From NCBI RefSeq assembly GCF_009900715.1, contig NZ_JAAAJC010000002.1, positions 124,001 to 188,000 on the forward strand: 64,000 nucleotides of DNA. Direction: 5' to 3'. Positions 1 to 64,000 of the stretch are shown in pieces. The notes beneath the pieces are model-generated. The model made no database searches. It had not been told where the DNA came from and was given only the letters and a program-made list of their open reading frames with translations. Within the stretch, counting starts at the first letter, position 1; the number at the start of each line of letters is the position of its first letter. The position numbers and the translations under genes were made by a program. This DNA is from Halococcus salsus. GTDB taxonomy: Archaea; Halobacteriota; Halobacteria; Halobacteriales; Halococcaceae.

Positions 1-376
1 GGCGGACCGGCGAGCGCTGGGGGTCCCGTTCGTCGGCGTCGCCCGGCTCGTCGGGGTCTGTCCGGAACCGGAGCGCGCCGGCGATCCGGCCGTCGGCTTC
101 GGTCTTCGCGAGCATCACCGCGGCGTCGAGGGCGACGTCGAGGACGAGCGCGATGATGATGAACGTCGCGAGGAAGCCCTCGGCAGGGTAGGCTCCCGCG
201 TCGAAGTTGAACAGGGCGTAGCCGATCGAGGCGGTGATCGACCCACCCCCCGGAAAGCCCGCGGGGGCGGGGAACGACTCGGTGAGAACGGTCACGGCGA
301 GCACGACGAACAGTGCGACCGCGACGAGGCCGGGCAAGAGATGCCGGCCGATCTTGAGGTGGGGACGGGTGGTCAC
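1..376 (-). CDS. nuoJ2: NADH-quinone oxidoreductase subunit J, C-terminal-half protein (partial at window edge)
   Basis: Membrane subunit of the respiratory complex I-like (Nuo/Fpo) proton pump. 125 residues are visible before the window ends. Hydrophobic segments lie near residues 12-31 and 67-89, and the tail is acidic. The GTG start at 376 overlaps the stop of the upstream nuoJ1 (GTGA overlap), which indicates translational coupling. In haloarchaea subunit J is typically split into two short genes, and this is the second half. The 3' end lies outside the window. The family assignment rests on synteny plus membrane topology, so it is good but not absolute. Confidence 0.8.
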   Translation of the reverse strand, partial: MTTRPHLKIGRHLLPGLVAVALFVVLAVTVLTESFPAPAGFPGGGSITASIGYALFNFDAGAYPAEGFLATFIIIALVLDVALDAAVMLAKTEADGRIAGALRFRTDPDEPGDADERDPQRSPVR

Positions 377-642
377 GAGGTCGCCTCCGTCGCGTCGTCG
401 GTGCGGGTGAGCATCACGGCGAACGAGATCAGGATCAACACGCCACCGACGTAGACCAGGATCTGCATCGCGGCGAGGAACTCCGCGCTCATCATGATGT
501 AGTGGATGGCGACGCTCAACAGCGCCGCCCCGAGCATCAACGCGGAGTGCCAGACGTCCTCCATCAGGACGACGCCGAGGGCACTGAGAACCGTGACGAG
601 CGCGAACAGCGCGAACGCGACCGTCTCGTACGGGATGGCCAT
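373..642 (-). CDS. nuoJ1: NADH-quinone oxidoreductase subunit J, N-terminal-half protein
   Basis: 89-residue membrane protein with three hydrophobic helices near residues 7-25, 30-49 and 56-78. The central pattern with FLAAMQILVYVGGVLILI is the conserved quinone-chamber helix of NuoJ. It is shorter than bacterial NuoJ because haloarchaea encode the subunit as two genes; the second follows with a 4-nt overlap. It belongs to a leftward nuo operon. The ATG at 642 is the only sensible start. Confidence 0.9.
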   Translation of the reverse strand: MAIPYETVAFALFALVTVLSALGVVLMEDVWHSALMLGAALLSVAIHYIMMSAEFLAAMQILVYVGGVLILISFAVMLTRTDDATEATS

Positions 643-753
643 TGTGCATCCTCGTATGGGATGATGTTTGAAGGTTTCGAGAAACGATCACGGAACTACC
701 CGAGACGGACGACAGCCGACGGCGAGCGTCGACACGCGTGGGGACGGACTCAA

Positions 754-1575
754 ATGGGGCGAGACCCTCGTGCCGGTGTGGCCTTTCGTCGATTCGTTCG
801 CGGGCGGGTGGAGTGGTCGGCCCTCGAAGCCGTCTGTCGCGAGGTCGCGGCCCGGTACGACCAGCGGGTCGCGCGCGTCGTCTTCCTCGAGACCGACAAC
901 TGGCTCTCGACGCCCTGCGTGGTCAACGACCGCTGGTTCGTGAAGGTCCTCAGCCCGCGGAACGCGCTGGTCCACGGCCTCTTCACCACCGGCCGGAACC
1001 TGGGGATGTTCTCGAGCGGCACCGAGGGCTTCTTCGAGCGCTTCGCGAACCCCGTCGAGATGGCCGAACACGAACTCAGCGCCACCCGACGGATCCGCGA
1101 GATCGGGCTCAACGCACCCGAACCCCTCGAAGCGTTCGCCCACGGCGAGTTCGGCGTGCTCGTGCTCGAGTACCTCCCCGAGTTCCGGACCATCGGGGAC
1201 CTCCCGCCGGCCGAAGTGCGGGAGGTCGCCCCGGAGTTCTTCGCGGCGCTGGCCCGGATGCACGATGCGGGTCTCGGCCACGGCGACCTCCGGGCGGAGA
1301 ACGTCCTCGTGGCCGACGGGGAGCTCTACTTCATCGACGCGACCAGCCTCCGTGGATCCGGGGCCGCCGACGCCCGGGCGTACGACCTCGCGTGCGGCCT
1401 CGCGGCGCTCGAACCCACGATCGGCGCGCGCAGGGCGGTCGACGCCGCCGCGCACCACTACGCGACCGACGACCTCCTCGCGGCCCGCGACTTCGTGAGC
1501 TTCATCGACATGCGCCCGGACCACGACTTCGACGCCGCGCTCCTCCGGGGCGAGATCGAAAAACGCGCGGCGTAG
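754..1575 (+). CDS. RIO/Bud32-like serine/threonine kinase family protein
   Basis: 273 residues from the ATG at 754. Upstream in-frame ATGs exist, but the sequence before 754 does not look coding. Kinase-fold signatures are a VKV lysine at residue 64, the catalytic loop HGDLRAENV at 176-184 (Asp178, Asn183) and a metal-binding IDAT at 194-197 in place of DFG. The short lobe and HGDLRAEN loop are typical of atypical RIO/lipopolysaccharide-kinase-type enzymes. Substrate is unknown. It is transcribed divergently from the nuo operon, with about 110 bp between starts. Confidence 0.72.
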   Translation: MGRDPRAGVAFRRFVRGRVEWSALEAVCREVAARYDQRVARVVFLETDNWLSTPCVVNDRWFVKVLSPRNALVHGLFTTGRNLGMFSSGTEGFFERFANPVEMAEHELSATRRIREIGLNAPEPLEAFAHGEFGVLVLEYLPEFRTIGDLPPAEVREVAPEFFAALARMHDAGLGHGDLRAENVLVADGELYFIDATSLRGSGAADARAYDLACGLAALEPTIGARRAVDAAAHHYATDDLLAARDFVSFIDMRPDHDFDAALLRGEIEKRAA

Positions 1576-1837
1576 CACACGTCTCGTTTCTCCCGAAGCA
1601 CATCATATCCACGTTCAACGTCTTTCTGAGCAGGTCTCCGAGTACCATAACCAGCTCTCGCTACGACCTTCTCTGTTCTCAAACGCCCTCAACTAGACAA
1701 TGCCTGTTTCTGTATCATACCAGACGGAGGACGAGTGTTGCAGTAACTACTGAAACATACAGTTGAAAGCCCACAAAGAGAAACATTAGGGCCGGTGGGA
1801 TAGTAAATTAATATCTGAAATCATATTGCTGCCCAGT

Positions 1838-2065
1838 CTATCCACGGCTGAGGGCTGTCATGAGAAGCACAACAAGAAACAGACAGCCAGCAACAAAGAA
1901 CAGTAATGGACCAGTATCTGTTAAATCAGCAGAGCCTGAAACTTCAGTTACGCTGAGATAAAAGAAGCCAACCGCTGCAATAGCAAACAGAACAGGTCCA
2001 ATAACCCGCTGAGGCGAGTTACAGAGGCATTCAATGATTTCACGGGACTGGCACATCGTCCGCAA
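1838..2065 (-). CDS. Small two-helix membrane protein, hypothetical
   Basis: 75 residues with two hydrophobic helices (about 22-38 and 52-71) joined by a short polar loop; the N-terminus has three cysteines. I recognise no family. The gene sits in a clearly AT-richer patch (about 1.58-2.12 kb) than its neighbours, and codon use is correspondingly different, which suggests recent acquisition. The 262-bp stretch between the kinase stop and this gene's stop shows no coding signal. Confidence 0.45.
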   Translation of the reverse strand: MRTMCQSREIIECLCNSPQRVIGPVLFAIAAVGFFYLSVTEVSGSADLTDTGPLLFFVAGCLFLVVLLMTALSRG

Positions 2066-2469
2066 TTTGTTTCTGCCTTGCTAGAGCAAAAAGTTTTGTA
2101 CGATGTGTCAACTCAAACGTCATCATATCACGGCTGTCGACTACGGACGCTCGTATCGTTGCGCGACCCACATGCCCGAGCAGTTAGCGGCTCGCCGCGA
2201 GTGACTGGGGGGTCAACCGCTAGGACGAGCTACGTCTCCCCGTGAACGGCCGGGACGATCGAGCACGACCAAACGGGAGGCGTTCAGGGGCGGCTTCGGG
2301 GAAGCGTGGTTGCGGGAGTGGTCGAAGCGCTCGAATCGTATATCGAGGCCGAAGGGAGCGCGTGATGGGCCGGGCGGATCGCCGTCCGTTCACCGGCCGT
2401 GCGAGCGCCGAGGCCGCCTGACCCACACAGCGCGGTGTTTTTGTACCCCGGCCGCGCAATTCTTGCCGT
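2066..2469. other. Intergenic region without recognisable gene
   Basis: About 400 bp between the small membrane protein and the aldehyde dehydrogenase. The left part is AT-rich (AAAAAGTTTTGTA near 2089-2101); the right part is GC-rich. The short open frames here do not look coding. The last 40 bp should hold the aldehyde dehydrogenase promoter (GTGTTTTTGTA near 2434-2444). Confidence 0.5.
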
Positions 2470-4002
2470 ATGAGTCAACAAGTCGCGGAGCCGTTCGAGC
2501 AGTACATCGACGGCGAGTGGACCGAGAGGACCGGCGAGGAGACCTTCGAGAGCACGAACCCGGCGACGGGCGAGACGCTCGGCGAGTTCCACCGGGGCAC
2601 CGACGCGGACGTCGACCGCGCGCTCGCGGCCGCCGACGACGCCTTCGAGGAGTGGGCCGCGCTCTCGTACACCGACCGGGCCGAGTACCTCTGGGAGATC
2701 TACAACGAACTCAAGGAGCGCCACGAGGAGCTCGGCGAGGTCGTCACCAAGGAGTGCGGCAAGGAGATCTCGGAGGGGAAGGCCGACGTCAACGAGGCCT
2801 GGGACATGGTCGAGTGGGCCGCCGCCGACGCCCGCCGTCCCCACGGCGACGTCGTCCCCTCGGAGATCGCGGGTAAGGACGCCTACATGCGCCGGAAACC
2901 GAGGGGCGTGGTCGGCTGCATCACGCCGTGGAACTTCCCGGTCGCGATCCCCTTCTGGCACATGGCGGTCTCGCTGGTCGAGGGCAACACCGTGGTGTGG
3001 AAACCCGCCGAGCAGACCCCGTGGTGCGGCCAGATCATCGCCGAGATGTTCGAGAGCACGGGGATCCCGGACGGCGTCTTCAACATGGTCCAAGGCTACG
3101 GCGACGCCGGCGAGGCCATCGTCGAGGACGAGCGCGTGGCGACGGTGCTGTTCACCGGATCGGCCGAGGTCGGCCACGAGATCGCCGGCAAGGTCGGTGG
3201 CGAGCCCGGCAAGCTCGCGGCGTGTGAGATGGGCGGCAAGAACGGGATCGTCGTGACGAGCGAGGCCGACCTCGACGTCGCGGTCCACTCGGCGGTGATG
3301 AGTTCGTTCAAGACGACGGGCCAGCGGTGTGTCTCCGCCGAGCGGATCATCGTCCACGAGGACCTCTACGACGAGTTCAAGGACCGCTTCGTCGAGACCG
3401 CGAAGAACGTCTCGGTCGGCGACCCCCTGAACGAGGAGACGTTCATGGGGCCGCTGATCGAGGACGAACACAAGGAGAAGGTCACGGGCTACAACGACCT
3501 CGCACACGAGGAAGACGTCGAGGTGCTGGTCGACCGGACCGAACTCGATAGTAGCGAGATCCCCGACGGCCACGAGGACGGCCACTGGGTCGGACCGTTC
3601 GTCTACGAGGCCGACCACGAGGCGGACCTGCGGGTCACGAAGGAGGAGGTCTTCGGTCCCCACGTCGCGCTCATGCCCTACGCGGGCGACATCGAGAAAG
3701 CCGTCGAGATCCACAACGACACCGAGTACGGGCTGGCGGGGGCGATCATCTCGGAGGACTACCGCGAGATCAACTACTTCCGCGACAACGCCGAGATCGG
3801 GCTGGCCTACGGCAACCTCCCGTGTATCGGCGCGGAGATCCAGCTCCCGTTCGGCGGCGTGAAGAAGTCCGGCAACGGCTATCCCAGCGCGCGGGAGGTC
3901 ATCGAGGCCGTCACCGAGCGCACCGCGTGGACGCTCAACAACGCCGACGGGATCGAGATGGCCCAGGGACTCTCGGCGGACATCCTGACCGACGACGACT
4001 GA
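2470..4002 (+). CDS. NAD(P)-dependent aldehyde dehydrogenase family protein
   Basis: 510-residue ALDH-superfamily enzyme that oxidises an aldehyde to the acid with NAD(P)+. Signatures are ITPWNFP in the cofactor domain, FTGSAEVG as the nucleotide-binding turn, the general base Glu253 in CEMGGKN, and the catalytic Cys287 in GQRCVSAE. The C-terminal PFGGVKKSGNG motif is intact. Cys followed by VSAE resembles ALDH7/semialdehyde-type enzymes, but the substrate cannot be read from sequence. The length is normal. Monocistronic; the ATG lies about 25 nt after a T-rich promoter-like stretch, consistent with a leaderless mRNA. Confidence 0.93.
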   Translation: MSQQVAEPFEQYIDGEWTERTGEETFESTNPATGETLGEFHRGTDADVDRALAAADDAFEEWAALSYTDRAEYLWEIYNELKERHEELGEVVTKECGKEISEGKADVNEAWDMVEWAAADARRPHGDVVPSEIAGKDAYMRRKPRGVVGCITPWNFPVAIPFWHMAVSLVEGNTVVWKPAEQTPWCGQIIAEMFESTGIPDGVFNMVQGYGDAGEAIVEDERVATVLFTGSAEVGHEIAGKVGGEPGKLAACEMGGKNGIVVTSEADLDVAVHSAVMSSFKTTGQRCVSAERIIVHEDLYDEFKDRFVETAKNVSVGDPLNEETFMGPLIEDEHKEKVTGYNDLAHEEDVEVLVDRTELDSSEIPDGHEDGHWVGPFVYEADHEADLRVTKEEVFGPHVALMPYAGDIEKAVEIHNDTEYGLAGAIISEDYREINYFRDNAEIGLAYGNLPCIGAEIQLPFGGVKKSGNGYPSAREVIEAVTERTAWTLNNADGIEMAQGLSADILTDDD

Positions 4003-4192
4003 GTCACACGGGGCTGGAGAGCAGTTCTCGAAAACGGAGCACGAAAGGGGGGGGACGAGGAGCGAGTGGACGAGGGTGGGGTGCGGTGGGCGCTTTGTGC
4101 CGGCATGTGACGAGAAAAGCGTCACGTTCCGGCGGTTTTCCCTACCGTCGTCCGCGGGATAAATGGTTCGCTTCGGAACCGGCGGCCCGGTC

Positions 4193-4621
4193 TCAGACCT
4201 CGATCTCGCTCTCGCGCCGGATCGCGGCTTCGAGGTTGTCGAGTTCGCCGTCGAGGTTGCGCTCGAAGAACCGCTCGACGCCGGGGAGCTTCCCCTCAAC
4301 GGTGAAACGGTTCGTGAGCCGGGTGCCCTCGCCGACGGCTTCGAGGTCGTGTTCGCCGACGACACGCATCACCCGTGACCGCCCGACGAACTCGACGTGG
4401 CTCGGCGGGTCGCGCTCGGTGTCCTCGGTTTCGACGGTGATGGTCCGGTTGACGAGCGGCAGCGGCAGCGAGAGGTGCCAAGTGGCGCGGGTGTCGTCGT
4501 GCACCTCGAAGGAGTCCACGACGCTGATCGGGCGGGCGCGTTTCCCTGGATCGGCGATGAACTCCCAGACGCGTTCCGGCGGGGCGGCTATCTCGAAGGT
4601 GCGTTCGACACGAACAGTCAT
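4193..4621 (-). CDS. SRPBCC (START-like) family protein
   Basis: 142 residues with the SRPBCC beginning (VRVERTFEIAAPPERVWEFI) and alternating beta strands ending in a C-terminal amphipathic helix (residues 110-140). The fold forms a hydrophobic pocket for lipids or polyketide-like ligands, or serves as a CoxG-like partner; the ligand is unknown. Catalytic residues are not defined for this family. The next gene in the same direction is 72 bp upstream. Confidence 0.8.
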   Translation of the reverse strand: MTVRVERTFEIAAPPERVWEFIADPGKRARPISVVDSFEVHDDTRATWHLSLPLPLVNRTITVETEDTERDPPSHVEFVGRSRVMRVVGEHDLEAVGEGTRLTNRFTVEGKLPGVERFFERNLDGELDNLEAAIRRESEIEV

Positions 4622-4693
4622 AGCACGGATAGTGGGTCGCGGGGTAAAAGTCCGCCGAAGACGGCGATGAGAACCGAAGCGGTAGAATCCGGA

Positions 4694-4918
4694 CTACCCG
4701 AGGGTGACACGCCAGGTGGTCGACTTCGCCCGGCTCCACTTCTCGATGTCGATGTCCTCGGATTCCTCGGCGAGCCGGGGGAGGCGGACCCCGACCTGCT
4801 TGGCGGTGAGGCCGAGCTGGTCGGCGATCTGCTTCGAGCGGAAGTACCGGTCGCCCCGCGAGACGCTGTCGTAGAGATAGGCGAGGATCCGCCGGTCCTC
4901 GTCGGTGTAGGTGGTCAT
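4694..4918 (-). CDS. Small winged-helix protein (DUF7123-like)
   Basis: 74 residues. The middle (FRSKQIADQLGLTAKQVGVRL) reads as a helix-turn-helix and is followed by a wing-like IEKWSRAKSTTWRV. The pattern matches a small conserved haloarchaeal family I associate with DUF7123. Likely DNA-binding; target unknown. It is alone between small genes, all leftward. Confidence 0.65.
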   Translation of the reverse strand: MTTYTDEDRRILAYLYDSVSRGDRYFRSKQIADQLGLTAKQVGVRLPRLAEESEDIDIEKWSRAKSTTWRVTLG

Positions 4919-4962
4919 TACCCTCGATACGGGCGTGATCGTCTTAACGCTTTTCGACGGGC

Positions 4963-5154
4963 TTATCGCGCGAGATGGACCGCGCCGACCGCGAGCGAGC
5001 CGGCGATCATCGCCGCGGCGAACCCCCAGCTGGCGAGGATCTGGTTCTCGGTGAGCCCGGCGACGAACGCGACGACCGCGCCCGCGATCCCGACCACGAC
5101 GAACAGCACCGTCAGTCCGACCCCGCGGTCGGTCGTGACGCTTTCGGTAGCCAT
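4963..5154 (-). CDS. Small two-helix membrane protein (DUF7525-like)
   Basis: 63 residues with two hydrophobic helices (about 13-32 and 39-60) and almost no soluble part. This is typical of small conserved haloarchaeal membrane proteins; DUF7525 is my best guess. No function can be inferred. It is divergent from the LEA2 gene, with 81 bp between starts. Confidence 0.55.
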   Translation of the reverse strand: MATESVTTDRGVGLTVLFVVVGIAGAVVAFVAGLTENQILASWGFAAAMIAGSLAVGAVHLAR

Positions 5155-5235
5155 GGCGGCGCTATCACCGGCGGGGACTTAGGTCGTTCCATCGCAAGGG
5201 GTATTCGCGTCCCATCCCGAGGGCAAACCATCTAG

Positions 5236-6249
5236 ATGGGTCGTTTCACCCGGTTGCTGGTCGGCCTCCTCGTGCTCGCAGCCCTCCTCGCGGTCGCCCT
5301 CGGTGTGGTCGCGGTCGCCTTCGACCGGCCGTCGATAGTCGACAGCGAGAGCCGTATCGTCGGCGTCAACGCCACGACAACGGTGGTCGAGACCGACCTC
5401 ACGGTCTCGAACCCCAACCCGGTCGCGGTCCGACTCGGCGACGCCACGGTCGCCACGAACGTCGCCATGAACGGTATCGAGGTGGGAACCGGCACCAAAC
5501 ACGGGATCCGGCTCGACCGGGGAACCACGGACGTCAGCCTCACGACGGTCGTCGACAACCGGAGGATCCCCGACTGGTGGGTCACTCACGTCCGGAACGG
5601 CGAACGCACGCGCGTCACCACCACGGCGAACGTCACGCTACCCGTGATCGGGCGAACCGCGACGCTCACGGAGACGACGACGACGCGGACCTCCATCACC
5701 GACCGACTGAACTCGAGCGCGCCGCGTCCGATAAACGCGAGCCTGCCCCTGGTCTCGGACCCGATCCTCGTCGTCGAGCGGACCCGCGCGTCGTGGGGCG
5801 ACGTCACCGCCGAGACCACGCCGCTCGAACTTCGGACTCGACTTCGCAACCCGACGTCGGTCCCGCTCTCGATCACCCGGCTGGACTACACGGTCACGAT
5901 GAACGGCATCACGGTCGGCAACGGCACGACGGGCACGGCGACCACCGTCCCCGCCGGCGGACAGGGCAGTCTCCGGGCCGAGACCGACATCCGGAACGAG
6001 CGGCTCGACGACTGGTGGGTCACGCACGTCCAGCGCGGCCAGCACACCGACCTCCGGATCTCGTTCACCGCGGTGCTCTCGCTGCCGGGTGGCGAGACCG
6101 TCCGGGTCCCGCTCGACGGCCTCGAGTACACGACGGCGGTCGACACCGACGTGCTGGCGAACGACAGCACCGCCCGAACGCGACTCGGGGGCCTCCCGAG
6201 CCACGAGGATAAACACGCATCTGCGGTGAGCCCCAACCCCGGTCGATGA
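5236..6249 (+). CDS. Membrane-anchored LEA type 2 / WHy-domain protein
   Basis: 337 residues. One N-terminal helix (about 6-28) anchors two tandem WHy (LEA14-like) immunoglobulin-like domains outside the membrane. The tandem nature is visible from the repeated DWWVTHV motif near residues 113 and 258 and from the repeated MNGI(E/T)VG turns. LEA2 proteins are linked to water-stress protection and cell-surface binding; the exact role is unknown. The stop overlaps the start of the following lipoprotein gene (ATGA), so the two are probably co-translated and act together at the surface. Confidence 0.82.
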   Translation: MGRFTRLLVGLLVLAALLAVALGVVAVAFDRPSIVDSESRIVGVNATTTVVETDLTVSNPNPVAVRLGDATVATNVAMNGIEVGTGTKHGIRLDRGTTDVSLTTVVDNRRIPDWWVTHVRNGERTRVTTTANVTLPVIGRTATLTETTTTRTSITDRLNSSAPRPINASLPLVSDPILVVERTRASWGDVTAETTPLELRTRLRNPTSVPLSITRLDYTVTMNGITVGNGTTGTATTVPAGGQGSLRAETDIRNERLDDWWVTHVQRGQHTDLRISFTAVLSLPGGETVRVPLDGLEYTTAVDTDVLANDSTARTRLGGLPSHEDKHASAVSPNPGR

Positions 6250-6956
6250 AGCCGCTCGCCGCCGTCCTCCTCGGACTGCTCGTCGTGCTCGCGGGCTGTT
6301 CACAGCTCGCCGGGCCGGTCGACGAGACCGCGACGCCCGCGGGCCCCATCGAGGGCACCGCCGCACCGCCGAACGGCAGCCAGCCCGCGGCCGCCACCGA
6401 GACCCGAGTGCCGACCACGGAAGCGCCGACCGCAACGCGAACCGCGACGGCAACAGCGACGGCGACGGCGACCGCGACGCGAACCGCAACAGCGACACGA
6501 ACGCCGACGGTGACGGCGACACAGACCCCGATGCCGACGGTAACGCGAACCGTCACGGCTACCACGAGACCGACGACGGATCTTCCGTCGGCGACACGGA
6601 CCCCGTCGCGACCCCCGACGGCGACCGCAGCGGGGAACGGGTCGGGATCGAGGGCGCTGGCGCTCGTCTCGGTCGACGCCGCGAACGAGACCGCCGTGCT
6701 CCGCAACACGGGCCAGCGGCGGCTGAACCTCGACGGCTACGCCGTGGACTTCGACGACGGCCAGCGCTACGCCCTGCCGCCGTACTCCCTCGGGTCGGGA
6801 GCGACCGTCATGGTCCACACCGGCCGGGGCGACGACACCCGCGGCGACCTCTACGCCGGCTTTCTCTATCCGGTGATCAACGACGGCGGCGACACGGTGC
6901 TGGTCGAGGCTCCGAACGGACGGATCGTCGCCGCCGAACGGGTGGGCGGAAACTGA
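6246..6956 (+). CDS. Secreted lipoprotein with Thr-rich linker and lamin-tail domain
   Basis: 236 residues. The signal peptide ends in the lipobox LAGC (Cys18), so the mature protein is lipid-anchored. Residues about 40-125 form a low-complexity linker of TAT/TRT repeats, probably glycosylated and extended. Residues about 137-236 form a lamin-tail (LTD) beta sandwich (NETAVLRNTGQRRLNLDGY, then YALPPY and GDTVLV). LTD domains occur in secreted nucleases and surface proteins, but no nuclease is attached here. It is translationally coupled to the WHy protein upstream. Confidence 0.8.
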   Translation: MKPLAAVLLGLLVVLAGCSQLAGPVDETATPAGPIEGTAAPPNGSQPAAATETRVPTTEAPTATRTATATATATATATRTATATRTPTVTATQTPMPTVTRTVTATTRPTTDLPSATRTPSRPPTATAAGNGSGSRALALVSVDAANETAVLRNTGQRRLNLDGYAVDFDDGQRYALPPYSLGSGATVMVHTGRGDDTRGDLYAGFLYPVINDGGDTVLVEAPNGRIVAAERVGGN

Positions 6957-7007
6957 CGGATATCGGAGGTCGGCGGGCTTCGAAAATCGTCTGGCTCGTC
7001 CGACCCG

Positions 7008-8042
7008 TTACGTGATCGTCGTGTGGGCCGACTCCTCGTTGAGCGCGAGGTTCGTCGCGATCTCGGCGTTGCGGACGGCGTACTGGGCCGTTTGAGCGAG
7101 GCTGACGAGCACGTCGCGCACCCGCAGGAGCGCCTCGTTGTCCATCTCGGGGAGGTCGGTGAGGATCTCGCCCTCGACGTCGTTGATCTCGGCGAAGCGT
7201 TCACGCACCGTGAGCGTGAGCTCGAAGTCCCGTTCGACCGCCGCCCGGACCGCGAGTTCGGAGATCTCGTCGACCTGGCCGGTGAACTCCCGGATCCGTC
7301 GCATCGTCGGGTCGTCGACTTCGAGGGTGTGGTCGGGAGCTTCGAGCGCGATCTCGGCGATGTCCTCGGCGTTGTCGGCGGTGAGTTCGAGGTTCTTCGC
7401 GATCGAACGGTAGCCGATGAGCGGGAAGCCGTCGTCGAGCCCGACCGAGCGGGCGAGGTTCGGGTTCTGGTAGGCGGTGAAGATCAGCCGGAGGAGGAGG
7501 ACGAATATCTTGTTGGCCTGGCGCTCGCGGTTGAGCGCGCGCTCGGCGAAGTCGGGGTTGCCGAGCGCCAGCGCCTGGATCGCCTCGTCGCGCATCGTCG
7601 CGCCCGTGGATTCGAGTCGCTCCAGAAGGTTGTCGAGCGTGAAGTCCTCGGCGTCGACCGAACACCGGATCGCGATCCGTTCCGGGGTCTCCTCGATCAC
7701 GCCGAGACCCATCAGTTGGGTTTCGGCGTTGTAGACCGCGTTGATGTGCTCGGAATCGAGGCTCCCCTCGGCGACCTCGACGTGGATCACCCGTCGGCCG
7801 AGGACGTACTGGGCGACGATAGCGCGCTCGACCGCGGTCGCGTCCATGTTCTCGGCGTGGATCGTCGCCTGGGACTCCTCGGCCTCGGCCGATTCGGGCA
7901 GTACCGTCAGGGTGCCTTTCCCCCCGGTGCGGAGCGACACCTCGTCGCCCTTCTCGACGCTGTGAGCGCGGGCCCACTCCGCTGGGAGGGTCATCGCCAG
8001 CGTCGACGGCCCCAACCGCTGAACCTTTCGTGTCTCTACCAT
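7008..8042 (-). CDS. PhoU-family regulator with AbrB/SpoVT DNA-binding domain
   Basis: 344 residues from the ATG at 8042. The upstream in-frame ATG at 8078 is less likely because the family starts with METRKVQ. Residues 1-45 (VQRLGPSTLAMTLPAEWA) form an AbrB/MazE-like swapped-hairpin domain. From about residue 100 the protein is helical, with the PhoU pattern (FTLDNLLERLESTG, MRRIREFTGQVDEIS). Haloarchaeal PhoU-like proteins of this design regulate phosphate or other uptake. No pst genes are adjacent. Confidence 0.82.
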   Translation of the reverse strand: MVETRKVQRLGPSTLAMTLPAEWARAHSVEKGDEVSLRTGGKGTLTVLPESAEAEESQATIHAENMDATAVERAIVAQYVLGRRVIHVEVAEGSLDSEHINAVYNAETQLMGLGVIEETPERIAIRCSVDAEDFTLDNLLERLESTGATMRDEAIQALALGNPDFAERALNRERQANKIFVLLLRLIFTAYQNPNLARSVGLDDGFPLIGYRSIAKNLELTADNAEDIAEIALEAPDHTLEVDDPTMRRIREFTGQVDEISELAVRAAVERDFELTLTVRERFAEINDVEGEILTDLPEMDNEALLRVRDVLVSLAQTAQYAVRNAEIATNLALNEESAHTTIT

Positions 8043-8206
8043 GCCTCCCCTACCGTTCCCATACACCTTAATCCTCACTGTACTTCTTTAGAGATCGTAG
8101 AGTTCGTACTAGCGATACCGACGGACCGCCGAGGGGACCTATCGGTTCGTCCGAAGCCGAACCGGGGAACTCGAGGTCGAAGGGGACGGGGCGATCCCGT
8201 CGTTCG

Positions 8207-8629
8207 TCAACCGACGATCGTCACGGGGATCGAGGCACTTCGGGCGATCGCCTCGGCGACGCTCCCGAGCAGGAGGCGTGTCGCGCCCGACCGGCCGTGG
8301 CTGCCGACCACGATGTGGTCGATGTCGTGTTCGTCCGCGTAGCCGACGACGGTCTCGCTCGGGACGCCGTCCTCGACGACGGTGGTGACGTCGACCCCCC
8401 GCTCGTCGGCCATCTCGGTCGCCGCCGCCTCGACCGACTCGCTCTTCTCGATCGCCTCGTCGTGCCAGCGCTTGCCGAGACCCCCCTCGGCCGAATCGTA
8501 GCCCCACTCGGCGGGGTCGAGAACGTGGATCACGGTGATCTCGTCGTTCGGGTACTCGGCGAGCGCGTGGTCGAGCGCACTGCGTGCCTGCCTCGAATCG
8601 TCGAACGGTACGAGAACACGTTTCGTCAT
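8207..8629 (-). CDS. Universal stress protein (UspA family)
   Basis: 140 residues of UspA fold. It begins KRVLVPFDDSRQARSALDHA and carries the ATP-binding signature GSHGRSGATRLLLGSV near residues 111-126, so it is of the nucleotide-binding subclass. The length is normal. Monocistronic, leftward, and separated from the MaoC gene by 48 bp. Its role is presumed stress-related. Confidence 0.9.
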   Translation of the reverse strand: MTKRVLVPFDDSRQARSALDHALAEYPNDEITVIHVLDPAEWGYDSAEGGLGKRWHDEAIEKSESVEAAATEMADERGVDVTTVVEDGVPSETVVGYADEHDIDHIVVGSHGRSGATRLLLGSVAEAIARSASIPVTIVG

Positions 8630-8677
8630 GTGGGGTGTTTCACAGCCGCATGGAAGAACCTGCCGCCCGGCTGTGAT

Positions 8678-9118
8678 CTACCGAACCAGCGAGAGGAGTT
8701 CGCACGCGAGCACGGTCTCGCCGTCGGCTTTCTCGACGGTGATCCCGTAGCGGATCGTGCCGTTCGCGCGCGGGTGCTCGCGCTTGGCTTTTTCGAGCAC
8801 CTCGACCGTGACGTGGATCGTATCGCCGATGTAGGTGGGGGCGGTGAAGCGCAGCGAATCGACCCCGTAGAAGGCGATGACGTCGTCGCGTTCGTCCGGG
8901 CTCCGGGACTGCCAGAGCAGCCCCGTCATCGCCGAGAAGACGAACGCGCCGTGGACGATCCGCTCGCCGTACTCGGTCCCCGCCATCCGCTCGGCGTCGG
9001 TGTGGTGGTGGTTGAAGTCGCCGCTCACGCCCGCGAAGTTCGTCACGTCGGCTTCCGTGACCGTCCGCCGGGCCGTCTCGTAGGTGTCGCCGACCGAGAG
9101 CGACTCGAAGGTCGTCAC
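8678..9118 (-). CDS. MaoC-like (R)-specific hot-dog dehydratase
   Basis: 146-residue single hot-dog domain. The hydratase-2 signature is readable as DFNHHHTDAERM followed by RIVHGAFVF, placing the active-site Asp/His pair at about residues 36-41. Such enzymes hydrate enoyl-CoAs. The gene overlaps the upstream thioesterase gene by 4 nt, which overlaps the 3-hydroxyacyl-CoA dehydrogenase in the same way. The three form one translationally coupled acyl-CoA operon. Confidence 0.85.
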   Translation of the reverse strand: MTTFESLSVGDTYETARRTVTEADVTNFAGVSGDFNHHHTDAERMAGTEYGERIVHGAFVFSAMTGLLWQSRSPDERDDVIAFYGVDSLRFTAPTYIGDTIHVTVEVLEKAKREHPRANGTIRYGITVEKADGETVLACELLSLVR

Positions 9119-9567
9119 TCGGACCCCCGGAACAGCCGATAGCTCGTCCGGCCGACAGCGACGTCCTTTCGCTCGCCGTTCGGCGCGGTGCTGGAGACCG
9201 TGGCGTCGGTGACGCCCATCGACCCGCCGGCACGGAGCACCTCAGCCTCGACGGTGAGGTCGTCCGTGGCCGGCCGGAGATACGAGACGTCGAGGTCGGT
9301 GGTCGTGAGCTGCGCCGCCGCGGGGTCCTCGAAGGTCGAACGGAGCGCGAAGCCGCTCGCGGTGTCGACGAGGGTGGCGGTGACGCCGCCGTGGACGTTG
9401 CCCTCACCACCGGCCACGAGGTTCGCGAACTTCTCGTCGTAGGGCACGCGGAGCACCACCCGGCCGTCCTCGACCGCGTCGAGTTCGATCCCGAGCCACG
9501 AGAAGAGGCCGTGTTCGTCGACGACCGACTCGAACCCGGCCCGCTGGTCCGCCGAGAGCTCGGTCAT
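9115..9567 (-). CDS. PaaI-type hot-dog thioesterase
   Basis: 150 residues. The start at 9567 was chosen because it gives an ATGA overlap with the upstream gene and because sequence further upstream belongs to the other frame. The hot-dog core has GGEGNVHGGVTATLVDTASG (residues about 50-69), the usual HGG loop of PaaI/YdiI acyl-CoA thioesterases. It probably releases CoA from aryl- or acyl-CoA. It is the middle gene of a three-gene operon. Confidence 0.87.
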   Translation of the reverse strand: MTELSADQRAGFESVVDEHGLFSWLGIELDAVEDGRVVLRVPYDEKFANLVAGGEGNVHGGVTATLVDTASGFALRSTFEDPAAAQLTTTDLDVSYLRPATDDLTVEAEVLRAGGSMGVTDATVSSTAPNGERKDVAVGRTSYRLFRGSE

Positions 9568-10763
9568 CGTCCCTCGACCGGTTCGCCGCCCTCGTCGTAC
9601 TCGTAGAAGCCCGCACCCGCCTCGACGCCGGTGTGGCCGTCCTCGACGAGTTCCCGGAGGGAGTCGGCGGGTTTGAAGCGCTCCTCGCCGGTCTCCTCGT
9701 GGAGGGCTTCGAGTTTGTCGAGTATCGCGTCGAGTCCTTCGCGGTCGGCCCGGCGACACGGGCCCTCGGAGAAGCCCGCGCCGAGGCGCATCCCGGTGTC
9801 GACCGCGTCGGGCGTCGCCACGTCGTTCCCGACGAGCTTCGCGGCCTCGTTCACCATCCGGGCCTCCACTCGAAGCGTGTCGAACCCCTCGCCGTCGCCT
9901 TCCTCGTAGTCCGGGCCGTCGCCGTCCTCGTAGTCGTAGTAACCTTTCCCCGTCTTGCGACCGAGGTCGCCGGCTTCGACCTTCGCCTCGATGAACGGCG
10001 GGTTGGTGATACCCGCCTCCTCACGGACCGAGTAGCCGATGTCGATCCCGGTGAGGTCGGCGAGCTCGAACGGCCCCATCGGATACCCACGTCGATGGAC
10101 CATCGCCGCGTCGGCCTCCCGCACCGTGGCCTCGTCGTTCGAGACCATCCACGCGGGTTCGGTCATGAACGGGCCGAGCACGCTGTTGACCACGAAGCCC
10201 TGGACGTCCTTCCGGACGTAGATCGGGGTCTTGCCGAGCGACTCCGCGAATCCGTAGGCGGTCTCGGCGGTCTCGTCCGAGGTTCGCTCGCCGTAGATGA
10301 CTTCGACCAGTCCCATCTTCACCGGGGGGTTGAAGAAGTGGGTCCCGACGACCTGCTCCTCCCGATCCGTGGCGCTCGCGATCTCGGTGATCGAGAGCGA
10401 GGAGGTGTTCGAGGCGAGGACCGCGTGCTCGGGCGCGAGCTCGTCGAGTTCGCTGTAGATCTCCTTTTTGAGCGCCATCCGTTCCGGCGCGACCTCGATC
10501 ACGAGGTCCGCGTCGCCGACCGCGGTTTCGAGGTCGGTGGTGGTCTCGATCCGCGAGAGGATCCCCTCAGGATCGTCGATTTTCCCCCCGTCGGCGAGTT
10601 TCCCGAGGCTCCACTCGATGTTCTCGTAGCCCGACTCGACGAACTCGTCTTCGATGTCGCGCATCACCACGTCGTAGCCGCCCATCGCGACTACCTCGGT
10701 GATGCCGTGACCCATGTTGCCCGCGCCGAGCACCGCCACTCGGTCGATGTCGCCGGTTTCCAT
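9564..10763 (-). CDS. 3-hydroxyacyl-CoA dehydrogenase
   Basis: 399 residues. The N-terminal Rossmann domain has VLGAGNMGHGI (residues about 10-20), the catalytic histidine lies in HFFNPPVKM, and there are two C-terminal 3HCDH helical domains (about 190-285 and 300-395). It oxidises (S)-3-hydroxyacyl-CoA with NAD+ in beta-oxidation. It is longer than mitochondrial HADH because of the duplicated C-terminal domain, as is usual in archaea. First gene of the operon with the thioesterase and MaoC protein. Confidence 0.92.
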   Translation of the reverse strand: METGDIDRVAVLGAGNMGHGITEVVAMGGYDVVMRDIEDEFVESGYENIEWSLGKLADGGKIDDPEGILSRIETTTDLETAVGDADLVIEVAPERMALKKEIYSELDELAPEHAVLASNTSSLSITEIASATDREEQVVGTHFFNPPVKMGLVEVIYGERTSDETAETAYGFAESLGKTPIYVRKDVQGFVVNSVLGPFMTEPAWMVSNDEATVREADAAMVHRRGYPMGPFELADLTGIDIGYSVREEAGITNPPFIEAKVEAGDLGRKTGKGYYDYEDGDGPDYEEGDGEGFDTLRVEARMVNEAAKLVGNDVATPDAVDTGMRLGAGFSEGPCRRADREGLDAILDKLEALHEETGEERFKPADSLRELVEDGHTGVEAGAGFYEYDEGGEPVEGR

Positions 10764-10837
10764 ACGTAACCGTCTCCCCCGATGTAGTTAACGACGGTGA
10801 TCGTTTCGTCCGGCCCGTCCCACGACGGCGGACGGGA

Positions 10838-11905
10838 CTACAGCGGCTCGTCGCCCTCGATGATCCGGACCGCGCGCTCGGCGAGCTCCGGCACCCCGGT
10901 CTCCATCCGAGGGTAGAGCGGGTCGTCGGCGTTGCCCTCCAGGTAGCGCCGGAAGAACATCTCGCCGAGCCCCGCGAGCTTGTAGACCGCGAGCGCGCGG
11001 TAGAAGCGGTCGTGCTCGTACTCGATCCCGGTCTTCGCCTCGTAGCGTTCGACGAGTTCCTGCCGGGTGGGGTACCCCTCGCGGGTCATGAACGTCGCGT
11101 TGAGCGACTCGGTCGCCTGGGGTGGTGCGGGGTCCTTCTCGTCCCACCAGTACGACAGCATCCAGCCCAGGTCCACGAGCGGGTTCCCCAGCGTGCTCAA
11201 CTCCCAGTCGAACACCGCGACGACCGCCGGTGGCGTGTCCGGCCCGAACATCACGTTGTCGAGTTTGTAGTCACCCTGTACGAGCGTGTGTTCGGGCGCT
11301 TCGGGTGTGTTCTCCGTGAGCCACTCCATCACGTCGTAGAGTTCGGGCACCTCGCGCTCCTCGCTCGTGACGTCGAACGCCCACGTCAGCTGTTCGGACC
11401 ACCGCTTCACCTGGCGCTCGGTGAACCCGTCGGGATAGCCGAACTCGCCGAGCCCCACTGCCTCGTAGTCGACGGCGTGGATCTCGGCGAGGCCGTCGAC
11501 GAGCTCCTCGCCCACTCGCTTTCGATGGTCGGGCGCGGCGAAGCGCTCGGGTTCGTCGTCCCGAAGCACGTCGCCCGCGACGCGCTCCATGACGTAGAAA
11601 TCACAGCCGAGGACGGAGTGGTCCTCGCAGGCGAGCACCGTCGGTGGGACCCGAACCTGGGAGTCCTGCAGTGCATCCATCACGCGATACTCCCGGAGGA
11701 CGTCGTGGGCGGTGTCGGCGACCTCGCCCGGCGGCGGCCGACGAACCACGAGGTCGCGGTCGCCCCACTCGACGAACAAGGTCTCGTTCGAGTGGCCCTC
11801 CTGGTGGTGGCTGATGTCGTACTCGTCGACCGGTCCGAGTTCGGATTCGAAGTAATCCGTGAGCGCGTCCTCATCCACGATCCGCGAGAAGTACTCGTCA
11901 CTCAT
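10838..11905 (-). CDS. APH-fold phosphotransferase (ACAD10/11 N-terminal-like)
   Basis: 355 residues of the aminoglycoside-phosphotransferase fold. It has GHSNETLFVEWG in the glycine loop, the catalytic loop LVQGDYKLDNVMF near residues 203-215 (Asp in the GD pair), and the metal-binding DWELSTLG following. This subtype is homologous to the kinase domain of ACAD10/11, which phosphorylates 4-hydroxyacyl-CoAs. Its position, divergent from an acyl-CoA dehydrogenase gene, supports the same role here (inference). Confidence 0.83.
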   Translation of the reverse strand: MSDEYFSRIVDEDALTDYFESELGPVDEYDISHHQEGHSNETLFVEWGDRDLVVRRPPPGEVADTAHDVLREYRVMDALQDSQVRVPPTVLACEDHSVLGCDFYVMERVAGDVLRDDEPERFAAPDHRKRVGEELVDGLAEIHAVDYEAVGLGEFGYPDGFTERQVKRWSEQLTWAFDVTSEEREVPELYDVMEWLTENTPEAPEHTLVQGDYKLDNVMFGPDTPPAVVAVFDWELSTLGNPLVDLGWMLSYWWDEKDPAPPQATESLNATFMTREGYPTRQELVERYEAKTGIEYEHDRFYRALAVYKLAGLGEMFFRRYLEGNADDPLYPRMETGVPELAERAVRIIEGDEPL

Positions 11906-12056
11906 GGTCGGTGTGGCTGGAGTCGAGGTGGATCGGCGATCTCGTTACCATTGGTAGGGAGGTTGTGACTCGGGGTACGAATAACTGCGGGTCACACCTC
12001 CACTGGTCGACGACCGGGGCCTATCGTTTTACAATGTTGTGCGGGCAAGGGTGGGC

Positions 12057-13277
12057 ATGGAGTACAACGACTCCGCGACGGCGGCCGACCTCAGGCAACG
12101 CGCCCACGAGTTCATGGAGGAGGTCGTCCTCCCCGCCGAACGCGCCCACGACGAGGGCGAGGTCGTCCCGCACGAGACCATCGCCGACCTCCGGGAGTCC
12201 GCCCGGGAGTACGACGTCTACGCGCCTCAGATCCCGGAGGAGTATGGAGGCATGGGTCTCGACCTCCGGGACGTGCTGCCGCTGTTCGAGGAGGCGGGTC
12301 GGAGCCTGCTCGGCGCGCCCGCAATGCGGGTCGACGCACCCGACGAGGGCAACATGCACACCCTCGAACTCGTCGGGACGGAATTGCAGAAAGAGGAGTG
12401 GCTCCGGCCGCTCGTCGCAGGTGAGATCAACTCGGCCTTCGGGATGACCGAGCCGGCTCCCGGCGGCGGGTCGGATCCCAAGATGCTCCGGACGACCGCC
12501 GAAAAAGTGGATGACGAGTGGGTCATCGACGGCCACAAGTGGTGGACCACCCAGGGGAGCGCCGCCGACGTCATCCTCCTGATGGCGCGAACGGACCAGG
12601 ATGCCCACCCTTATGCGGGGTGTTCGATCATCCTCGTGCCCACCGACACCGAGGGCGTCGAGGTCGTTCGCGACATCCCCCACCTCGGGCCGGCAAGCTC
12701 GTCGGAAGGTCACGCCGAGGTCTGCTTCGACGACGTTCGCGTGCCCGCCGAGAACCTGCTGGGTGAGGAGAACGAGGGGTTCACGATCGCTCAACAGCGC
12801 CTCGGGCCTGCACGGTTGACCCACTGTATGCGCTTTTCGGGGATGGCCAGTCGAGCACTCACGGTGGCGAAGACCTACATGAGCGACCGCGAGGCGTTCG
12901 GGTCCTCCATCGCGGACAAGCAGGCCCAGCGCTTCGCCGTCGCGGAGGCCGAGACCCAGCTTCACGCCGCCCGGACGATGGTCCGGGACGCTGCCGAGAA
13001 GATTGCACAGGGCGAAGAGGCCCGCGTCGAGGTCTCGATGAGCAAGGTGTTCGCCGCCCGCGTCGCCCAGGAGACCATCGATCTCGCCGTGCAATGCTGT
13101 GGCGGGGCCGGTATTAGTAGAGATCTGCCGCTCGCGGACTTCTACGAGGCGGTGCGCGCGTTCCGGATCATCGACGGTACCGACGAAGTCCATAAGCGGA
13201 CCATCGCGCGCGACGCCTTCGACGAGGACGCGATCCGCCCCGAAGAACTCGGGTCACTGCCGCGATTCGGGGAATAA
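12057..13277 (+). CDS. Acyl-CoA dehydrogenase
   Basis: 406 residues from the ATG at 12057. FAD-dependent acyl-CoA dehydrogenase fold: N-terminal helices, middle beta domain with FGMTEPAPGGGSDPK, and C-terminal helices with AVQCCGGAGISRDLPLADFY and the R-x-x-RIIDGTDEVH ending. The subtype (ACAD10/11-like) is consistent with the divergently transcribed ACAD10-like kinase gene 150 bp away. It probably acts on branched or hydroxylated acyl-CoAs. Confidence 0.92.
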   Translation: MEYNDSATAADLRQRAHEFMEEVVLPAERAHDEGEVVPHETIADLRESAREYDVYAPQIPEEYGGMGLDLRDVLPLFEEAGRSLLGAPAMRVDAPDEGNMHTLELVGTELQKEEWLRPLVAGEINSAFGMTEPAPGGGSDPKMLRTTAEKVDDEWVIDGHKWWTTQGSAADVILLMARTDQDAHPYAGCSIILVPTDTEGVEVVRDIPHLGPASSSEGHAEVCFDDVRVPAENLLGEENEGFTIAQQRLGPARLTHCMRFSGMASRALTVAKTYMSDREAFGSSIADKQAQRFAVAEAETQLHAARTMVRDAAEKIAQGEEARVEVSMSKVFAARVAQETIDLAVQCCGGAGISRDLPLADFYEAVRAFRIIDGTDEVHKRTIARDAFDEDAIRPEELGSLPRFGE

Positions 13278-13281
13278 ACAC

Positions 13282-13722
13282 ATGGCTCGGGCGGGCGACG
13301 GACGACGAATGGGGTGGATTCGAGGAACCTGGACTTCGACTGGGGTCTCGGTAGCTGTCGGAGCCGCGTTCGGAACGCTGAGTTTTCTTTGCCTGCTCGT
13401 GGTCATCTTGGCCACCGACGCGGAGACGATCCCGCAGACGAAACAAGGGTGGTGGATGTTTCTCGCCTTCTTCGTAGTCGGAAACCTCGTCACGGTCGGC
13501 GCTCCGGTCGCGTTCTTCCGCCGATTCGGGTTCGTTTCGCCGTTGTTCGTACTTGGAGCCGACCTACTCTTCTGGCTGTTTCTCGCCGGCGAAGGTGACG
13601 CACCTGGATATTTCTTCGCGGTCGCGCTCTGGCCGGTCTATCTGACCATCTACGTGCTTGCCGTCGTCATCGAAGGGTTCGTTCGCACTGGCGGCTTCCC
13701 GTCAACTTCGTCGGCTCTGTAG
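13282..13722 (+). CDS. Four-helix membrane protein, hypothetical
   Basis: 146 residues (ATG 13282; an alternative ATG at 13309 would remove nine residues). Hydrophobic helices lie near 21-43, 59-80, 86-104 and 107-136. No family is recognised. The gene starts 4 bp after the acyl-CoA dehydrogenase stop, so it is probably co-transcribed, though a functional link is not evident. Confidence 0.6.
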   Translation: MARAGDGRRMGWIRGTWTSTGVSVAVGAAFGTLSFLCLLVVILATDAETIPQTKQGWWMFLAFFVVGNLVTVGAPVAFFRRFGFVSPLFVLGADLLFWLFLAGEGDAPGYFFAVALWPVYLTIYVLAVVIEGFVRTGGFPSTSSAL

Positions 13723-13798
13723 CCCACTACGGGTGAAAGGACCGTTTCGCTGCGCCGGCAGGCCGAGGAGTTTTGCCCGTGCATCGTCACCGACTCAC

Positions 13799-14584
13799 AT
13801 GGACGACGAGGACCTCCGGTTCGCGGCCCAGGCCATCCGCGAGGCCGACCACGTGGTCGCGATGACCGGGGCGGGGGTGAGCACCAACTCGGGAATTCCC
13901 GACTTCCGGGGCGAGGAGGGGCTCTGGAAGACCCACGACCCCGCCGACTTCCACCTCTCGCGGTTCGAGGCGAGTCCGGGAGAATTCTGGCGCGACCGGC
14001 TCGAGATCGACGCCGCGCGCCACGGCGAACAGGTCGTGCCGAACCCGGCCCACGAGGCGCTCGCCGACCTCGAATCGGCGGGGAACCTCGACGCGCTGAT
14101 CACCCAGAACATCGACGGCCTCCACCCGAAGGCGGGCTCCCAGCACGTCGTCGAACTCCATGGCTCGGGCGAGCGCGTCGTCTGTCGCGACTGCGGGCGG
14201 CGGTTCCCGGCGGCCCCGGTTCGCGAGCGGGTCCGAGGTGGGGAGACGCCACCCCGCTGTGCGGACTGCGGCGGGGTGCTCAAACCCGACGTGGTGCTGT
14301 TCGGCGAACAGCTCCCACAGGCCGCGCTGCTCGAAGCCCACGCGCTCGCCGAGAGCGCCGACGTCTTCCTCGTGGTCGGGTCGTCGCTCTCGGTCGAGCC
14401 CGCGGCGTCGCTACCCGGAACGGCCGCCGACCACGGCGCGACGATGGTCGTGGTGAACCTCGACCGAACCCCGCTCTCCGGGCGCGTCGAGTACGACTTC
14501 CGGGCCGACGCCGCCGACCTGCTCCCGCGACTGGCGGCGGCGGTCGACGACGGGGCGGCCGCTCGGGATTCCGCTCCGTCGTAG
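13799..14584 (+). CDS. Sir2-family NAD-dependent protein deacylase
   Basis: 261 residues from the ATG at 13799. All sirtuin motifs are present: GAGVSTNSGIPDFRG (about 24-38), TQNIDGLH, the catalytic His in VELHGSG near residue 120, two Cys-x2-Cys zinc pairs (CRDC and CADC, about 129-157), and KPDVVLFGE. It removes acyl groups from lysines using NAD+. Monocistronic. Confidence 0.93.
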   Translation: MDDEDLRFAAQAIREADHVVAMTGAGVSTNSGIPDFRGEEGLWKTHDPADFHLSRFEASPGEFWRDRLEIDAARHGEQVVPNPAHEALADLESAGNLDALITQNIDGLHPKAGSQHVVELHGSGERVVCRDCGRRFPAAPVRERVRGGETPPRCADCGGVLKPDVVLFGEQLPQAALLEAHALAESADVFLVVGSSLSVEPAASLPGTAADHGATMVVVNLDRTPLSGRVEYDFRADAADLLPRLAAAVDDGAAARDSAPS

Positions 14585-14603
14585 CGCTTCCCGTCTCCTC
14601 GCC

Positions 14604-15086
14604 CTACTTCGAGACGAACTCCGCACCCGGCGCGTTCCGCATCACGCTTCGTGCGCCCTTCAACGCGTTCGCTTTCGTCGTGTAGCCCTCGCCGCTGGTG
14701 GCGATGATGTTGCCGTTGCGATGGACCAGCCGCCAGCGGTGCTCGTCGGCCCGGTCACGGAAGACTTCGAATCGCGCGAGGCTGTCCGGGGGGCGCGGCG
14801 TGACGTCGACGACGTCTTCGGCGTCCGCTTCGGGTTGGGTCCCGTCATCCGCCTCCTCCCACTCGATCTCGAACTCGATGCTGGTCTCGGTGGTATCGTC
14901 CTCGACCTCGCGCTCGACTTCGACCTCGAAGGTCGGCCGCTCCGGCGGCTGGACGGTGACGGACTGGCCGTCGGACTTCAGCGTCACCGGGCCGTCGCCG
15001 GCGAGTTCAGCCGCCGCCGCACCGAGGACACGCGCGATCTCGGCGCGGCTTCGGGGCTCCTCGGTCTCGAAAAGGGTTTCCTCCAT
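14604..15086 (-). CDS. Amphi-Trp domain plus HVO_2922/DUF1508 domain protein
   Basis: 160 residues from the ATG at 15086 (METLFETE type start; a longer frame begins at 15113). Residues about 1-80 match the amphi-Trp domain (LFETEEPRSRAEIARVL). Residues about 105-160 match the YegP/DUF1508 fold (FRDRADEHRWRLVHRNGNII, then GYTTKANALKG). Both are small domains common in haloarchaea without a defined activity. The fusion is usual in this class. Confidence 0.78.
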   Translation of the reverse strand: MEETLFETEEPRSRAEIARVLGAAAAELAGDGPVTLKSDGQSVTVQPPERPTFEVEVEREVEDDTTETSIEFEIEWEEADDGTQPEADAEDVVDVTPRPPDSLARFEVFRDRADEHRWRLVHRNGNIIATSGEGYTTKANALKGARSVMRNAPGAEFVSK

Positions 15087-15144
15087 AAGGGAAACTACGC
15101 TCGCCCCGGGCATAAACCGAGTGGCGACGCCGGTTCGGGTCGCC

Positions 15145-15390
15145 TCAGGCCGCGGCGTAGGAGGTGTCGAGGTACTCCACGATCCGATCCGATTCGCCCA
15201 TCGTGATGCCGCGCTCGTCGTCCACGAGCACGGGGACGTCGCGCTGGCCCGAGACGCGTTTGACCTCGTCGCGCTTCGAGTGGAGCGCCTCGACCCACTC
15301 GCTCTCGAACTCGATGTCGAGCTCGTCGAGTCGATCGACGACCTGTTCGCAGTGCGGGCAGCCTTCGAGGCGGTAGAGCGTGACCGTCAT
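15145..15390 (-). CDS. Glutaredoxin-like thioredoxin-fold protein
   Basis: 81 residues with redox motif CPHC at residues 11-14, the cis-Pro loop DVPVLVDD, and GESDRIVEYLDTSY at the end. This is the glutaredoxin / GST N-terminal layout. Haloarchaea use gamma-glutamylcysteine rather than glutathione; a glutamate-cysteine ligase gene is in the window at 35.5 kb. It probably reduces disulfides with that thiol (inference). Confidence 0.86.
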   Translation of the reverse strand: MTVTLYRLEGCPHCEQVVDRLDELDIEFESEWVEALHSKRDEVKRVSGQRDVPVLVDDERGITMGESDRIVEYLDTSYAAA

Positions 15391-15464
15391 ACCCGAATTC
15401 GGTGCGCCATCGACAAAAGCGTCCCGCCGACGAAGGGTTATGCGGACGGCGCGAACCGGACCGC

Positions 15465-16634
15465 ATGCGACTCGACGGCGTTCGCGTTCTCGACCTCACG
15501 CGCTACCTCCCCGGTCCCTACGCGACTCAACTCCTCGCCGACGCCGGAGCCGACGTCATCAAGATCGAAGACCCCGCGGGCGACCCGGCCCGCCACCTCG
15601 ACTTCGCGCCCGACTCGGCCGACGGAACGCTGTTCGACGCGGTGAACCGGGGCAAGCGAAGCGTCGCGCTCGACCTGAAGACCGAGGCCGGGACGGCGGC
15701 GTTTCTCGCCCTCGCACGCGATGCCGACGTGGTCATCGAGGGCTTCCGACCGGGTGTCGCCGACCGGCTCGGGGTTGGCGACGAGGCGGTCCGCGAGCAG
15801 GTCCCCGATATCGTCTACTGCTCGCTGTCGGGTTACGGCGCGACCGGACCCTACGAGACCCGTGCCGGTCACGACCTCAACTACGTCGCGTTCGCGGGGC
15901 TGCTCGATACGAACCGCGCGAACGAGTCCGAAGCCCCGCGGGTCCCCGGTATCCAGGTCGGCGATATGACCGGCGGGCTGTTCGCCGCCTTCTCGGTCGC
16001 CGGCGCGCTCTGTTCGCGCGCGCTCGGCAACACCGACGGCGAACACCTCGACATCGCCATCACCGACGTCCTGCTCTCGGTCTCGCAGTCGCTCGCGCCG
16101 GCCGCGTTCGGGGACGACCCACCGCGACCGGGTGAGACGGCACTCGCGGGAGCACTCCCGTGGTACGGGGTGTACGAGACCGCCGACGGGCGGTACGTCA
16201 GCCTCGGGGCGCTCGAACCCGTCTTCTGGGAGCGCTTCTGCGAGACCGTCGACCGACCCGACCTCGTCGAGGCTCACGGGACCGAGGACGGGGCCACCCG
16301 AGCCGCGCTCCGCGAGGAACTCGACGCCATCTTCGCCGGCCGAACCCACGAGGAGTGGGAAGAGCTGTTCGCCGACACGGACGCGACCGTCGAGCCGGTC
16401 CGGAGCCTCGGCGAGGCGCTCTCCCATCCCCAGACCGAATCGCGCGAGCTCGTCGAACGCGGCCCGGGACCGGCACGGGTCGGGTTTCCGGCGCGGTCGT
16501 CCGCTCCCGCCGAGCCAGGAGGAGGCGTACCGGGGCACGGCGAGCACACGGCGTCAGTGCTTCGGGAGGCTGGCTACAGGGACGGCGACCTCGACCGGCT
16601 TCGTGCGGTGGACGCGGCGGTGTTCGGCGGTTGA
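15465..16634 (+). CDS. CaiB/BaiF family CoA-transferase
   Basis: 389 residues from the ATG at 15465. Family III CoA-transferase: N-terminal RVLDLTRYLPGPYATQLLADAGADV, and the catalytic Asp in the QVGDMTGGLFA segment near residue 167. It moves CoA between carboxylic acids; the same fold also serves alpha-methylacyl-CoA racemase. The substrate is not deducible. It stands alone, convergent with the lactate-oxidase-like gene. Confidence 0.88.
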   Translation: MRLDGVRVLDLTRYLPGPYATQLLADAGADVIKIEDPAGDPARHLDFAPDSADGTLFDAVNRGKRSVALDLKTEAGTAAFLALARDADVVIEGFRPGVADRLGVGDEAVREQVPDIVYCSLSGYGATGPYETRAGHDLNYVAFAGLLDTNRANESEAPRVPGIQVGDMTGGLFAAFSVAGALCSRALGNTDGEHLDIAITDVLLSVSQSLAPAAFGDDPPRPGETALAGALPWYGVYETADGRYVSLGALEPVFWERFCETVDRPDLVEAHGTEDGATRAALREELDAIFAGRTHEEWEELFADTDATVEPVRSLGEALSHPQTESRELVERGPGPARVGFPARSSAPAEPGGGVPGHGEHTASVLREAGYRDGDLDRLRAVDAAVFGG

Positions 16635-16643
16635 CCGGCCGGT

Positions 16644-17834
16644 TCAATCGTGTCCGTTGGGGCGGCGGTCGACGAGCACGGACCGGTCGAGGTCGTCGAA
16701 GCTCGTGTGTCCCGCGAGCGCGAGTGTCAGGTCGAGGTCGGCACGGAGGTTCTCGACCACGTTCTCGACCCCTGCCTCGCCGTCGAGCGCCAGCCCGTAG
16801 GCGTAGGGCCGGCCGAGCAGGGTGCAGTCGGCCCCGAGCGCGAGCGCCGTAGCGACGTCCGAACCCCCGCGTATGCCGCTGTCGAACAGTACGGGCACGT
16901 CGACCGCGTCGACTATCCCGGGCAGCGCCGCGAGCGCGCCGACCGCGCCGTCTACCTGGCGGCCGCCGTGGTTCGAGACGATCACCCCGTCCGCGCCGCA
17001 CTCGACCGCCCGTTTCGCGTCGTCGGGATGGAGCACGCCCTTGACGATGAGTGGAAGGTCCGTCTCGTCGCGGAGGTCGGCCAGGTCGTCCCACGTCAGC
17101 GACGGATCGCCGAAGACGTCGACGAACTCCATCACGGCCGCGGCCTCGTTTTCCTCCGGTGGTTGGTCGAGCCGGTCGCGGAACGCGGGGTCCGAAAAGT
17201 AGTTCGCCACGCCCTCGCCGTCGAGGAAGGGGAGATAGCCCTGCTCGATGTCGCGCTCGCGCCAGCCCAAGAGGGGCGTGTCGAGCGTGACCACGATGCC
17301 GTCGTAGCCCGCGTTCTCGGCGCGCTCGACGAAGCTCGACGCGATGGCGGGGTCGGCCGACCAGTAGAGCTGGAACCACTTCGGAACCTCACCGAGCTCG
17401 TCGGCAACGGCTTCGAGGGTGTACGAGGACGCCGAACTCAGACACATGGGGACGTCGAGGTCGGCGGCCGCGCGCGCCACTGCGAGTTCGCCCTCGTCGT
17501 GGACGATCGAGAGCACGCCGAGCGGGGCCAACATCACGGGGATATCGAACTCACGGTCGAAGGGGCTCACGCGGAGGTCGCGTTCGGAGACGTCCCGGAG
17601 CATTCGGGGGACGATCCGCCAGTCGGCGAACGCGCGACGGTTCTCCGAAACGGTGTCCTCGGTGCCGGCCCCGCCCGCGACGTAGGCCGCCACCTCGTCG
17701 CTCATCGCCTCCAGGGCTCGCCGTTCGAGGTCCGCGTACCGCACCGGCCCGTCCGGGGGCTGGTCGGCGAGCATCCCCGAGGCGTAGACGTTCTGCTGGC
17801 GATGTTCGCCGTAGGGCTCCGAGGGGTCGTCCAT
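16644..17834 (-). CDS. FMN-dependent alpha-hydroxy-acid dehydrogenase/oxidase
   Basis: 396 residues from the ATG at 17834. TIM-barrel FMN enzyme of the lactate oxidase / lactate 2-monooxygenase / glycolate oxidase family. The active-site SNHGGRQVDGA and the phosphate-binding DSGIRGGSDVATALALGAD are intact. The N-terminal VAAYVAGGAGTEDT is typical of the lactate monooxygenase branch. It oxidises an L-2-hydroxy acid; acceptor and substrate are uncertain. Confidence 0.88.
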   Translation of the reverse strand: MDDPSEPYGEHRQQNVYASGMLADQPPDGPVRYADLERRALEAMSDEVAAYVAGGAGTEDTVSENRRAFADWRIVPRMLRDVSERDLRVSPFDREFDIPVMLAPLGVLSIVHDEGELAVARAAADLDVPMCLSSASSYTLEAVADELGEVPKWFQLYWSADPAIASSFVERAENAGYDGIVVTLDTPLLGWRERDIEQGYLPFLDGEGVANYFSDPAFRDRLDQPPEENEAAAVMEFVDVFGDPSLTWDDLADLRDETDLPLIVKGVLHPDDAKRAVECGADGVIVSNHGGRQVDGAVGALAALPGIVDAVDVPVLFDSGIRGGSDVATALALGADCTLLGRPYAYGLALDGEAGVENVVENLRADLDLTLALAGHTSFDDLDRSVLVDRRPNGHD

Positions 17835-17874
17835 GACCGCCCTTCGACGGTGGACTGGAAATAGGTTGAGCCGG

Positions 17875-18573
17875 TTATTCGCGTTCCACACCGACGACGT
17901 CGAGGAGTTCGAGCGGGTTCTCGATCCGGTAGTCGACGACGGGGTCGTCGGGGGCGGCGTCGGCCGCACTTCCACCCAACGCCACGGTGTGGATCCCGAC
18001 CCCCGACGCGCCCTCCATGTCGTTTCGGTAGCGGTCGCCGACCATCACCGCCCGTTCGGGTTCGACGTCGGCCTTTTCGAGCGCCGTCTCGAACATCGCG
18101 GGGTCGGGCTTGGTCCGTCCGACCGCCTCTGAGGTCGTCGTCGCGTCGAGATGGGGCACGACCCCGAACTGGTCGAGGAGGCGTTCGGCCTCCCAGGTGT
18201 CGATGTCGCTGACGACGCCCTGGTGGAGGCGGCCGTCGAGCCGCCGGATGGTCTCGACGGTCTCCGGAACCGGTTCGAGGACCTCGGCGGTCGCGCGCTC
18301 GAACGCCGGCAGCCACTCGTCTTCGGGGACCTCGCGGCCGACCATCGCCGCGACCGCTCGCGCGTAGCCCTCGCGGGCGCTCGCGAACTCCGTGCCGTCG
18401 CGGTCGCGGAAGTGTGCCCCGAGTTCGTCGCGCCAGGTTTCGAGCGCGTCGTCACCGAGGTCGAACCGCTCGGCGAGGGTCTCGACGAACGCGCGGTGGC
18501 CCCGTCGAACGGAGTCGAGGTCGAGGACGACCCCGCCGATGTCCCAGAAGACGGCGTCGTATCGGGTGGCCAT
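17875..18573 (-). CDS. HAD-superfamily hydrolase
   Basis: 232 residues. Motif I reads FWDIGGVVLD, so the second Asp of the classic DxDx motif is replaced by Gly, as in several epoxide-hydrolase-type or non-phosphatase HAD branches. Motif III lysine lies in GRTKPDPAMFE, and motif IV is MVGDRYRNDMEGA. A helical cap lies at about 20-100. The substrate, and even phosphatase activity, are uncertain. Confidence 0.83.
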   Translation of the reverse strand: MATRYDAVFWDIGGVVLDLDSVRRGHRAFVETLAERFDLGDDALETWRDELGAHFRDRDGTEFASAREGYARAVAAMVGREVPEDEWLPAFERATAEVLEPVPETVETIRRLDGRLHQGVVSDIDTWEAERLLDQFGVVPHLDATTTSEAVGRTKPDPAMFETALEKADVEPERAVMVGDRYRNDMEGASGVGIHTVALGGSAADAAPDDPVVDYRIENPLELLDVVGVERE

Positions 18574-18650
18574 GTGGCCGTCGATGGTTCATCGGGCCAA
18601 GAAGCTTCCCTGTCGAAACGACTTTAGCCGGGTGGACTGTTCGGTTTCGC

Positions 18651-19103
18651 GTGACGGAGGTCTGCATCGTCGGCGCGCCGGAGGTCGAACTCCGCTACGA
18701 ACTCCTCTCGCGCGAGACCGCCCGCGACGCGCTCGCGACCTACGACCTCACCGCGCCCTACGGGAACACCCTCGCGCTCCGTACCGTGAGCCTCGGCGCG
18801 GCGGTGGCGCTCCTCAACGACCTCAACTGGTATCTCGTCAGGTTCGCCTCGGCGGCGTTCGTTCGCGAACCCGCGATCCATCCCGACGAGTGGTTCTCGC
18901 GCGACCTCGCGACCGCGGTGCGCGACGAGCGCGTCGACCCCGCGGAGACGGGCCGCCACCTCGCGCTCTACGGTGTGCTCGACGGCGAACTCACCGACCC
19001 CGAGTACGTCGTCCGGACCCACGAGACCCCCAACCGCGACGACCGGAACGAACTCGACGAGACGATGGTCGTCAGGGTGACCGAAGCCGAGTTCGAGGCG
19101 TAG
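18651..19103 (+). CDS. Conserved haloarchaeal protein (DUF5804-like)
   Basis: 150 residues beginning at GTG 18651 (VTEVCIVGAPEVELRYELLS); no ATG in frame is plausible. Its alternating acidic helices and the NTLALRTVSLGAAVALLNDL segment match a conserved haloarchaeal family that I recall as DUF5804. No catalytic motif is visible. The sequence upstream in this frame is antisense to the HAD gene and not coding. Confidence 0.62.
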   Translation: MTEVCIVGAPEVELRYELLSRETARDALATYDLTAPYGNTLALRTVSLGAAVALLNDLNWYLVRFASAAFVREPAIHPDEWFSRDLATAVRDERVDPAETGRHLALYGVLDGELTDPEYVVRTHETPNRDDRNELDETMVVRVTEAEFEA

Positions 19104-19108
19104 CCGAG

Positions 19109-19741
19109 TTACGAGTCGTCGGTCGGGTTCGCGAGCGCGTCCTCGATCGACTCGTCGCCTTCGAGGAGTTCGAAGGTTTTGCCATACGTCGATTCGGTGT
19201 CGAGCGCCGCCACCAGCACGCGCGCGACGTCGGCCCGGGTGATCTCGCCACGGTCGAGCTTCCGGGCGGTTTTCACCTGGCCGGTCGCGGAGTCGTCCGT
19301 GAGCGCTCCCGGCCTGACGATGGTGTAGGTGAGGTCGCTGTCGGCGAGGTACTCGTCGGCGGCTTGCTTCGCGACGAGGTAGTCGTAGAGCCCGTCGGGG
19401 CTGTTCTCGGGTTCGTCGGCGTTCATCGCGCTCAGCATCACGAACCGGTCGACACCTTCCTCCTCTGCGGCGTCGACGAGCTTGTTCGCGCCATCGCGGT
19501 CGACGCCCTCGACGTCTTCGCCGCTCGACCCCGCCGCGAAGATTATCGCGTCGTGACTCGGGACGGCGTGACTCACGTCTTCCGTGAGGTCCGCGACCAC
19601 GGTTTCGACACCGAATTCGGCCATCTCGTCGACTTGGGATTCCGTCCGGACCATCGCCGTCGCGTCGTGGTCGCTCTCGGCGAGGATCTCGGTGATGTGC
19701 TGGCCGACGCCGCCGTGCGCGCCCGCGATGAGTACGTTCAT
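19109..19741 (-). CDS. NAD(P)-binding SDR-like oxidoreductase (atypical)
   Basis: 210 residues. The Rossmann glycine loop is GAHGGVGQHI at about residues 7-16; the middle has ISVVFA-type strands and VDRFVMLSAMNAD, and the end is typical of the NAD(P)H-dependent reductase / NmrA-like a5 branch (YTIVRPGALTDD). It lacks a clear YxxxK pair, so it may be a cofactor-sensing or atypical SDR. The ATG overlaps the G-rich start of the following intergenic repeat region. Confidence 0.82.
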   Translation of the reverse strand: MNVLIAGAHGGVGQHITEILAESDHDATAMVRTESQVDEMAEFGVETVVADLTEDVSHAVPSHDAIIFAAGSSGEDVEGVDRDGANKLVDAAEEEGVDRFVMLSAMNADEPENSPDGLYDYLVAKQAADEYLADSDLTYTIVRPGALTDDSATGQVKTARKLDRGEITRADVARVLVAALDTESTYGKTFELLEGDESIEDALANPTDDS

Positions 19742-19888
19742 GCCGGGAGAAGTAGGGGTTGGAGACTTCTAAACCATGTGCTCAATAGAGGGTGCGGCGG
19801 CGCGGTCGCGGTGCGGGTGCGGTGCAGTTGCGGTGCGGCCGCGACCGCGGCGGTTGCGGTCTGCGGTTTGCGGTTTGCGGTCCACGGT

Positions 19889-20207
19889 TCCTGGTGGATG
19901 AAGGGCGAGCCGCGCGAACGAGCGCCGAAGGCGCGAGTGAGTAGCGACCGGAGGGAGCGCGTGGCGAGGGCTTCCGCGGTGCTGTGCGGAGCGGTTGCGG
20001 TTGCGGAGTAGTTAGTGGTCCCACCGCGAACGAGCCGGAGGCGAGTGAGCGGGCGCAAGCGCGACCAACGGGAGCGCGCAGCGCTTTTGATCCACATTTT
20101 GCCAGCGTCATCAGAACTGCGGAGCAGTTCTGATTGGTACACAAAATCGCGGAGCGATTTTGGGACGGAGCGAGCGCTAGCGAGCGGAGCGCAGCAAAAG
20201 GTGGGCG
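19889..20207 (-). repeat. Composite intergenic repeat, copy R1 (reverse orientation)
   Basis: Read on the minus strand it begins 17 nt after the stop of the HAH_0734 gene with the T-run stem CCACCTTTTGCTGC (20207-20191). It continues to GGCAAAATGTGGATCAAAAGCGC (split in my notes; around 20106-20080) and ends with the second module GAAGCCCTC ... GCCCTTCATCCACCAGGA (19977-19889). The first module holds an 80-bp insertion with two perfect hairpins (separate entry). The 140 bp to the left (19742-19888) is a GCGGTTGCGGTT-like low-complexity tract. Confidence 0.78.
20110..20161. repeat. Two perfect hairpins with identical CGGAG loops inside repeat R1
   Basis: Hairpin one: a 10-bp stem (ATCAGAACTG, 20110-20119, with its complement 20125-20134) around loop CGGAG. 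Hairpin two: a 7-bp stem (AAAATCG, 20143-20149, with 20155-20161) around the same loop CGGAG. They interrupt the TTTTGC/GCAAAA stem of copy R1 and are absent from the other copies. Confidence 0.75.
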
Positions 20208-20223
20208 TTCGAGAGGTGGGGCT

Positions 20224-20490
20224 CTATGCCGTGAGCTCGCCCTTCCGTTCGAGGACGGTGACGGCCTCGGCGTCGACCGACTCGACGTCGAGATGCATCG
20301 GGATGTAGTCGCGGCGCTCGAAGGTCTCGATCTCGTCGGGCGTCCCCACCGTACACCAGAGCTGTGGCCGGTCGGGACCGTGCCAGTCGCCGAACTTGCT
20401 GACGCCGAAACAGACCACCTCGTCGCCGTTGTACTCGATCCGCCCGCCCTTGCGGACCCCCGGATTGCCGTGGATGATCAGCCGCTTCAT
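20224..20490 (-). CDS. HAH_0734-family small protein
   Basis: 88 residues (KRLIIHGNPGVRKGGRIEYN start, FERRDYIPMHLDVESVDAEA near the end). It matches a small conserved haloarchaeal family named HAH_0734; no function is known. It lies just downstream of, and in the same direction as, the 35-residue zinc-finger gene. Its 3' end is followed within 17 nt by repeat R1. Confidence 0.7.
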   Translation of the reverse strand: MKRLIIHGNPGVRKGGRIEYNGDEVVCFGVSKFGDWHGPDRPQLWCTVGTPDEIETFERRDYIPMHLDVESVDAEAVTVLERKGELTA

Positions 20491-20557
20491 GCCGGAGACT
20501 CGACCGACGCGGACCTAAGCGCTTCGGACCTCGTGTCGGTTCGTCGAGAACTCGTGC

Positions 20558-20665
20558 TCAGGCCATCCCCTGTTCGGGGTGCTCCTCCTCCATGTGGTCG
20601 TTGAGCGATTCCTCGGTTCCGAAGGACTTGTTGCAGATGCGGCACTCGAAGTCGGGTGCGCTCAT
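20558..20665 (-). CDS. 35-residue C2H2 zinc-finger microprotein
   Basis: ATG at 20665, TGA at 20560-20558. The peptide carries one complete C2H2 finger: [10 protein letters not shown], then [10 protein letters not shown], so the ligands are Cys-x2-Cys and His-x4-His. The spacing and the acidic tail fit the abundant haloarchaeal zinc-finger small proteins. It probably binds nucleic acid or a protein partner. Same direction as HAH_0734, 67 bp upstream of it. Confidence 0.8.
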
Positions 20666-20824
20666 TGGAGGGGGAGGTCGGGGGCGAACCGACTAAACGA
20701 TTTTACCGGCAAACGAAAGCCGACCGGCGGTCGGCGATCCCGAATGCCGCGGTGTGTGGAGAACGCTCGTCCCGGCAGACCAAACGGGTTTTACCCTCGC
20801 GTCCGTTATCGGGCCTCAGCAACC

Positions 20825-21106
20825 ATGGAGATGCCTCGTCGGTTCAACACGTACTGTCCCCACTGCAACGAACACCACCAGCACGAGATCGAGAAGGTCC
20901 GCCACGGTCGCGAGACCGGCATGAAGTGGATCGACCGACAGACCGAGCGCGGGACGTCGGTCATCGGCAACGCCGGCAAGTTCTCGAAGGTGCCGGGTGG
21001 CGACAAGCCGACCAAGAAGACCAACCTCAAGTACCGGTGTGGCGACTGCGGCAAGGCCCACCTTCGCCCCGGATGGCGCGCTGGCCGACTCACCCTCCAG
21101 GAGTAA
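20825..21106 (+). CDS. rpl44e: 50S ribosomal protein L44e (eL42)
   Basis: 93 residues from the ATG at 20825. Basic ribosomal protein with two zinc pairs (YCPHC at 11-14 region; YRCGDCGK near 73-76) and the conserved [20 protein letters not shown] start. It is located at the large-subunit E site. First gene of the conserved archaeal cluster rpl44e-rps27e-eif2a-nop10-pac2; rps27e begins 3 nt after its stop. Confidence 0.97.
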
Positions 21107-21109
21107 TTC

Positions 21110-21313
21110 ATGGCAGGCAACTTCTACACCGTCGAATGTCCGGACTGTGAGAACGAACAGGTCGTCTTCGGGAAGGCCGCGACGCAGGTCGCGTGTGCGG
21201 TCTGTGGCTCGACGCTCGCACACGCGACCGGCGGCAAGGCGGTCTTCGAGGGCGAGGTGCTCGACACCGTCGAGCGCCGGAACGCGCCCGACGAGCTCAC
21301 GGGATCGAGCTGA
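21110..21313 (+). CDS. rps27e: 30S ribosomal protein S27e
   Basis: 67 residues with the four-cysteine zinc ribbon (CPDCENEQ and CAVCGSTL). Small-subunit ribosomal protein. It is three nucleotides after rpl44e, and its TGA overlaps the ATG of the aIF2-alpha gene by one base (TGATG), so translation is coupled. Confidence 0.97.
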
Positions 21314-22113
21314 TGAACTACAGTGGCTGGCCGGACCCGAGCGAGCTCGTGATCGGGAAGGTCGACGAGATCGCCGACTTCGGCGTCTTCGTCGACCTCT
21401 CGGAGTACGAGGGCAAACGCGGTCTCGTCCACATCTCCGAGGTCGCCTCGGGCTGGATCAAGAACGTCCGCGACCACGTCAGCGTCGGTCAAACGGTGGT
21501 GGCCAAAGTCCTCTCGGTCGACGAGGGCTCCCAGCAGATCGACCTCTCGCTCAAGGACGTCAACGACCACCAGCGCTCCGAGAAGGTCCAGGAGTGGAAG
21601 GCCGCCCAGCGCGCCGACAACTGGATGACGATCGCCTTCGGCGAGGACATCGACGACGAGCAGTACACCGCGGTCGCGAACGAGTTCCTCGCCGAGTTCG
21701 GTACGCTCTACGCGGGCTTCGAGGAGGCCGCCATCCGCGGCGCGGACGCGCTCGACGGGACCGACCTCTCGGATGACGAGGTCGAGGCCATCGTCGAGAC
21801 CGCCCGCGAGAACGTCTCGGTACCCTACGTCGCGGTCTCGGGCTACGTCGACCTCCGGAGTCCCGAAGCGGCCGGCGTCGACGCCATCCGCGAGGCGCTC
21901 CACGCCGCCGAGGGCAACGGCGACCTCCCCGACGGGGTCGACCTCGACGTGACCTACGTCGGCTCGCCGGAGTACCGCATCCGCGTCGAGGCACCCGACT
22001 ACAAGACCGCCGAGGCCGAGCTCGAAGCCAGCGCCGACCGCGCGGCCGCCGCCGTCGGCGAACACGGCGGGAGCGCGGAGTTCCACCGCGAGCGCCGCAG
22101 CGACGACGAGTAA
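21313..22113 (+). CDS. eif2a: Translation initiation factor aIF2 subunit alpha
   Basis: 266 residues from the ATG at 21313. Residues about 10-85 form an S1/OB RNA-binding domain ([19 protein letters not shown], then GLVHISEVA). A helical domain and the C-terminal alpha-beta domain follow. Part of the aIF2 heterotrimer that delivers initiator tRNA. One-base overlap with rps27e. Confidence 0.96.
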
Positions 22114-22119
22114 TTTTCG

Positions 22120-22302
22120 ATGAAATCCGCGATTCGAGTCTGTGCCGACCGGGAGTCGACCCACGACCGGCCGGTCTATACCCTCTCCGAGACGTGCCCC
22201 GAGTGCGGCGGGCAGGCGATCAACAGCGCGCCCGCGCCGTACAACCCCGAGGACCCGCATGGGGAGTACCGACGCGCTCTTAAGCGGCGCGAGTCCGGGT
22301 AG
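22120..22302 (+). CDS. nop10: H/ACA RNP component Nop10
   Basis: 60 residues: basic N-terminal part with a Cys pair CPECGG (residues 26-31), then the conserved APAPYNPEDPHGEYRR tail that winds along the pseudouridine synthase. Needed for rRNA pseudouridylation with Cbf5, Gar1 and L7Ae. It sits 6 nt after the aIF2-alpha gene and 3 nt before the PAC2 gene. Confidence 0.96.
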   Translation: MKSAIRVCADRESTHDRPVYTLSETCPECGGQAINSAPAPYNPEDPHGEYRRALKRRESG

Positions 22303-22305
22303 GGC

Positions 22306-23055
22306 ATGGACGAATTCGATATCGAGACGCTCGCGGAGCCGGCGCTCTCCGACCCCGTGCTCGTCGAGGGCCTCCCCGGCGTGGGCCACGTCGGCAAGCT
22401 CGTCGCCGAGCATCTCCTCGAAGAGCTCGATGGCGAGCCGGTTCGTCGCGTCTACTCCGAGCACTTCCCGCCGCAGGTCGACATCGACGAGGGCCGCGCG
22501 ACGCTCGCCTCGGCCGAACTCCACGCCGTCGAAGCCGACGGTCAGGACCTCCTCGTACTCACCGGCGACCACCAAGCCCAGGACGCCGCCGGCCACTACC
22601 GACTCACCGACCGTTTCCTCGACATCGCCGAGGAGTTCGGCGTCGAGCGGGTGTTCGCGCTCGGCGGCGTCCCGACCGGCGAACTCATCGACGAGTACGA
22701 CGTCATCGGCGCGGCGACGGCCGACGAGTCGATCGAAAACCTCGAAGACGCGGGCGTCGAGTTCCGCGAGGGCGAACCCGCCGGCGGCATCGTCGGCGTC
22801 AGCGGCCTCCTCCTCGGCCTCGCCGAACGTCGCGACCTCCCCGCGGCCTGTCTGATGGGCGAGACGAGTGGATATCTCGTCGACCCCAAGAGCGCCCGCG
22901 CGGTGCTCGAGATCCTCGAGGACATCGTCGGCTTCGAGGTGAGCTTCGACTCCCTCGAAGAGCGCGCCGACGAGATGGAGGAAGTGGTCCAGAAGATCCA
23001 GCAGATGGAGGGCGGCCAGGCCGCCACCGACGACGACCTCCGGTATATCGGTTAA
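22306..23055 (+). CDS. PAC2-family proteasome assembly chaperone-like protein
   Basis: 249 residues. The PAC2 signature is clear: DPVLVEGLPGVGHVGKLVAEHL at the start, GGVPTGEL in the middle, and CLMGETSGYLVDPKSA near residue 185. A helical C-terminus (about 205-245) is coiled-coil-like. Archaeal members resemble PbaB and are linked to proteasome assembly. Last gene of the ribosomal operon; repeat R2 begins 34 nt after its stop. Confidence 0.93.
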   Translation: MDEFDIETLAEPALSDPVLVEGLPGVGHVGKLVAEHLLEELDGEPVRRVYSEHFPPQVDIDEGRATLASAELHAVEADGQDLLVLTGDHQAQDAAGHYRLTDRFLDIAEEFGVERVFALGGVPTGELIDEYDVIGAATADESIENLEDAGVEFREGEPAGGIVGVSGLLLGLAERRDLPAACLMGETSGYLVDPKSARAVLEILEDIVGFEVSFDSLEERADEMEEVVQKIQQMEGGQAATDDDLRYIG

Positions 23056-23088
23056 GTCAGCCTCCCGACCACCCCCACCTCTCGAACG

Positions 23089-23291
23089 CCCACCTTTTGC
23101 TGCGCTCGCCTTCGGCTCGCTGGCAAAATGTGGATCAAAAGCGCGTCGGGTTCCTTGCAGTCACCCTCGCGCCCGCTCGCTCGTTCCACTCGCTCGCGGT
23201 GCGATTCCTACACACGACCGCAACCGCACAGCACCGCTGCCGCCGAAGCCCTCAGCACGCTTCGCGTGCTTCGCCCTTCATCCACCAGGAA
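23089..23291 (+). repeat. Composite intergenic repeat, copy R2
   Basis: Module 1a at 23089-23145: TTTTGC (23095-23100) pairs with GCAAAA (23123-23128) around a GCCTTCGGC hairpin, followed by TGTGGATCAAAAGCGC. Module 2 at 23240-23291: GCCGAAGCCCTC, then the perfect hairpin AGCACG-CTTCG-CGTGCT (about 23254-23270), then GCCCTTCATCCACCAGGA. A GCGGTT/AACCGC-rich low-complexity tail follows to 23385. Located between the convergent pac2 and malic enzyme genes. Confidence 0.8.
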
Positions 23292-23385
23292 CCGCAAACC
23301 GCTCCCCAAAACCGCACCGGAACCGCCGGGTCGCGGCCGCACCGCAACCACACCGCGACCGCAAACCGTGCCCGGCGGGCGCGGC

Positions 23386-25641
23386 TTACTCGCCGTTCTC
23401 CTGCGCGTCGACGACTGCGACACCCGCGAGGTTCACGATGTCCTTGACCTCGTCGCCTCGCTGGAGGACGTGCACCGGTTTGTCCATTCCCACCAGCATC
23501 GGGCCGATGGCGTCCGCACCGCCGAGACGCTGGAGGAGCTTGTAGCCGATGTTCCCGGCTTCGAGGTTCGGGAAGACCAGCACGTTCGCCGACCCGTCGA
23601 GGTTCGAGAAGTCGTAGGTTCCCTCCAGGATGTCCTCGACGACGGCGGTGTCGGCCTGCATCTCGCCGTCGACCGGGAAGTCCACACCCGACTCGTTGAG
23701 CATCTGAGCGGCGCGGCGGGGCTTCCGGGTGCCCTCGTTGTCGACGCTCCCGAAGTTCGAGTACGAGAGGAGCGCCGCACGTGGTTCGACGTTGAAGCGT
23801 CGCGCGAGCTCCGCGGTGTGTTCGGTGACCTCCGCGAGCACCTCGGCGCTCGGGTTCTGGTTCACCGTCGCGTCGGCCACGAATATCACCTGGTTCTTGA
23901 AGGTGAGCATGTAGACCCCGGCGGCGTAGTCGGCCTCCTCGTGGGTCCCGATGACCTGGAGCGGCGGTTTGAGTGCCGAGGGGTAGTCGTGCATGAGTCC
24001 CGTGAGCATCGCGTCGGCGTCACCCATCTCGACCATCACGCTTCCGAGGTAGTTCGCGTCGCGCAGGAGTTCGGTGGCCTCGTTGCGCGTCACGCCCTTG
24101 CGCTGGCGGAGTTCGTAGAGCCGGTCGGTGTAGCGGTCGAGGTCGGTCTCGTCCGGGTCGACGATGTCGGGTTCGAACGCCAGACCGAGGCCTTCCATCG
24201 TGCCCTCGATCCGGCTCCGGTCGCCGATCAGAACGGGCTCGGCGAGCCCCTGTTCTTGGATCTGGTGGGCCGCGCGGATGATCTTCTCGTCGCCACCCTC
24301 GGCGAGCACCACGCGTTTCGGCTCGGATTTCGCCTTGTTCAACACCACGCGCATCATCTCGCGGGACTTACCGAGTCTGGCTTCGAGCTCCTCGGTGTAC
24401 GCCTCGACGTCGATATCCGAACGCGCCGCGCCGCTCTCGACCGCCGCCTCGGCCACCGCGGGCGTGACCTCGAACAACACCCGGGGATCGACGGGTTTCG
24501 GGATGATGTACTCGGGTCCGTACTGAAGCGGCTGGTCGCCGTAGGCCTTCACCACGGCGTCCGGCACGTCCTCACGGGCGAGTTCGGCGAGCGCCCGCGC
24601 GGCGGCGACCTTCATCTCCTCGTTGATCTCGCTCGCGCGAACGTCGAGCGCGCCACGGAAGATGAACGGGAACCCCAGAACGTTGTTGACCTGGTTCGGG
24701 TAGTCGGAGCGCCCGGTGGCCATGATCACGGTGTCGTCGCGGGCGCTTTTGGCTTCCTCGTAGCCGATCTCGGGGTCGGGGTTCGCCATCGCGAACACGA
24801 TCGGGTTCTCGTTCATCCCTCGGATCATGTCTTGGTCGGCGACGTCGGCCACCGAGAGCCCGACGAACACGTCGGCATCCTCGAGGGCGTCCGCGAGGCT
24901 GCCCTCGTCGATGTCGCGGGCGAACTCGCGGTTGTACTCGTTGAGTTCGCCGTTCTCGGCGCGCTGTTGGGTGAGGATGCCCGAGGAGTCACACATCGTG
25001 ATGTGGTCGGGGTCGACACCCAACGAGATGTAGAAGTTCGCGGTGGCGATGGCGCTCGCGCCGGCCCCCGAGAACGTAACCCGAATGTCGCTCATCTCCT
25101 TGCCCGCGAGGTCGACGGCGTTCACCAGCGCGGCCCCGGAGATGATCGCGGTCCCGTGCTGGTCGTCGTGGAACACAGGAATGGACATTGACTCGCGGAG
25201 CCCCTCCTCGATCGCGAAGCACTCCGGTGCGCTGATGTCCTCGAGGTTGATCCCGCCGAAGGTCGGCTCCATCGCCGTGACGGTTCGAATGATGTCCTCG
25301 GGGTCCTCCTGGTCGAGTTCGATGTCGAAGACGTCGATGTCCGCGAAGCGCTTGAAGAGGACGCCCTTGCCCTCCATCACGGGTTTCGAGGCCTGTGCAC
25401 CGATGTCACCAAGGCCCAGTACCGCGGAGCCGTTCGAGACCACACCGACCATGTTGCCCTTCGCGGTGTAGGTGTAGGCGTCGTCCGGGTTGTCGTAGAT
25501 CTCCATGCACGGCGCGGCCACGCCCGGCGAGTAGGCCAGGCTCAGGTCGCGCTGGGTGTTCGTCGGCTTGGTGGTCGAGATCTCTATCTTGCCGTGCGGC
25601 TCCTGGCTGTGATAATCGAGTGAATCCTCGTCGAGTCCCAT
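23386..25641 (-). CDS. maeB: NADP-dependent malic enzyme with C-terminal phosphate-acetyltransferase-like domain
   Basis: 751 residues, the full length of the hybrid MaeB type. The N-terminal malic domain contains [13 protein letters not shown] and the catalytic Lys region; the NAD(P) domain has [16 protein letters not shown] near residue 190. From about residue 430 a Pta-like domain follows ([20 protein letters not shown]) that binds acetyl-CoA as an allosteric effector in characterised homologues. It decarboxylates malate to pyruvate. Monocistronic, convergent with the pac2 operon. Confidence 0.94.
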
Positions 25642-25703
25642 GCCGTCCCTCTCTCACCGTGGTACAAAAAACTATCCGAAACCAATATTCGACGATCGAC
25701 GAA

Positions 25704-26780
25704 TTACGGCCCGAGCGCGTGGCGGACGATCCGCTCGCCGTCCACCTCGAACTCGCGGGTCGGCCACTCACCGGTCGCCGTGAGGACCTCGACCCCGTCG
25801 TCGACGAGCACCGTGTCCTCGCTCTTCGCGCCCTGGACGGTCGGGTTCCAGGCGTATCCCGCCGGGGTGGCGACCGGTTCGCTCGCCGTCGGTGTCGCCT
25901 TCCACTCCCGCCCCGCGAAGCCCGTCAGGCCGCCCTGGTGGTGTTCCTCCCACTCACCGGGATAGCCAGCGTCGGCGTAGGCGTCCTGTATCACCTCGAA
26001 CAGGTCGGCCGCGGTGCCCTCGCCCGCGAGCCGGTTCGTCGCCGCGATGACCGCCGCCTCCACCGACATCGCCGCCTCGTGGCGCTCGACCAGCCACTCG
26101 GGTGGGTCGAAGGTCACGGTCCGCGTGACGCTCGCGTGGAGGCCGTCGCGGACCCCGGTGACCGTCAAGATGCCGTAGTCGCCGAGCTCGACGTCCTTCG
26201 GCGGGAAGTGGCGGTAGGCCTGCGCGCGCTCCGCGCTCGCGACGAGCGCGACCGGCGAGTCGACCCCGCGCTCGAACAGCGCCTCCCGGAGCCGGGCGGC
26301 GGCCTCGCGTTCGGTGGTCCCGGAATCGACCTCGTGACCGACCGCCTCGACCGCCGCCGCGGTGTCGGCACCGAGCGCCCGATACCGCTCGACGTCGATG
26401 TCGGTCAGCGGAACCCTGAGCCGCGCGGGATCGAGCGCTTCCATTCCGGGAACCTCGAAGTCCGCCGCCGCCGGCGTCGGCGAGCGCTCCGCGACCGCGT
26501 CGGGAAGCGTGGATTCGTACCACGGGAACGATTCGATCGGGGTGCCGTCGGGGAGTTCCTCCTCGGCGAGCCGCGGGGCTTCGATGGTGTCGGTGACGAC
26601 CCGGACCTCGTCGCCGTCGTAGCCCGCCGCCGCCACGCCGGTCCCCGCCTCCCGGTCGACGACGTTGTCGCCGCCGGTGAGCCACGCGAAATTCGCCGGC
26701 CGGGCGAACCAGACCGCATCGAGGTCTTCGGCCGCGAGATACGTATCGAGTCGGTCGGTTTTCTCGCTCTCCGGATACAC
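25704..26780 (-). CDS. M24-family aminopeptidase-P-like protein with degenerate metal site
   Basis: 358 residues from a likely GTG at 26780; the frame continues upstream without coding character. The N-terminal creatinase-like domain (residues 1-135) is followed by a pita-bread domain. In classical enzymes the metal ligands are Asp, Asp, His, Glu, Glu. Here LTVTG and ASVTRT replace the two Asp, HHQGG keeps the His, AWNP replaces the EPG Glu, and KSEDTVLV keeps the last Glu. It is therefore probably not a peptidase. Divergent from the ctaA gene. Confidence 0.75.
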   Translation of the reverse strand: MYPESEKTDRLDTYLAAEDLDAVWFARPANFAWLTGGDNVVDREAGTGVAAAGYDGDEVRVVTDTIEAPRLAEEELPDGTPIESFPWYESTLPDAVAERSPTPAAADFEVPGMEALDPARLRVPLTDIDVERYRALGADTAAAVEAVGHEVDSGTTEREAAARLREALFERGVDSPVALVASAERAQAYRHFPPKDVELGDYGILTVTGVRDGLHASVTRTVTFDPPEWLVERHEAAMSVEAAVIAATNRLAGEGTAADLFEVIQDAYADAGYPGEWEEHHQGGLTGFAGREWKATPTASEPVATPAGYAWNPTVQGAKSEDTVLVDDGVEVLTATGEWPTREFEVDGERIVRHALGP

Positions 26781-26876
26781 GTTCTCCCCCTCGCACGACG
26801 GCCCTAAATAGGTGTGCTCGGGACGGTCCGAGCCGGATCGAAAAGCCGTAAGTACGCTGCCCATCGAGTACGACTC

Positions 26877-27356
26877 ATGGTCCGCTTTCGCCATCTGGCC
26901 GCCGTCACCACCGGGATGACGTTCGTCCTCATCCTTCTCGGGGTGTACACCGCCGCCGCGGGCGCGGGGCTGTCGTGCGGCGCGCGATGGCCGCTGTGCA
27001 ACGGTGCGGTGTTCGGGCTGTTCCCCGCCGACTGGCCGAGCTTCATCGAGTGGTTCCACCGACTCGTCGCGATGATCACCGGCTTCGCCATCCTCGGGAC
27101 GACCTACCTCGCGTGGCGACAGGACGAGGCCCGCCGCACGAAGTACGCGACGGTACTCGCGCTCGTCGCGCTCCCGATCCAGGTTATCCTCGGCGGGGCC
27201 ACCGTCACCGTCTACACCCCGCTGGTCCAGGTCGCTCATCATGGCGCTGCACTCGTGATCTTCGGCGCGCTCATCGCCGCCACCGTCTGGGCTTACGAGG
27301 CGACGCCCGACGACCCCGCGACCGCCGACACCGCTGCCGCCGCCAGCGCGGACTAA
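26877..27356 (+). CDS. ctaA: Cox15/CtaA heme A synthase-family protein (half-size)
   Basis: 159 residues with four membrane helices. Heme-ligand candidates are His in EWFHRLVA and the His pair in VAHHGAALV. A Cys pair (GLSCGARWPLC) lies in the outer loop after helix 1. The half-size, four-helix form is known from archaea, where it dimerises. It converts heme O to heme A for the terminal oxidase. Followed within 4 nt by repeat R3. Confidence 0.87.
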   Translation: MVRFRHLAAVTTGMTFVLILLGVYTAAAGAGLSCGARWPLCNGAVFGLFPADWPSFIEWFHRLVAMITGFAILGTTYLAWRQDEARRTKYATVLALVALPIQVILGGATVTVYTPLVQVAHHGAALVIFGALIAATVWAYEATPDDPATADTAAAASAD

Positions 27357-27359
27357 CTT

Positions 27360-27588
27360 CCACTTTTTTGCACCTCGGGATGGCCTCCCTGCGGTCGGCC
27401 ACCACTCAGTGCAAAAACCTGGACTAAAAAGGCTGCTCGCTCACTTCGTTCGCTCGCAGTACAACCACTCACCAACCGCACCACTACCATACAGCAACTG
27501 CACCACTACCGTACGACAGCCGCACCGCCTCCGCCGAAGCCCTCGGTCGCTCGCTACGCTCACTCCCTCGCCCTTCATCCACCAGGAG
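27360..27588 (+). repeat. Composite intergenic repeat, copy R3 (type 1b)
   Basis: Begins 4 nt after the ctaA stop. Module 1b (27360-27460): TTTTTGCAC pairs perfectly with GTGCAAAAA (9 bp), then CCTGGACTAAAAAGGCTGC and a CGCTCGCAGTACAACCAC tail. Module 2 (27529-27588): TCCGCCGAAGCCCTC ... GCCCTTCATCCACCAGGA. The linker is a CCACTACC/CAACTGCACC low-complexity tract. It fills the convergent gap to the TctA-like gene, and the remaining sequence to 27665 shows nothing. Confidence 0.78.
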
Positions 27589-27665
27589 AGCGTGGCGGCT
27601 GCCACGACACGTTCGATTTCCGCGTGAGAGGAGACGAGAACGAACTGGAATCCGCTGAACCGAAT

Positions 27666-28907
27666 TCATATACCGAGGATCAACGGTCCCATCAACACCC
27701 CCATCAGGTGGACCCGACGCGCGCCGACCGTCGCGGGCACCAGTCCGACGAGCGCGGCCGCACAGAACGTACCGACCCCGACGAATCCCGCGAACAGAAA
27801 GGAGAGAACGACCAACAGACCGAGGACGACGACCGAGAGCCAGGTGTAATCGAGCCGTCCCACCGTCCGGAGGTAGCGATCGCCGAGGAGCGGCACGAGC
27901 ACGAACCCGAAACCGGCAGCGAGCACGACCGCCGAGAGGAGGAGCGGCAGGTCGAGCGGCACCCCCGTGGAATCGAGGGCGACGAGCACTCCCGTCCGGG
28001 GCGACCCGAGCGCGACGAGCGCGAAGAGGGCGAAGATCGTGTTCGAGGTGTTGACCCCGCTCGTCGCCACGAGGAAGCCCCGCGCGCCGTCGTCGTTCGG
28101 GACGAGCGGCAGCGCGACCGTCGCCGCGACGGCCGCCGAAACGCCGGGGAGATAGCCCACGACCGCCCCCGAGACCGTCCCGGCGAACGCCGTCGACCCG
28201 ACGACGCGTCGCGGCGTGGTGACCGCGGCGTCGGCCTGCTCGGGAACCCCCGCCCCGTCGAGCGCCTCGATCAGCACCGGCGCGCCGAACGCACCGGCGA
28301 ACAGCGGCATCAACATCCCACCCGTCGCGAGCGGGGCGGTGGGCTCGATATCGAGCGTGAGGACCCCGAGGCCCGCGCTCAACACGAAGGCGAGCGCCCC
28401 ACCGATGCACGCCCGGATCGAGCCTTCGGTGAGCACCAGGAACGCGACGACCAGCGCCAGCACCAGCGGGAGATGGGCGCTGACCGTGGGGTAGACCGAC
28501 ACCATCAGCCGGGTCATCGGGAGCGCGAGCGGAACGGCGAGCACGACCGCGAGACCACTTCCGAGCGCCGACAGCCGGAGTGCCTCGCGACCGCGACCCG
28601 CGACGACGAGCCGATGGCCGGGGAGCACGGAGGCCGCCATCGCGGGGTCGGGAACCCCGAGCGCGAGCGCCGGCACGACGTCGAGGAAGGTGTGCGTGAC
28701 GCCGGCGGCGAGCATCGCCCCACCGACGTACAGCGGCGGGCCCGGGATCGAGGGTGCGGCCGCCGCGAGCAGGAGCGCGAAGTTGTTGGCGTGCAATCCA
28801 GGGACCAGCCCGCTCACCGTGCCGAGTGCGATACCCCCGAAGACGAAGCCGAGCGCGAGCGCCGCCGACTCCGGGGCGAACACGACGCTCCCGTCGACCA
28901 CCCCCAT
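27666..28907 (-). CDS. TctA-like (DUF112) transporter permease
   Basis: 413 residues, almost entirely hydrophobic with about 11-12 helices. The family motif GLVPGLHANNFALLLAAAAP near residue 32 and the second-half GYLPGVSAAVAATVALP show the internal duplication of the tripartite tricarboxylate carrier large permease. No TctB or periplasmic TctC gene is adjacent, as is common for archaeal members, so the substrate is unknown. Confidence 0.82.
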   Translation of the reverse strand: MGVVDGSVVFAPESAALALGFVFGGIALGTVSGLVPGLHANNFALLLAAAAPSIPGPPLYVGGAMLAAGVTHTFLDVVPALALGVPDPAMAASVLPGHRLVVAGRGREALRLSALGSGLAVVLAVPLALPMTRLMVSVYPTVSAHLPLVLALVVAFLVLTEGSIRACIGGALAFVLSAGLGVLTLDIEPTAPLATGGMLMPLFAGAFGAPVLIEALDGAGVPEQADAAVTTPRRVVGSTAFAGTVSGAVVGYLPGVSAAVAATVALPLVPNDDGARGFLVATSGVNTSNTIFALFALVALGSPRTGVLVALDSTGVPLDLPLLLSAVVLAAGFGFVLVPLLGDRYLRTVGRLDYTWLSVVVLGLLVVLSFLFAGFVGVGTFCAAALVGLVPATVGARRVHLMGVLMGPLILGI

Positions 28908-28994
28908 TCGCCGGGGATGGTCGCGTTCTCCGCGTTAAACCCTCGCAGCGCTACGGGGCCGTGAAAACAAGTGAAGTGGGTTGGCCGAGCGCGC

Positions 28995-29330
28995 TCAGCC
29001 GAAGAGCTCGCCGAGGCCCTCGCCGCCCGCGTCGTCGTCATCGTCGTCCTCTTCTTCGGCTTCGGCTTCCTCCTCTTCGGCCTCGTCGGCCTCCGCCTCG
29101 GCCTCGTCGCCGCCGGCCGGTGCGGCTGCGCCGCCCGCGCCACCAGCGGGGACCGCGGCGGCCTGGTCGACGGCGTCCTCGATGTCGACGTCCTCGAGGG
29201 CGGCCACGAGCGCCTTGACGCGCGAGTCCTCGACGTCAGCGCCGGCGGACTCGAGCACGCTCGTCAGGTTGTCTTCGTTGATCTCTTCGCCGGTCTCGTT
29301 CAGGATGAGTGCTGCGTAAACGTATTCCAT
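28995..29330 (-). CDS. rpl12: 50S ribosomal protein P1 (aL12)
   Basis: 111 residues. The helical dimerisation domain is at 1-60 (MEYVYAALILNETGEEINED). An Ala/Gly/acidic hinge follows, and the C-terminal tail GEGLGELFG is the factor-binding end shared with L10. Forms the ribosomal stalk. Last gene of the rpl1-rpl10-rpl12 operon. Confidence 0.97.
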   Translation of the reverse strand: MEYVYAALILNETGEEINEDNLTSVLESAGADVEDSRVKALVAALEDVDIEDAVDQAAAVPAGGAGGAAAPAGGDEAEAEADEAEEEEAEAEEEDDDDDDAGGEGLGELFG

Positions 29331-29354
29331 TGTTGTAGTGGTGTGTTTGATTCG

Positions 29355-30410
29355 TTAGCCGAACATCGCGCCGAGGCCCTCGCCGCCCGCGTCGTCGTCA
29401 TCGTCATCGTCATCGTCGTCGGGGGCCTCGTCCTCGGTCTCCGTTTCGGCCGGTTGGTCGTCGCCCTGTTCGTCCGTGGTGGTGGTGTCGGCAGCCACTT
29501 CCGCGCCCTGGAGCGCCTCCGGGAGCGCCTCGTCGTCGTGGATGTGCGCGGCGAGCGCACGGAGCTGGGCGTCGGCCCGGCCCACGAGGTCCTCGACGAG
29601 GTCGGGGCTCTCGACGGCGGCCTCGATCCCGAGGCCACGCGCCTCGGTCGCGCCCTTGCCGAGCAGCGCGCCCGCGGTCTGGGCGGTCGGGTAGGCCGCG
29701 TTGATCGAGAGGTTCCGCCCGGCGGCGGCGGCGGACTCGATGTCCGCACGGTACTCGTCGATGTCGATGGCCAGCTCGTCGGCCTCGAACAGCGTCCCGT
29801 CGGCGTACACCGTTCTCAGGTCGAGCCCGACCTCTTTGGGCTCGATTCCGAGCTCCGAGAGCACGTTCGCGAGGGCCTGTGAGACCTCCTCGCCCTCCTC
29901 CAGAACCGTCGAGTCGGCGGTGACCTGGATCGAACCGTCCATGATCCGGGCCTCGGCACCGACCTGCTGGAGTTCGCCCACGAAGGGCCCCGGGTCGATC
30001 CCGGTGTCGCCTTCGGGGATGGTGATGTCATTCGGCGAGACCTCGCCCGCGTTGATCGGGGCGGGGGTCTTCGAGGCTTCGAGCTGACGGTAGAGCCCGA
30101 ACGGGTTCTCGTTCGTCCCGATCAGCCCGACCTGCCCTTCGACCTCGTCGACGAGCTCGTCGACACCCTCGTCGGCGTCGTCGAGTGCGCGCGTCAGCAG
30201 GGTGTTGCGTGCGACGCGGAGCCGGGCCGATCCCTGGAGGTCGCGACGCATCGCCTGGAGCTGTCGGCTCGGGATGCCCGCGACCGAGACGATCCCGATG
30301 CTCTCGTAGCTCGCGATGAGGTCGGCCAGATCCGCGACCTCCTCGCGCTTCCACTCGGGGATCTGTTCGGTCCGGTGGTCCGTGGCCTCCGATTCGGCGT
30401 CGGCGGCCAT
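29355..30410 (-). CDS. rpl10: 50S ribosomal protein L10 (aP0)
   Basis: 351 residues. The N-terminal rRNA-binding domain ([20 protein letters not shown]) is followed by an insertion domain, helices that bind aL12 dimers, and an acidic tail of Asp runs ending GEGLGAMFG. The ending matches that of aL12. Start codon is 1 nt from the rpl1 stop; rpl12 follows after 24 nt. Confidence 0.96.
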
Positions 30411-30411
30411 C

Positions 30412-31053
30412 TCAGGCCACCTCCACCGAGGGGCCCATCGTGGTCTTGACGTACATCGTGTCGATGTTCAGGGGCCCGCGTTCGAGGCTCGCCTCCAGAC
30501 GCCGGTTGACGACGTCGATGTTGTCGGCGATCTCGTCGGCGGTCATGTCGGCCGCACCGACGCGCGTGTGGAACGTGCGGCGGTCGCGGCTCCGGACCTG
30601 CACCGTGTTCTTCATCCGCTCGATGGTCTCGACGACGTCGTCGTCGGGCTGGAGCGGGGTCGGCATCTTCCCGCGTGGCCCGAGCACCGTCCCGAGGTAT
30701 CGGCCGATGTCCTGCATCATGCCGGCCTCGGCGATGAAGAAGTCGGTGTCGCCAGCTAGGTCCTTCGCGGCACCGTCGTCGTCGCCGAGCTCTTCGAGGT
30801 CGTCCCCGTCGAGCACTTGGTCGGCGACCTCCTCGGCACGCAGGGCGGTCTCGCCCTCGGCGAACACGATGATCCGGGTGTCCTGACCGGTGCCGGCGGG
30901 GAGCACGATGCTCTCGTCGACTCTGTTCTGTGGGTCGTTGAGGTCGAGATCGCGCAGGTTCACGGCGAGGTCGACCGTCTCGGTGAAGTTCCGAGCCGGG
31001 GCCTCGTCGAGCGCGCGCGTCACGGCCTCTTCTATGTCCTGTGCTGCTGCCAT
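30412..31053 (-). CDS. rpl1: 50S ribosomal protein L1
   Basis: 213 residues of L1 fold with [15 protein letters not shown] and the C-terminal [14 protein letters not shown] strand. It binds the 23S rRNA L1 stalk and, in archaea, a mimic of that site in its own mRNA leader. Preceded by a strong Shine-Dalgarno, unusual for a halophile. First gene of the stalk operon. Confidence 0.97.
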
Positions 31054-31147
31054 ATGTCACCTCCGTAGTACGCCTTCGTGGCTGCTACGGCGTGAAACAG
31101 GCGACGCCTGTCTCACCGGAAAGCCATCGTTGTGCGGGTTTAAAACC
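31054..31147 (-). promoter_or_regulatory. Promoter and structured leader of rpl1 operon, candidate L1 autoregulation site
   Basis: Minus strand: TATA-like TTTAAAA at 31145-31139 places the transcript start near 31114. The leader opens with a hairpin (31116-31092: GTGA-g-ACAGGC...GCCTGT-t-TCAC). It ends with the Shine-Dalgarno GGAGGTGA at 31064-31057, 3 nt before the ATG. In Halobacterium the L1-L10-L12 mRNA has a leader of about this size carrying an L1-binding site (established knowledge); the same control is inferred here. Confidence 0.7.
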
Positions 31148-31177
31148 GTCGAAGCGCGCTGGAAACGGGAACGCGAC

Positions 31178-31609
31178 TCAAGCTTCGACGGTTTCACTCG
31201 TCTCCGCATCGTCGTCGGTCGTCAACTCCAACTCGACGGCGATCTCGTCGTACCAGACGCGCGGACGCTTCGATCGCCCATTTGTCTCGAACTCCACGAG
31301 ACCGAGGTCCGCCAGTTCCGTCAGGTTGCGATGAACGTGGCGAACGTCGCGCTCGACAAGCCGGGCAGTCTCGCGGATGCTTTCCGGACGCGCGCTCGCG
31401 AGGGTTCGGAGCAGTTCGAGGTTCTTCGGACGTGTCACGCGATGCAGGTCGTCCTCGTCGCGATAGACCCGCTCGAAGTAGGGTTCGGGTGTCTCGTCAC
31501 GGTCGAGTGCCGCCAACGTCTCTTCGACGCGGTCCGTGTTTCCGCGTCCAAAGCGGATGTGCATCGTACGCGCGGAGTCGTTTCCGTCGTTAGGGCCAGT
31601 GTTCACCAT
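31178..31609 (-). CDS. HVO_A0114-type winged-helix antitoxin
   Basis: 143 residues from the ATG at 31609. The central wHTH reads RPKNLELLRTLASARPESIR, then RHVHRNLTELADLGLVEFE with a wing (GRSKRPRVWYDEI). This is the HVO_A0114 DNA-binding family, the usual partner of TumE-type (DUF6516) toxins. Its start overlaps the end of the toxin gene by 20 nt, giving toxin-first order. It probably binds the toxin and the palindrome at 31915-31934. Confidence 0.78.
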   Translation of the reverse strand: MVNTGPNDGNDSARTMHIRFGRGNTDRVEETLAALDRDETPEPYFERVYRDEDDLHRVTRPKNLELLRTLASARPESIRETARLVERDVRHVHRNLTELADLGLVEFETNGRSKRPRVWYDEIAVELELTTDDDAETSETVEA

Positions 31610-31910
31610 GATTGCGTACCTCCTGTTTGAAACGCTGGAAGAGTGGGCGCAGGCCGGGAAACTCGATATCCTCGACCGATCCCGTCTCGGTGTGTTTGTG
31701 ATGACGCGACGCGCCGGGGTGATCCGGGAAGGTATCGTAGCGAACGATGGTTCCGCCGTCGATCCGCCCGTACTGCATGGAGTATCGAACCCCTTCCGGA
31801 TAGCGGTCGGATTGGGGCACGCGCCACGCCGTGATATCGACGAGTGTCCCATTCTCCGGGAAGCGTTCCGTGATATCGAGGGCTTTCGTCGCACCACCGC
31901 TCCCTCCCAT
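31590..31910 (-). CDS. TumE-like (DUF6516) toxin
   Basis: 106 residues. Family hallmarks: DITAWRVP near residue 28, then RYSMQYGRIDGGTIVRYDTFPDH, a HHKH cluster near residues 70-73, and a C-terminal LRPLFQRFKQEV helix. TumE proteins are toxins of type II-like pairs with a wHTH partner. The pair lies between rpl11 and the rpl1 promoter, a place normally without genes. The mode of toxicity is not visible in the sequence. Confidence 0.72.
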   Translation of the reverse strand: MGGSGGATKALDITERFPENGTLVDITAWRVPQSDRYPEGVRYSMQYGRIDGGTIVRYDTFPDHPGASRHHKHTETGSVEDIEFPGLRPLFQRFKQEVRNHGEHWP

Positions 31911-31914
31911 CGAC

Positions 31915-31934
31915 TGTTGGAACGAGTTCCAACA
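31915..31934. promoter_or_regulatory. Perfect palindrome, candidate autoregulatory operator of the toxin-antitoxin pair
   Basis: TGTTGGAAC-GA-GTTCCAACA is a perfect 9-bp inverted repeat with 2-nt spacer. It ends 4 nt before the toxin ATG (31910, minus strand), with an AT-rich TATA-like GTTATGATG just upstream on the same strand. A repressor bound here would cover the transcription start. I infer control by the wHTH antitoxin. Confidence 0.7.
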
Positions 31935-32045
31935 TCATAACACCGTTGCTCCTCACACCAACAGTACGCCGAGAAACGATCGGGAGCCGAACGGAACGTA
32001 TTCGCTACTGAACGATCCGATACCCGTCGAAGCGCGTCGAGAAGC

Positions 32046-32534
32046 TCAGGCTGCGGCTTCTTCCGCGAGTACGTCGTCGTACTGCCCGTCGTCGACGCGC
32101 TCGCCGAAGGTCCGGGCGTCCTCGCCGTCGATGGTCACTCCGAGCGTGACGCAGGTGCCCGCGACCTCCTTCGCGGCGTTCTTCGTGTCGTAGGCCAGCA
32201 GGTCCGGCCCCTTCTGTTCGGCGATCTGACGGACGTCCTCGACCGAGATGTCGGCGACGAAGTCCTTCTGGGGTTCGCCGCTGCCCGTCTCGAACCCGGC
32301 GGTGTCCTTGATCAGCGCCGCGGTCGGCGGGACACCGACGGAGATGGTGAAGTCACCCTCGTCGTCGTACTCGACGGTGACGGGGACCTCCATGCCGTCG
32401 AAGGCCTCGGTCTGGTCGTTGATCTCCGCGACGACCTCCTGGACGTTCACCGGGGTCGGGCCGAGCTCGGGTCCGAGCGGCGGGCCGGGGTCGGCCTCCC
32501 CGCCGGGAACGAGTGCTTCGATAGTTCCAGCCAT
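32046..32534 (-). CDS. rpl11: 50S ribosomal protein L11
   Basis: 162 residues with PGPPLGPELGPTPVNVQEVV at the N-terminus (cap domain) and the rRNA-binding C-terminal domain (LLAYDTKNAAKEVAGTCVTLGV). Part of the GTPase-associated centre. Transcribed separately from the rpl1 operon; the toxin-antitoxin genes are inserted downstream. Divergent from the Drg GTPase gene with 91 bp between starts. Confidence 0.97.
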   Translation of the reverse strand: MAGTIEALVPGGEADPGPPLGPELGPTPVNVQEVVAEINDQTEAFDGMEVPVTVEYDDEGDFTISVGVPPTAALIKDTAGFETGSGEPQKDFVADISVEDVRQIAEQKGPDLLAYDTKNAAKEVAGTCVTLGVTIDGEDARTFGERVDDGQYDDVLAEEAAA

Positions 32535-32625
32535 GGTCGGAGAACCGTCGCCGCGTGGTTAAGGATTACTTTTCGTCCGGAACGGATGTGAAGCCCTTTT
32601 CGACTCCCGTCCCTCAGGGTGGGTG

Positions 32626-33735
32626 ATGGGCGTCGAAGACGAGATCGAGGAGATCCGTGAGGAGATATCGGAGACGCCGTACAACAAGTCCACGGAGGCG
32701 CATATCGGTCGCTTGAAGTCCAAACTCGCCGACCTGAAGGAGAAGCTCGAGAACCAGTCCTCCGCGGGCGGCGGGCAGGGCTACTCGGTCGAGCAGACCG
32801 GCGACGCGACCGTGGCGCTCGTCGGGATGCCGAGCGCGGGGAAATCCACCCTCCTCAACGCACTCACCAACGCCGAGAGCGAGGTCGGGGCCTACGAGTT
32901 CACCACGCTCGACGTGAACCCAGGGATGCTGAAGCACAAGGGTGCGAACATCCAGGTGCTCGACGTCCCCGGGCTGATCGAGGGCGCGGCAGGCGGGCGC
33001 GGGGGCGGGCGCGAGGTGCTCTCGGTGATCCGAACCGCAGACCTCGTTGTCTTCGTGCTCTCGGTGTTCGAGATCGACCGGTACGAACCCCTCCGACGCG
33101 ACCTCTACGAGAACAAGATCCGTCTGGATACCCGGCCGCCGCGGGTTCGGATCACCCCGAAAGGGAAGGGTGGGATCGACGTCACGCTGGGACCCGAGGT
33201 CGACCTGGAACCCGACACGGTTCGGGAGGTCCTCCGCGAGCGCGGCTACGTCAACGCCGACGTCGCCATCACCGAATCCGTAGATCTGGACCTCCTGCTC
33301 GACGGGATCCTCGAAAACCGGGTCTACCTCCCGTCGCTCGTGGCGGTCAACAAGGCCGACCTGATCGACCAGGACTACCTCGACACCGTGAACGCGGAGC
33401 TTCGCGAGCACGACATCGACCCCGAGGAGGCGGTGTTCATCAGCGCCGAGGAGGAGAAGGGCCTCGACGCGCTCCGCGAGGAGATCTGGCAGGGGCTCGA
33501 CCTGATCCGGGTCTACATGGACAAACCGGGGCGCGGACCCGACTACGAGGAGCCGCTGGTGCTCAAGGCTGGGCAAACGGTCGGCGATGCGGCGAAGAAG
33601 CTCGGCGGGGACCTCGACGACCGGTTCCGGTTCGCGCGGGTGAGCGGCCCGAGCGCGAAACACGACGACCAGCAAGTAGGGAGGGAACACGAACTCGCCG
33701 ACGAGGACGTGCTCCGGATCGTCGCGCGGCGATGA
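32626..33735 (+). CDS. Drg-family (OBG-like) GTP-binding protein
   Basis: 369 residues from the ATG at 32626. A basic helical N-terminus precedes the GTPase domain: G1 GMPSAGKST near residue 67, G3 DVPGLIEGAAGGRGGG, G4 NKAD near residue 242. The C-terminal TGS domain (about 290-369) likely contacts RNA. Drg proteins bind translating ribosomes. Its stop overlaps the next gene (GATGAG), coupling the two. Confidence 0.95.
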   Translation: MGVEDEIEEIREEISETPYNKSTEAHIGRLKSKLADLKEKLENQSSAGGGQGYSVEQTGDATVALVGMPSAGKSTLLNALTNAESEVGAYEFTTLDVNPGMLKHKGANIQVLDVPGLIEGAAGGRGGGREVLSVIRTADLVVFVLSVFEIDRYEPLRRDLYENKIRLDTRPPRVRITPKGKGGIDVTLGPEVDLEPDTVREVLRERGYVNADVAITESVDLDLLLDGILENRVYLPSLVAVNKADLIDQDYLDTVNAELREHDIDPEEAVFISAEEEKGLDALREEIWQGLDLIRVYMDKPGRGPDYEEPLVLKAGQTVGDAAKKLGGDLDDRFRFARVSGPSAKHDDQQVGREHELADEDVLRIVARR

Positions 33736-34196
33736 GCCGCGACCGGCGACGCGTGCTCGCGGTCGTCGTCGTTGGACTCGTGCCCTGGGTCGTCCTGTTC
33801 TACCCCGGCGGTCAGGAGGCCTACTTCGCCGCCGGACTCCTCAGCTACACCGGGAACTTCGTGACGCTCCCGGCGTATCTCTCGCGGGCGGTCCCCGACT
33901 TCCTCCCGTTCGCGAGCGTCTTCTCCATCCTCCCCCAGCGCCTACTGGCGTGGCCGACCAGCGTGGGGCTGTGGCTGCTGGCGCTCGCGAGTAGCCTGCT
34001 CGGTTCATACGAGGACCGACGGGTGACCGACGGGTTGCTCGTGGTCGCGGGGCTGAGCCAGCTCACGTTCGCGCTCGGGTTCTGGACGGCGGAAGGCTAC
34101 GTCGCGATACCGATCGGAGCGGTGCTGTTGGTCGGACTGGGGGTTCTCGACTGGCGCTCGTCGGGGCGACGCTGGCTGTCGGCGTCGCGTGAGTGA
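33732..34196 (+). CDS. TIGR04206-family membrane protein
   Basis: 154 residues with four or five hydrophobic helices (about 7-25, 30-48, 62-85, 97-118, 124-140). The family assignment (TIGR04206, a haloarchaeal membrane protein family) is from memory of its VPWVVLFYPGG start. It overlaps the Drg gene by 4 nt. Function unknown. Confidence 0.65.
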   Translation: MSRDRRRVLAVVVVGLVPWVVLFYPGGQEAYFAAGLLSYTGNFVTLPAYLSRAVPDFLPFASVFSILPQRLLAWPTSVGLWLLALASSLLGSYEDRRVTDGLLVVAGLSQLTFALGFWTAEGYVAIPIGAVLLVGLGVLDWRSSGRRWLSASRE

Positions 34197-34268
34197 GGGC
34201 ACGGGTCGGGGGTTTGTGCGGTACGATGTCACAGTAGGTTTTTCGAGGGGCGGACCCCAAGCGAGGGT

Positions 34269-35036
34269 ATGGACGGAACACTCGACCACACCATGATGCG
34301 CGTCGAGGACCTGGACGAGAGTATCGACTGGTACACGACACATCTCGACTACGAGGAGAAGAGCCGCTGGGAGGCCGACAGCTTCACCAACGTCTTTCTT
34401 GGACCAACGGACGTCCACGAGGACGGCGCGCTGCTCGAACTCACCTACAACCACGACGGGCGCTCCTACGAGATGGGTGACGCGTGGGGCCACATCGCGG
34501 TGCGAGTCCCGGAGGACGAACTCCAGTCCTCGTACGACGAGCTCATGGACGAGGGTGTCGAGGACTACCGGGATCCCGAGAGCTGCGACAACAAGTACGC
34601 CTTCGTGAAAGACCCCGACGGCCACGAGATCGAGATCGTCAAACGGGACTACGGTGCGAAGTGGAGCCTCGACCACACCATGATGCGCGTCGAGGACGCC
34701 GACCAGCAGATCGGCTTCTGGGCCCGGAAGTTCGAGTACGAGACCCAGCCCGAGGGCAAGTGGGAGGCCGACTCCTTCGCGAACTACTTCGTCGCGCCGC
34801 GCGATAGCCCACAGGAAGCGATGAGCGTCGAGCTCACCTACAACTACGATGGACGGTCCTACGAGATGGGCGACGCGTGGGGCCACGTCGCGGTTCGGAC
34901 GGACGACCTCGACGACGCCTGGGAGACCCTGATGACCCGCGAGGCCGAGGACTACCGGGATCCCGAATCCTGCGACCACAACTACGCGTTCACGAAGGGG
35001 CCGGACGGCCACGAGATCGAGATCGTCACGTCGTAG
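34269..35036 (+). CDS. Two-domain VOC-superfamily protein (glyoxalase I-like)
   Basis: 255 residues made of two near-identical VOC modules. HTMMRVED occurs at residues 7 and 136, RSYEMGDAWGH and EDYRDPESCD occur in both, and GHEIEIV closes each. Both modules keep the metal-ligand pattern (His, Glu, His, Glu), so the enzyme is probably active like lactoylglutathione lyase, perhaps with gamma-glutamylcysteine adducts. The high internal identity points to a recent duplication or gene conversion. Confidence 0.87.
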   Translation: MDGTLDHTMMRVEDLDESIDWYTTHLDYEEKSRWEADSFTNVFLGPTDVHEDGALLELTYNHDGRSYEMGDAWGHIAVRVPEDELQSSYDELMDEGVEDYRDPESCDNKYAFVKDPDGHEIEIVKRDYGAKWSLDHTMMRVEDADQQIGFWARKFEYETQPEGKWEADSFANYFVAPRDSPQEAMSVELTYNYDGRSYEMGDAWGHVAVRTDDLDDAWETLMTREAEDYRDPESCDHNYAFTKGPDGHEIEIVTS

Positions 35037-35156
35037 CGCGACTGCGGGATTTCGGCGACTATTTTCGCCGCTCGCCGCGGCGGGCGACGGCGGCTTGCGG
35101 TGCGGGCCTGGTGTCTCGGCGAGCGTAAGCGAGCCGAGGCTCAGGAGAGCACCGCT

Positions 35157-35435
35157 CTCCTGGTGGATGAAGGGCGAACGAGCGGAGCGAGGCGCGAGCA
35201 ACGCGAGCGTCTTGATGCGAACGGCGAACGGCGAACGGAGTGAGCCGTGAGCGGAGCGAGTGAGGGCTTCGGCGGTGCCTGTGCTGGTGCGGGAGAGGGG
35301 ATTGTACCGCGAGCGAACGAAGTGAGCGAGCGGGCGCAAGGGCGACCAGCGGGAGCGCGGAGCGCTTTTGATCCACATTTTGCCAGCGAGCGAGTGAGCC
35401 GAAGGCGAACGAGCGAGTGCAGCAAAAGGTGGGGT
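35157..35435 (-). repeat. Composite intergenic repeat, copy R4 (reverse orientation)
   Basis: On the minus strand: CCACCTTTTGCTGC (35435-35421), inner GCCTTCGGC hairpin, GGCAAAATGTGGATCAAAAGCGC-type end near 35362, then the linker and module 2 GCCGAAGCCCTC (about 35275) to GCCCTTCATCCACCAGGA (about 35157). Module 2 is much longer here (about 120 bp) owing to extra GAGCGAGC repeats. It is the only copy not lying behind a gene in sense; it reads away from gshA. The rest of 35037-35465 is low complexity. Confidence 0.75.
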
Positions 35436-35465
35436 TTTAATCCGGTGAGCAGGTATCTCGGCGCA

Positions 35466-36578
35466 ATGGACGTGGGTTCGGCCGAGAACTTCACTCGGAT
35501 GGGGACGGTCGGGATCGAAGAGGAGTTCTACGTCGTCGACGACCGTGGTCGACCCACGTCGGGTACCGACGAACTCGTCTACGAGACCGACCCACCCGAG
35601 ATCCTCGACGACCGACTCGACCACGAACTCTTCAAGTGCGTCATCGAGACCCAGACTCCGACGTGTGCGGACCTCGACGAGGCCCACGAGAAGCTCCACG
35701 AGGTGCGGGCGGCGCTGGTCGAGCACGCCGAATCACATGGGTATGGTATCGCGGCGGCGGGCCTCCACCCGGCGGCGAAGTGGCGCGAGCTCGAACACGC
35801 CGAGAAGCCACGGTATCGCGCCCAACTGGACAGGATTCAGTACCCACAGCATCGCAATACGACGGCGGGGATCCACGTCCACGTGGGGGTGGACGACGCC
35901 GAGAAGGCCACCTGGATCGCGAACGAGATCCGCTGGTTCTTGCCCGTGATGCTCGCGCTCTCGGCGAACTCGCCCTACTGGAACGGCTTCGACACCGGGC
36001 TCGCCTCCGCGCGCGCGAAGATCTTCGAGAACCTGCCGAACACTGGGGTCCCGACGGCGTTCCGCGACTTCGCGGCGTATCGGGACTTCGAGCGGCTCAT
36101 GGTCGAACGCGGGTCGATCAACGACCGCGGCGAGCTCTGGTACGACGTTCGCCCACACACCGAGAACGGCACCGTGGAGGTCCGCGCCCCCGACGGCCAG
36201 GCCGACCCCGAGGTCGTCTTCGCGTTCGTGGAGTACGTCCACGCGCTCGTGCTGGACCTCGCGGAGCGATACGAACGCACGACGGCCCCGTGGACGACCT
36301 ACCGCTCGGGCGGGGACGGTTCGGGCGCGCCGCCGCTCCGGCGCGAACTCCTCGACGAGAACAAGTGGCGTGCGCTTCGCTACGGCCACGACGGGACGTT
36401 CATCGACCGCGACGGGACCGGCACCATAGGGCTCACGGAAGCGGTCGAGCGCGAAGCCGACCGGCTCGGCGTCGACGGAATCGCGCGCGTCGCGGCCGCC
36501 GAAAGCGGCGCGGCGAGACAGCGCCGGCTTCTCGAATCCGAGGGGCTCGACGGTGTCTGTGCCGCGCTCATGCTGTGA
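35466..36578 (+). CDS. gshA: Glutamate-cysteine ligase
   Basis: 370 residues from the ATG at 35466. The GCS2-type motif [10 protein letters not shown] opens the ATP-grasp-like fold. Further signatures are [30 protein letters not shown] and [10 protein letters not shown]. It makes gamma-glutamylcysteine, the main low-molecular-weight thiol of haloarchaea. The upstream reading frame comes from the repeat and is not coding. Confidence 0.92.
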
Positions 36579-36614
36579 ACAAGGCTTTTACTCGACGAGC
36601 GGCTCTCGGTAGCC

Positions 36615-37106
36615 ATGTCCACCGACGACCCGGATCCACCCGAGGACGAACCGTCGGACGTCGAACCCGCCGACCTGCGGGCGGAGCTCGACCGTCAGCG
36701 GGGCACCGCCCGTCCCGAACCGGACGCCGAAGGGCTCGTCGACCTGCTCTCGGCCGCGTTCGACACCGACAAGCGCACCCGGGTGTACGTCGGCCTCCGG
36801 CAGCGTCCGGACTCGACGGCGGAAGCCCTCGCCGAGGAGACGGGACTCTATCCGACCACCGTCGAGCGAGTGCTCGACGACCTCGAAGCCGAGGGAGTCG
36901 TCGAGCGCCGCGTGGGAACGGGCAACGGCGAGCGCTACACCGCGATCGCCCCGGAGGAAGCGCTCGACGTGGCGCTCGGCCGGATCCAGAACGCGATCGA
37001 CGAGCGGTTCCGGTTCGGCGGGCTGGGCGGCCGGTCGTTCCCGGAGCGCGAACGCAGCGAGCCGGTGACGATCCCGGTCGAGCGGGACGACGGCGACGAG
37101 CGGTGA
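36615..37106 (+). CDS. Helix-turn-helix transcriptional regulator
   Basis: 163 residues. An acidic, disordered N-terminus (1-40) precedes a wHTH (RVYVGLRQRPDSTAEALAEE, then GLYPTTVERVLDDLEAEGVV). The tail is positively and negatively mixed. It resembles TrmB/MarR-like haloarchaeal regulators. It lies 36 bp after gshA and 40 bp before coaD, all rightward. Confidence 0.72.
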   Translation: MSTDDPDPPEDEPSDVEPADLRAELDRQRGTARPEPDAEGLVDLLSAAFDTDKRTRVYVGLRQRPDSTAEALAEETGLYPTTVERVLDDLEAEGVVERRVGTGNGERYTAIAPEEALDVALGRIQNAIDERFRFGGLGGRSFPERERSEPVTIPVERDDGDER

Positions 37107-37146
37107 GGAGCGAAGCCACTAAGCCGCCCGCGGCTGACTGGCGGGC

Positions 37147-37635
37147 ATGAAGGTCGCGCTCGGCGGCACGTTCGACCCGATCCACGACGGCCATCGACGG
37201 CTGTTCGACCACGCGTTCGAGCGCGGCGACGTCACCGTGGGGCTGACGAGCGACGACCTCGCCCGGGAGACGAGACACGAGGAGCGCTACGTCCGGCCGT
37301 TCGAGGAGCGCCGGGCGGATCTGGACGCCGAACTCGCGGCGCTCGCCGAGGAGCACGACCGGGAGTACGAGATCCGGCGGCTCGACGAGCCGACCGGGAT
37401 CGCCGCCGAGGAGGACTTCGACGTGCTCGTGGTCTCGCCCGAGACCGAGAACGGGGGCGTGGAGGTCAATCGACGCCGCGAGGAGGCGGGGCTCGACCCG
37501 CTCGACATCGAGGTGGTCGACCACCTCGCGGCCGAGGACGGCGACATCGTTTCGAGCACCCGGATCGTCCGCGGCGAGATCGACGCCCACGGCAACCTCA
37601 CGCCCGAACGCGAGGGCCGCCCTCGACCGGAGTAG
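37147..37635 (+). CDS. coaD: Phosphopantetheine adenylyltransferase, archaeal type
   Basis: 162 residues. Nucleotidyltransferase fold: GGTFDPIHDGHRRL gives the HxGH-like site, and DIVSSTRIVRGEI gives the C-terminal ISSTxI site. It adenylates 4-phosphopantetheine on the way to coenzyme A. Length fits the archaeal COG1019 type. Confidence 0.93.
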   Translation: MKVALGGTFDPIHDGHRRLFDHAFERGDVTVGLTSDDLARETRHEERYVRPFEERRADLDAELAALAEEHDREYEIRRLDEPTGIAAEEDFDVLVVSPETENGGVEVNRRREEAGLDPLDIEVVDHLAAEDGDIVSSTRIVRGEIDAHGNLTPEREGRPRPE

Positions 37636-37644
37636 TTCCCCGAA

Positions 37645-37953
37645 CTACCACGCCGGCGGGTCGAGCCCCGCCTCGCGGAGGAGGTCGCGCCACCGGTTCT
37701 GGATCGTGAGCCGCGCGACGCCGACCGTCTCGGCGACCGCGGTCTGTGAACGGCGATCGCCCGCGATCAGCCCGGCGGCGTAGACGCTCGCGGCCAGCGC
37801 GGCGGGTTTCGAGCGGTCGTTCTCGGGCGCGGTCGAGAGGAACAGGTCGGCGGCGCGGTCGCGGGTCGCGGGGTCGAGGTCGAGCGCGTCGGCCGCCGAA
37901 TCGAGTTCGGCGAGCCACTCGCGATTGTCGCGTTCGTCGCGCGCCCGGTACAT
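37645..37953 (-). CDS. Single-cyclin-fold TFB-like protein
   Basis: 102 residues. Residues about 48-95 match the second cyclin repeat of transcription factor B: SKPAALAASVYAAGLIAGDR, then QTAVAETVGVARLTIQNRW, the HTH that contacts BRE DNA. There is no zinc ribbon and no first cyclin repeat. It could be a TFB-derived regulator or a remnant of one. Convergent with coaD, 9 bp apart. Confidence 0.72.
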   Translation of the reverse strand: MYRARDERDNREWLAELDSAADALDLDPATRDRAADLFLSTAPENDRSKPAALAASVYAAGLIAGDRRSQTAVAETVGVARLTIQNRWRDLLREAGLDPPAW

Positions 37954-38023
37954 ATCCGCACTACGGCTCCGAGACGTAAATCTCGTGGGGAAGGGCTATG
38001 TGAACCGCGACCCGAGTCGGCAC

Positions 38024-38539
38024 ATGGCCACCGTCGAGACGATCTTCACTACGGACGAGGGCTCCGCGCCGATGAACGAGGTCGAGGGGATCGAGGCCGT
38101 CGAGCGCCAGGGACTCCGCGGCGACCGCTACATGACGGGGACGGGCTACTACTCCGGGATGGACGAGTGTGAGGTCACCTTCATCGAGAGCGAGGCCATC
38201 GAGGAGATCAAGGAGGAGTACGACATCGACCTCTCGGACGGCCGCCACCGGCGGAACATCGTCACCAGCGGCGTCTCGGTCCACGACCTGCTCGACAAAC
38301 AGTTCAGAGTCGGCGAGACGGTCTTCGAGGGGACCCGCCCGCGCCCGCCCTGCGCCCACGTCGAGCAGGTCGCCGACGAGGAGGGCGTGGCGAAGGCGCT
38401 CAAGAACCGACGCGGCGGCATCTGTGCGAGCGTCGTCGAGGGCGGGGAGATCGGCGTCGGCGACGAACTCGAAGCCCTCGAGGAGATCGACGAGGATTCG
38501 AGCCTCGGTGACGCGATCAAGAGTCGGCTGGTCGACTGA
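38024..38539 (+). CDS. MOSC-domain protein
   Basis: 171 residues from the ATG at 38024. The MOSC (molybdenum cofactor sulfurase C-terminal) fold is seen in GLRGDRYMTGTG, RRNIVTSGVSVHDLLD, PRPPCAHV (the conserved Cys) and GICASVVEGGEIGVGD. Stand-alone MOSC proteins are predicted to handle sulfur on cofactor or to act on N-hydroxylated substrates. Located 41 bp before tRNA-Leu. Confidence 0.88.
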   Translation: MATVETIFTTDEGSAPMNEVEGIEAVERQGLRGDRYMTGTGYYSGMDECEVTFIESEAIEEIKEEYDIDLSDGRHRRNIVTSGVSVHDLLDKQFRVGETVFEGTRPRPPCAHVEQVADEEGVAKALKNRRGGICASVVEGGEIGVGDELEALEEIDEDSSLGDAIKSRLVD

Positions 38540-38580
38540 GCCGATAAGTTCTTTTCCGCCTCGCGGGAAGGCGGGAGTGC

Positions 38581-38664
38581 GCGCGGGTAGCCAAGCCAGG
38601 AAACGGCGCAGCGCTTAGGACGCTGTCCTGTAGAGGTCCGCCGGTTCAAATCCGGTCCCGCGCA
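38581..38664 (+). tRNA. tRNA-Leu (anticodon TAG)
   Basis: 84 nt with the long variable arm of class II tRNA. Acceptor arms GCGCGGG / CCCGCGC plus discriminator A; D arm from GCCAAGCC; anticodon stem CAGCG / CGCTG around loop CTTAGGA (anticodon TAG); T arm CCGG-TTCAAAT-CCGG. No CCA is encoded. Repeat R5 begins 3 nt after the 3' end. Confidence 0.96.
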
Positions 38665-38666
38665 CT

Positions 38667-38738
38667 CCCACCTTTTGCTGCGGTCGCTCGTTCGCCTTCG
38701 GCTCACTCGCTCCCTGGCAAAATGTGGATCAAAAGCCC
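38667..38738 (+). repeat. Composite intergenic repeat, copy R5 (module 1a only)
   Basis: CCCACCTTTTGC directly after tRNA-Leu, inner GCCTTCGGC hairpin, closing GCAAAA and TGTGGATCAAAAGC. Module 2 is absent; degenerate CGCTCG-rich sequence follows to about 38855. The order tRNA end, CCACC, T-run stem is the same as in copy R7 behind the tRNA-Ala remnant. Confidence 0.8.
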
Positions 38739-38860
38739 GCGTCACCCCACTCGCTCCGCTCGGGGGTTCCTTGGCCCGCTCACTCGCTCCGCTCGTTCGC
38801 GGTAGAATTACTCCCCGCTCACGCACAGCGACCAAGCGAAGCGAGCACGTCTCGCTCTGA

Positions 38861-38875
38861 TTCAAATCCGGTCCC
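38861..38875 (+). other. Fragment of tRNA-Leu 3' part (15-nt direct repeat)
   Basis: TTCAAATCCGGTCCC is identical to the T-loop/acceptor segment of tRNA-Leu at 38645-38659, 216 bp upstream. The surrounding sequence is not tRNA-like. It reads as an old attachment site or scar of an element that once entered this tRNA gene. Confidence 0.55.
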
Positions 38876-38888
38876 CATCTCCGACTGC

Positions 38889-39986
38889 CTACCAAGAAGT
38901 GATCTCCACATCGCGGAGCGGCCGGTCCAACGGCACACTGACCTGCCCGCCGGTGTAGTGCGAGAGGTAGAACCCGACGATGATTTCGAGCGAGCGCGTG
39001 GCCTCCACACCGGTCGAGCGGTTTTCGGCGTCGCCGGTCGCGAGCGCCAGGACGTGTTCGGCCGCGTTCGGGAACGCCCGCCGGTAGTCCTCGTCCCACG
39101 TCCAGGCGTCCTCGATACCCGGCAGCGGGGCTTCGACGTGCTCGCCGTCGTCGAGCCGCCAGTAGCGCCACTCGCCGTCGTCGTTGTTGAGGTAGAGCTT
39201 CCCCTCGGTCCCGGTGATCTGGAACGACATCGAGGAGATGTCGCGGGGGACGGTACAGTCGACGGTCGTGAACGTTCCGTCGTCCAGCACCACGAACCCG
39301 CCGCCGCCGGAGTCGTCGACGTCCTGCCCGGCGTCGAGGGAGTCGACGGCTTCGTTGACCCCGGTGATGTGGCCCGCGACGGTCTCGGCGCGTGCATCGA
39401 GGAGGTAGACGAGCGTGTCGAGGAGGTGAGTCGCGTTCCGGAGGAGCTCCATCCGGAACTGTGCGTTCACGGCCTGGACCTCGCCGACGAGGTTCTCCTC
39501 GCGGAGGAGCGCCCGGAGTCGCTGGAGCTTCTCGGTGAACCGGAAGGAGTGGTTCACGAGGAGTTCGGTGTCGGTCTCCGCACACACCTCGACCATCTCG
39601 TTCGCGTCGGAAACCGAGGACGCGACGGGTTTCTCACACCAGATCACGTCGGGATCCGCGGCCGACCGCGCGGCGTCGAGGACGTGGCGATGGTGGAGGA
39701 ACGACGGGGTACAGACCGAGACCACGTCGAGGGCTTCCTCGGCCAGCATGGCCTCGTGGCTCGCGTACCGTCGGTTCTCGGGGATCTCCCACGTCTCCCC
39801 GAACCGTGCGAGAGTTTCGTCGTCGACGTCGGCGACCGCCACGAGCTCGATCCCGTCGGTGGCCGCGTAGCCACCGGCGTGGCTGGCGGTGCTCTTCTCG
39901 CGCCCGATCGTCTTCTCGTCGTCCATCCCGAGGATACCCATCCCTGCGATGCCACCCGCCCCGATGATTCCCGCGCGAACAGTCAT
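38889..39986 (-). CDS. Gfo/Idh/MocA-family oxidoreductase
   Basis: 365 residues. N-terminal Rossmann fold with GAGGIAGMGILG (about 8-19), then EKPVASSVSDANEMV (the EKP motif, about 118) and a C-terminal alpha/beta domain used for substrate binding. NAD(P)-dependent oxidation or reduction of a sugar or inositol derivative. Substrate unknown; no sugar operon is adjacent. Confidence 0.88.
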   Translation of the reverse strand: MTVRAGIIGAGGIAGMGILGMDDEKTIGREKSTASHAGGYAATDGIELVAVADVDDETLARFGETWEIPENRRYASHEAMLAEEALDVVSVCTPSFLHHRHVLDAARSAADPDVIWCEKPVASSVSDANEMVEVCAETDTELLVNHSFRFTEKLQRLRALLREENLVGEVQAVNAQFRMELLRNATHLLDTLVYLLDARAETVAGHITGVNEAVDSLDAGQDVDDSGGGGFVVLDDGTFTTVDCTVPRDISSMSFQITGTEGKLYLNNDDGEWRYWRLDDGEHVEAPLPGIEDAWTWDEDYRRAFPNAAEHVLALATGDAENRSTGVEATRSLEIIVGFYLSHYTGGQVSVPLDRPLRDVEITSW

Positions 39987-40024
39987 AGTGCTCTACGGTC
40001 ACCTCGACGTGGAGCCATTCAGTC

Positions 40025-40195
40025 CTACCGGCTCGCCCGGTGGAAACGGGGAGCGAGCGCCACCCCGTCGAACGTATACGTGGCGTTGACCGTCACACGT
40101 CGGGCGTCGACGCCCTCGCCCGCCCCCATACAGCCGGCCAGCACTCCCATGGCTCCGCCGCTCGCCACGCCGGCGAGGAATCGGCGTCGTTGCAT
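40025..40195 (-). CDS. Orphan Tat-lipoprotein signal peptide, 56 residues
   Basis: ATG at 40195, TAG at 40027-40025. The peptide starts MQRRRFLAGVASGGAMGVLAG followed by Cys22: a twin-arginine region, a hydrophobic stretch and a lipobox (LAGC). Only 34 residues follow the cysteine, ending in a basic tail. It is either a tiny lipoprotein or the 5' remnant of a truncated lipoprotein gene. It lies in the 374-bp gap between two larger genes. Confidence 0.5.
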   Translation of the reverse strand: MQRRRFLAGVASGGAMGVLAGCMGAGEGVDARRVTVNATYTFDGVALAPRFHRASR

Positions 40196-40360
40196 ACACC
40201 CGCATCATCCCTCGCAACCGGAAGGATATGGAAGATGGTGTGTGCCTCGATGCGGTGGTGGGCGGGATCACGGAGAACGGGCGTGAAGAGCCTGTGGAAC
40301 GGAGATCGGCGGACCGCGGTGTCACAACCTTTTTGCGCGGCGAGGGACCCGTATCGACCA

Positions 40361-41173
40361 ATGGCGACCCTGCGCGCCCTCCTCGATGACGTGGTCGAGG
40401 GGGCCGAGACGGTGGTGCTGTTCTCCCCGAGCGCGGCCTACTACGAGCGGTCCCTCGACGTCGACGACGTCGACGTGGTGGTGTGTGCGGACGAGAACGA
40501 CGTCGGCGCGGAGCGGTTCGTGGAGCTGCCCCTGGAGTTCGTCGACGTAGCCGAGCGGATCCGGTTCGGGATCGAGGGTGCGACCGACGAGGGCTACGTC
40601 GCCGAGGGCGACGAGATCGTGTGTGCGACGAAGCTCTTCGACGAGACCATCGACAACGTGACCCGCGTGCGCGTCGGCGACTTCGAACCGCTCGGCACCT
40701 ACGACCTCCTCACGAACTCCCGAGCCGACCCCGACGTGATCAGCGCCGTGATCGACGTCGCGGTCGAGCTGGGCCAGAAGGGCCAGAAGGGTGAACCCGT
40801 CGGCGCGCTGTTCGTCGTTGGCGACGCCGGCAAGGTGATGAACAAGTCCCGACCGCTCTCGTACAACCCGTTCGAGAAGTCACACGTCCACGTCGGCGAC
40901 CCGATCGTGGACGTGATGGTCAAGGAGTTCACGCGGCTCGACGGCGCGTTCGTGATCAGCGATGCGGGGAAGATCGTCTCGGCCTACCGCTATCTCGAAG
41001 CCCACGGCGAGGGCGTCGACATCCCGAAGGGGCTCGGCACGCGTCACATGGCGGCGGCCTCGGTCACGCGGGACACCAACGCCATCGCGGTGGCGCTGAG
41101 CGAGAGCGATAGGCTGGTGCGGGCGTTCAAGGGTGGCGAGCTGGTGCTCGAGATCGACCCGGAGGATTACTGA
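40361..41173 (+). CDS. dacZ: Diadenylate cyclase DacZ
   Basis: 270 residues from the ATG at 40361. An N-terminal pyruvate-kinase-C-like domain (1-110) is followed by a DisA_N catalytic domain with RLDGAFVISDAGKI and GTRHMAAASVT, the DGA and RHR-type motifs (here RH-M). Makes c-di-AMP from two ATP. The stop overlaps the start of an MscS-like channel gene (TGATG), linking second messenger and osmotic control. A TATA-like CAACCTTTTTG lies about 25 bp upstream. Confidence 0.93.
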   Translation: MATLRALLDDVVEGAETVVLFSPSAAYYERSLDVDDVDVVVCADENDVGAERFVELPLEFVDVAERIRFGIEGATDEGYVAEGDEIVCATKLFDETIDNVTRVRVGDFEPLGTYDLLTNSRADPDVISAVIDVAVELGQKGQKGEPVGALFVVGDAGKVMNKSRPLSYNPFEKSHVHVGDPIVDVMVKEFTRLDGAFVISDAGKIVSAYRYLEAHGEGVDIPKGLGTRHMAAASVTRDTNAIAVALSESDRLVRAFKGGELVLEIDPEDY

Positions 41174-41955
41174 TGGCGGACCTCGGAACCCTGATCGGGA
41201 ACCTGCTCTCGGGCCGGATCAGCCTCGTACTGGTCGTCGGTGTGCTGGTCGTGGGCGTCCTGGTGAGCTACCTCGTCGACCGGCTCGCCGGCCAGGTCCT
41301 GATCGCGGTCGGCGTCGAGGACGCCGTCGAGGGGACCACCTCCGACCGGGCCGCCCAACGGCTCGGCACCTCGACCGTCTCCGTGCTCGCGGGGCTGGTG
41401 GCGCTGTTCGTGTTCGTGGTGTTCCTCGTGCTCGCGCTCACCGTCTCGTCCATCCTCGACGCTACCCTCTATCTCAGCCGATTCATCGATTTCCTCCCGC
41501 AGCTGCTCGTCGCGGCGCTCGTGGTGATCTTCGGGCTCGTGCTCGCCGACCGCGCCGAGCTCCTCGCCTCCGAACGCCTCCGGAACGTCAAACTCCCCGA
41601 TGCCGGACTGATCCCCGAACTCATCAAGTACAGCATCGTCTTCGTCGCGGTGCTGGTCGCGCTGGGCCAGCTCGACGTCGCCGACGACGCCCTCCTCGTG
41701 CTCTTCGCGGCCTACGCCTTCGGCCTCGTCTTCCTCGGCGGGCTCGCGTGCAAGGACCTCCTCGCGTCGAGCGCCGCGGGCTTCTACCTCCTGCTCTCCG
41801 AACCCGTCTCGATCGGCGACGAGGTCCGGATCGACGGGATGGACGGGATCGTCCAGGAGATCGACGTCTTCGCGATCCACGTCGAGAACGACACCGAGGA
41901 GTTCATCATCCCGAACCATCGGGTGGTTCGCTCGGGGATCGTCCGAATCAGGTAA
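41173..41955 (+). CDS. MscS-family small mechanosensitive channel
   Basis: 260 residues: helices near 11-38, 67-93, 107-127 and 150-190, then the beta domain with SEPVSIGDEVRIDGMDGIVQEID and FIIPNHRVV, the MscS signature. Releases solutes on hypo-osmotic shock. One-base overlap with dacZ. In haloarchaea c-di-AMP governs osmotic balance, so the pairing is functionally sensible. Repeat R6 begins 6 nt after its stop. Confidence 0.88.
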   Translation: MADLGTLIGNLLSGRISLVLVVGVLVVGVLVSYLVDRLAGQVLIAVGVEDAVEGTTSDRAAQRLGTSTVSVLAGLVALFVFVVFLVLALTVSSILDATLYLSRFIDFLPQLLVAALVVIFGLVLADRAELLASERLRNVKLPDAGLIPELIKYSIVFVAVLVALGQLDVADDALLVLFAAYAFGLVFLGGLACKDLLASSAAGFYLLLSEPVSIGDEVRIDGMDGIVQEIDVFAIHVENDTEEFIIPNHRVVRSGIVRIR

Positions 41956-41960
41956 TCCGG

Positions 41961-42148
41961 CCCCACTTTTTTCCTCGTCGGGTTCGCCTCCGGCGAACCA
42001 CTCCTCGCAAAAACCTGGACTAAAAAGGCTGCTCGCTCCCTCCGGTCGCTCGCAGTACAACCACAGACATCTCCGCACAGCAACGCACCCGCCTCCGCCG
42101 AAGCCCTCGCGCTCCCTCCGGTCGCGCTCGCCCTTCATCCACCAGGAA
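41961..42148 (+). repeat. Composite intergenic repeat, copy R6 (type 1b)
   Basis: Begins 5 nt after the MscS stop. Module 1b: ACTTTTTTCC, the perfect hairpin GGTTCGCC-TCC-GGCGAACC (about 41981-41999), GCAAAAACCTGGACTAAAAAGG, then CGCTCGCAGTACAACCAC. Module 2 (42094-42148): CCGCCGAAGCCCTC ... GCCCTTCATCCACCAGGA. The sequence to 42240 is GC-rich and low complexity. The rest of the gap to 42319 should hold the promoter of the ACT protein gene. Confidence 0.78.
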
Positions 42149-42319
42149 CACCCCACTACCGCAACCGCAACGCGGCCGCCGCACCGCCGCACGGCGGCCG
42201 GCGGGACCACCGTTTCGGCACTCGATAGCCGTCGCACTGAACGGAGAGTGTGGGATTTATCACCGCTGCTGTACGACCACCGGCATGAACTGCCTCGTTT
42301 CGTCGGTGGTGAGCGCTCG

Positions 42320-42847
42320 ATGAGCGAGCCGTCGCCGTCGGCCTCGGCTTACACCGTCCGGCTCGAACTCGTCGACGAACCCGGCGAACTCCTCAGCGCG
42401 CTCTCGCCGATCGCCGAGAACGGCGGGAACCTCCTCTCGATCTTCCACGAGCGCGGCTCGCTGACCCCTCGCGGACGGGTCCCCGTCGAGGTCGACCTCG
42501 AAGCCACGCCCGAGCGCTTCGAGACCATCGTCTCGGCGCTCCGCGAGGGCGACGTCAACGTGATTCAGGCCGGCGCGGAGCGCTACGGCGAGGAGCTCTC
42601 GATCGTCTTCGTCGGCGACCTCGTCGAGACCGACCTCTCGGATACCCTCTCGCGGCTCGACGGCACCAGCGCCTCGGTCGCCGACGTCGCGCTCTCGGCC
42701 ACCGACGGTACCAGCGAACCGTCGAGCGCCCGGATCCGGCTCGCGACCCAGACCGGCGAGCGCGACCGCGTGCTCGAAACCGTCCACGCGGTCGCCGACG
42801 AGAAGGATCTCCTGGTTATCGAACCGCTCCCGGGGACCGACCGATGA
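42320..42847 (+). CDS. ACT-domain regulatory protein of homoserine pathway
   Basis: 175 residues from the ATG at 42320. Begins with an ACT domain (YTVRLELVDEPGELLSALSPIAENGGNL), and a second ACT-like half follows (ELSIVFVGDLVETDLSDTL). ACT domains bind amino acids. Its stop overlaps the homoserine dehydrogenase start (ATGA), so it is probably the allosteric sensor for threonine or another aspartate-family product (inference). Confidence 0.85.
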   Translation: MSEPSPSASAYTVRLELVDEPGELLSALSPIAENGGNLLSIFHERGSLTPRGRVPVEVDLEATPERFETIVSALREGDVNVIQAGAERYGEELSIVFVGDLVETDLSDTLSRLDGTSASVADVALSATDGTSEPSSARIRLATQTGERDRVLETVHAVADEKDLLVIEPLPGTDR

Positions 42848-43797
42848 GGCTCGCGGTCGCGGGCTGTGGGGCGGTCGGCCGCGCGGTCTGTGAACTCGCC
42901 GGGGCCTACGGCCACCACGTCACCGCGCTCAGCGACTCGACGAGCGCGGTCGCGGACCCGGACGGGATCGACGTCGAGGCGGTTCTCGCCCGGAAGACCG
43001 AGGAGGGAACCGTGGGCGACGACGACCCCGCGAGCCTCCCCGAGGCCGACTACGATGTGCTCGTCGAGGCAACTCCCACGACCCTCGGCGACGCCGACCC
43101 CGGGTTCACCCACGTCGAGCGCGCGCTCGCGCGGGACGCCCACGTCGTACTGGCGAACAAGGGGCCGGTCGCCGAGCGCTACGCCGACCTCCGAGCCGCC
43201 GAGCGCGAGAGCGAGGGCGAGGTCCTCTTCGAGGCGACCGTCGGCGGCGCGATCCCGGTGCTCTCGACGGTGGCCGACCTCGGTCCCGGAAACGTCACCG
43301 CGGCGCGCGGCGTGCTCAACGGGACCGCGAACTTCATCCTCTCGCGGATGGCGGCCGAGGGGCTCGGCTACGAACACGTGCTCTCTGAGGCCCAGGACCT
43401 CGGCGTGGCCGAGACCGACCCCACCTTCGACGTCGACGGCACCGACGCCGCGCTCAAGTGTGTGATCCTCGCGAACGTCCTGAGCGACGCGGGGGCCACG
43501 CTGGCCGACGCCGACATCGTGGGGATCACCGAGATCACCCCGAATGCGCTCTCGTTGGCCGCCGAGGACGGCCGGACGATCCGGTTGGTGGGCGAAGTGG
43601 TGGTCGGCGACGGCAGCCCCTCGGTACGCGTCGGGCCGCGGCTCGTCCCCACGAACGGCACCCTCGCGGTCTCGGGCACCAAGAACATCGTGCAGCTCCA
43701 GACCGAGCACGCCGGGGAGTTGAACCTCAGCGGGCGCGGCGCGGGCGGACGCGAGACGGCGTCGGCGGTGCTCGCGGACGTGGGTCGGCTCTCCTGA
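42844..43797 (+). CDS. hom: Homoserine dehydrogenase
   Basis: 317 residues. NAD(P)-binding AGCGAVGRAVCELAG (about 4-18), then the catalytic domain with GGAIPVLSTVADL and RGVLNGTANFILSRM. Reduces aspartate semialdehyde to homoserine for threonine and methionine. It lacks its own ACT domain; this is provided by the overlapping upstream gene. Confidence 0.93.
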   Translation: MRLAVAGCGAVGRAVCELAGAYGHHVTALSDSTSAVADPDGIDVEAVLARKTEEGTVGDDDPASLPEADYDVLVEATPTTLGDADPGFTHVERALARDAHVVLANKGPVAERYADLRAAERESEGEVLFEATVGGAIPVLSTVADLGPGNVTAARGVLNGTANFILSRMAAEGLGYEHVLSEAQDLGVAETDPTFDVDGTDAALKCVILANVLSDAGATLADADIVGITEITPNALSLAAEDGRTIRLVGEVVVGDGSPSVRVGPRLVPTNGTLAVSGTKNIVQLQTEHAGELNLSGRGAGGRETASAVLADVGRLS

Positions 43798-43885
43798 CCG
43801 GGGGCGGTTTCGAGCACGGATCGGAAACCGTGCTGAGGCGTACCAAGCCACCCGGCATCGCCGGATCCGCGGTCGCGAAATACCG

Positions 43886-43948
43886 CAATCGTTTTAACTC
43901 GAAACGCAGTAGGCATCCGATACAGCGCTACCTGCGCGTGAGCTACCA
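43886..43948 (+). promoter_or_regulatory. Promoter of the aEF1A gene
   Basis: TATA-like GTTTTAACTC at 43891-43900, about 50 bp before the ATG, preceded by a BRE-like CGAAATACCG (43876-43885). The transcript would begin near 43922, leaving a short leader. Strong expression is expected for this gene. The assignment is by position and composition. Confidence 0.5.
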
Positions 43949-45214
43949 ATGGCAGATAAACCGCACCAGAACTTGGCCGTAATCGGCCACGTCGACCACG
44001 GCAAGAGCACGCTCGTCGGACGCCTCCTCTACGAGACCGGGAACGTCCCCGAGCACGTCATCGAACAGCAGCGAGAGGAGGCCGAGGCCCAGGGCAAGGG
44101 CGGCTTCGAGTTCGCCTACGTCATGGACAACCTCGCCGAGGAGCGAGAGCGCGGTGTCACCATCGACATCGCCCACCAGGAGTTCGACACCGACGAGTAC
44201 TACTTCACCATCGTCGACACCCCTGGTCACCGCGACTTCGTGAAGAACATGATCACGGGCGCGAGCCAGGCCGACAACGCCGTGCTCGTCGTGGCGGCTG
44301 ACGACGGCGTCCAGCCCCAGACCCAAGAGCACGTCTTCCTGGCCCGAACGCTCGGCATCGACCAGCTCATCGTCGCCATCAACAAGATGGACCTGGTCGA
44401 CTACGAGGAGAGTCGCTACCACGAGGCCGTCGAAGAGGTCAAAGGCCTGCTCGGTCAGGTCAACTTCTCGACCGAGGACGCGGGCTTCATCCCCGTCTCG
44501 GCCTTCGAGGGCGACAACATCGCCGAGGACTCCGAGAACACGCCGTGGTACGACGGCGAGACGGTGCTCGAGGCACTCAACGACCTGCCCGAGCCCCAGC
44601 CGCCCACGGACGCACCGCTCCGACTCCCGATCCAGGACGTCTACACCATCTCGGGCATCGGTACCGTGCCCGTCGGCCGCGTCGAGACCGGCACCATCGA
44701 GGGCGGGGACAACGTCTCCTTCCAGCCCTCGGACGCCTCCGGCGAGGTCAAGAGTGTCGAGATGCACCACGAAGAGGTGCCCTCGGCCGGCCCCGGCGAC
44801 AACGTCGGGTTCAACGTCCGTGGCATCGGTAAGGACGACATCCGCCGCGGCGACGTCTGTGGCCCGGCCGAGGACCCGCCGAAGGTCGCCGAGACCTTCC
44901 AGGCCCAGGTCGTCGTAATGCAGCACCCGAGCGTGATCACCGCGGGCTACACCCCGGTCTTCCACGCCCACACCGCCCAGGTGGCCTGCACCATCGAGTC
45001 GATCGACTCGAAGATCGACCCCGCCAGCGGCGAGGTCGCCGAAGAGGAGCCCGACTTCATCCAGTCGGGTGACGCAGCGGTCGTCACCGTCCGCCCCCAG
45101 AAACCGCTCAGCATCGAGCCGTCCTCCGAGATCCCCGAGCTCGGGAGCTTCGCCATCCGCGACATGGGTCAGACCATCGCCGCCGGCAAAGTGCTCTCGG
45201 TCAACCAGAAATAA
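43949..45214 (+). CDS. tef1a: Translation elongation factor 1-alpha
   Basis: 421 residues. G1 [12 protein letters not shown] near residue 14, switch region [12 protein letters not shown]3 DTPGHRDF near residue 90, G4 NKMD near residue 151. Beta-barrel domains 2 and 3 follow. Brings aminoacyl-tRNA to the ribosome. The TAA shares its last A with the ATG of rps10. Confidence 0.98.
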
Positions 45215-45522
45215 TGCAGCAGGCGCGCGTCCGTCTGGCCGGCACCAGCCCGGAAGACCTGGATGACATCTGCGACGACGTTCGCGAGATCGCCACCAAG
45301 ACGGGGGTCAACCTCAGCGGGCCGATCCCGCTCCCCACCAAGCAGCTCGAAGTCCCGGCGCGGAAATCACCCGACGGCGAAGGGACCGCGACGTGGGACC
45401 ACTGGAACATGCGGGTCCACAAGCGGCTGATCGACCTCGACGCCGACGAGCGCGCGCTCCGCCAGCTCATGCGGATCCAGGTGCCGAACGACGTCTCGAT
45501 CGAGATCGTCCTCGAGGACTGA
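45214..45522 (+). CDS. rps10: 30S ribosomal protein S10
   Basis: 102 residues with [23 protein letters not shown]-type segments and the conserved [20 protein letters not shown] helix. Small-subunit protein of the head. One-base overlap with the aEF1A gene; this pair is conserved in archaea. Confidence 0.97.
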
Positions 45523-45589
45523 GTCCGGCCGAGCGCGTTTTTCGTTTTCCGACCCGTGCAGTTTTCTACCGCGAGTGACAACTGGGGCT

Positions 45590-46198
45590 ATGCGCGGGTT
45601 CGCCGACAGCCCGACCCTCCAGACCCTCGCGGTGATGGGGGTCGTGTTCGTCGTCCAGCAGGTCCTACAGTTGGTCGGGCTGATGGGGTTTTTCTTCGTG
45701 TTAAGCCCGTCCTTCTTCGTTCGGCCGTGGTCGTTGGTGACGAGCGTCTACGCCCACGCGAACCTCGCCCACCTGCTCGGCAACGCGCTCGTGCTCCTGC
45801 CGGTGGGGCTCGCGATCGAGTCGTTCACCTCGCGGGTCCGCTATCACGCCTTCTTCGTCGCGACGGGCGTGATAGCGGGTCTCAGCCAGGTCTTCCTCAC
45901 CGGGAGCGGCGTGCTCGGTGCGAGCGCAGCGATCTTCGCGCTGCTCGGCTACCTCGTCACGGGCAACCCGGTCTCGAACTCCGTGCTCGACCGCCTCGGT
46001 CTCAACCGACGCGTCCAGTTGGTGGTCTTCGGCGTGCTCGCGGTGCTCGTCACGGTGTTCACCGGCTCGCCGGGCGTCGCGCTGGTCGCCCACTTCACCG
46101 GCTTCCTGCTCGGGCTGGTGAGCGGGCGGCTGGGGTTGCTCGGGACGAACAAACCCCGACACAGAACGCAAGTTACAAACCGGCCGCCCGGGTACTGA
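45590..46198 (+). CDS. Rhomboid-family intramembrane protease-like protein
   Basis: 202 residues from the ATG at 45590 (an ATG at 45575 is possible). Six hydrophobic helices. The rhomboid pattern is visible: HANLAHLLGNALVLL (the HxxxN-like element), GVLGASAAIFALLGY with the candidate catalytic Ser in GASA, and VAHFTGFLLG with the candidate catalytic His. Ends 7 bp before tRNA-Ala. Confidence 0.85.
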   Translation: MRGFADSPTLQTLAVMGVVFVVQQVLQLVGLMGFFFVLSPSFFVRPWSLVTSVYAHANLAHLLGNALVLLPVGLAIESFTSRVRYHAFFVATGVIAGLSQVFLTGSGVLGASAAIFALLGYLVTGNPVSNSVLDRLGLNRRVQLVVFGVLAVLVTVFTGSPGVALVAHFTGFLLGLVSGRLGLLGTNKPRHRTQVTNRPPGY

Positions 46199-46205
46199 TG
46201 GATGC

Positions 46206-46277
46206 GGGCTCGTAGATCAGTGGCAGATCGCTTCCTTCGCAAGGAAGAGGCCCCGGGTTCAAATCCCGGCGAGTCCA
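46206..46277 (+). tRNA. tRNA-Ala (anticodon CGC), integration target
   Basis: 72 nt: acceptor GGGCTCG / CGAGTCC (one G-U), D stem GATC/GATC, anticodon stem CTTCC/GGAAG around loop TTCGCAA (anticodon CGC), variable AGGCC, T arm CCGGG-TTCAAAT-CCCGG, discriminator A. No CCA is encoded. The 3' 23 nt plus 3 flanking bases recur at 59573-59598 as attR, so the intact gene marks attL of the island. Confidence 0.96.
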
Positions 46278-46280
46278 TCC
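46255..46280 (+). other. attL core (26-bp direct repeat, tRNA-Ala 3' end)
   Basis: Starts with GGGTTCAAATCCCGG and runs 3 nt past the tRNA end (ATCC). Identical to 59573-59598. The preceding 14 nt of the tRNA (46243-46256) also recur near attR, at 59495-59508. The 209 bp between attL and the first island gene (46281-46489) show no gene. Confidence 0.9.
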
Positions 46281-46489
46281 TTCTAGAGCTTGAAACACAT
46301 GGCACAGACGGCATCCGGATAGGCTGCTATATCGTGTCCAACCCGTTCCGAGTTCAAGCGGAAAGGGCTGGGACTCATTCCAGATTGGGCTTCCCTGTGA
46401 GCTGACGCTTCTCTCTGTTCGTTCAAGACATAAAAGCGTGTGTGAGTCGTTGACTACACAGAGTGCTGGAACATCATAGGTTCAATACA

Positions 46490-47110
46490 CTAAGCAGCAT
46501 TCGTCGGCAATTCATCCTCATCACGTTCGTGGACATCATCGAAGGAGGCACTCGACTCATTGCCTGCCCATGCGATAGGAGTACCAAACGGTGTACAAAC
46601 ATCAATGACCTCCGCGATAGACTGAGACCGTCTCATCATCAACTTGACCGAGTCTGTCAATTCGACGTACCTTTCCACTGAGACACCGAGTGCATCAGCA
46701 CCCTGCTCGTTTTCCCATACTGGGTGCATTTCACCAAGCATGACAACGAAATCTGTCGGAGTGAGACCAGATGACCATTGGTAGTCCGCGATTTGGTCAA
46801 CCATCTCCAGTGTCCACTCATCAATAAAATCAGAAATCAATTGACAGGACTCTTCGTCAGTCAGTAGGTGGTCACTGACGTCGGTCTTAAATTCGAAGCT
46901 TGTTGGGTATCCATACCTTCCAGGTTCAGAGGTCGAAATATAGTAACTAATGTCTGGTTCGGATAAGCCAAAGCTCATCAACATGTCGTATTTCGATGTG
47001 GCATACAACATCCACTTGTTGACAACTCGTCTGAGAGCTATCTGCCGCCAAGTACTTGACAGTTCTCCGGGAGCGACCTGGTAGATGAGCGCTGCCATTC
47101 TATACTCCAT
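46490..47110 (-). CDS. Hypothetical protein of the island, 206 residues
   Basis: I recognise no family. The protein is acidic and mixed alpha/beta, rich in Tyr and Trp, and has no membrane segment. The start at 47110 was chosen because a TATATAA box at 47137-47131 lies 24 nt upstream, which makes a leaderless mRNA; an in-frame ATG at 47140 would overlap the TATA box. First gene after attL, leftward toward the tRNA. Confidence 0.6.
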   Translation of the reverse strand: MEYRMAALIYQVAPGELSSTWRQIALRRVVNKWMLYATSKYDMLMSFGLSEPDISYYISTSEPGRYGYPTSFEFKTDVSDHLLTDEESCQLISDFIDEWTLEMVDQIADYQWSSGLTPTDFVVMLGEMHPVWENEQGADALGVSVERYVELTDSVKLMMRRSQSIAEVIDVCTPFGTPIAWAGNESSASFDDVHERDEDELPTNAA

Positions 47111-47336
47111 GTCACATCTTCCTCGACCCGTTATATACATCTATTCATGTCAATTACCTTACTGTAGTGTAGGTCCGTGGAGTGTCTTTAACCAATTCTT
47201 ATCATTAGATTGAATAGTGTTGGATAAATGATTGTTTGTCTCCGAGATATCAAGGGGGGTGACATCACTACATCTCCGGTAGTCTCTCGGTAGAAATCGG
47301 CTACCGACGTGGTGAGCAGATGAGGGGCTGTACTCG

Positions 47337-47573
47337 CTATCTTTCCCAGACGGACTTTCTTTCGGATTTCTCCGATTTCCGCAACCGTCGCTCAAGTCGT
47401 TCATCTTCAATTCTCGCATCGTTGTTTCGTTCTGCAAGCAGCATTTCGGAGAGGGTACGTCCCTGGTTGTCGGTCTCGCCTGCGAGCTCGCCTGTGAATT
47501 CCGACGGATGAGGTACTCGCTCAACGACTGGCCCATCCTCAGTCTCTCGTACGGTGTATCGGTCGTTACACAT
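47337..47573 (-). CDS. Hypothetical acidic helical protein, 78 residues
   Basis: Starts MCNDRYTVRETEDGPVVERV and ends in a charged helix (RIEDERLERRLRKSEKSERK, about residues 54-73). No family is recognised. The separate longer frame overlapping it lacks haloarchaeal codon bias. The 226 bp between it and the previous gene (47111-47336) look non-coding. Confidence 0.5.
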   Translation of the reverse strand: MCNDRYTVRETEDGPVVERVPHPSEFTGELAGETDNQGRTLSEMLLAERNNDARIEDERLERRLRKSEKSERKSVWER

Positions 47574-47650
47574 GGTTCTTAGGAGGGTCTGTAAACTCTT
47601 GTAAGTATCGTGGATTTCTATGAGTTAGCCATGTAAGAATGGTGAGAAAT

Positions 47651-48373
47651 TCACAAATCGTCTTCTGTGAAAATCAGCTGTGTACTGTTTTCGTTGAGCC
47701 ATTCGGCACGAGCCTTGTACTCCGGGTCGTACTCGACGACGAGCGACCAGAAAGTCCCGTTGTGATTCGGCTCTCGGAGATGAGCGAGTTCGTGGACCAC
47801 GATGTAATCGATAATCTCGGATGGGGCCATCATCAGTCGCCAGTTGAGGCTCAGGGTTCCCGAAGTCGAACAACTCCCCCATCGCGTTCGTTGGTTGCGT
47901 AGTTCGATACTCTTGTACTCGACACACATTTCGTCAGCGTAGTGGTCGGCGCGCTCCTCGAACGTCTCCCGAGCCTTCCGTCGATACAACGTTTCCAACG
48001 CTCGTTGTACCGACGTCTGCTCAACGTGATGCCGCGCGAGTTTGAACGCCCCTTCTTCGACCGTCGACGCGGGCCGATGCTCGACAACGATTTCGTGCGG
48101 GTCGCCGAAGTACGGGAAGGTCGCGCCTGCCTCAAAGGTCCGGTCCGGTATCGTCTCTCGAAAAGAGTCGTACTTCTGTTTCTTCTCCATCACCCACGCG
48201 GCATTCTCGGCGAGTAGCTCCTCGGGGTCAGTCTCCGAATCTCGTGGCAGGACGACCACCACGTCGTGGATGTCGATGTCGATTCGTGGGTCGTCGGCCT
48301 CGTCGCTTCGGCGCACCTCGTAGGAGACTGTCTCACCGAACAGGTCGACCTCTCGCGGAGCCGCTTCAGGCAT
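47651..48373 (-). CDS. YgjP-like zinc metallopeptidase (DUF45/M48 family)
   Basis: 240 residues. A beta-rich N-terminal part is followed by NQRTRWGSCSTSGTLSLNWRL and the zinc motif HELAH at 194-198, with the third ligand His204 in EPNHNGTFW. COG1451 proteins of this type often accompany type I restriction-modification genes; the function is unproven. Its start overlaps the hsdR stop by 8 nt, so it is part of that operon. Confidence 0.88.
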   Translation of the reverse strand: MPEAAPREVDLFGETVSYEVRRSDEADDPRIDIDIHDVVVVLPRDSETDPEELLAENAAWVMEKKQKYDSFRETIPDRTFEAGATFPYFGDPHEIVVEHRPASTVEEGAFKLARHHVEQTSVQRALETLYRRKARETFEERADHYADEMCVEYKSIELRNQRTRWGSCSTSGTLSLNWRLMMAPSEIIDYIVVHELAHLREPNHNGTFWSLVVEYDPEYKARAEWLNENSTQLIFTEDDL

Positions 48374-51320
48374 AGTTCTCGATGAGATAGCTCCGGGTCG
48401 CGTCCACGAACTCGTCGTCGTTCATTAGCGCTGGCTTCTTGTGTTTCTTCACCAGCGTATCGAGAAGCAATTTTTCTATCTCCCTGACTGTGCTTTGGTT
48501 GGTCTGCCAACCGGGATAGCTTCGGTCGACGCGCTCTTCGAACTCTTCGCTGATGCCCTCGGCAATCTCCTCGGCCAATTCGTCGTTCTCGATGATGTCG
48601 GTCTCCTTGTCGGTCAAATGCGTGTAGATAGCGAACTCCGCATCCGACATCCCCCGTTCTCCGGCTTCCCTCTCGACTTCCAAGACCTCCCCTTCGACTG
48701 ATTTCAGCGCTTCGACCGCTTCGGGGTCGGCCATTCCACCGCTCTGCCAGCGTTCAACGATGTCGTTGACGCGCTCGCTCAATCGTTTGTAACGGGGGTT
48801 CTGGCCCGTCCGTGGATGCAGGTGTTCCCGAGTTGCGTGCGCGACCTGTGAGGCTTTCACACCGGGGTTATCCAGACCCTCTACTTCGTCGAGATACTCC
48901 TCGCCGAGCTTGTACATCGGGAAGTCGCGGCGTATCTCTTCGATGTCGACATTTTCGTCGAGGATGTCCCGCGTCTTCTGGGCCATGTCCTCCTCGGGAG
49001 CATCGTCGCCTGCGGTGGTCCGCTGGAAGGCTATCTGTATTTTACCCAGCCACTTGTATTGGTCCTGAATCCCTTGGTTGATGAGACGCTTGTCAGGTGC
49101 TACCGACTCGTAGAGGTCCTGAAGTCGTCGGAAGCCTTGCTTGAACTCACGGCGTTCCGGGTGGGTGCTGATTCGTTCGATGGCGTCGTTGGCTGCTTCC
49201 TGACTGTCGTTCTTCGGGATGTCGTCGAAGATGTCCATGACCGTTTCGACCTGACTCACGAGGTCCTCGAAGAGTTCTTTCTCGTCCTGAGCAGCGTAGG
49301 CCTTGGTCTCCGCGTCGTAGTCGAGCGCCTCGTCGATGTTCTCGAAGACCCCTTGGAAGTCGATGATTTCGCCGTTCTCCTTGCCATCGGCGGGACGGTT
49401 CGTCCGCGCGATGGCTTGCATCAGGTTGTGGTTCTTGAGGTTCCGGTCGAGGTACATCGTTTTCAGGACTGGAGCGTCGAATCCCGTCAAGAGCATATTG
49501 TGAACGACGAGGAGCTTCGGCGAATCTTCCTTCTTGAAATCCTGTACGATATCGTCTCTCTCCTCGGAATCCGTGTGGAACTGACGAATCAGCTCGGGGT
49601 CGTCCTTCGTCGCGGTATACAGCACCTCCACGTTCTTTTCGCCAAATCGCTCGATAAGTCGCTGGCCGTACATTGCCGTAGAGCGACGGCTGGGCGTCAC
49701 GACCATGCCCTTCCAGCCGTTCGGCGCGACGTGTTTGGTGTAGTGCCGTTCTATTTCCTCGACAGTCCTATCGACCCGTGGCGAGAGTTCTGCCAGCGTC
49801 TTCGCCGTGACCTGCTCGCGGATGAACTCGCGTTTCTCGTCGGTGGTCATCGTCCTGAACTCGTGTTCGAACTCCTCGTCGAGACCCGCCTCGTCGATGT
49901 CCCACTCCATCTCGTGGCGGAGCGTGAAGTACACAGGTAAAATCAGGCCGTCGTCGATGCCCTGCTTAACCGAGTAGCGGTGAAGGTACTCCTCACCTTC
50001 AGGCGAGAACTCTCGGAAGGTGTTGCGTTCGTTCTCGCGTTCACCCTCACGGACAGGCGTACCGGTGAAACCGAAATGAGAACACGTGGGAAGCGCGGCG
50101 TCAAGGCGACTCCCGAGGTCAGCCTCCATGAAGCGGTGGGCCTCGTCACTCATCACGATTACCTCGTCGTTGCCCTGAACATCCGGGTCGACATCGGCGA
50201 ACTTCTGGATGGTCGTGAGGACAAGCTGGCTCTGACCCTCCTCGATGAGTTGTTCGAGGTGAGAAATCCGCTCGGCAACGGTCCACTGTTCGAGCGAGAG
50301 GTTCGCCAGCTGGTCGCGCATTTGGCTGTTGAGCTTGTCTGTGTCGACGATGATGAAGACCTGGGGATTCGTCACAACGTCGCGTGAGAGAAGGTTCTGG
50401 GCCGCATAGAGCATCGTGAAGGACTTGCCAGACCCCTGGGTGTGCCAGATGAGGCCTCGGTTGTGCTCGCCCTCTCGCACTCTATCGAGAATAGCGTTGA
50501 CCGCGTAGTACTGCATATATCTCGGAACGATTTTGGCGTCGCCGCCGGTTCGGCGCTCGTAGAACACGAAGTTCTTCACGAGGTCGAGGACCGTCTCGGG
50601 GTTACAGAGCGCTTGCGTGGCCTGCTTCATCCCGTTGTCGTCCTCGTAGAGTGCCGGCGCATCGTTCCATGGTTGGTAGAAACCCTTGGGTGCGCCGACC
50701 GCGCCGTAGCGGAGTTCCATTGTGTCGGCGGCGATATTGAACAGACCGGGAACAAACAGCCGAGGAACGTCCTCTTGATAGTCGAGAAGGTCCCTCACGG
50801 CGTCTTTCCAGTGGTTGTCCTGTGCTCGGCTCTTGAGTTCCATCGTCACCAGCGGGATGCCGTTGACGAAGAGATTCACGTCTGGACGGATGGTGGTCTC
50901 ACGGGAGACCGAAAACTGATTGGCGGCATGAAAGCGGTTGTTCTCGGGGTTCTCGTAGTCTATCAGGTCGACGTAGATGGTCTTGCTCACGCCGTCAGCA
51001 CGCTTGACCGAGAAGGTCTTGCCCTTCGTGAGGAGTTGGTGGAACGCTTGGTTGCCGTCGAGGAGGTTTTCGTGGTCGAGGTCGCGTTTCAGCGAGGAGA
51101 TGAATTTCTCGACGTTTGCTTTGGTTACGTCATCGTTGAGCGCGACGACCTGTTCGGCGAGGAGGTCCCAGTAGATGACTTCGTTCGTTCGGCGTTCGTA
51201 TCGCTCGTCGAGGACTCGCGCACCCCGTCCGCCGTCCTGACCGTGTGTCTCCCACCCGATGCCGTCGAGCCACGAGAGTAGGGAGCGCTCGACGCCGCCC
51301 TCGTTCGGCGTGCTAATCAT
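48366..51320 (-). CDS. hsdR: Type I restriction enzyme, HsdR (restriction/translocase) subunit
   Basis: 984 residues from the ATG at 51320. A PD-(D/E)xK nuclease domain near the start (RPDVNLFV, then the ELK of MELKSR near residue 160) is followed by a superfamily 2 helicase: Walker A HTQGSGKSF near 292, DEAH near 391, GFTGTPV and the C-terminal helicase motifs (NMLLTGFDAPVLKTMYLDR, QAIARTNR). Cuts unmethylated DNA after ATP-driven translocation. All motifs look intact. Confidence 0.96.
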   Translation of the reverse strand: MISTPNEGGVERSLLSWLDGIGWETHGQDGGRGARVLDERYERRTNEVIYWDLLAEQVVALNDDVTKANVEKFISSLKRDLDHENLLDGNQAFHQLLTKGKTFSVKRADGVSKTIYVDLIDYENPENNRFHAANQFSVSRETTIRPDVNLFVNGIPLVTMELKSRAQDNHWKDAVRDLLDYQEDVPRLFVPGLFNIAADTMELRYGAVGAPKGFYQPWNDAPALYEDDNGMKQATQALCNPETVLDLVKNFVFYERRTGGDAKIVPRYMQYYAVNAILDRVREGEHNRGLIWHTQGSGKSFTMLYAAQNLLSRDVVTNPQVFIIVDTDKLNSQMRDQLANLSLEQWTVAERISHLEQLIEEGQSQLVLTTIQKFADVDPDVQGNDEVIVMSDEAHRFMEADLGSRLDAALPTCSHFGFTGTPVREGERENERNTFREFSPEGEEYLHRYSVKQGIDDGLILPVYFTLRHEMEWDIDEAGLDEEFEHEFRTMTTDEKREFIREQVTAKTLAELSPRVDRTVEEIERHYTKHVAPNGWKGMVVTPSRRSTAMYGQRLIERFGEKNVEVLYTATKDDPELIRQFHTDSEERDDIVQDFKKEDSPKLLVVHNMLLTGFDAPVLKTMYLDRNLKNHNLMQAIARTNRPADGKENGEIIDFQGVFENIDEALDYDAETKAYAAQDEKELFEDLVSQVETVMDIFDDIPKNDSQEAANDAIERISTHPERREFKQGFRRLQDLYESVAPDKRLINQGIQDQYKWLGKIQIAFQRTTAGDDAPEEDMAQKTRDILDENVDIEEIRRDFPMYKLGEEYLDEVEGLDNPGVKASQVAHATREHLHPRTGQNPRYKRLSERVNDIVERWQSGGMADPEAVEALKSVEGEVLEVEREAGERGMSDAEFAIYTHLTDKETDIIENDELAEEIAEGISEEFEERVDRSYPGWQTNQSTVREIEKLLLDTLVKKHKKPALMNDDEFVDATRSYLIENYA

Positions 51321-51415
51321 GGCTCTCGTTCGGATAGCACTCACATGGTTCTGTCGGTGAAACGGAGAAACAAAGCATTGGCTTCGTTCATCACGATGAG
51401 TGAACGTGATGGTCT

Positions 51416-51797
51416 GTGGATTTAGACGTTATTGACGACGTGGAGGCGGACGTCTCGATGGAGCGCGAACTCGAAGCCGAGGGGGTGGCGCTCGTGATGC
51501 CAGCGATGACCGTGTTGGAACTCTACATTGGCGTGGGAAAGGTTGCGAACACGCCCGCCGAGCGTCGGACCGTCGAGGCAGTGCTTAATTCGTAGTTAGT
51601 GGTGTCGATGACGCCATCCACCACTCGGCGTGCCGGACGACTCCTCGGCAAGCGGATGGACGACGGTGCGGACGGTCCCGGCATCAGGAGGATGATGCGG
51701 CAATCGCCGCGAAGCCATCGAACGCGACAAACCGGTTCTCGCTGGTGATTCGCACTTCGGGACGATTCCCAGCGTCACGCTTGAAACCTATCGGTGA
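51416..51797 (+). pseudogene. Decayed vapC-like PIN-domain toxin
   Basis: The first part (GTG 51416 to TAG 51595) encodes VALVMPAMTVLELYIGVGKV, typical of the VapC core. After the stop, pieces in shifted frames resemble the rest: a RRAGRLLGKRM-like helix, EDDAAIAA, and finally EAIERDKPVLAGDSHFGTIP with VTLETYR ending at TGA 51797. At least one stop and two frameshifts are needed. The N-terminal Asp motif is damaged, and no vapB is adjacent. It lies opposite in strand, exactly between hsdS and hsdR. Confidence 0.75.
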
Positions 51798-51798
51798 G

Positions 51799-53118
51799 TC
51801 AGCCGTGCGCCAGCACGTCGTCGAGAACCTCAATGTCCACGTCGTCGGTGCGGACCTCGCCTGAAAGGAGGTCCTGCATTAGGCCCTGTTTGAGGCGCTT
51901 GAGTTGAGAAATATACTCATGAGAGTCCATGAAAGTTTTCTGAACTTCTTCAAGACTCTCTGCGATTTCTTTCTGCTCTTCCTTTGGAGGTATCGCAATA
52001 ACGAGGTTGTCCAAATCGTCACTGCTCACTGAATCAAAGGTACTTCCGATAGCGATTGATTTCACGTACCGTTCACGCCTTCGGAGGTGGTGGTAGAGAT
52101 ATTCCGGTAGTATAGAGTCACCTGCTGAGATAGCGGCGAGTCCCCGTCCGATACAGCAGTTTCTGTCTGCCATGTTCACTTGTCCGACGTATGTCCCTCG
52201 AATGGTCATCAGTGTGCTACCTTCTTCGGCCGTCTTTACTGGATTTGAGCACCACCTATTATGGGAAGGACTGCGAAGACCAAACTCGTTGTTTGCTTGA
52301 AAGAATGGAAGACCGTCACCAGACTCGTTGTAGTATTCTGATTTCGGTGATGACCCCATTGTAATGGTGCATTCTTCACCCATCAGCCCACTTTCCCAGT
52401 AATCCGGTATGCTTCCTACGGTCGGGACCTCATCATAATCGCAATCAAGACGCTCTCCCGAAAACAGACTTTGCAGAAGTCCATCGTCAACACGTTTTGT
52501 CTGCTCGATTATCTCCTCAGTCTTCTGAATCGTTTGGTCGACGGCGTAGAGTATAGTGGCGATTTTGCGCTGCTCTTCGAGTGACGGAGTTGGTAGGTTC
52601 ACATCCCGAATATTCGACTGAGATAGATGTTTCACAGTCGTCCCCGCTATTGATTTTTGTATGTAGAACAGCGGTTTTTCAATCCCATATCGGAGGAATA
52701 TCTTGTTGTACTGCTTTGTGGGTTCTATCTTACATACTCGCTGGTTCAAGAGAGATTTCGGACCTGACCATAGGTGCGGCTCAAATTCTCCGTCCATTCC
52801 CACGAGCAGGTCGTCAGCTTCGATGAGATATTTTGAATCGTACTCGCCAGTGAAATTCAGGGTTGTTTTATCAGTTCCGAGGTCACGAATCCTAATCAGA
52901 GGAACACCTCCCTCATCGGCGAAGTCCTTAGATGAGAAGTTGTTACCAGTGAGTAAGTCTATATCAGAACCAATATTATTAACATTCCACTCGTCAGGAA
53001 CGTAGTCCAGAGTTGACCATGCGACTCCTTTAATCAGTCCATCATTTGGCTGGTTAGCGACATCGTTACTCGCCTCACTTTCATCTGTGAACTCGTCCAG
53101 TGATGCCTCCTCACTCAT
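51799..53118 (-). CDS. hsdS: Type I restriction-modification specificity subunit HsdS
   Basis: 439 residues with two target-recognition domains (about 25-165 and 215-375), each followed by a conserved helix pair. The first helix region is LPTPSLEEQRKIATILYAVD, the second is IPPKEEQKEIAESLEEVQ, each ending in LQSLFSGE or MQDLLSGE. The two half-domains set a bipartite DNA target. Start overlaps the hsdM stop by 8 nt. AT-rich relative to hsdM, as expected for exchanged recognition domains. Confidence 0.95.
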   Translation of the reverse strand: MSEEASLDEFTDESEASNDVANQPNDGLIKGVAWSTLDYVPDEWNVNNIGSDIDLLTGNNFSSKDFADEGGVPLIRIRDLGTDKTTLNFTGEYDSKYLIEADDLLVGMDGEFEPHLWSGPKSLLNQRVCKIEPTKQYNKIFLRYGIEKPLFYIQKSIAGTTVKHLSQSNIRDVNLPTPSLEEQRKIATILYAVDQTIQKTEEIIEQTKRVDDGLLQSLFSGERLDCDYDEVPTVGSIPDYWESGLMGEECTITMGSSPKSEYYNESGDGLPFFQANNEFGLRSPSHNRWCSNPVKTAEEGSTLMTIRGTYVGQVNMADRNCCIGRGLAAISAGDSILPEYLYHHLRRRERYVKSIAIGSTFDSVSSDDLDNLVIAIPPKEEQKEIAESLEEVQKTFMDSHEYISQLKRLKQGLMQDLLSGEVRTDDVDIEVLDDVLAHG

Positions 53119-54604
53119 AGTTCAGCGCCTCCATGTGCTGGGTCATCCGAGCCTCAATCTCGTCGCGCTCAGCCTGCAACTCCCGGAGCGTCGCTAACTC
53201 CTCGCGCACATCGATGTCCTCCTCGGGTTCAGTGGTGTCGACGTAGAGCGCGATGTTGAGGTTGTAATCGTTCTCGCGTATCTCCGAGAGTGACACCGTT
53301 CGGCTGACGCGCTCCTCGGTGGTCCACTCCCGGACGCTTTGCACGATGTGCTCGACACCCTCATCCGTGAGTTCGTTCTGATTCGATAGGTCGTCGTAAA
53401 ACGCTTTGTCGGCGGCGTGGACGAACTGGACTTCACCCTCCCGGTCGGCGGGCTTATCGGTGTTCAACACCAGAATCGCCGACGGAATCGAGTTGTTCTG
53501 GAAGAGGTTCTCGGGCAACCCCACGATGGCCTCCACAAGGTCGTTTTCGAGCATCGGCTCGCGATACTTGCTTTCGTGCTTTCTGAACAAGACCCCATGC
53601 GGGATGACAATGGCGGCCTTTCCACCCACGCCGTCGTGGTTAGGCGTCTTGAGCTGCTTCGCCATGTGCATGATGAAGGCGTAGTCACCACGGTCGGCTC
53701 GTGGGAGCTTCTCAGCCCAGTCGAACCGGCCATACGGGTCGTCCTGAAGGTCGTCCTTCGCCCAGTTCGCCGAGAACGGGAAATTGGCGAGAACTCGGTC
53801 GAAGCGCTGCAACGCCTCCCCGTTGGTGAACTGCGGCGCAGAAAGCGAGTCCTCACGCTCGATGTCCCCGCTAAGTGCGTGGATGGAGAGGTTCATCCGA
53901 GCGATGGCCGCGATGTCGGGGTTGATTTCCTGCCCCGTGAACGTGAGCTTCGAGGGGTCGCCACCTTGCTCTCGATAGTACCGTGCGGCCTCGATGAGCA
54001 TCCCACCGGAGCCAGCCGTCGGGTCGTGGAAGCTTTGCCCGTCCTCGAAGTCATCGACAAGCTGGACGCACAGCTCGACGATGTGCGGCGGTGTGAAGAA
54101 CTGACCTCCAGATTTGCCTTCCTCCTCGGCAAAGTGACGAACCAGGTCCATGTATGCCTCGCCGAGCAAGTCCGGCGGCACGTTGTCGCGGTCAAGGTCG
54201 TACTTGCTGAGGTGCTCGACGAGCTTCCCGAGGCGGTCGTCGTTGAGCGCGTCGGCGTCGATGTAGTCGGCACGGAACAGGCCTTGTAGCTCAGGGTTCT
54301 CTTCGGTCAGCGCGTCGAACGCTTCGTTGAGCGCTTGGTCGACGTTGTCGTTGACTGCCCGGAGGTCTTCCCAGAGATACCCTTCTGGAATGACCGGCGT
54401 ATCGAATAGGTTCGGGCGTCGGGCGAAGTCCTCTCCGTACTCATCGAGGTTCTCCTGATACTGCTTTTCGAATTCGTCGGAGATTGTCTTGTAGTAGACC
54501 AGCGGGAGAATGTAGTCCTTGTAGTCCGTCGAGTCCACTGCGTCTCGGATAATGTCCGCGCACTCGAACAGGTGCGAGTCGAGTTCGGTAAGCGTAAGCG
54601 GCAT
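53111..54604 (-). CDS. hsdM: Type I restriction-modification DNA methyltransferase HsdM
   Basis: 497 residues from the ATG at 54604. An N-terminal helical HsdM_N domain precedes a Rossmann-fold N6-adenine methyltransferase: motif I DPTAGSGGM near 191, motif IV NFPF near 271 in place of NPPF (a variant also seen in other HsdM). The C-terminal coiled helix (about 455-490) docks HsdS. Protects host DNA and sets the epigenetic mark. Confidence 0.95.
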   Translation of the reverse strand: MPLTLTELDSHLFECADIIRDAVDSTDYKDYILPLVYYKTISDEFEKQYQENLDEYGEDFARRPNLFDTPVIPEGYLWEDLRAVNDNVDQALNEAFDALTEENPELQGLFRADYIDADALNDDRLGKLVEHLSKYDLDRDNVPPDLLGEAYMDLVRHFAEEEGKSGGQFFTPPHIVELCVQLVDDFEDGQSFHDPTAGSGGMLIEAARYYREQGGDPSKLTFTGQEINPDIAAIARMNLSIHALSGDIEREDSLSAPQFTNGEALQRFDRVLANFPFSANWAKDDLQDDPYGRFDWAEKLPRADRGDYAFIMHMAKQLKTPNHDGVGGKAAIVIPHGVLFRKHESKYREPMLENDLVEAIVGLPENLFQNNSIPSAILVLNTDKPADREGEVQFVHAADKAFYDDLSNQNELTDEGVEHIVQSVREWTTEERVSRTVSLSEIRENDYNLNIALYVDTTEPEEDIDVREELATLRELQAERDEIEARMTQHMEALNYE

Positions 54605-54668
54605 ACTACAACGCATCAGCCTATCGGGCCTTAGCTTTCATGGATTACAGGCTATTGATGAGACTCGG

Positions 54669-54748
54669 CAGTAGTACAACCGTTGCATAGCTTCGTCGAG
54701 AGGGGTCTCAGCGGCCCGTGACGAAGGTCTGCTGTAGTCGTACTACTG
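54669..54748. repeat. Nested inverted-repeat element between hsdM and the short integrase
   Basis: Outer arms CAGTAGTAC (54669-54677) and GTACTACTG (54740-54748), perfect 9 bp. Middle arms CTTCGTC (54691-54697) and GACGAAG (54720-54726), perfect 7 bp. Inner hairpin GAGA-GGGG-TCTC (54698-54709) directly joined to the middle arm. The whole can fold as one 80-nt structure. Either a leader RNA of the hsd operon or a recombination site. Confidence 0.7.
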
Positions 54749-54793
54749 TGGAGAACCCCACGAAGGGAGGCATCTGTCAGCCGTGAGAGCATC

Positions 54794-55435
54794 TCAAGAG
54801 AGTCCATTGAGCTCCTCACCTATCGTTGACGATGTTGGTTCGGTGAGGTACGGCTCAATAGCATCGTAGCTACTCCATCCGCCGATACTCATCATGACTC
54901 GGGCGGAGACCTCCTCCTCAACGAGATAATGGTTCGCCCAGGCTCTCCTCAAATCGTGCGAGGAGACATGTTCCCAGTACTCCGGATGGTTGTCATCGTG
55001 CTCGCGGGAGCTGCTCTCTTTACCCTCAGACGGCGCGAGATTGCTTGCTGCTTCGCGTACCCAGCGTCGGATGCTATCCACGGAAACATCAACGTACGGC
55101 TCACTCAACGCAATGTCGCGCTCCTTAGCGTAGTTGTTGAGTTCGCGTTGCACGTCTTTGGGGACGTACGCCTGTCGTGTGGTTTTCTCCCCACCTTTGG
55201 TGTTCTTGCCGCGGACTCGCAACTCCCAATAGTCGCCATCGTCGTTGTAGGAGAGGCCTGCAGGCGTCGCTGATAGTACACCGCTCACACGTAACCCGAC
55301 CCTACCCATGAGGAGTACAGCAACACGTCGCGACCAGTCACTCTCGCGAGCTTCATCTGCGAGTGCGTTGATGTCGTCGGGGTAGTTGAGCCACACCTTC
55401 GTTTGCGAACTTGAGTCATCGATGCTCCGCGGCAT
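54794..55435 (-). CDS. Catalytic-domain-only tyrosine recombinase
   Basis: 213 residues containing only the C-terminal catalytic domain. Arg49 in GRVGLRVSGVL, His160 and Arg163 in SSHDLRRAWANHY, Trp187 in GGW, and the candidate nucleophile Tyr196 in EPYL. The N-terminal core-binding domain of normal integrases is absent, which is a known halovirus/plasmid form. Lies 190 bp upstream of hsdM, same strand. Confidence 0.83.
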   Translation of the reverse strand: MPRSIDDSSSQTKVWLNYPDDINALADEARESDWSRRVAVLLMGRVGLRVSGVLSATPAGLSYNDDGDYWELRVRGKNTKGGEKTTRQAYVPKDVQRELNNYAKERDIALSEPYVDVSVDSIRRWVREAASNLAPSEGKESSSREHDDNHPEYWEHVSSHDLRRAWANHYLVEEEVSARVMMSIGGWSSYDAIEPYLTEPTSSTIGEELNGLS

Positions 55436-55892
55436 ACACGCTTTGTTTATAATCTGTGTGTATAGCGCCTTCGGTCATCAGTCGACGACTCACCTCACTC
55501 CGGAAATCGTTGTCTTAGGGTCTGTGAGAGGGTTGGCTTCTCGCGGTGTGCACGCTTTGTGGTACAACCCGTGCACGGATGGATTGGGGGAGTATATTCT
55601 GCTGAGTCCAGTGAGAACAGAGAAATATATCATTGTTTTGGTTTTTTGAGAGAGGTTGGTTGACTGCTGCGAACACACCCTAACTGACAGCGAAAATCTG
55701 CTCAGAAATAGCCAGGGATATGGGTCTTTAACTATTCTTAATACCCCAGTTTTCCTATCAGCCGTGAATTTATAGGAGACCACTGGAGAACCAACTTGAG
55801 TGTGTCAACTCCATTATTCTGAAGCGGCGGGTCATGGCGCTCACCCAATTTCATATTGAACTTTTGATATCCTGAAGCCGAGGCCATGGCGT

Positions 55893-55910
55893 TGTGTACT
55901 CAGATACACA
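55893..55910. promoter_or_regulatory. Palindromic site, single copy
   Basis: TGTGTA-CTCAGA-TACACA, followed by GCAGTAAGG. Same consensus as the three sites at 57957-58036, and the flank TACACAGCAGTA is shared with the middle one of those. Probably bound by the same protein. Confidence 0.65.
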
Positions 55911-56046
55911 GCAGTAAGGTAGGAGTCGGTCATTGAATCACGCAATTGAGCCACGTCTCACTCATGTTATTCTCAAAGATTCGAACGTCAGAAAGTTTTA
56001 TAATTCTCGGACTCGGAAGGACTATGACAACGTAGCAGATGACCCA

Positions 56047-56087
56047 TGCTCCGCTAATGGAGTGAAGAGACGGGCGCTGGCACGCCC
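56047..56087 (+). ncRNA. Two tandem stem-loops downstream of a TATA box (possible small RNA or mRNA leader)
   Basis: Stem one TGCTCC/GGAGTG (56047-56052 with 56059-56064, loop GCTAAT). Stem two GGGCG/CGCCC (56072-56076 with 56083-56087, loop CTGGCA). A TTTATAAT at 55997-56004 predicts a transcript starting near 56028. The RNA would therefore open with both stems before the tiny leader ORF at 56100. Confidence 0.4.
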
Positions 56088-56099
56088 AAACAACCGACT

Positions 56100-56186
56100 A
56101 TGATTACACAAATAACACATCAACGAAGAAGTATAATTCTTGCGCATACTCTGAAGGGGGTGGTTCGTACCCGTGTTCAACCATGA
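56100..56186 (+). CDS. Possible 28-residue leader peptide overlapping the Rep-like start
   Basis: ATG 56100 to TGA 56184-56186. The basic peptide begins MITQITHQRRSIILAH. Its stop overlaps the ATG of the next gene in an ATGA arrangement, which would couple their translation. Coding status rests only on this overlap and on the preceding stem-loops. Confidence 0.35.
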   Translation: MITQITHQRRSIILAHTLKGVVRTRVQP

Positions 56187-57235
56187 GTGCGACACCAGCG
56201 CGGAGCATCCCGGTTCCTACTGAAGAGAAACCACTCTCTATAGAGAACGCTCTTCCTTCCGACATAAGGACTATACACGGCGCTCGGAACAACTACGACC
56301 TCAAGCGAATCCAAGAATTCGACGAACTCAGCGACGAGACACGCAACCTGCCAGACAAGGACCCGCTGCTTCGTGTCCGAGTTCCACGTGACCTTCCAGA
56401 AGAACCAGCGCTCAACATCGCACGTGCTGTCACGTATGGCTCCACTCGGAGTCTCTACAGACGCTGGATGATTGCTGGGTTGCTCAAGCTCGGTCACTTC
56501 GCGAGAGCACGTCGACTTGCATCGTGTGGGAACAAAACAAAGGACAGTGGTCGCTACTACTGCGGTCTCCATCGGCTTTGCCCTCGCTGTACTGCAGGAA
56601 GCAGTGCTCAGAACAACTACAGCGATTCAGTGATGCAGTGGAATCAGTGGACCTGGACAGCACTCCATGACCGACGCGCCCATCCTCATCCAGCTATCGC
56701 TCGGAGGTCCATCCTCGAAACCTTCGAGAAGCTCAAGCGACGTCGTTTCTCGGTCAATGAGGGATGGCTTCGGAAGATGCGCCGGTACGACCCGGACCTC
56801 TACCGTGAACTTCGAAGTGAGTACGTGAGCAAGGGTCTCGCTGTACCATTCCAGAAGCTCACTAAGTCAGGTATCGCAGGAGTCCACGTAATGCAAGTCA
56901 GAGGAGGATTCGTCGCACACATGGATGTTCTCTGTGCTGCGCCCTGGATAGAATCGGGTCCTCTGGAACACAAGTTGCGGCAGTGCGGGGGAGGTAACGT
57001 GTTGATACCCATGCGACTCCGAACAGAAGACGGTTCGGGGGATGTTGTCGAACCTGTTACAAGCGGAGACCTTGACGGAGGTATCCTCGATGGAGACCGA
57101 CGTGACCGCGCCGAAGCTGTCGACAAGGCCGTAGCATACATCAGCGACACGACAGACATCGAAGACCCGCAGGCTCGCGTGGAATACGACGCTGTAGTGA
57201 GCGGAGCACACTCTATTCATCCATGGGGGCTATGA
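56183..57235 (+). CDS. Rep-like zinc-finger protein (candidate plasmid replication initiator, degenerate HUH)
   Basis: 350 residues. A zinc-finger-like Cys set (C115, C127, C133, C136; YYCGLHRLCPRC) resembles those of rolling-circle Rep proteins. Later GGFVAHMDVLC (H246) sits where an HUH motif would be, but only one His is present. AVAYISDTTD (Y319) resembles the tyrosine motif but lacks the Lys. It may be a diverged or inactive Rep. Preceded by stem-loops and a leader ORF. No close family is recognised otherwise. Confidence 0.5.
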   Translation: MSATPARSIPVPTEEKPLSIENALPSDIRTIHGARNNYDLKRIQEFDELSDETRNLPDKDPLLRVRVPRDLPEEPALNIARAVTYGSTRSLYRRWMIAGLLKLGHFARARRLASCGNKTKDSGRYYCGLHRLCPRCTAGSSAQNNYSDSVMQWNQWTWTALHDRRAHPHPAIARRSILETFEKLKRRRFSVNEGWLRKMRRYDPDLYRELRSEYVSKGLAVPFQKLTKSGIAGVHVMQVRGGFVAHMDVLCAAPWIESGPLEHKLRQCGGGNVLIPMRLRTEDGSGDVVEPVTSGDLDGGILDGDRRDRAEAVDKAVAYISDTTDIEDPQARVEYDAVVSGAHSIHPWGL

Positions 57236-57323
57236 TTGTGCTGAGCCTCGTGTACAGTACTGAGCATGAGGAGTGCTTTTCGATGTGTCTGTCTCGCAGA
57301 TACGGAACTCAATCGACGAGAGA

Positions 57324-57857
57324 ATGAAGTTCAACGAGAAAGAGACGGAGCAGGTCTTAGGAACCCGTCTCCGAGTCAAGTTCGATGAAGATGATTGGTC
57401 GTTCGTTAGCGAACTTGCGGAGGAACGAGCCCAGTCCTATCTTAATCAAGAACGTAGTTGTAGAGATACTTCGACAGTCGATGCTCACCGTACCGGAGTA
57501 GCGGGCGAACTCGCGGTAGCGCGAACCTACGGTCTCTCCCTTGATACCAACGTCTACGAAGATGGTGATGGAGGGTTTGACCTCGTGAATTCGCATGAGA
57601 GTGACGACAAAGAGCCAGAATATATCGACGTCAAAACTCGCACAAGAATGGATGCTCGGCTGATTGTCGCCGAAAAGACCCTTCAGCGAGAGAACTCCGA
57701 TGTGTTTCTACTCGTGACTGTTTCGAAGACCTTTGCCGACCTTGTTGGTTGTGCAAGTCTCGAAGACCTCCGGCACGGGAAGCTGGTTCGGAGGGACTCG
57801 CAGAAGTACCGTGCACTCAGCCAAGATGAACTCCGAGAACTACCAGGTGTTAGGTGA
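57324..57857 (+). CDS. PD-(D/E)xK nuclease-fold protein
   Basis: 177 residues from the ATG at 57324; a GTG at 57273 would add 17. The arrangement GVAGELAVARTYG (Glu62), DGGFDLV (Asp86) and EYIDVKTRT (Asp102, Lys104), followed by LIVAEK, is the restriction-endonuclease-like fold common in haloviruses. Nuclease or DNA-processing role is inferred. It is 88 bp after the Rep-like gene, same strand. Confidence 0.62.
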   Translation: MKFNEKETEQVLGTRLRVKFDEDDWSFVSELAEERAQSYLNQERSCRDTSTVDAHRTGVAGELAVARTYGLSLDTNVYEDGDGGFDLVNSHESDDKEPEYIDVKTRTRMDARLIVAEKTLQRENSDVFLLVTVSKTFADLVGCASLEDLRHGKLVRRDSQKYRALSQDELRELPGVR

Positions 57858-57956
57858 TAATGAAACCCCGCAGACTACCACTCATCAATACACCAGAAAT
57901 ATAGACATCTGAGAGCGCGCTATGTGACTGTTATCTTTCATTTGAGTACCCCAACC

Positions 57957-58036
57957 TGTGTATCAGAATACACAGCTGTGTAACTCACTACACAGCAGTA
58001 TGGCAACATTAGTACTCCTGTGTAATTGTATACACA
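57957..58036. promoter_or_regulatory. Array of three phased palindromic operators
   Basis: TGTGTA-TCAGAA-TACACA (57957-57974), TGTGTA-ACTCAC-TACACA (57977-57994) and TGTGTA-ATTGTA-TACACA (58019-58036). Start-to-start distances are 20 and 42 bp, about two and four helical turns, so all sites face the same side of DNA. The last ends 37 bp before the ATG at 58074, next to a TATA-like ATTTATCC (58042-58049). Expected to bind a dimeric repressor cooperatively. Confidence 0.8.
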
Positions 58037-58073
58037 GAGACATTTATCCGGGAGGGGTTCAAATGGGAAAGTG

Positions 58074-58325
58074 ATGGAACGACTCCATACGGTCGACATA
58101 GAGGGATGGCAGGAGTACTTCGGAAAACTTGGTACATCCATATGGGCACAAGGTCCCAGCAGGAAGTCCAGACTTGCCTGGCTCTACTTTCAGGAGCCAA
58201 TTGACGATGTTGAGATACTCGACGAACTACGGGATGTCGGGCTCGAAATCATGCAAATACACCGTGGGATGGGTGACACGGTCCGCGTTGACGTAATGTG
58301 CCCACCAGTGCTGCCAGGGGCCTGA
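58074..58325 (+). CDS. 83-residue hypothetical protein under the operator array
   Basis: ATG 58074, with a purine-rich GGGAGGGG 13-20 nt upstream. The protein starts MERLHTVDIEGWQEYFGKLG and has ILDELRDVGLEIMQIH in a helical middle. No family is recognised. It is likely small, soluble and slightly acidic. The elaborate operator implies tight control; it may be a copy-control, excision or repressor protein (inference). Confidence 0.68.
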   Translation: MERLHTVDIEGWQEYFGKLGTSIWAQGPSRKSRLAWLYFQEPIDDVEILDELRDVGLEIMQIHRGMGDTVRVDVMCPPVLPGA

Positions 58326-58440
58326 GAACCAGCGCCGTTCACAGTTACTCACTCATACAAGGAAGCTACTCAATGTAGTATGAGTTGCAATGGGCCTCAT
58401 AAAGTAATTTTAGGCGGTTGGGCGAGAGGAAGTTTACGCC

Positions 58441-59451
58441 TTACACGCTATCGAGATACTTCGCTCGGTTCAGACGCCGCTGCTCTTTGTCCCTTGCGTC
58501 GTAGTGCATATCCAAAATAGGTTCCGAGACGTTCATTCGCTCGGAGACAATGGCCTTCGGGACGTCAGAGTCTAAGTGGTGAGTGATTGCGCTCCTTCTG
58601 ATTGGGTGGCTGCTTACTGAACCAGGACACTTCGACATGTGGTCGCGCTTAGTAGCTTGGCAATCGTCGATATCGCGGTCGTGCGGGCATTCGTTGGCGA
58701 AGTAGCACGGTCTAACAACTCGGTAGCATACTTTCGAGATAGTCTCGTAGTGCAGTCGACCTTGAGTACTCGCGAGTAGTGGGTGTCGACCAGAGTCATC
58801 GACAACGTCTGGTCGTTGCTCCTCAAGCCAGTCATCGAGAGCTCTGGCGAGTCGATTATTGGTAACGGAGACGTTCCGCTCTCCATCCTCTTTCAGCTTT
58901 AGCGAAGTGCCCTGCTCTGGACGATGGCGCACAGCGAGATAGCCATTATCCTGATGCCAATCCTGTACGTCCAATGAGTAGAGAGAGGACCTCCGCATTC
59001 CAGTGTGATAGAGCAGGCTGAAGACGAGGTGGTTCTTCGAAGCCCACTCGTATCGAGCCAGGTAGTCCATTATCTGAGTGGCCCGGTCATGTGAGATGTG
59101 CACATCCCGCGCTTTCTCGGATTCGGGGACGGTCGGTACGATGATTTTGTCGGAGACCTCCTCATCAATCACGCCCACGTTCTCACACCACCGAACGAAT
59201 ACACGGAGTGTCTGCATATGGTATTGGAGCGTGACTAAGTTCAGGTCGAAGTTCGTCATTCTCCAGTTCTTGAACTGCTCGCAGTGGAGTCCGGAGAGTG
59301 CCGACAGGTCGTCCAACTCGGACTCCTCGTCGAACCACTGAAGGAAGTAATTCAACCTATAGCGGTGGTTGGTAACCGTACTCGCTGTTGCGTCATGCCT
59401 GGATTCGAGATACTGTTCGAGTGCTTCTTCTGGTGTGAGCGTTGTTGTCAT
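58441..59451 (-). CDS. Full-length tyrosine integrase of the island
   Basis: 336 residues from the ATG at 59451 (the frame runs on into attR but is not coding there). The N-terminal core-binding domain (1-95; LTPEEALEQYLESRHDATAS) is followed by the catalytic domain: Arg in HTGMRRSSLYSL near 150, HPIRRSAITHHL near 280, and the Tyr of MHYDARDKEQRR near 315. A zinc-like Cys set (CYFANECPHDRDIDDC) lies between. Adjacent to attR, as expected for the integrase that inserted the island. Confidence 0.93.
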   Translation of the reverse strand: MTTTLTPEEALEQYLESRHDATASTVTNHRYRLNYFLQWFDEESELDDLSALSGLHCEQFKNWRMTNFDLNLVTLQYHMQTLRVFVRWCENVGVIDEEVSDKIIVPTVPESEKARDVHISHDRATQIMDYLARYEWASKNHLVFSLLYHTGMRRSSLYSLDVQDWHQDNGYLAVRHRPEQGTSLKLKEDGERNVSVTNNRLARALDDWLEEQRPDVVDDSGRHPLLASTQGRLHYETISKVCYRVVRPCYFANECPHDRDIDDCQATKRDHMSKCPGSVSSHPIRRSAITHHLDSDVPKAIVSERMNVSEPILDMHYDARDKEQRRLNRAKYLDSV

Positions 59452-59494
59452 GTCTGTCTGCTCTCCACCAACCCACAGGGAAACTCCGTAGTCT

Positions 59495-59598
59495 GGAAGA
59501 GGCCCCGGATGGCCGTTTCGTGCGAGCCGCAGCGAGCACGGAATGGCCACAATCGGACGCGTTAGCGTCTGAGGGTTCAAATCCCGGCGAGTCCATCC
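59495..59598 (+). other. attR with split tRNA-Ala remnant and two hairpins
   Basis: GGAAGAGGCCCCGG (59495-59508) equals tRNA-Ala 46243-46256. The 26-bp core at 59573-59598 equals 46255-46280. Contiguous in the tRNA, the two are separated here by 64 nt containing a 14-bp hairpin (59510-59523 with 59536-59549, two G-U pairs) and a 7-bp hairpin (59554-59560 with 59565-59571, loop GTTA). Confidence 0.85.
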
Positions 59599-59740
59599 CA
59601 CCTTTTGCTGCGGTCGCTCGTTCACTTCGTTCACTCGCTCCCTGGCAAAATGTGGATCAAAAGCGCGTCGGGTTCCCGTTGGTCACCCTCGCGCCCGCTC
59701 GCTCGGCTTCGCCTCGCTCGCGGTGGGTGCGCTTACACAC
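59598..59740 (+). repeat. Composite intergenic repeat, copy R7 (module 1a)
   Basis: CCACCTTTTGC starts right at the end of attR; GCAAAATGTGGATCAAAAG closes the stem (about 59644-59663). GCGCGTCGGGTTCC, then TCACCCTCGCGCCCGCTCG and CGCTCGCGGT follow, as in copy R2. Before the island inserted, this repeat lay 3 nt behind tRNA-Ala, exactly like R5 behind tRNA-Leu. The sequence to 59834 shows nothing else. Confidence 0.8.
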
Positions 59741-59834
59741 CGCTGACCGCGGCGGACGAAGCACGGCGGACCGAATCCTCCGGCCGCAAGGAACAGCCGA
59801 ACGAGTTTTCGGCGGGTCGAACTGAGCTGAGGGC

Positions 59835-60494
59835 ATGAACTTCGAGACTCCGGTCCTCGCGGCGGCCACGGCCGATCTCGCCGACGAACCGGCGGCCCGC
59901 GAGCACGCCGACGCCGTCGAGTTCCGGATGGACCTCGCCGACAAGCCGCTCGACGCGCTCGACGCGTACGACGGCGACCTCCCGCTCGTCGCGACGAATC
60001 GAACGGTCGAGGAGGGCGGCGAGGCCGAGGCCGAAGGACGGCTCGCGGCGCTCGAACGCGCCGTCGAGCATTCTCTAGTGGAGGCGGTCGATGTCGAACT
60101 CGCGGCCATCGACGAGGCGGATTCGGTGCTCGACCACGCCCGCGAGAACGGAGTCGAGGTGATCGTCTCGGCCCACGACTTCTCGGGAACCCCGTCGCGG
60201 GTCTCGATGCGGGAGACGCTCACGAGCGCGGTCGACCACGGCGACGTGGGGAAGCTCGCGGTCACGGCCGAGAGCCGCGAGGACGTGCTCGCGCTGCTCG
60301 CGGTGACCGACGAGATCGACACGGCGGGGCACGCGGTCGCGACGATGGCGATGGGGGAGGTGGGACGGCACTCGCGTGCGGTTGCACCCCAGTACGGCTC
60401 GCGGATCGCCTACGCACCCGTCGACCCCGGCGAGGTGACCGCACCGGGTCAGTACGACCTCGCCACGCTCGCGGACCTCCTCGACACGCTGTAG
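59835..60494 (+). CDS. aroD: 3-dehydroquinate dehydratase, type I
   Basis: 219 residues of TIM-barrel class I enzyme: EFRMD (substrate-binding), VIVSAHDFSGTP (catalytic His), and the Schiff-base Lys in GKLAVTAESRED near residue 139. Converts 3-dehydroquinate to 3-dehydroshikimate in aromatic amino acid synthesis. Shorter than bacterial AroD, as usual in archaea. First core gene after the island. Confidence 0.94.
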   Translation: MNFETPVLAAATADLADEPAAREHADAVEFRMDLADKPLDALDAYDGDLPLVATNRTVEEGGEAEAEGRLAALERAVEHSLVEAVDVELAAIDEADSVLDHARENGVEVIVSAHDFSGTPSRVSMRETLTSAVDHGDVGKLAVTAESREDVLALLAVTDEIDTAGHAVATMAMGEVGRHSRAVAPQYGSRIAYAPVDPGEVTAPGQYDLATLADLLDTL

Positions 60495-60619
60495 CGCGAC
60501 GTCGACGCACCAGTGGTCGTCGCCGCTGGGACGTCCGCGAGGGCCGGCTCACCGGTCGCCCACGGAGAGTACCTCGAAGGGTAATCCACAAAACCGCTCG
60601 GCGGTAAGTACACGGTGCG

Positions 60620-61732
60620 ATGGAGATCGAAGCTGCGGTCGTCAACGAAACCGGTGGACCGTTCGAGATCGAGCGCGTGACGCTGGACGACCCCCGCGCG
60701 GACGAGGTGCTCGTGCGGATCGTCGGCGCTGGCATCTGTCACACCGACCTCTCGGTTCGGGACGGGAACTACCCGCCCGAACCGCCCGTCGTCCTCGGTC
60801 ACGAGGGGTCGGGTGTCGTCGAAGCCGTCGGCGACGAAGTCACGGACGTCGAACCCGGCGACAGGGTCGGGCTCACGTTCGACTACGACGATACGTGTGC
60901 GAACTGTCGGAGCAAGGACGTGGCCTACTGTGACTCGTTCTTCGAGCACAACTTCGGCGGGGAACGCTTCGAGGACGGCTCGTCGCCGATACACAGCGAC
61001 GGCGAACCGATCGGCGCGAACTTCTTCGGCCAGTCCTCGTTCGCCACCCACGCAATCGCCCACGAGGAGAACGTCGTCCCCGTACCGGAGGGGATACCGC
61101 TGGAGCTGGCGGGGCCGCTCGGATGTGGCGTCCAGACCGGTGCGGGCGCGGTGATGAACTCGCTCGACGTCGAGTCCGGTTCGTCGCTCGTGGTCTTCGG
61201 TGCCGGAACGGTCGGGCTCAGTGCGGTGATGGCCGGACAGGTGGTCGGTGCGACGACCATCGTCGCGGTCGACCTCTTCGAGAACCGTCTCGACCTCGCG
61301 GCGGAGCTCGGGGCGACGACGACGGTGAACCCTGAGTCGGTCGCCGACGTCGTCGAAACCGTCCGCGAGGCGACCGACGGCGGCGCGGACTACGCCGTCG
61401 AGTCGACGGGCGTCACCGCCGTGCTCCGACAGGCGTTCGACTCGCTGGCGAAGCTCGGCACCGTCGGCGTCGTCGGCGCACCGCCGCTCGGGACCGAGGT
61501 GAGCCTCGACGTCAACGACTTCGTCACCACCGGTCGGTCCGTTCGCGGCGTCGCGGAGGGCGACTCGTACCCGAAGGAGTTCATCCCGACCCTCGTCGAG
61601 CTCTACCGGCAGGGACGGTTCCCGTTCGACGAACTCGTCGAGTACTACGACTTCGAGGCGATCGAGGACGCGGTCGCGGCGTCCGAGAGCGGCGAGACGA
61701 TCAAACCGATCCTCCGGATGAGCGACGCGTAA
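60620..61732 (+). CDS. Zinc-dependent NAD(P) alcohol dehydrogenase
   Basis: 370 residues of the MDR family. Catalytic zinc site: Cys in GICHTDLSVRDG near 38-45 and HE in LGHEGSGVVE. NAD-binding GAGTVGLSAVMAG near 194. The structural zinc loop reads DDTCANCRSKDVAYC, so only three of four cysteines are present. It resembles aryl- or benzyl-alcohol dehydrogenases. The substrate is not known. Confidence 0.9.
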   Translation: MEIEAAVVNETGGPFEIERVTLDDPRADEVLVRIVGAGICHTDLSVRDGNYPPEPPVVLGHEGSGVVEAVGDEVTDVEPGDRVGLTFDYDDTCANCRSKDVAYCDSFFEHNFGGERFEDGSSPIHSDGEPIGANFFGQSSFATHAIAHEENVVPVPEGIPLELAGPLGCGVQTGAGAVMNSLDVESGSSLVVFGAGTVGLSAVMAGQVVGATTIVAVDLFENRLDLAAELGATTTVNPESVADVVETVREATDGGADYAVESTGVTAVLRQAFDSLAKLGTVGVVGAPPLGTEVSLDVNDFVTTGRSVRGVAEGDSYPKEFIPTLVELYRQGRFPFDELVEYYDFEAIEDAVAASESGETIKPILRMSDA

Positions 61733-61758
61733 TCGGCGTCGTCGCGGGAACGAACGGC

Positions 61759-62817
61759 TCAGATGACACCCGTCACCGTGGCGACCTCCCGCGCCGCGGG
61801 CTCGTTCACGCCGTTGCCGAGGATGGTGTAGCGGTCCCGGATCTCGTGGGCGGTCGTGAGCGCCTCGATGACCGCCCCGTCGTCGATCCCGAGGCCGTCG
61901 GCGGTGGTCGGCGCGCCGATCCGGGCGAGCGCGTCGCGGATGTTCCGCCACCGGCCATCGTCGCCGGTGTGGAGGTACTCGGTGAGGATCGAACCCACTC
62001 CCACTTGGTGGCCGTGGAGCGCCACACCGGGCGCGATGCGGTCGAGCTGGTGGCTGAAGAGGTGTTCGGCCCCGCTCGCGGGTCGCGAGGAGTCCGCGAT
62101 CGACATCGCGACCCCCGAGGAGACGAGGGCCTTCACTACGACCCACGCGGACTCTTCGAGCCCCTTCTTTATCGAGTCGGCGTTGTCGACCAGCATCTCG
62201 GCGGTCATTCGGCTCAGTGCGCCGGCGTACTCGGAGTACTCGACGTTCTGGAGCCGGTGGGCGAGCTGCCAGTCCCGAACGGCGGTGTAGTTCGAGATGA
62301 TGTCGGCACAGCCCGCAGTAGTGAGCTCCCACGGCGCGTCGGCGATCACGCCCGTATCGGCGACCACGGCCAGCGGCGGCTCGGCGGCCACGCTGTGACG
62401 GGTGTCACCCTCGGGGACCGAACCGCGACCGGAGACGATGCCGTCGTGGCTCGCCGCGGTCGGCACCGAGACGAACCCCAGTTCGAGGGTGTCGCTCGCC
62501 ATCTTCGCGATGTCGATGGGTTTGCCGCCGCCGACGCCAACCAGAAATCCCGCGTCCTCCTCGCGGGCGGTCTCGACGACGCGCTCGACGGCGCTGAAGC
62601 TCGCCTCCTCGACGACGACCGTCGCCGGCTCTGGACCACCCGCGGCGAACGACGCCGCGACGCGATCGGCGGCCACCTCACGAGCGGTCGGGGAGGTGAC
62701 GAGGAGGGGCTGGCCACCGAGGTGGAGCTCGGCGATGGCGTCGGTGGTCTCGTCGAGGACGCCGTGGCCCACCACGACGTTTCGCGGCAGGCGGATCCAC
62801 GTCGATTTGTCGAACAT
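61759..62817 (-). CDS. egsA: sn-Glycerol-1-phosphate dehydrogenase
   Basis: 352 residues from the ATG at 62817. Iron/zinc-dependent dehydrogenase fold: GVGGGKPIDIAK (nucleotide-binding, near 98), VPTAASHDGIVSGRGSV, and metal ligands in ASGAEHLFSHQLD and ALHGHQVGVGS. Makes the archaeal lipid backbone sn-glycerol-1-phosphate from DHAP. Diagnostic for archaea. Confidence 0.95.
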   Translation of the reverse strand: MFDKSTWIRLPRNVVVGHGVLDETTDAIAELHLGGQPLLVTSPTAREVAADRVAASFAAGGPEPATVVVEEASFSAVERVVETAREEDAGFLVGVGGGKPIDIAKMASDTLELGFVSVPTAASHDGIVSGRGSVPEGDTRHSVAAEPPLAVVADTGVIADAPWELTTAGCADIISNYTAVRDWQLAHRLQNVEYSEYAGALSRMTAEMLVDNADSIKKGLEESAWVVVKALVSSGVAMSIADSSRPASGAEHLFSHQLDRIAPGVALHGHQVGVGSILTEYLHTGDDGRWRNIRDALARIGAPTTADGLGIDDGAVIEALTTAHEIRDRYTILGNGVNEPAAREVATVTGVI

Positions 62818-62879
62818 GTTCTCGGGTGTCCCCGGCGGCGCATAACGTTCCCGACCGCGAGCGCGGGAACCGGCCCCCG

Positions 62880-63857
62880 TCAGATCGTATCGAGGATGCC
62901 CAACACCCGCTCCTCGGCGGCGCGGTCGGGACCGTTCTCGCGGCCGGTGCGCCCGGAGTCGCGGTGGTCCTCGACGGTCGCGGCGAGCGCCTCCTCGATC
63001 GGGGTCGCCGCCCACCCGAGCCCTGCGAGCTTCGCGGTCGAGAGCACGTGCGGGTAGTCGAGCTGGAGTGGGAAGTCCTCGGGCGCGAGGTCGGCGGCGG
63101 CGAGTTCGCGCTCGTTCGCGGTCACGACCTCGACCTCGGCCCCGAGCGCGTCGGCGACGAGTTCGATCCACTCTTCGAGGATCGGGAGCCGACGGTCGCC
63201 GACGTTGTAGGACTCACCTGGATCGCCGTCCTCGGCCACCCGCACCAGCGCGCTCGCCACGTCCTCGACGAAGACCATGTGCCGGAGGCTGTCACCGTCG
63301 CCGGGGACCACCACCCGGTCGTGGTTCGCGACGCGGTCGACCCAGTAATCGAACCGTTCGGTGTAGTCGTGAGGACCGTAGACCACGGGCGGGCGGACGC
63401 TCATCGCGTTCACACCCGCCTCGCCCGCGGCCGCAACCACACGGTCGATTTCGGCCTTTCGCGGGCCGTAGGTCGCCCACGAGTCGTCGGTCGCCTGCTC
63501 GTCGGTACACTCGTGGAGCGGCGTTTCGTCCTCGCGTTTGGGGATCGCGTTGGCCCCGTAGGCCGCGCCGCTCGATATCACGACGTAGGCGTTCACGTCG
63601 GCGAACACGTCGACCGCGCGGCGGACCTCGTCGGGATGATAGGCCACACAGTCGATCACGACGTCGGGGTCGGTCCGCTGGGCCGCGTCTTCGAGGGCTT
63701 CGGGGTCGGTCCGGTCGCCGACGACGTGCTCGACGGTCTCGAAGGGTATCTCGTGGTTCCCGCGGTTGAAGACGGTGACCTCGTAGTCGTGGCCGAGGAG
63801 TGCCGCGACGGTGTGACGGCCGATGAAGCGCGTACCGCCGATGACGAGTGCGTTCAC
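62880..63857 (-). CDS. NAD-dependent epimerase/dehydratase family protein
   Basis: 325 residues from the GTG at 63857 (NALVIGGTRFIGRHTVAALL). Extended SDR with glycine loop GGTRFIG, YGPRKAEID as the YxxxK pair near residues 128-132, and RPPVVYGP. Probably acts on a nucleotide sugar, or is a reductase like the RNA-binding csp41 branch. 63 bp upstream of egsA, same strand. Confidence 0.87.
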   Translation of the reverse strand: MNALVIGGTRFIGRHTVAALLGHDYEVTVFNRGNHEIPFETVEHVVGDRTDPEALEDAAQRTDPDVVIDCVAYHPDEVRRAVDVFADVNAYVVISSGAAYGANAIPKREDETPLHECTDEQATDDSWATYGPRKAEIDRVVAAAGEAGVNAMSVRPPVVYGPHDYTERFDYWVDRVANHDRVVVPGDGDSLRHMVFVEDVASALVRVAEDGDPGESYNVGDRRLPILEEWIELVADALGAEVEVVTANERELAAADLAPEDFPLQLDYPHVLSTAKLAGLGWAATPIEEALAATVEDHRDSGRTGRENGPDRAAEERVLGILDTI

Positions 63858-63912
63858 GGCTACATACGCACGGCGAAGCCGCAAAACGATGTCGAGCGGT
63901 GCGGGAGCGTTC

Positions 63913-64000
63913 TCACGACGTCGTCTGCCCGCGTTCGGTCGGGTTCTGCATCCCACCCTTGACCCCGCGATGGACCAGGTAGACGTTCACCGGGTAGGCC
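63913..64000 (-). CDS. C-terminus of an unidentified protein (partial)
   Basis: The last 28 codons are visible, ending at TGA 63915-63913. The peptide reads AYPVNVYLVHRGVKGGMQNP followed by a polar tail. The PVN...GxKxGM pattern recalls the end of DUF4396-type membrane proteins, but this is a guess from a short piece. Confidence 0.4.
   Translation of the reverse strand, partial: AYPVNVYLVHRGVKGGMQNPTERGQTTS

Follow-up and report, generated by a model that had tools for sequence, protein, structure and literature searches.

The window, a stretch of 64,000 nucleotides from Halococcus salsus (host genome 3.52 Mb, 30 contigs), contains a mobile element integrated at a tRNA-Ala(CGC) gene, in which a rep-like gene lies between a block of restriction-modification genes and an integrase gene. 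The tRNA gene, the element, and the genes that it carries are as follows:

46206-46277, plus strand: tRNA-Ala(CGC), the insertion target (ARAGORN)
46278-59595, no strand assigned: integrated mobile element of 13,318 bp, with its ends set against the relative G002
48366-54616, minus strand: Type I restriction-modification genes carried as cargo (R, 48366-51344; S, 51799-53118; M, 53111-54616; Pfam HSDR_N, Methylase_S, and N6_Mtase)
54794-55435, minus strand: second tyrosine recombinase, 213 aa (Pfam, 8.3e-8 over residues 19-197, catalytic domain only)
56183-57235, plus strand: Rep-like protein of 350 aa, assigned by homology to the Natrinema limicola Rep
57273-57857, plus strand: ORF of 194 codons (phrog_18407, 5.5e-4; NOV_C and DUF5843 weak, below the cut-off)
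58074-58325, plus strand: orphan ORF of 83 codons
58441-59634, minus strand: tyrosine recombinase (integrase), uninterrupted (Pfam Phage_integrase, 9e-11; phrog_1 integrase, 8.5e-29)
59573-59598, plus strand: attachment site copy, a duplicate of the tRNA 3' end (exact 26-nt match, GGGTTCAAATCCCGGCGAGTCCATCC)

An integrase, two copies of the attachment site, and a relative with the site empty, the features that define a tRNA-targeted integrative element, were all found. The attachment copy is identical over its 26 nt to the last 23 nt of tRNA-Ala(CGC) plus the next 3 bases. In G002, the sequence to the left of the element, up to and including the tRNA end (94.9% identity over 1205 bp), is joined directly to that on its right (79.8% over 1057 bp), and this straight junction of the tRNA with the downstream sequence is the empty site, the evidence coming from this genome as the sole one of 10 in the genus that gave the tRNA in the stretch compared. 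The region 46278-59595 is foreign to the chromosome, because its GC content is 0.54, against 0.67 and 0.69 in the chromosome on either side. The attachment copy itself looks split, with GGAAGAGGCCCCGG of the tRNA occurring again at 59495, followed by 64 bp and then by the tRNA 3' end at 59573; by eye, the 64-bp stretch within 59495-59572 contains an imperfect inverted repeat, and the copied tRNA end may have received a small insert at 59495-59572. The integrase start may lie nearer to 59451 than to 59634.

In its general plan, the element resembles other haloarchaeal islands at tRNA genes, which likewise combine a tyrosine recombinase, a duplicated tRNA 3' end, and restriction-modification cargo, but the 11 regions examined around 11 integrase matches outside this element yielded no relative of the rep-like gene. 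A YgjP-like peptidase is also encoded in the element. The 213-aa recombinase lacks the N-terminal domain and adjoins hsdM/hsdS; possibly it is vestigial, or it may work for the restriction system. The product of the 194-codon ORF displays, by eye, a GFDL...DVK pattern reminiscent of PD-(D/E)XK nucleases, and this ORF was found in its own genome only among the 18 genomes of the family (1/18) and in none of the plasmids or viral contigs searched. The 83-codon ORF is an open frame with a coding-like GC content by codon position and an acidic composition, for which no credible relative was obtained among 332 genomes: three gave matches at E 0.01, its own included, and the two foreign ones were taken as chance, being antisense to longer frames.

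The rep-like gene at 56183 is, by sequence comparison, truly Rep-related and tied to the Rep_1 family (PF01446; the pC194/pUB110 group) through a Natrinema intermediate, so that the name Rep-like given in the initial annotation is correct by homology, even though parts of the HUH active site are missing. The protein matched neither Pfam nor NCBIfam models and had no PHROG match that was convincing; PF01446 gave no match to it at E 1 and none in its own genome at E 10. The link is instead provided by the nearest relative found, a Rep encoded in Natrinema limicola, of the same order, on the 3,108-bp contig NZ_AOIT01000005.1 (L002/L036/L068). The two proteins share 29 of 146 aligned residues (E 2e-8 in a single comparison), and their alignment score of 111 was reached by 0 of 1000 shuffles (34 +/- 5). 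The Natrinema Rep, in turn, aligned with the Rep of a small Acinetobacter plasmid with a score of 113 (shuffles 32 +/- 5, with 0/1000 reaching it), and the latter protein matches PF01446 at 2.3e-22. Direct comparison of the Rep-like protein with the Acinetobacter Rep was weak, its score being reached by 8/1000 shuffles. The motifs of the Rep-like protein map as follows:

56561-56590, plus strand: CGLHRLCPRC, similar to the CG-x-H-x-LCP-x-C stretch of Rep_1 proteins
56645-56671, plus strand: interval containing the motif I-like WTWT
56909-56935, plus strand: interval containing the altered HUH motif, AHMDVL
57128-57154, plus strand: interval containing the altered YxxK motif, YISD

In the account of HUH motifs in PMC5714925, the two histidines of motif II bind a metal ion and the tyrosine belongs to motif III, and variants of the motifs are known. 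Compared with Rep_1, the Rep-like protein has HMD in place of HUH and YISD in place of YxxK, a shorter C terminus, and ~26 extra residues before the tyrosine. In the alignment with the Natrinema Rep, which, unlike the Rep-like protein, keeps HVHLH and YVCK, YHVHLHALC is opposed by FVAHMDVLC, without the pair of histidines, and YVCK by YISD, with Tyr319 kept and an aspartate in the place of the lysine; the protein stops directly after PWG, where its relatives continue. Nicking catalysis by the Rep-like protein thus seems doubtful in view of the changes from HVHLH to VAHMD and from YVCK to YISD, yet still conceivable, given that motif variants are known and that an aspartate is able to bind metal. 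Two AlphaFold2 models of the protein had pLDDT values of 37.6 and 40.2, too low for use, and the matches in a PDB search were taken as chance.

The plasmid, phage, viral, genome-contig, family, and class searches turned up no close relative of the rep-like gene. Plasmids, phages, viral contigs, and genome contigs yielded nothing; among the 18 genomes of the family, the only match was its own; and in the class, 10 of 391 genomes gave matches at E 0.01, its own included, of which only Natrinema limicola (G110) aligned with the Rep motifs. No Rep was seen among the ORFs of the class matches L005 and L008, and L003, L004, L006, L007, L009, L010, and L011 were judged by alignments alone. A three-row profile recovered two of the 391 class genomes, the host and Natrinema limicola, and the Natrinema Rep used as query recovered the same two, together with three Acinetobacter plasmids; with this query, phages and viral contigs yielded no matches, and genome contigs only its own contig. 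The Natrinema protein, with its catalytic motifs kept, is related to Rep_1 yet missed by Pfam. No ORF on its contig was recognized by eye as an integrase, and NZ_AOIT01000005.1 is possibly a small rolling-circle plasmid. Elsewhere in the host genome (G000:C9:22930-23052), we found a degraded Rep fragment with 49% identity to the Natrinema kind of Rep and two stops, which reads as a sign of an older, lost plasmid.

The region immediately upstream of the rep-like gene, 55819-56186, constitutes the promoter-proximal portion of the element's replication-type module. The initial annotation had described it as a compact, origin-like control region of a plasmid; the replication-type module is indeed there, but the element that carries it is integrated at a tRNA gene. 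Besides the palindrome at 55893, for which see below, the following features are distinguishable here:

55997-56004, plus strand: TATA-like box TTTATAAT, defined by sequence only
56100-56186, plus strand: 28-codon ORF with its ATG at 56100
56132-56139, plus strand: second TATA-like box TATAATTC, inside the 28-codon ORF

All the elements listed in that annotation exist, including TTTATAAT exactly where it had been placed, although several of them are no more pronounced than in shuffled sequence. The direct repeats CTGAAGCGGCGGGTCATGGCG (55819-55839) and CTGAAGCCGAGGCCATGGCG (55872-55891) constitute the best self-match in 55784-56182, with a score of 14 that was reached by 5 of 60 dinucleotide shuffles and is therefore not beyond chance. 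The two stem-loops (56048-56052/56059-56063 and 56072-56076/56083-56087) together amount to -16.3 kcal/mol, a value that 30 of 200 shuffles attained, and folding of the leader as a whole did not surpass that of shuffled sequence either (z +0.79). The TGA of the 28-codon ORF (56184-56186) does overlap the ATG at 56183, but when the 360 nt upstream were shuffled with the ATGA at the start of the rep-like gene taken as given, 188 of 2000 shuffles had an ATG leader of 28 codons or more. The putative leader peptide contains five K/R and no D/E residues, which is odd for a halophile, and the ORF is probably not a gene. Because the letters of TATAATTC are found at 55999 and again at 56132, within this ORF, the transcript may begin after most of the leader ORF, and the second TATA-like box could be the real promoter of the rep-like gene. 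The label origin-like fared poorly: the DNA fold of 55819-56186 is no better than that of shuffles (z +1.14), nor do the surroundings of the palindrome alone stand out (z +0.12).

The palindrome is a different matter. The copy noted initially is one of four, all with identical arms:

55893-55910, no strand assigned: palindrome copy 1, TGTGTA-N6-TACACA, TGTGTACTCAGATACACA
57957-57974, no strand assigned: palindrome copy 2
57977-57994, no strand assigned: palindrome copy 3
58019-58036, no strand assigned: palindrome copy 4, its end 5 bases ahead of the TATA-like ATTTAT at 58042

This set of four is beyond chance and confined to the element. The four perfect copies of TGTGTA-N6-TACACA lie within 2.1 kb; no further exact copy occurs in the rest of the 3.5-Mb genome, and allowing one mismatch adds a single site. 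Across the class, exact matches were found in 21 of 391 genomes, four in the host and one in each of the 20 others, and the reversed control pattern occurred once in each of 13 genomes (counted by hand from the table). In 200 shuffles of 54700-59595, same-arm perfect palindromes numbered one in 184, two in 15, three in 1, and four in none. Viral contigs held 74 stretches with one TGTGTA-N6-TACACA site each, taken as chance by our own estimate. Copies 2-4 precede the 83-codon ORF, with starts 20 and 42 bp apart, and copies 1 and 3 are both flanked, on the following side, by GCAGTA-x-GG.

Our favored explanation, to which we give an even chance, is that the palindromes are operators through which a protein encoded by the element controls the rep-like gene and the 83-codon ORF. 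This putative protein, a dimeric DNA-binding one, would bind CTGTGTA-N6-TACACAG, occupying three copies at the promoter of the 83-codon ORF, with starts ~2 and ~4 helical turns apart, and a single copy upstream of the rep-like gene; both promoters would be set together, which might silence the module for as long as the element stays in the chromosome. Such an arrangement is consistent with the presence of four same-arm palindromes in the element, when each of the other 390 class genomes has at most one, with the position of copy 4 right beside the TATA-like box that precedes the 83-codon ORF, and with the flank common to copies 1 and 3. Against it, the element proteins scanned match no known family of DNA-binding regulators, and the ~86 bp that separate copy 1 from the TATA-like box downstream of it, at 55997, are a long distance for an operator that works by simple blocking. 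Nor was conservation of the motif seen in relatives, as no relative of the module was found. A text search of the literature returned papers that, by title, had no bearing on the TGTGTA motif.

The same palindromes might instead be sites at which an initiator binds or DNA is extruded, with a rolling-circle origin of the excised circle at 57940-58060 and the copy at 55893 serving Rep autoregulation, an alternative that we consider possible though unlikely. Single-stranded DNA of 57940-58060 folds far better than shuffles (z -2.93 on the plus and -4.29 on the minus strand), although this score is itself a consequence of the palindromes, and among the segments measured, 57858-58073 has the lowest GC content (0.43). 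An origin, should there be one, is better sought at 57940-58060 than at 55819-56186, the respective fold z scores being -2.9/-4.3 and +1.1. The layout is similar to that of the SNJ2 provirus as portrayed in PMC13107129, another haloarchaeal element in integrated form, which carries integrase and replication genes followed by structured DNA and whose origin consists of an inverted repeat and a hairpin downstream of rep. The likeness is one of layout, however, in that the SNJ2 Rep belongs to another family, Rep-Arvir, set apart by its description there as distinct from HUH. The absence of one HUH histidine and of the YxxK lysine from the Rep-like protein also weighs against an origin, as does the Natrinema contig, which encodes an HUH Rep and contains no TGTGTA palindromes (0 matches at up to three mismatches).

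Alternatively, the element could be a decayed integrated plasmid in which the rep-like gene is being lost and the region has no present function. The missing active-site residues and the C terminus cut just past PWG would fit such decay, which does occur in this genome, as the degraded two-stop Rep fragment attests. We nevertheless regard it as plausible but unlikely: the 350 codons are still open, the integrase and restriction-modification genes are uninterrupted, and long survival of four perfect palindromes under drift would be unexpected. Decidedly unlikely, in our judgment, is the possibility that the Rep-like protein gave up nicking (HUH to HMD, YxxK to YxxD) and is now a site-specific regulator that binds the four palindromes and silences the module. 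Finally, the initial proposal that Rep synthesis is limited by stems in the leader and by translational coupling to the 28-codon ORF is very improbable: its parts do occur in the order given, but the stems, repeats, and leader are all at chance level, the peptide lacks acidic residues, a second TATA-like box lies within the leader ORF, and Rfam gave no match.

Were the altered Rep to bind the palindromes, it would be a prokaryotic HUH domain retained for DNA binding after loss of the active site, as reported in PMC6668415 for the origin-binding domains of polyomaviruses and papillomaviruses, in which the HUH domain is kept for DNA binding and the active site is lost. Otherwise an ordinary orphan island, the element would, if the palindromes are operators, offer a small switch, open to testing, in an integrated element of haloarchaea.

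Follow-up and report, generated by a model that had tools for sequence, protein, structure and literature searches.

A copy of the target tRNA interrupted by two hairpins at the attachment site of a haloarchaeal integrated element and its relatives

At the attR of an element inserted in the gene for an alanine tRNA in a halophilic archaeon, the copy of the target tRNA is split into two pieces by a pair of tandem hairpins. The layout recurs in at least 13 other elements and over several target tRNAs, always in the same part of the tRNA and with two hairpins in the interruption; in one close pair of relatives the stems have changed in sequence and still pair. This split-tRNA, two-hairpin architecture is well supported. 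The recurrent layout looks like a structured recombination site rather than an accident, and of the three meanings offered in the initial annotation this one fits best. We infer that the module is retained because of its structure and that it keeps the tRNA sequence to the left of the T-loop apart from the 3′ core that recombines.

The element and its split attR

The window, that is, the whole stretch of 64,000 nucleotides analysed here, can be compared with the uninterrupted site of a genome of the same genus (L012), where tRNA-Ala is directly joined to the DNA that follows position 59598 in the window. Because L012 carries this empty site, 46281-59598 is identified as an integrated element, with the 26-bp repeat as its attL and attR (Table 1). 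According to Pfam, its cargo consists of the type I restriction-modification genes hsdR, hsdS, and hsdM, a YgjP-like metallopeptidase, and a short second integrase-like protein. The restriction-modification system (48366-54616) looks complete and makes the element a mobile defence island, and the second, short Phage_integrase protein (54794-55435, minus strand) has no SAM-like domain.

Table 1. Features of the element and of its attachment sites, in window coordinates.
Feature	Coordinates	Strand	Basis
tRNA-Ala(CGC), target gene, intact at attL	46206..46277	+	ARAGORN
26-bp att repeat at attL, from the T-arm to 3 bp beyond the tRNA end	46255..46280	+	Exact match to 59573-59598; empty site in L012
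Integrated element, ~13.3 kb, type I R-M cargo	46281..59598	.	26-bp repeats, congener empty site, Pfam
Tyrosine integrase gene, SNJ2 family; att immediately upstream of start	58441..59451	-	Pfam PF00589; ~38-40% identity to SNJ2, HRPV-9, and Harhisp1 integrases
Left tRNA segment, identical to tRNA positions 38-51	59495..59508	+	Sequence identity, random-window test
Hairpin 1, 14-bp stem, apex GA-GC-CGCA-GC-GA	59510..59549	+	Folding
Hairpin 2, 8-bp stem, loop GTTA	59553..59572	+	Folding
26-bp att repeat at attR, forming the right tRNA segment (tRNA positions 50-72, then TCC)	59573..59598	+	Exact identity; empty site in L012

The left segment (GGAAGAGGCCCCGG) equals 46243-46256 of tRNA-Ala(CGC), where it is contiguous with the right segment and shares a 2-nt GG overlap with it. 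At attR, the two pieces of 14 and 26 nt are separated by a 64-nt insert (59509-59572), and the initial annotation had placed all of this exactly to the base. Folding bears out its two hairpins and the 14-bp stem of the first, which includes two G.T wobbles plus an inner 2-bp apex; the second stem, given as 7 bp, has 8. The two hairpins use nearly all bases of the insert, which folds at a dG of -21.8 with DNA parameters, compared with -11.9 for shuffles (z -4.7; 0/200 shuffles as good).

Chance identity of the 14-mer, already thought very unlikely, is ruled out. Within the window it occurs only here and in tRNA-Ala(CGC), the longest match to tRNA positions 1-58 in ~20,000 random 200-nt windows was 11 nt, and left segments recur across 88 regions far above the expectation from shuffles (see below). 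A tRNA intron is likewise rejected, since only positions 38-51 and 50-72 are present, with their overlap, so that the tRNA is incomplete and the ends of the interruption imprecise. A search of Rfam gave no match.

Recurrence and structure in related elements

Upstream DNA was collected for 29 related integrases, then for 85 loci (nearly all new) from haloarchaeal genomes, and for seven more from further searches; scans of genome contigs and viral contigs with degenerate peptide patterns found no relatives. The 45 tRNA genes in the genome of the window served as the tRNA library, and 15 tRNA stretches were also fetched. Split copies were sought by sequence alone, as a 3′ tRNA segment followed, at least 30 nt further left, by a separate collinear left segment, with expected counts taken from dinucleotide shuffles. 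Among the 88 usable regions, left segments of at least 9 nt were found in 13 (0.87 expected), of at least 10 nt in 12 (0.17 expected), and of at least 14 nt in nine (0.00 expected). L052, with no more than a weak 9-nt segment, was left out of the split cases, and three loci (L035, L039, L230) were added on the basis of visual inspection or of a comparison against the target tRNA from the same genome. The total is 15 split sites, or 14 with the near-identical pair L110/L142 counted once.

The split sites target tRNA-Ala (two isoacceptors), Val, Phe, Tyr, and Arg, and the left segment varies with the tRNA; in L034, for example, it fits the element's own target, tRNA-Ala(GGC), better than tRNA-Ala(CGC). 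A conserved integrase leader, which the initial annotation had named as the finding that would speak against a split tRNA copy, is thereby ruled out. In many of the cases checked, the intact matching tRNA lies on the same contig, a few to ~20 kb away, and in some it is on another contig. Uninterrupted tRNA copies at att also occur in many relatives (e.g., L041, L042, L111, L130, L143).

The interruption is constant in position and plan. For Ala, Val, Phe, Tyr, and Arg targets alike, the split point falls at about tRNA position 44-59, from the 5′ strand of the T-stem to the T-loop. All 14 inserts that were folded (L142 was omitted as a near copy of L110) form exactly two hairpins, with a mean z of -3.2, compared with -0.4 for equal stretches of the right flank. 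In sequence, the inserts are mostly unrelated, with short partial likenesses among L058, L121, and L156 only. The window's insert has no second copy in its own genome, and a search of 392 genomes gave, among the matches listed, the tRNA part only. A mobile or palindromic repeat family is therefore rejected. Of the other two meanings first considered, insertion of a small hairpin element into the T-arm fits in geometry but not in sequence, as no repeat-family sequence appears among the inserts, and recombination at two points in the tRNA is without support.

The pair L034/L231 illustrates how structure can be kept while sequence changes. The two integrases are 83% identical over the compared part, both inserts are 84 nt long, and the tRNA segments and the first 12 insert nt are identical; the stems differ. 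Arms form duplexes of -11 to -14 kcal/mol with their own partners and of only -5 to -7 kcal/mol when cross-paired. This is good evidence, limited to one pair, that pairing may be under selection, although template switching could likewise keep the stems matched. Together with the two-hairpin rule over the 14 inserts, the pair displays what is expected of structured sites, namely pairing kept as sequence changes.

Several further observations concern hairpins in these regions. In L156, a 26-nt left segment that includes the whole anticodon arm is followed by two hairpins in 68 nt, the core, and then a second, tandem copy of the core. Upstream of the L051 integrase, a large hairpin appears to break the anticodon arm, not the T-arm, of a tRNA copy. 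The motif GAGCGNAGCGA occurs six times in the window (27551, 35180, 35249, 38751, 38784, 45922; 0.62 expected); GCGNAGC, known to form very stable DNA mini-hairpins, is found at the tip of several att hairpins in relatives (L036, L058, L110, L121).

Within the clade of the window's integrase (~50% identity and above), the double hairpin is present in eight of ten members, whichever tRNA is targeted (L033, L034, L035, L036, L037, L039, L230, L231). A further member, L038, is truncated with an unreadable att region and stands outside the ten. The remaining two have no hairpins, and their almost unbroken copies bear single-base insertions where the others are split: single C residues (in square brackets) flank the T-loop GTTC in L229 (CGG[C]GTTCA[C]AATCC) and L234 (GGCG[C]GTTC[C]GAATCC), as they also do in L053, outside the clade. 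L034, for its part, has CCCG[C]GGTT. Outside the clade, split and uninterrupted states are both present. Given this and the eight of ten inside, the module is probably ancient within the clade and subject to loss. When the family is taken as a whole, DNA immediately to the left of the core folds more strongly than DNA to its right (mean z -1.20 vs. -0.42, p 0.0009), a modest enrichment; regions in which at least two hairpins lie next to the core are not in excess outside the split cases. The double hairpin is therefore a feature of a subset, and its being universal in the SNJ2-type family is ruled out.

Position relative to the integrase and possible roles

In the phage collection, the named integrases closest to the window's are those of Harhisp1, HRPV-9, and SNJ2, at the identities of Table 1 over the full length. 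The window's protein has a Phage_integrase domain, and its match to a SAM-like N-terminal domain is below the curated cut-off. The full-length similarity and a short att core at the tRNA 3′ end place it in the SNJ2 type. Only 43 bases separate the start of the integrase gene from the left tRNA segment. In pleolipoviruses, attP was reported downstream of the integrase gene (PMC7911831), and the annotated 15-nt attP of Harhisp1 is downstream of int; in the window's element and most relatives surveyed, att is upstream of the start codon. In the circular form of the window's element (59452-59598 joined to 46281 onward), the integrase frame continues upstream through attP without a stop for at least 80 codons. 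The coding across attP that has been reported for pleolipoviruses is ruled out as a general explanation, as the frame closes within 22 codons in L034, L035, L036, L058, and L229.

The att cores of the SNJ2 integrase family are ~13-15 nt (PMC8371274); the repeat is 26 bp here, and relatives share down to 12-15 nt. Since core lengths are of this order and the identity of attP and tRNA starts only at position 58-63 in some relatives, strand exchange is likely to occur right of position 58. Judged by sequence identity, the crossover most likely lies there, which would leave the left tRNA segment and the hairpins beside the core, outside it.

The explanation that we favor, if tentatively and at rather less than even probability, is that of a structured attP/attR module in which the tRNA copy, interrupted at the T-stem/T-loop by two tandem hairpins, would be kept for its structure and for a rejoining that depends on folding. 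The attachment arm of the element (attP, persisting as attR) would hold the interrupted copy. With the hairpins extruded, either as a cruciform in the supercoiled circle or on folded single-stranded DNA at the time of replication, the tRNA pieces would abut each other and resemble attB; otherwise, attP and attR would be unlike attB. The site could thus depend on DNA topology, and attR could be kept from being an ordinary second target. The excess of left segments, the two-hairpin rule, the constant position, the re-pairing in L034/L231, and the eight of ten clade members all point to this structural explanation. Against it stand L229 and L234, which are within the clade and without the module, the place of the left segment outside the 13-15-nt core of SNJ2-type integrases, and the modest family-wide enrichment of hairpins next to the core. 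Because many relatives carry uninterrupted copies, the module is dispensable for the integrase family in general. A bolder form of the idea, which we consider rather unlikely, makes the left segment a half-site that would meet the core only on extrusion of both hairpins, giving topology-dependent, directional recombination and a new class of attachment site. Such a half-site is putative, as the left segment lies outside the core.

Other roles or origins may be considered for the hairpins. They could enter or grow passively, perhaps by template switching, which keeps stems paired, as palindrome-rich DNA in the part of the tRNA copy left of the core, which would have no function. In this DNA as a whole, hairpins capped by GAGCGNAGCGA are more frequent than expected, left segments decay at differing points, and some clade members lack the insert, all as expected of such an origin. 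However, the inserts are mostly unrelated, and the window's has no other genome copy, yet all consist of two hairpins in one place, and L034 and L231 retain insert length, ends, and pairing despite their changed stems. On balance, passive insertion is rather unlikely. The hairpins could instead act as RNA, either within the integrase mRNA leader or as part of an antisense transcript over attP, serving as an attenuator, a stabilizer, or a means of translation control, with their location in a tRNA copy incidental. This is consistent with the distance of 41-158 nt between att and the integrase start in the split cases and with the better folding of the tRNA-sense strand in 11 of 14 inserts; however, this better-folding strand is complementary to the integrase mRNA, the distance to the start codon varies widely, and Rfam gives no match. 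An RNA role would also leave unexplained the constant T-arm position in the target tRNA and the exact left tRNA piece, and we regard it as unlikely, a shade more so than passive insertion.

Finally, the T-arm copy may be broken deliberately, so that attR is no attB for the same or rival elements or yields no tRNA-like transcript, with hairpins as one way of doing this and single-base insertions as another. The one-base insertions at the same place in the hairpin-less L229, L234, and L053, and the extra C of L034, are what this would predict. However, many relatives keep an intact T-arm copy, and neither the paired stems nor the constant number of two is accounted for, which makes this the least probable of the explanations considered and an improbable one in itself.

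Relation to known systems

How attP and attR are told from attB in archaea by tyrosine integrases that lack obvious arm-binding domains or directionality factors is an open question, and a recurrent insert of conserved structure in a tRNA copy is a defined module that is open to manipulation in a laboratory halophile. If the hairpins do control direction, a structured DNA site would be added to the tyrosine-integrase repertoire; if they do not, they would still mark the ends of haloarchaeal islands that searches for contiguous tRNA copies would truncate. A keyword search of titles, abstracts, and text in the open-access literature found no account of an attachment site at which hairpins divide the tRNA copy.

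The closest systems, SNJ2, HRPV-9, and Harhisp1, share the protein family, the tRNA 3′-end targets, and the short att core. They differ in that their annotated or reported attP is downstream of the integrase gene, and split tRNAs or hairpins are unreported for them in the sources examined. Intron-containing and split archaeal tRNA genes are similar in that tRNA sequence is broken by a structured insert; however, the att copies are without the 5′ half, their ends overlap or are gapped, the insert is a plain pair of hairpins, and the other end of the element carries the functional tRNA. REP-like or MITE repeats are also short palindromic units, some sharing a loop motif, but the att inserts show no repeat family and instead a fixed place and number. 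Pairing of bases takes the place of conserved sequence in integron attC sites and in the single-stranded, folded attP of CTX phage. These are, like the att described here, recombination sites with base-paired structure; their folding builds the double-stranded core itself, whereas in the window's element the hairpins are beside a core that needs no folding.
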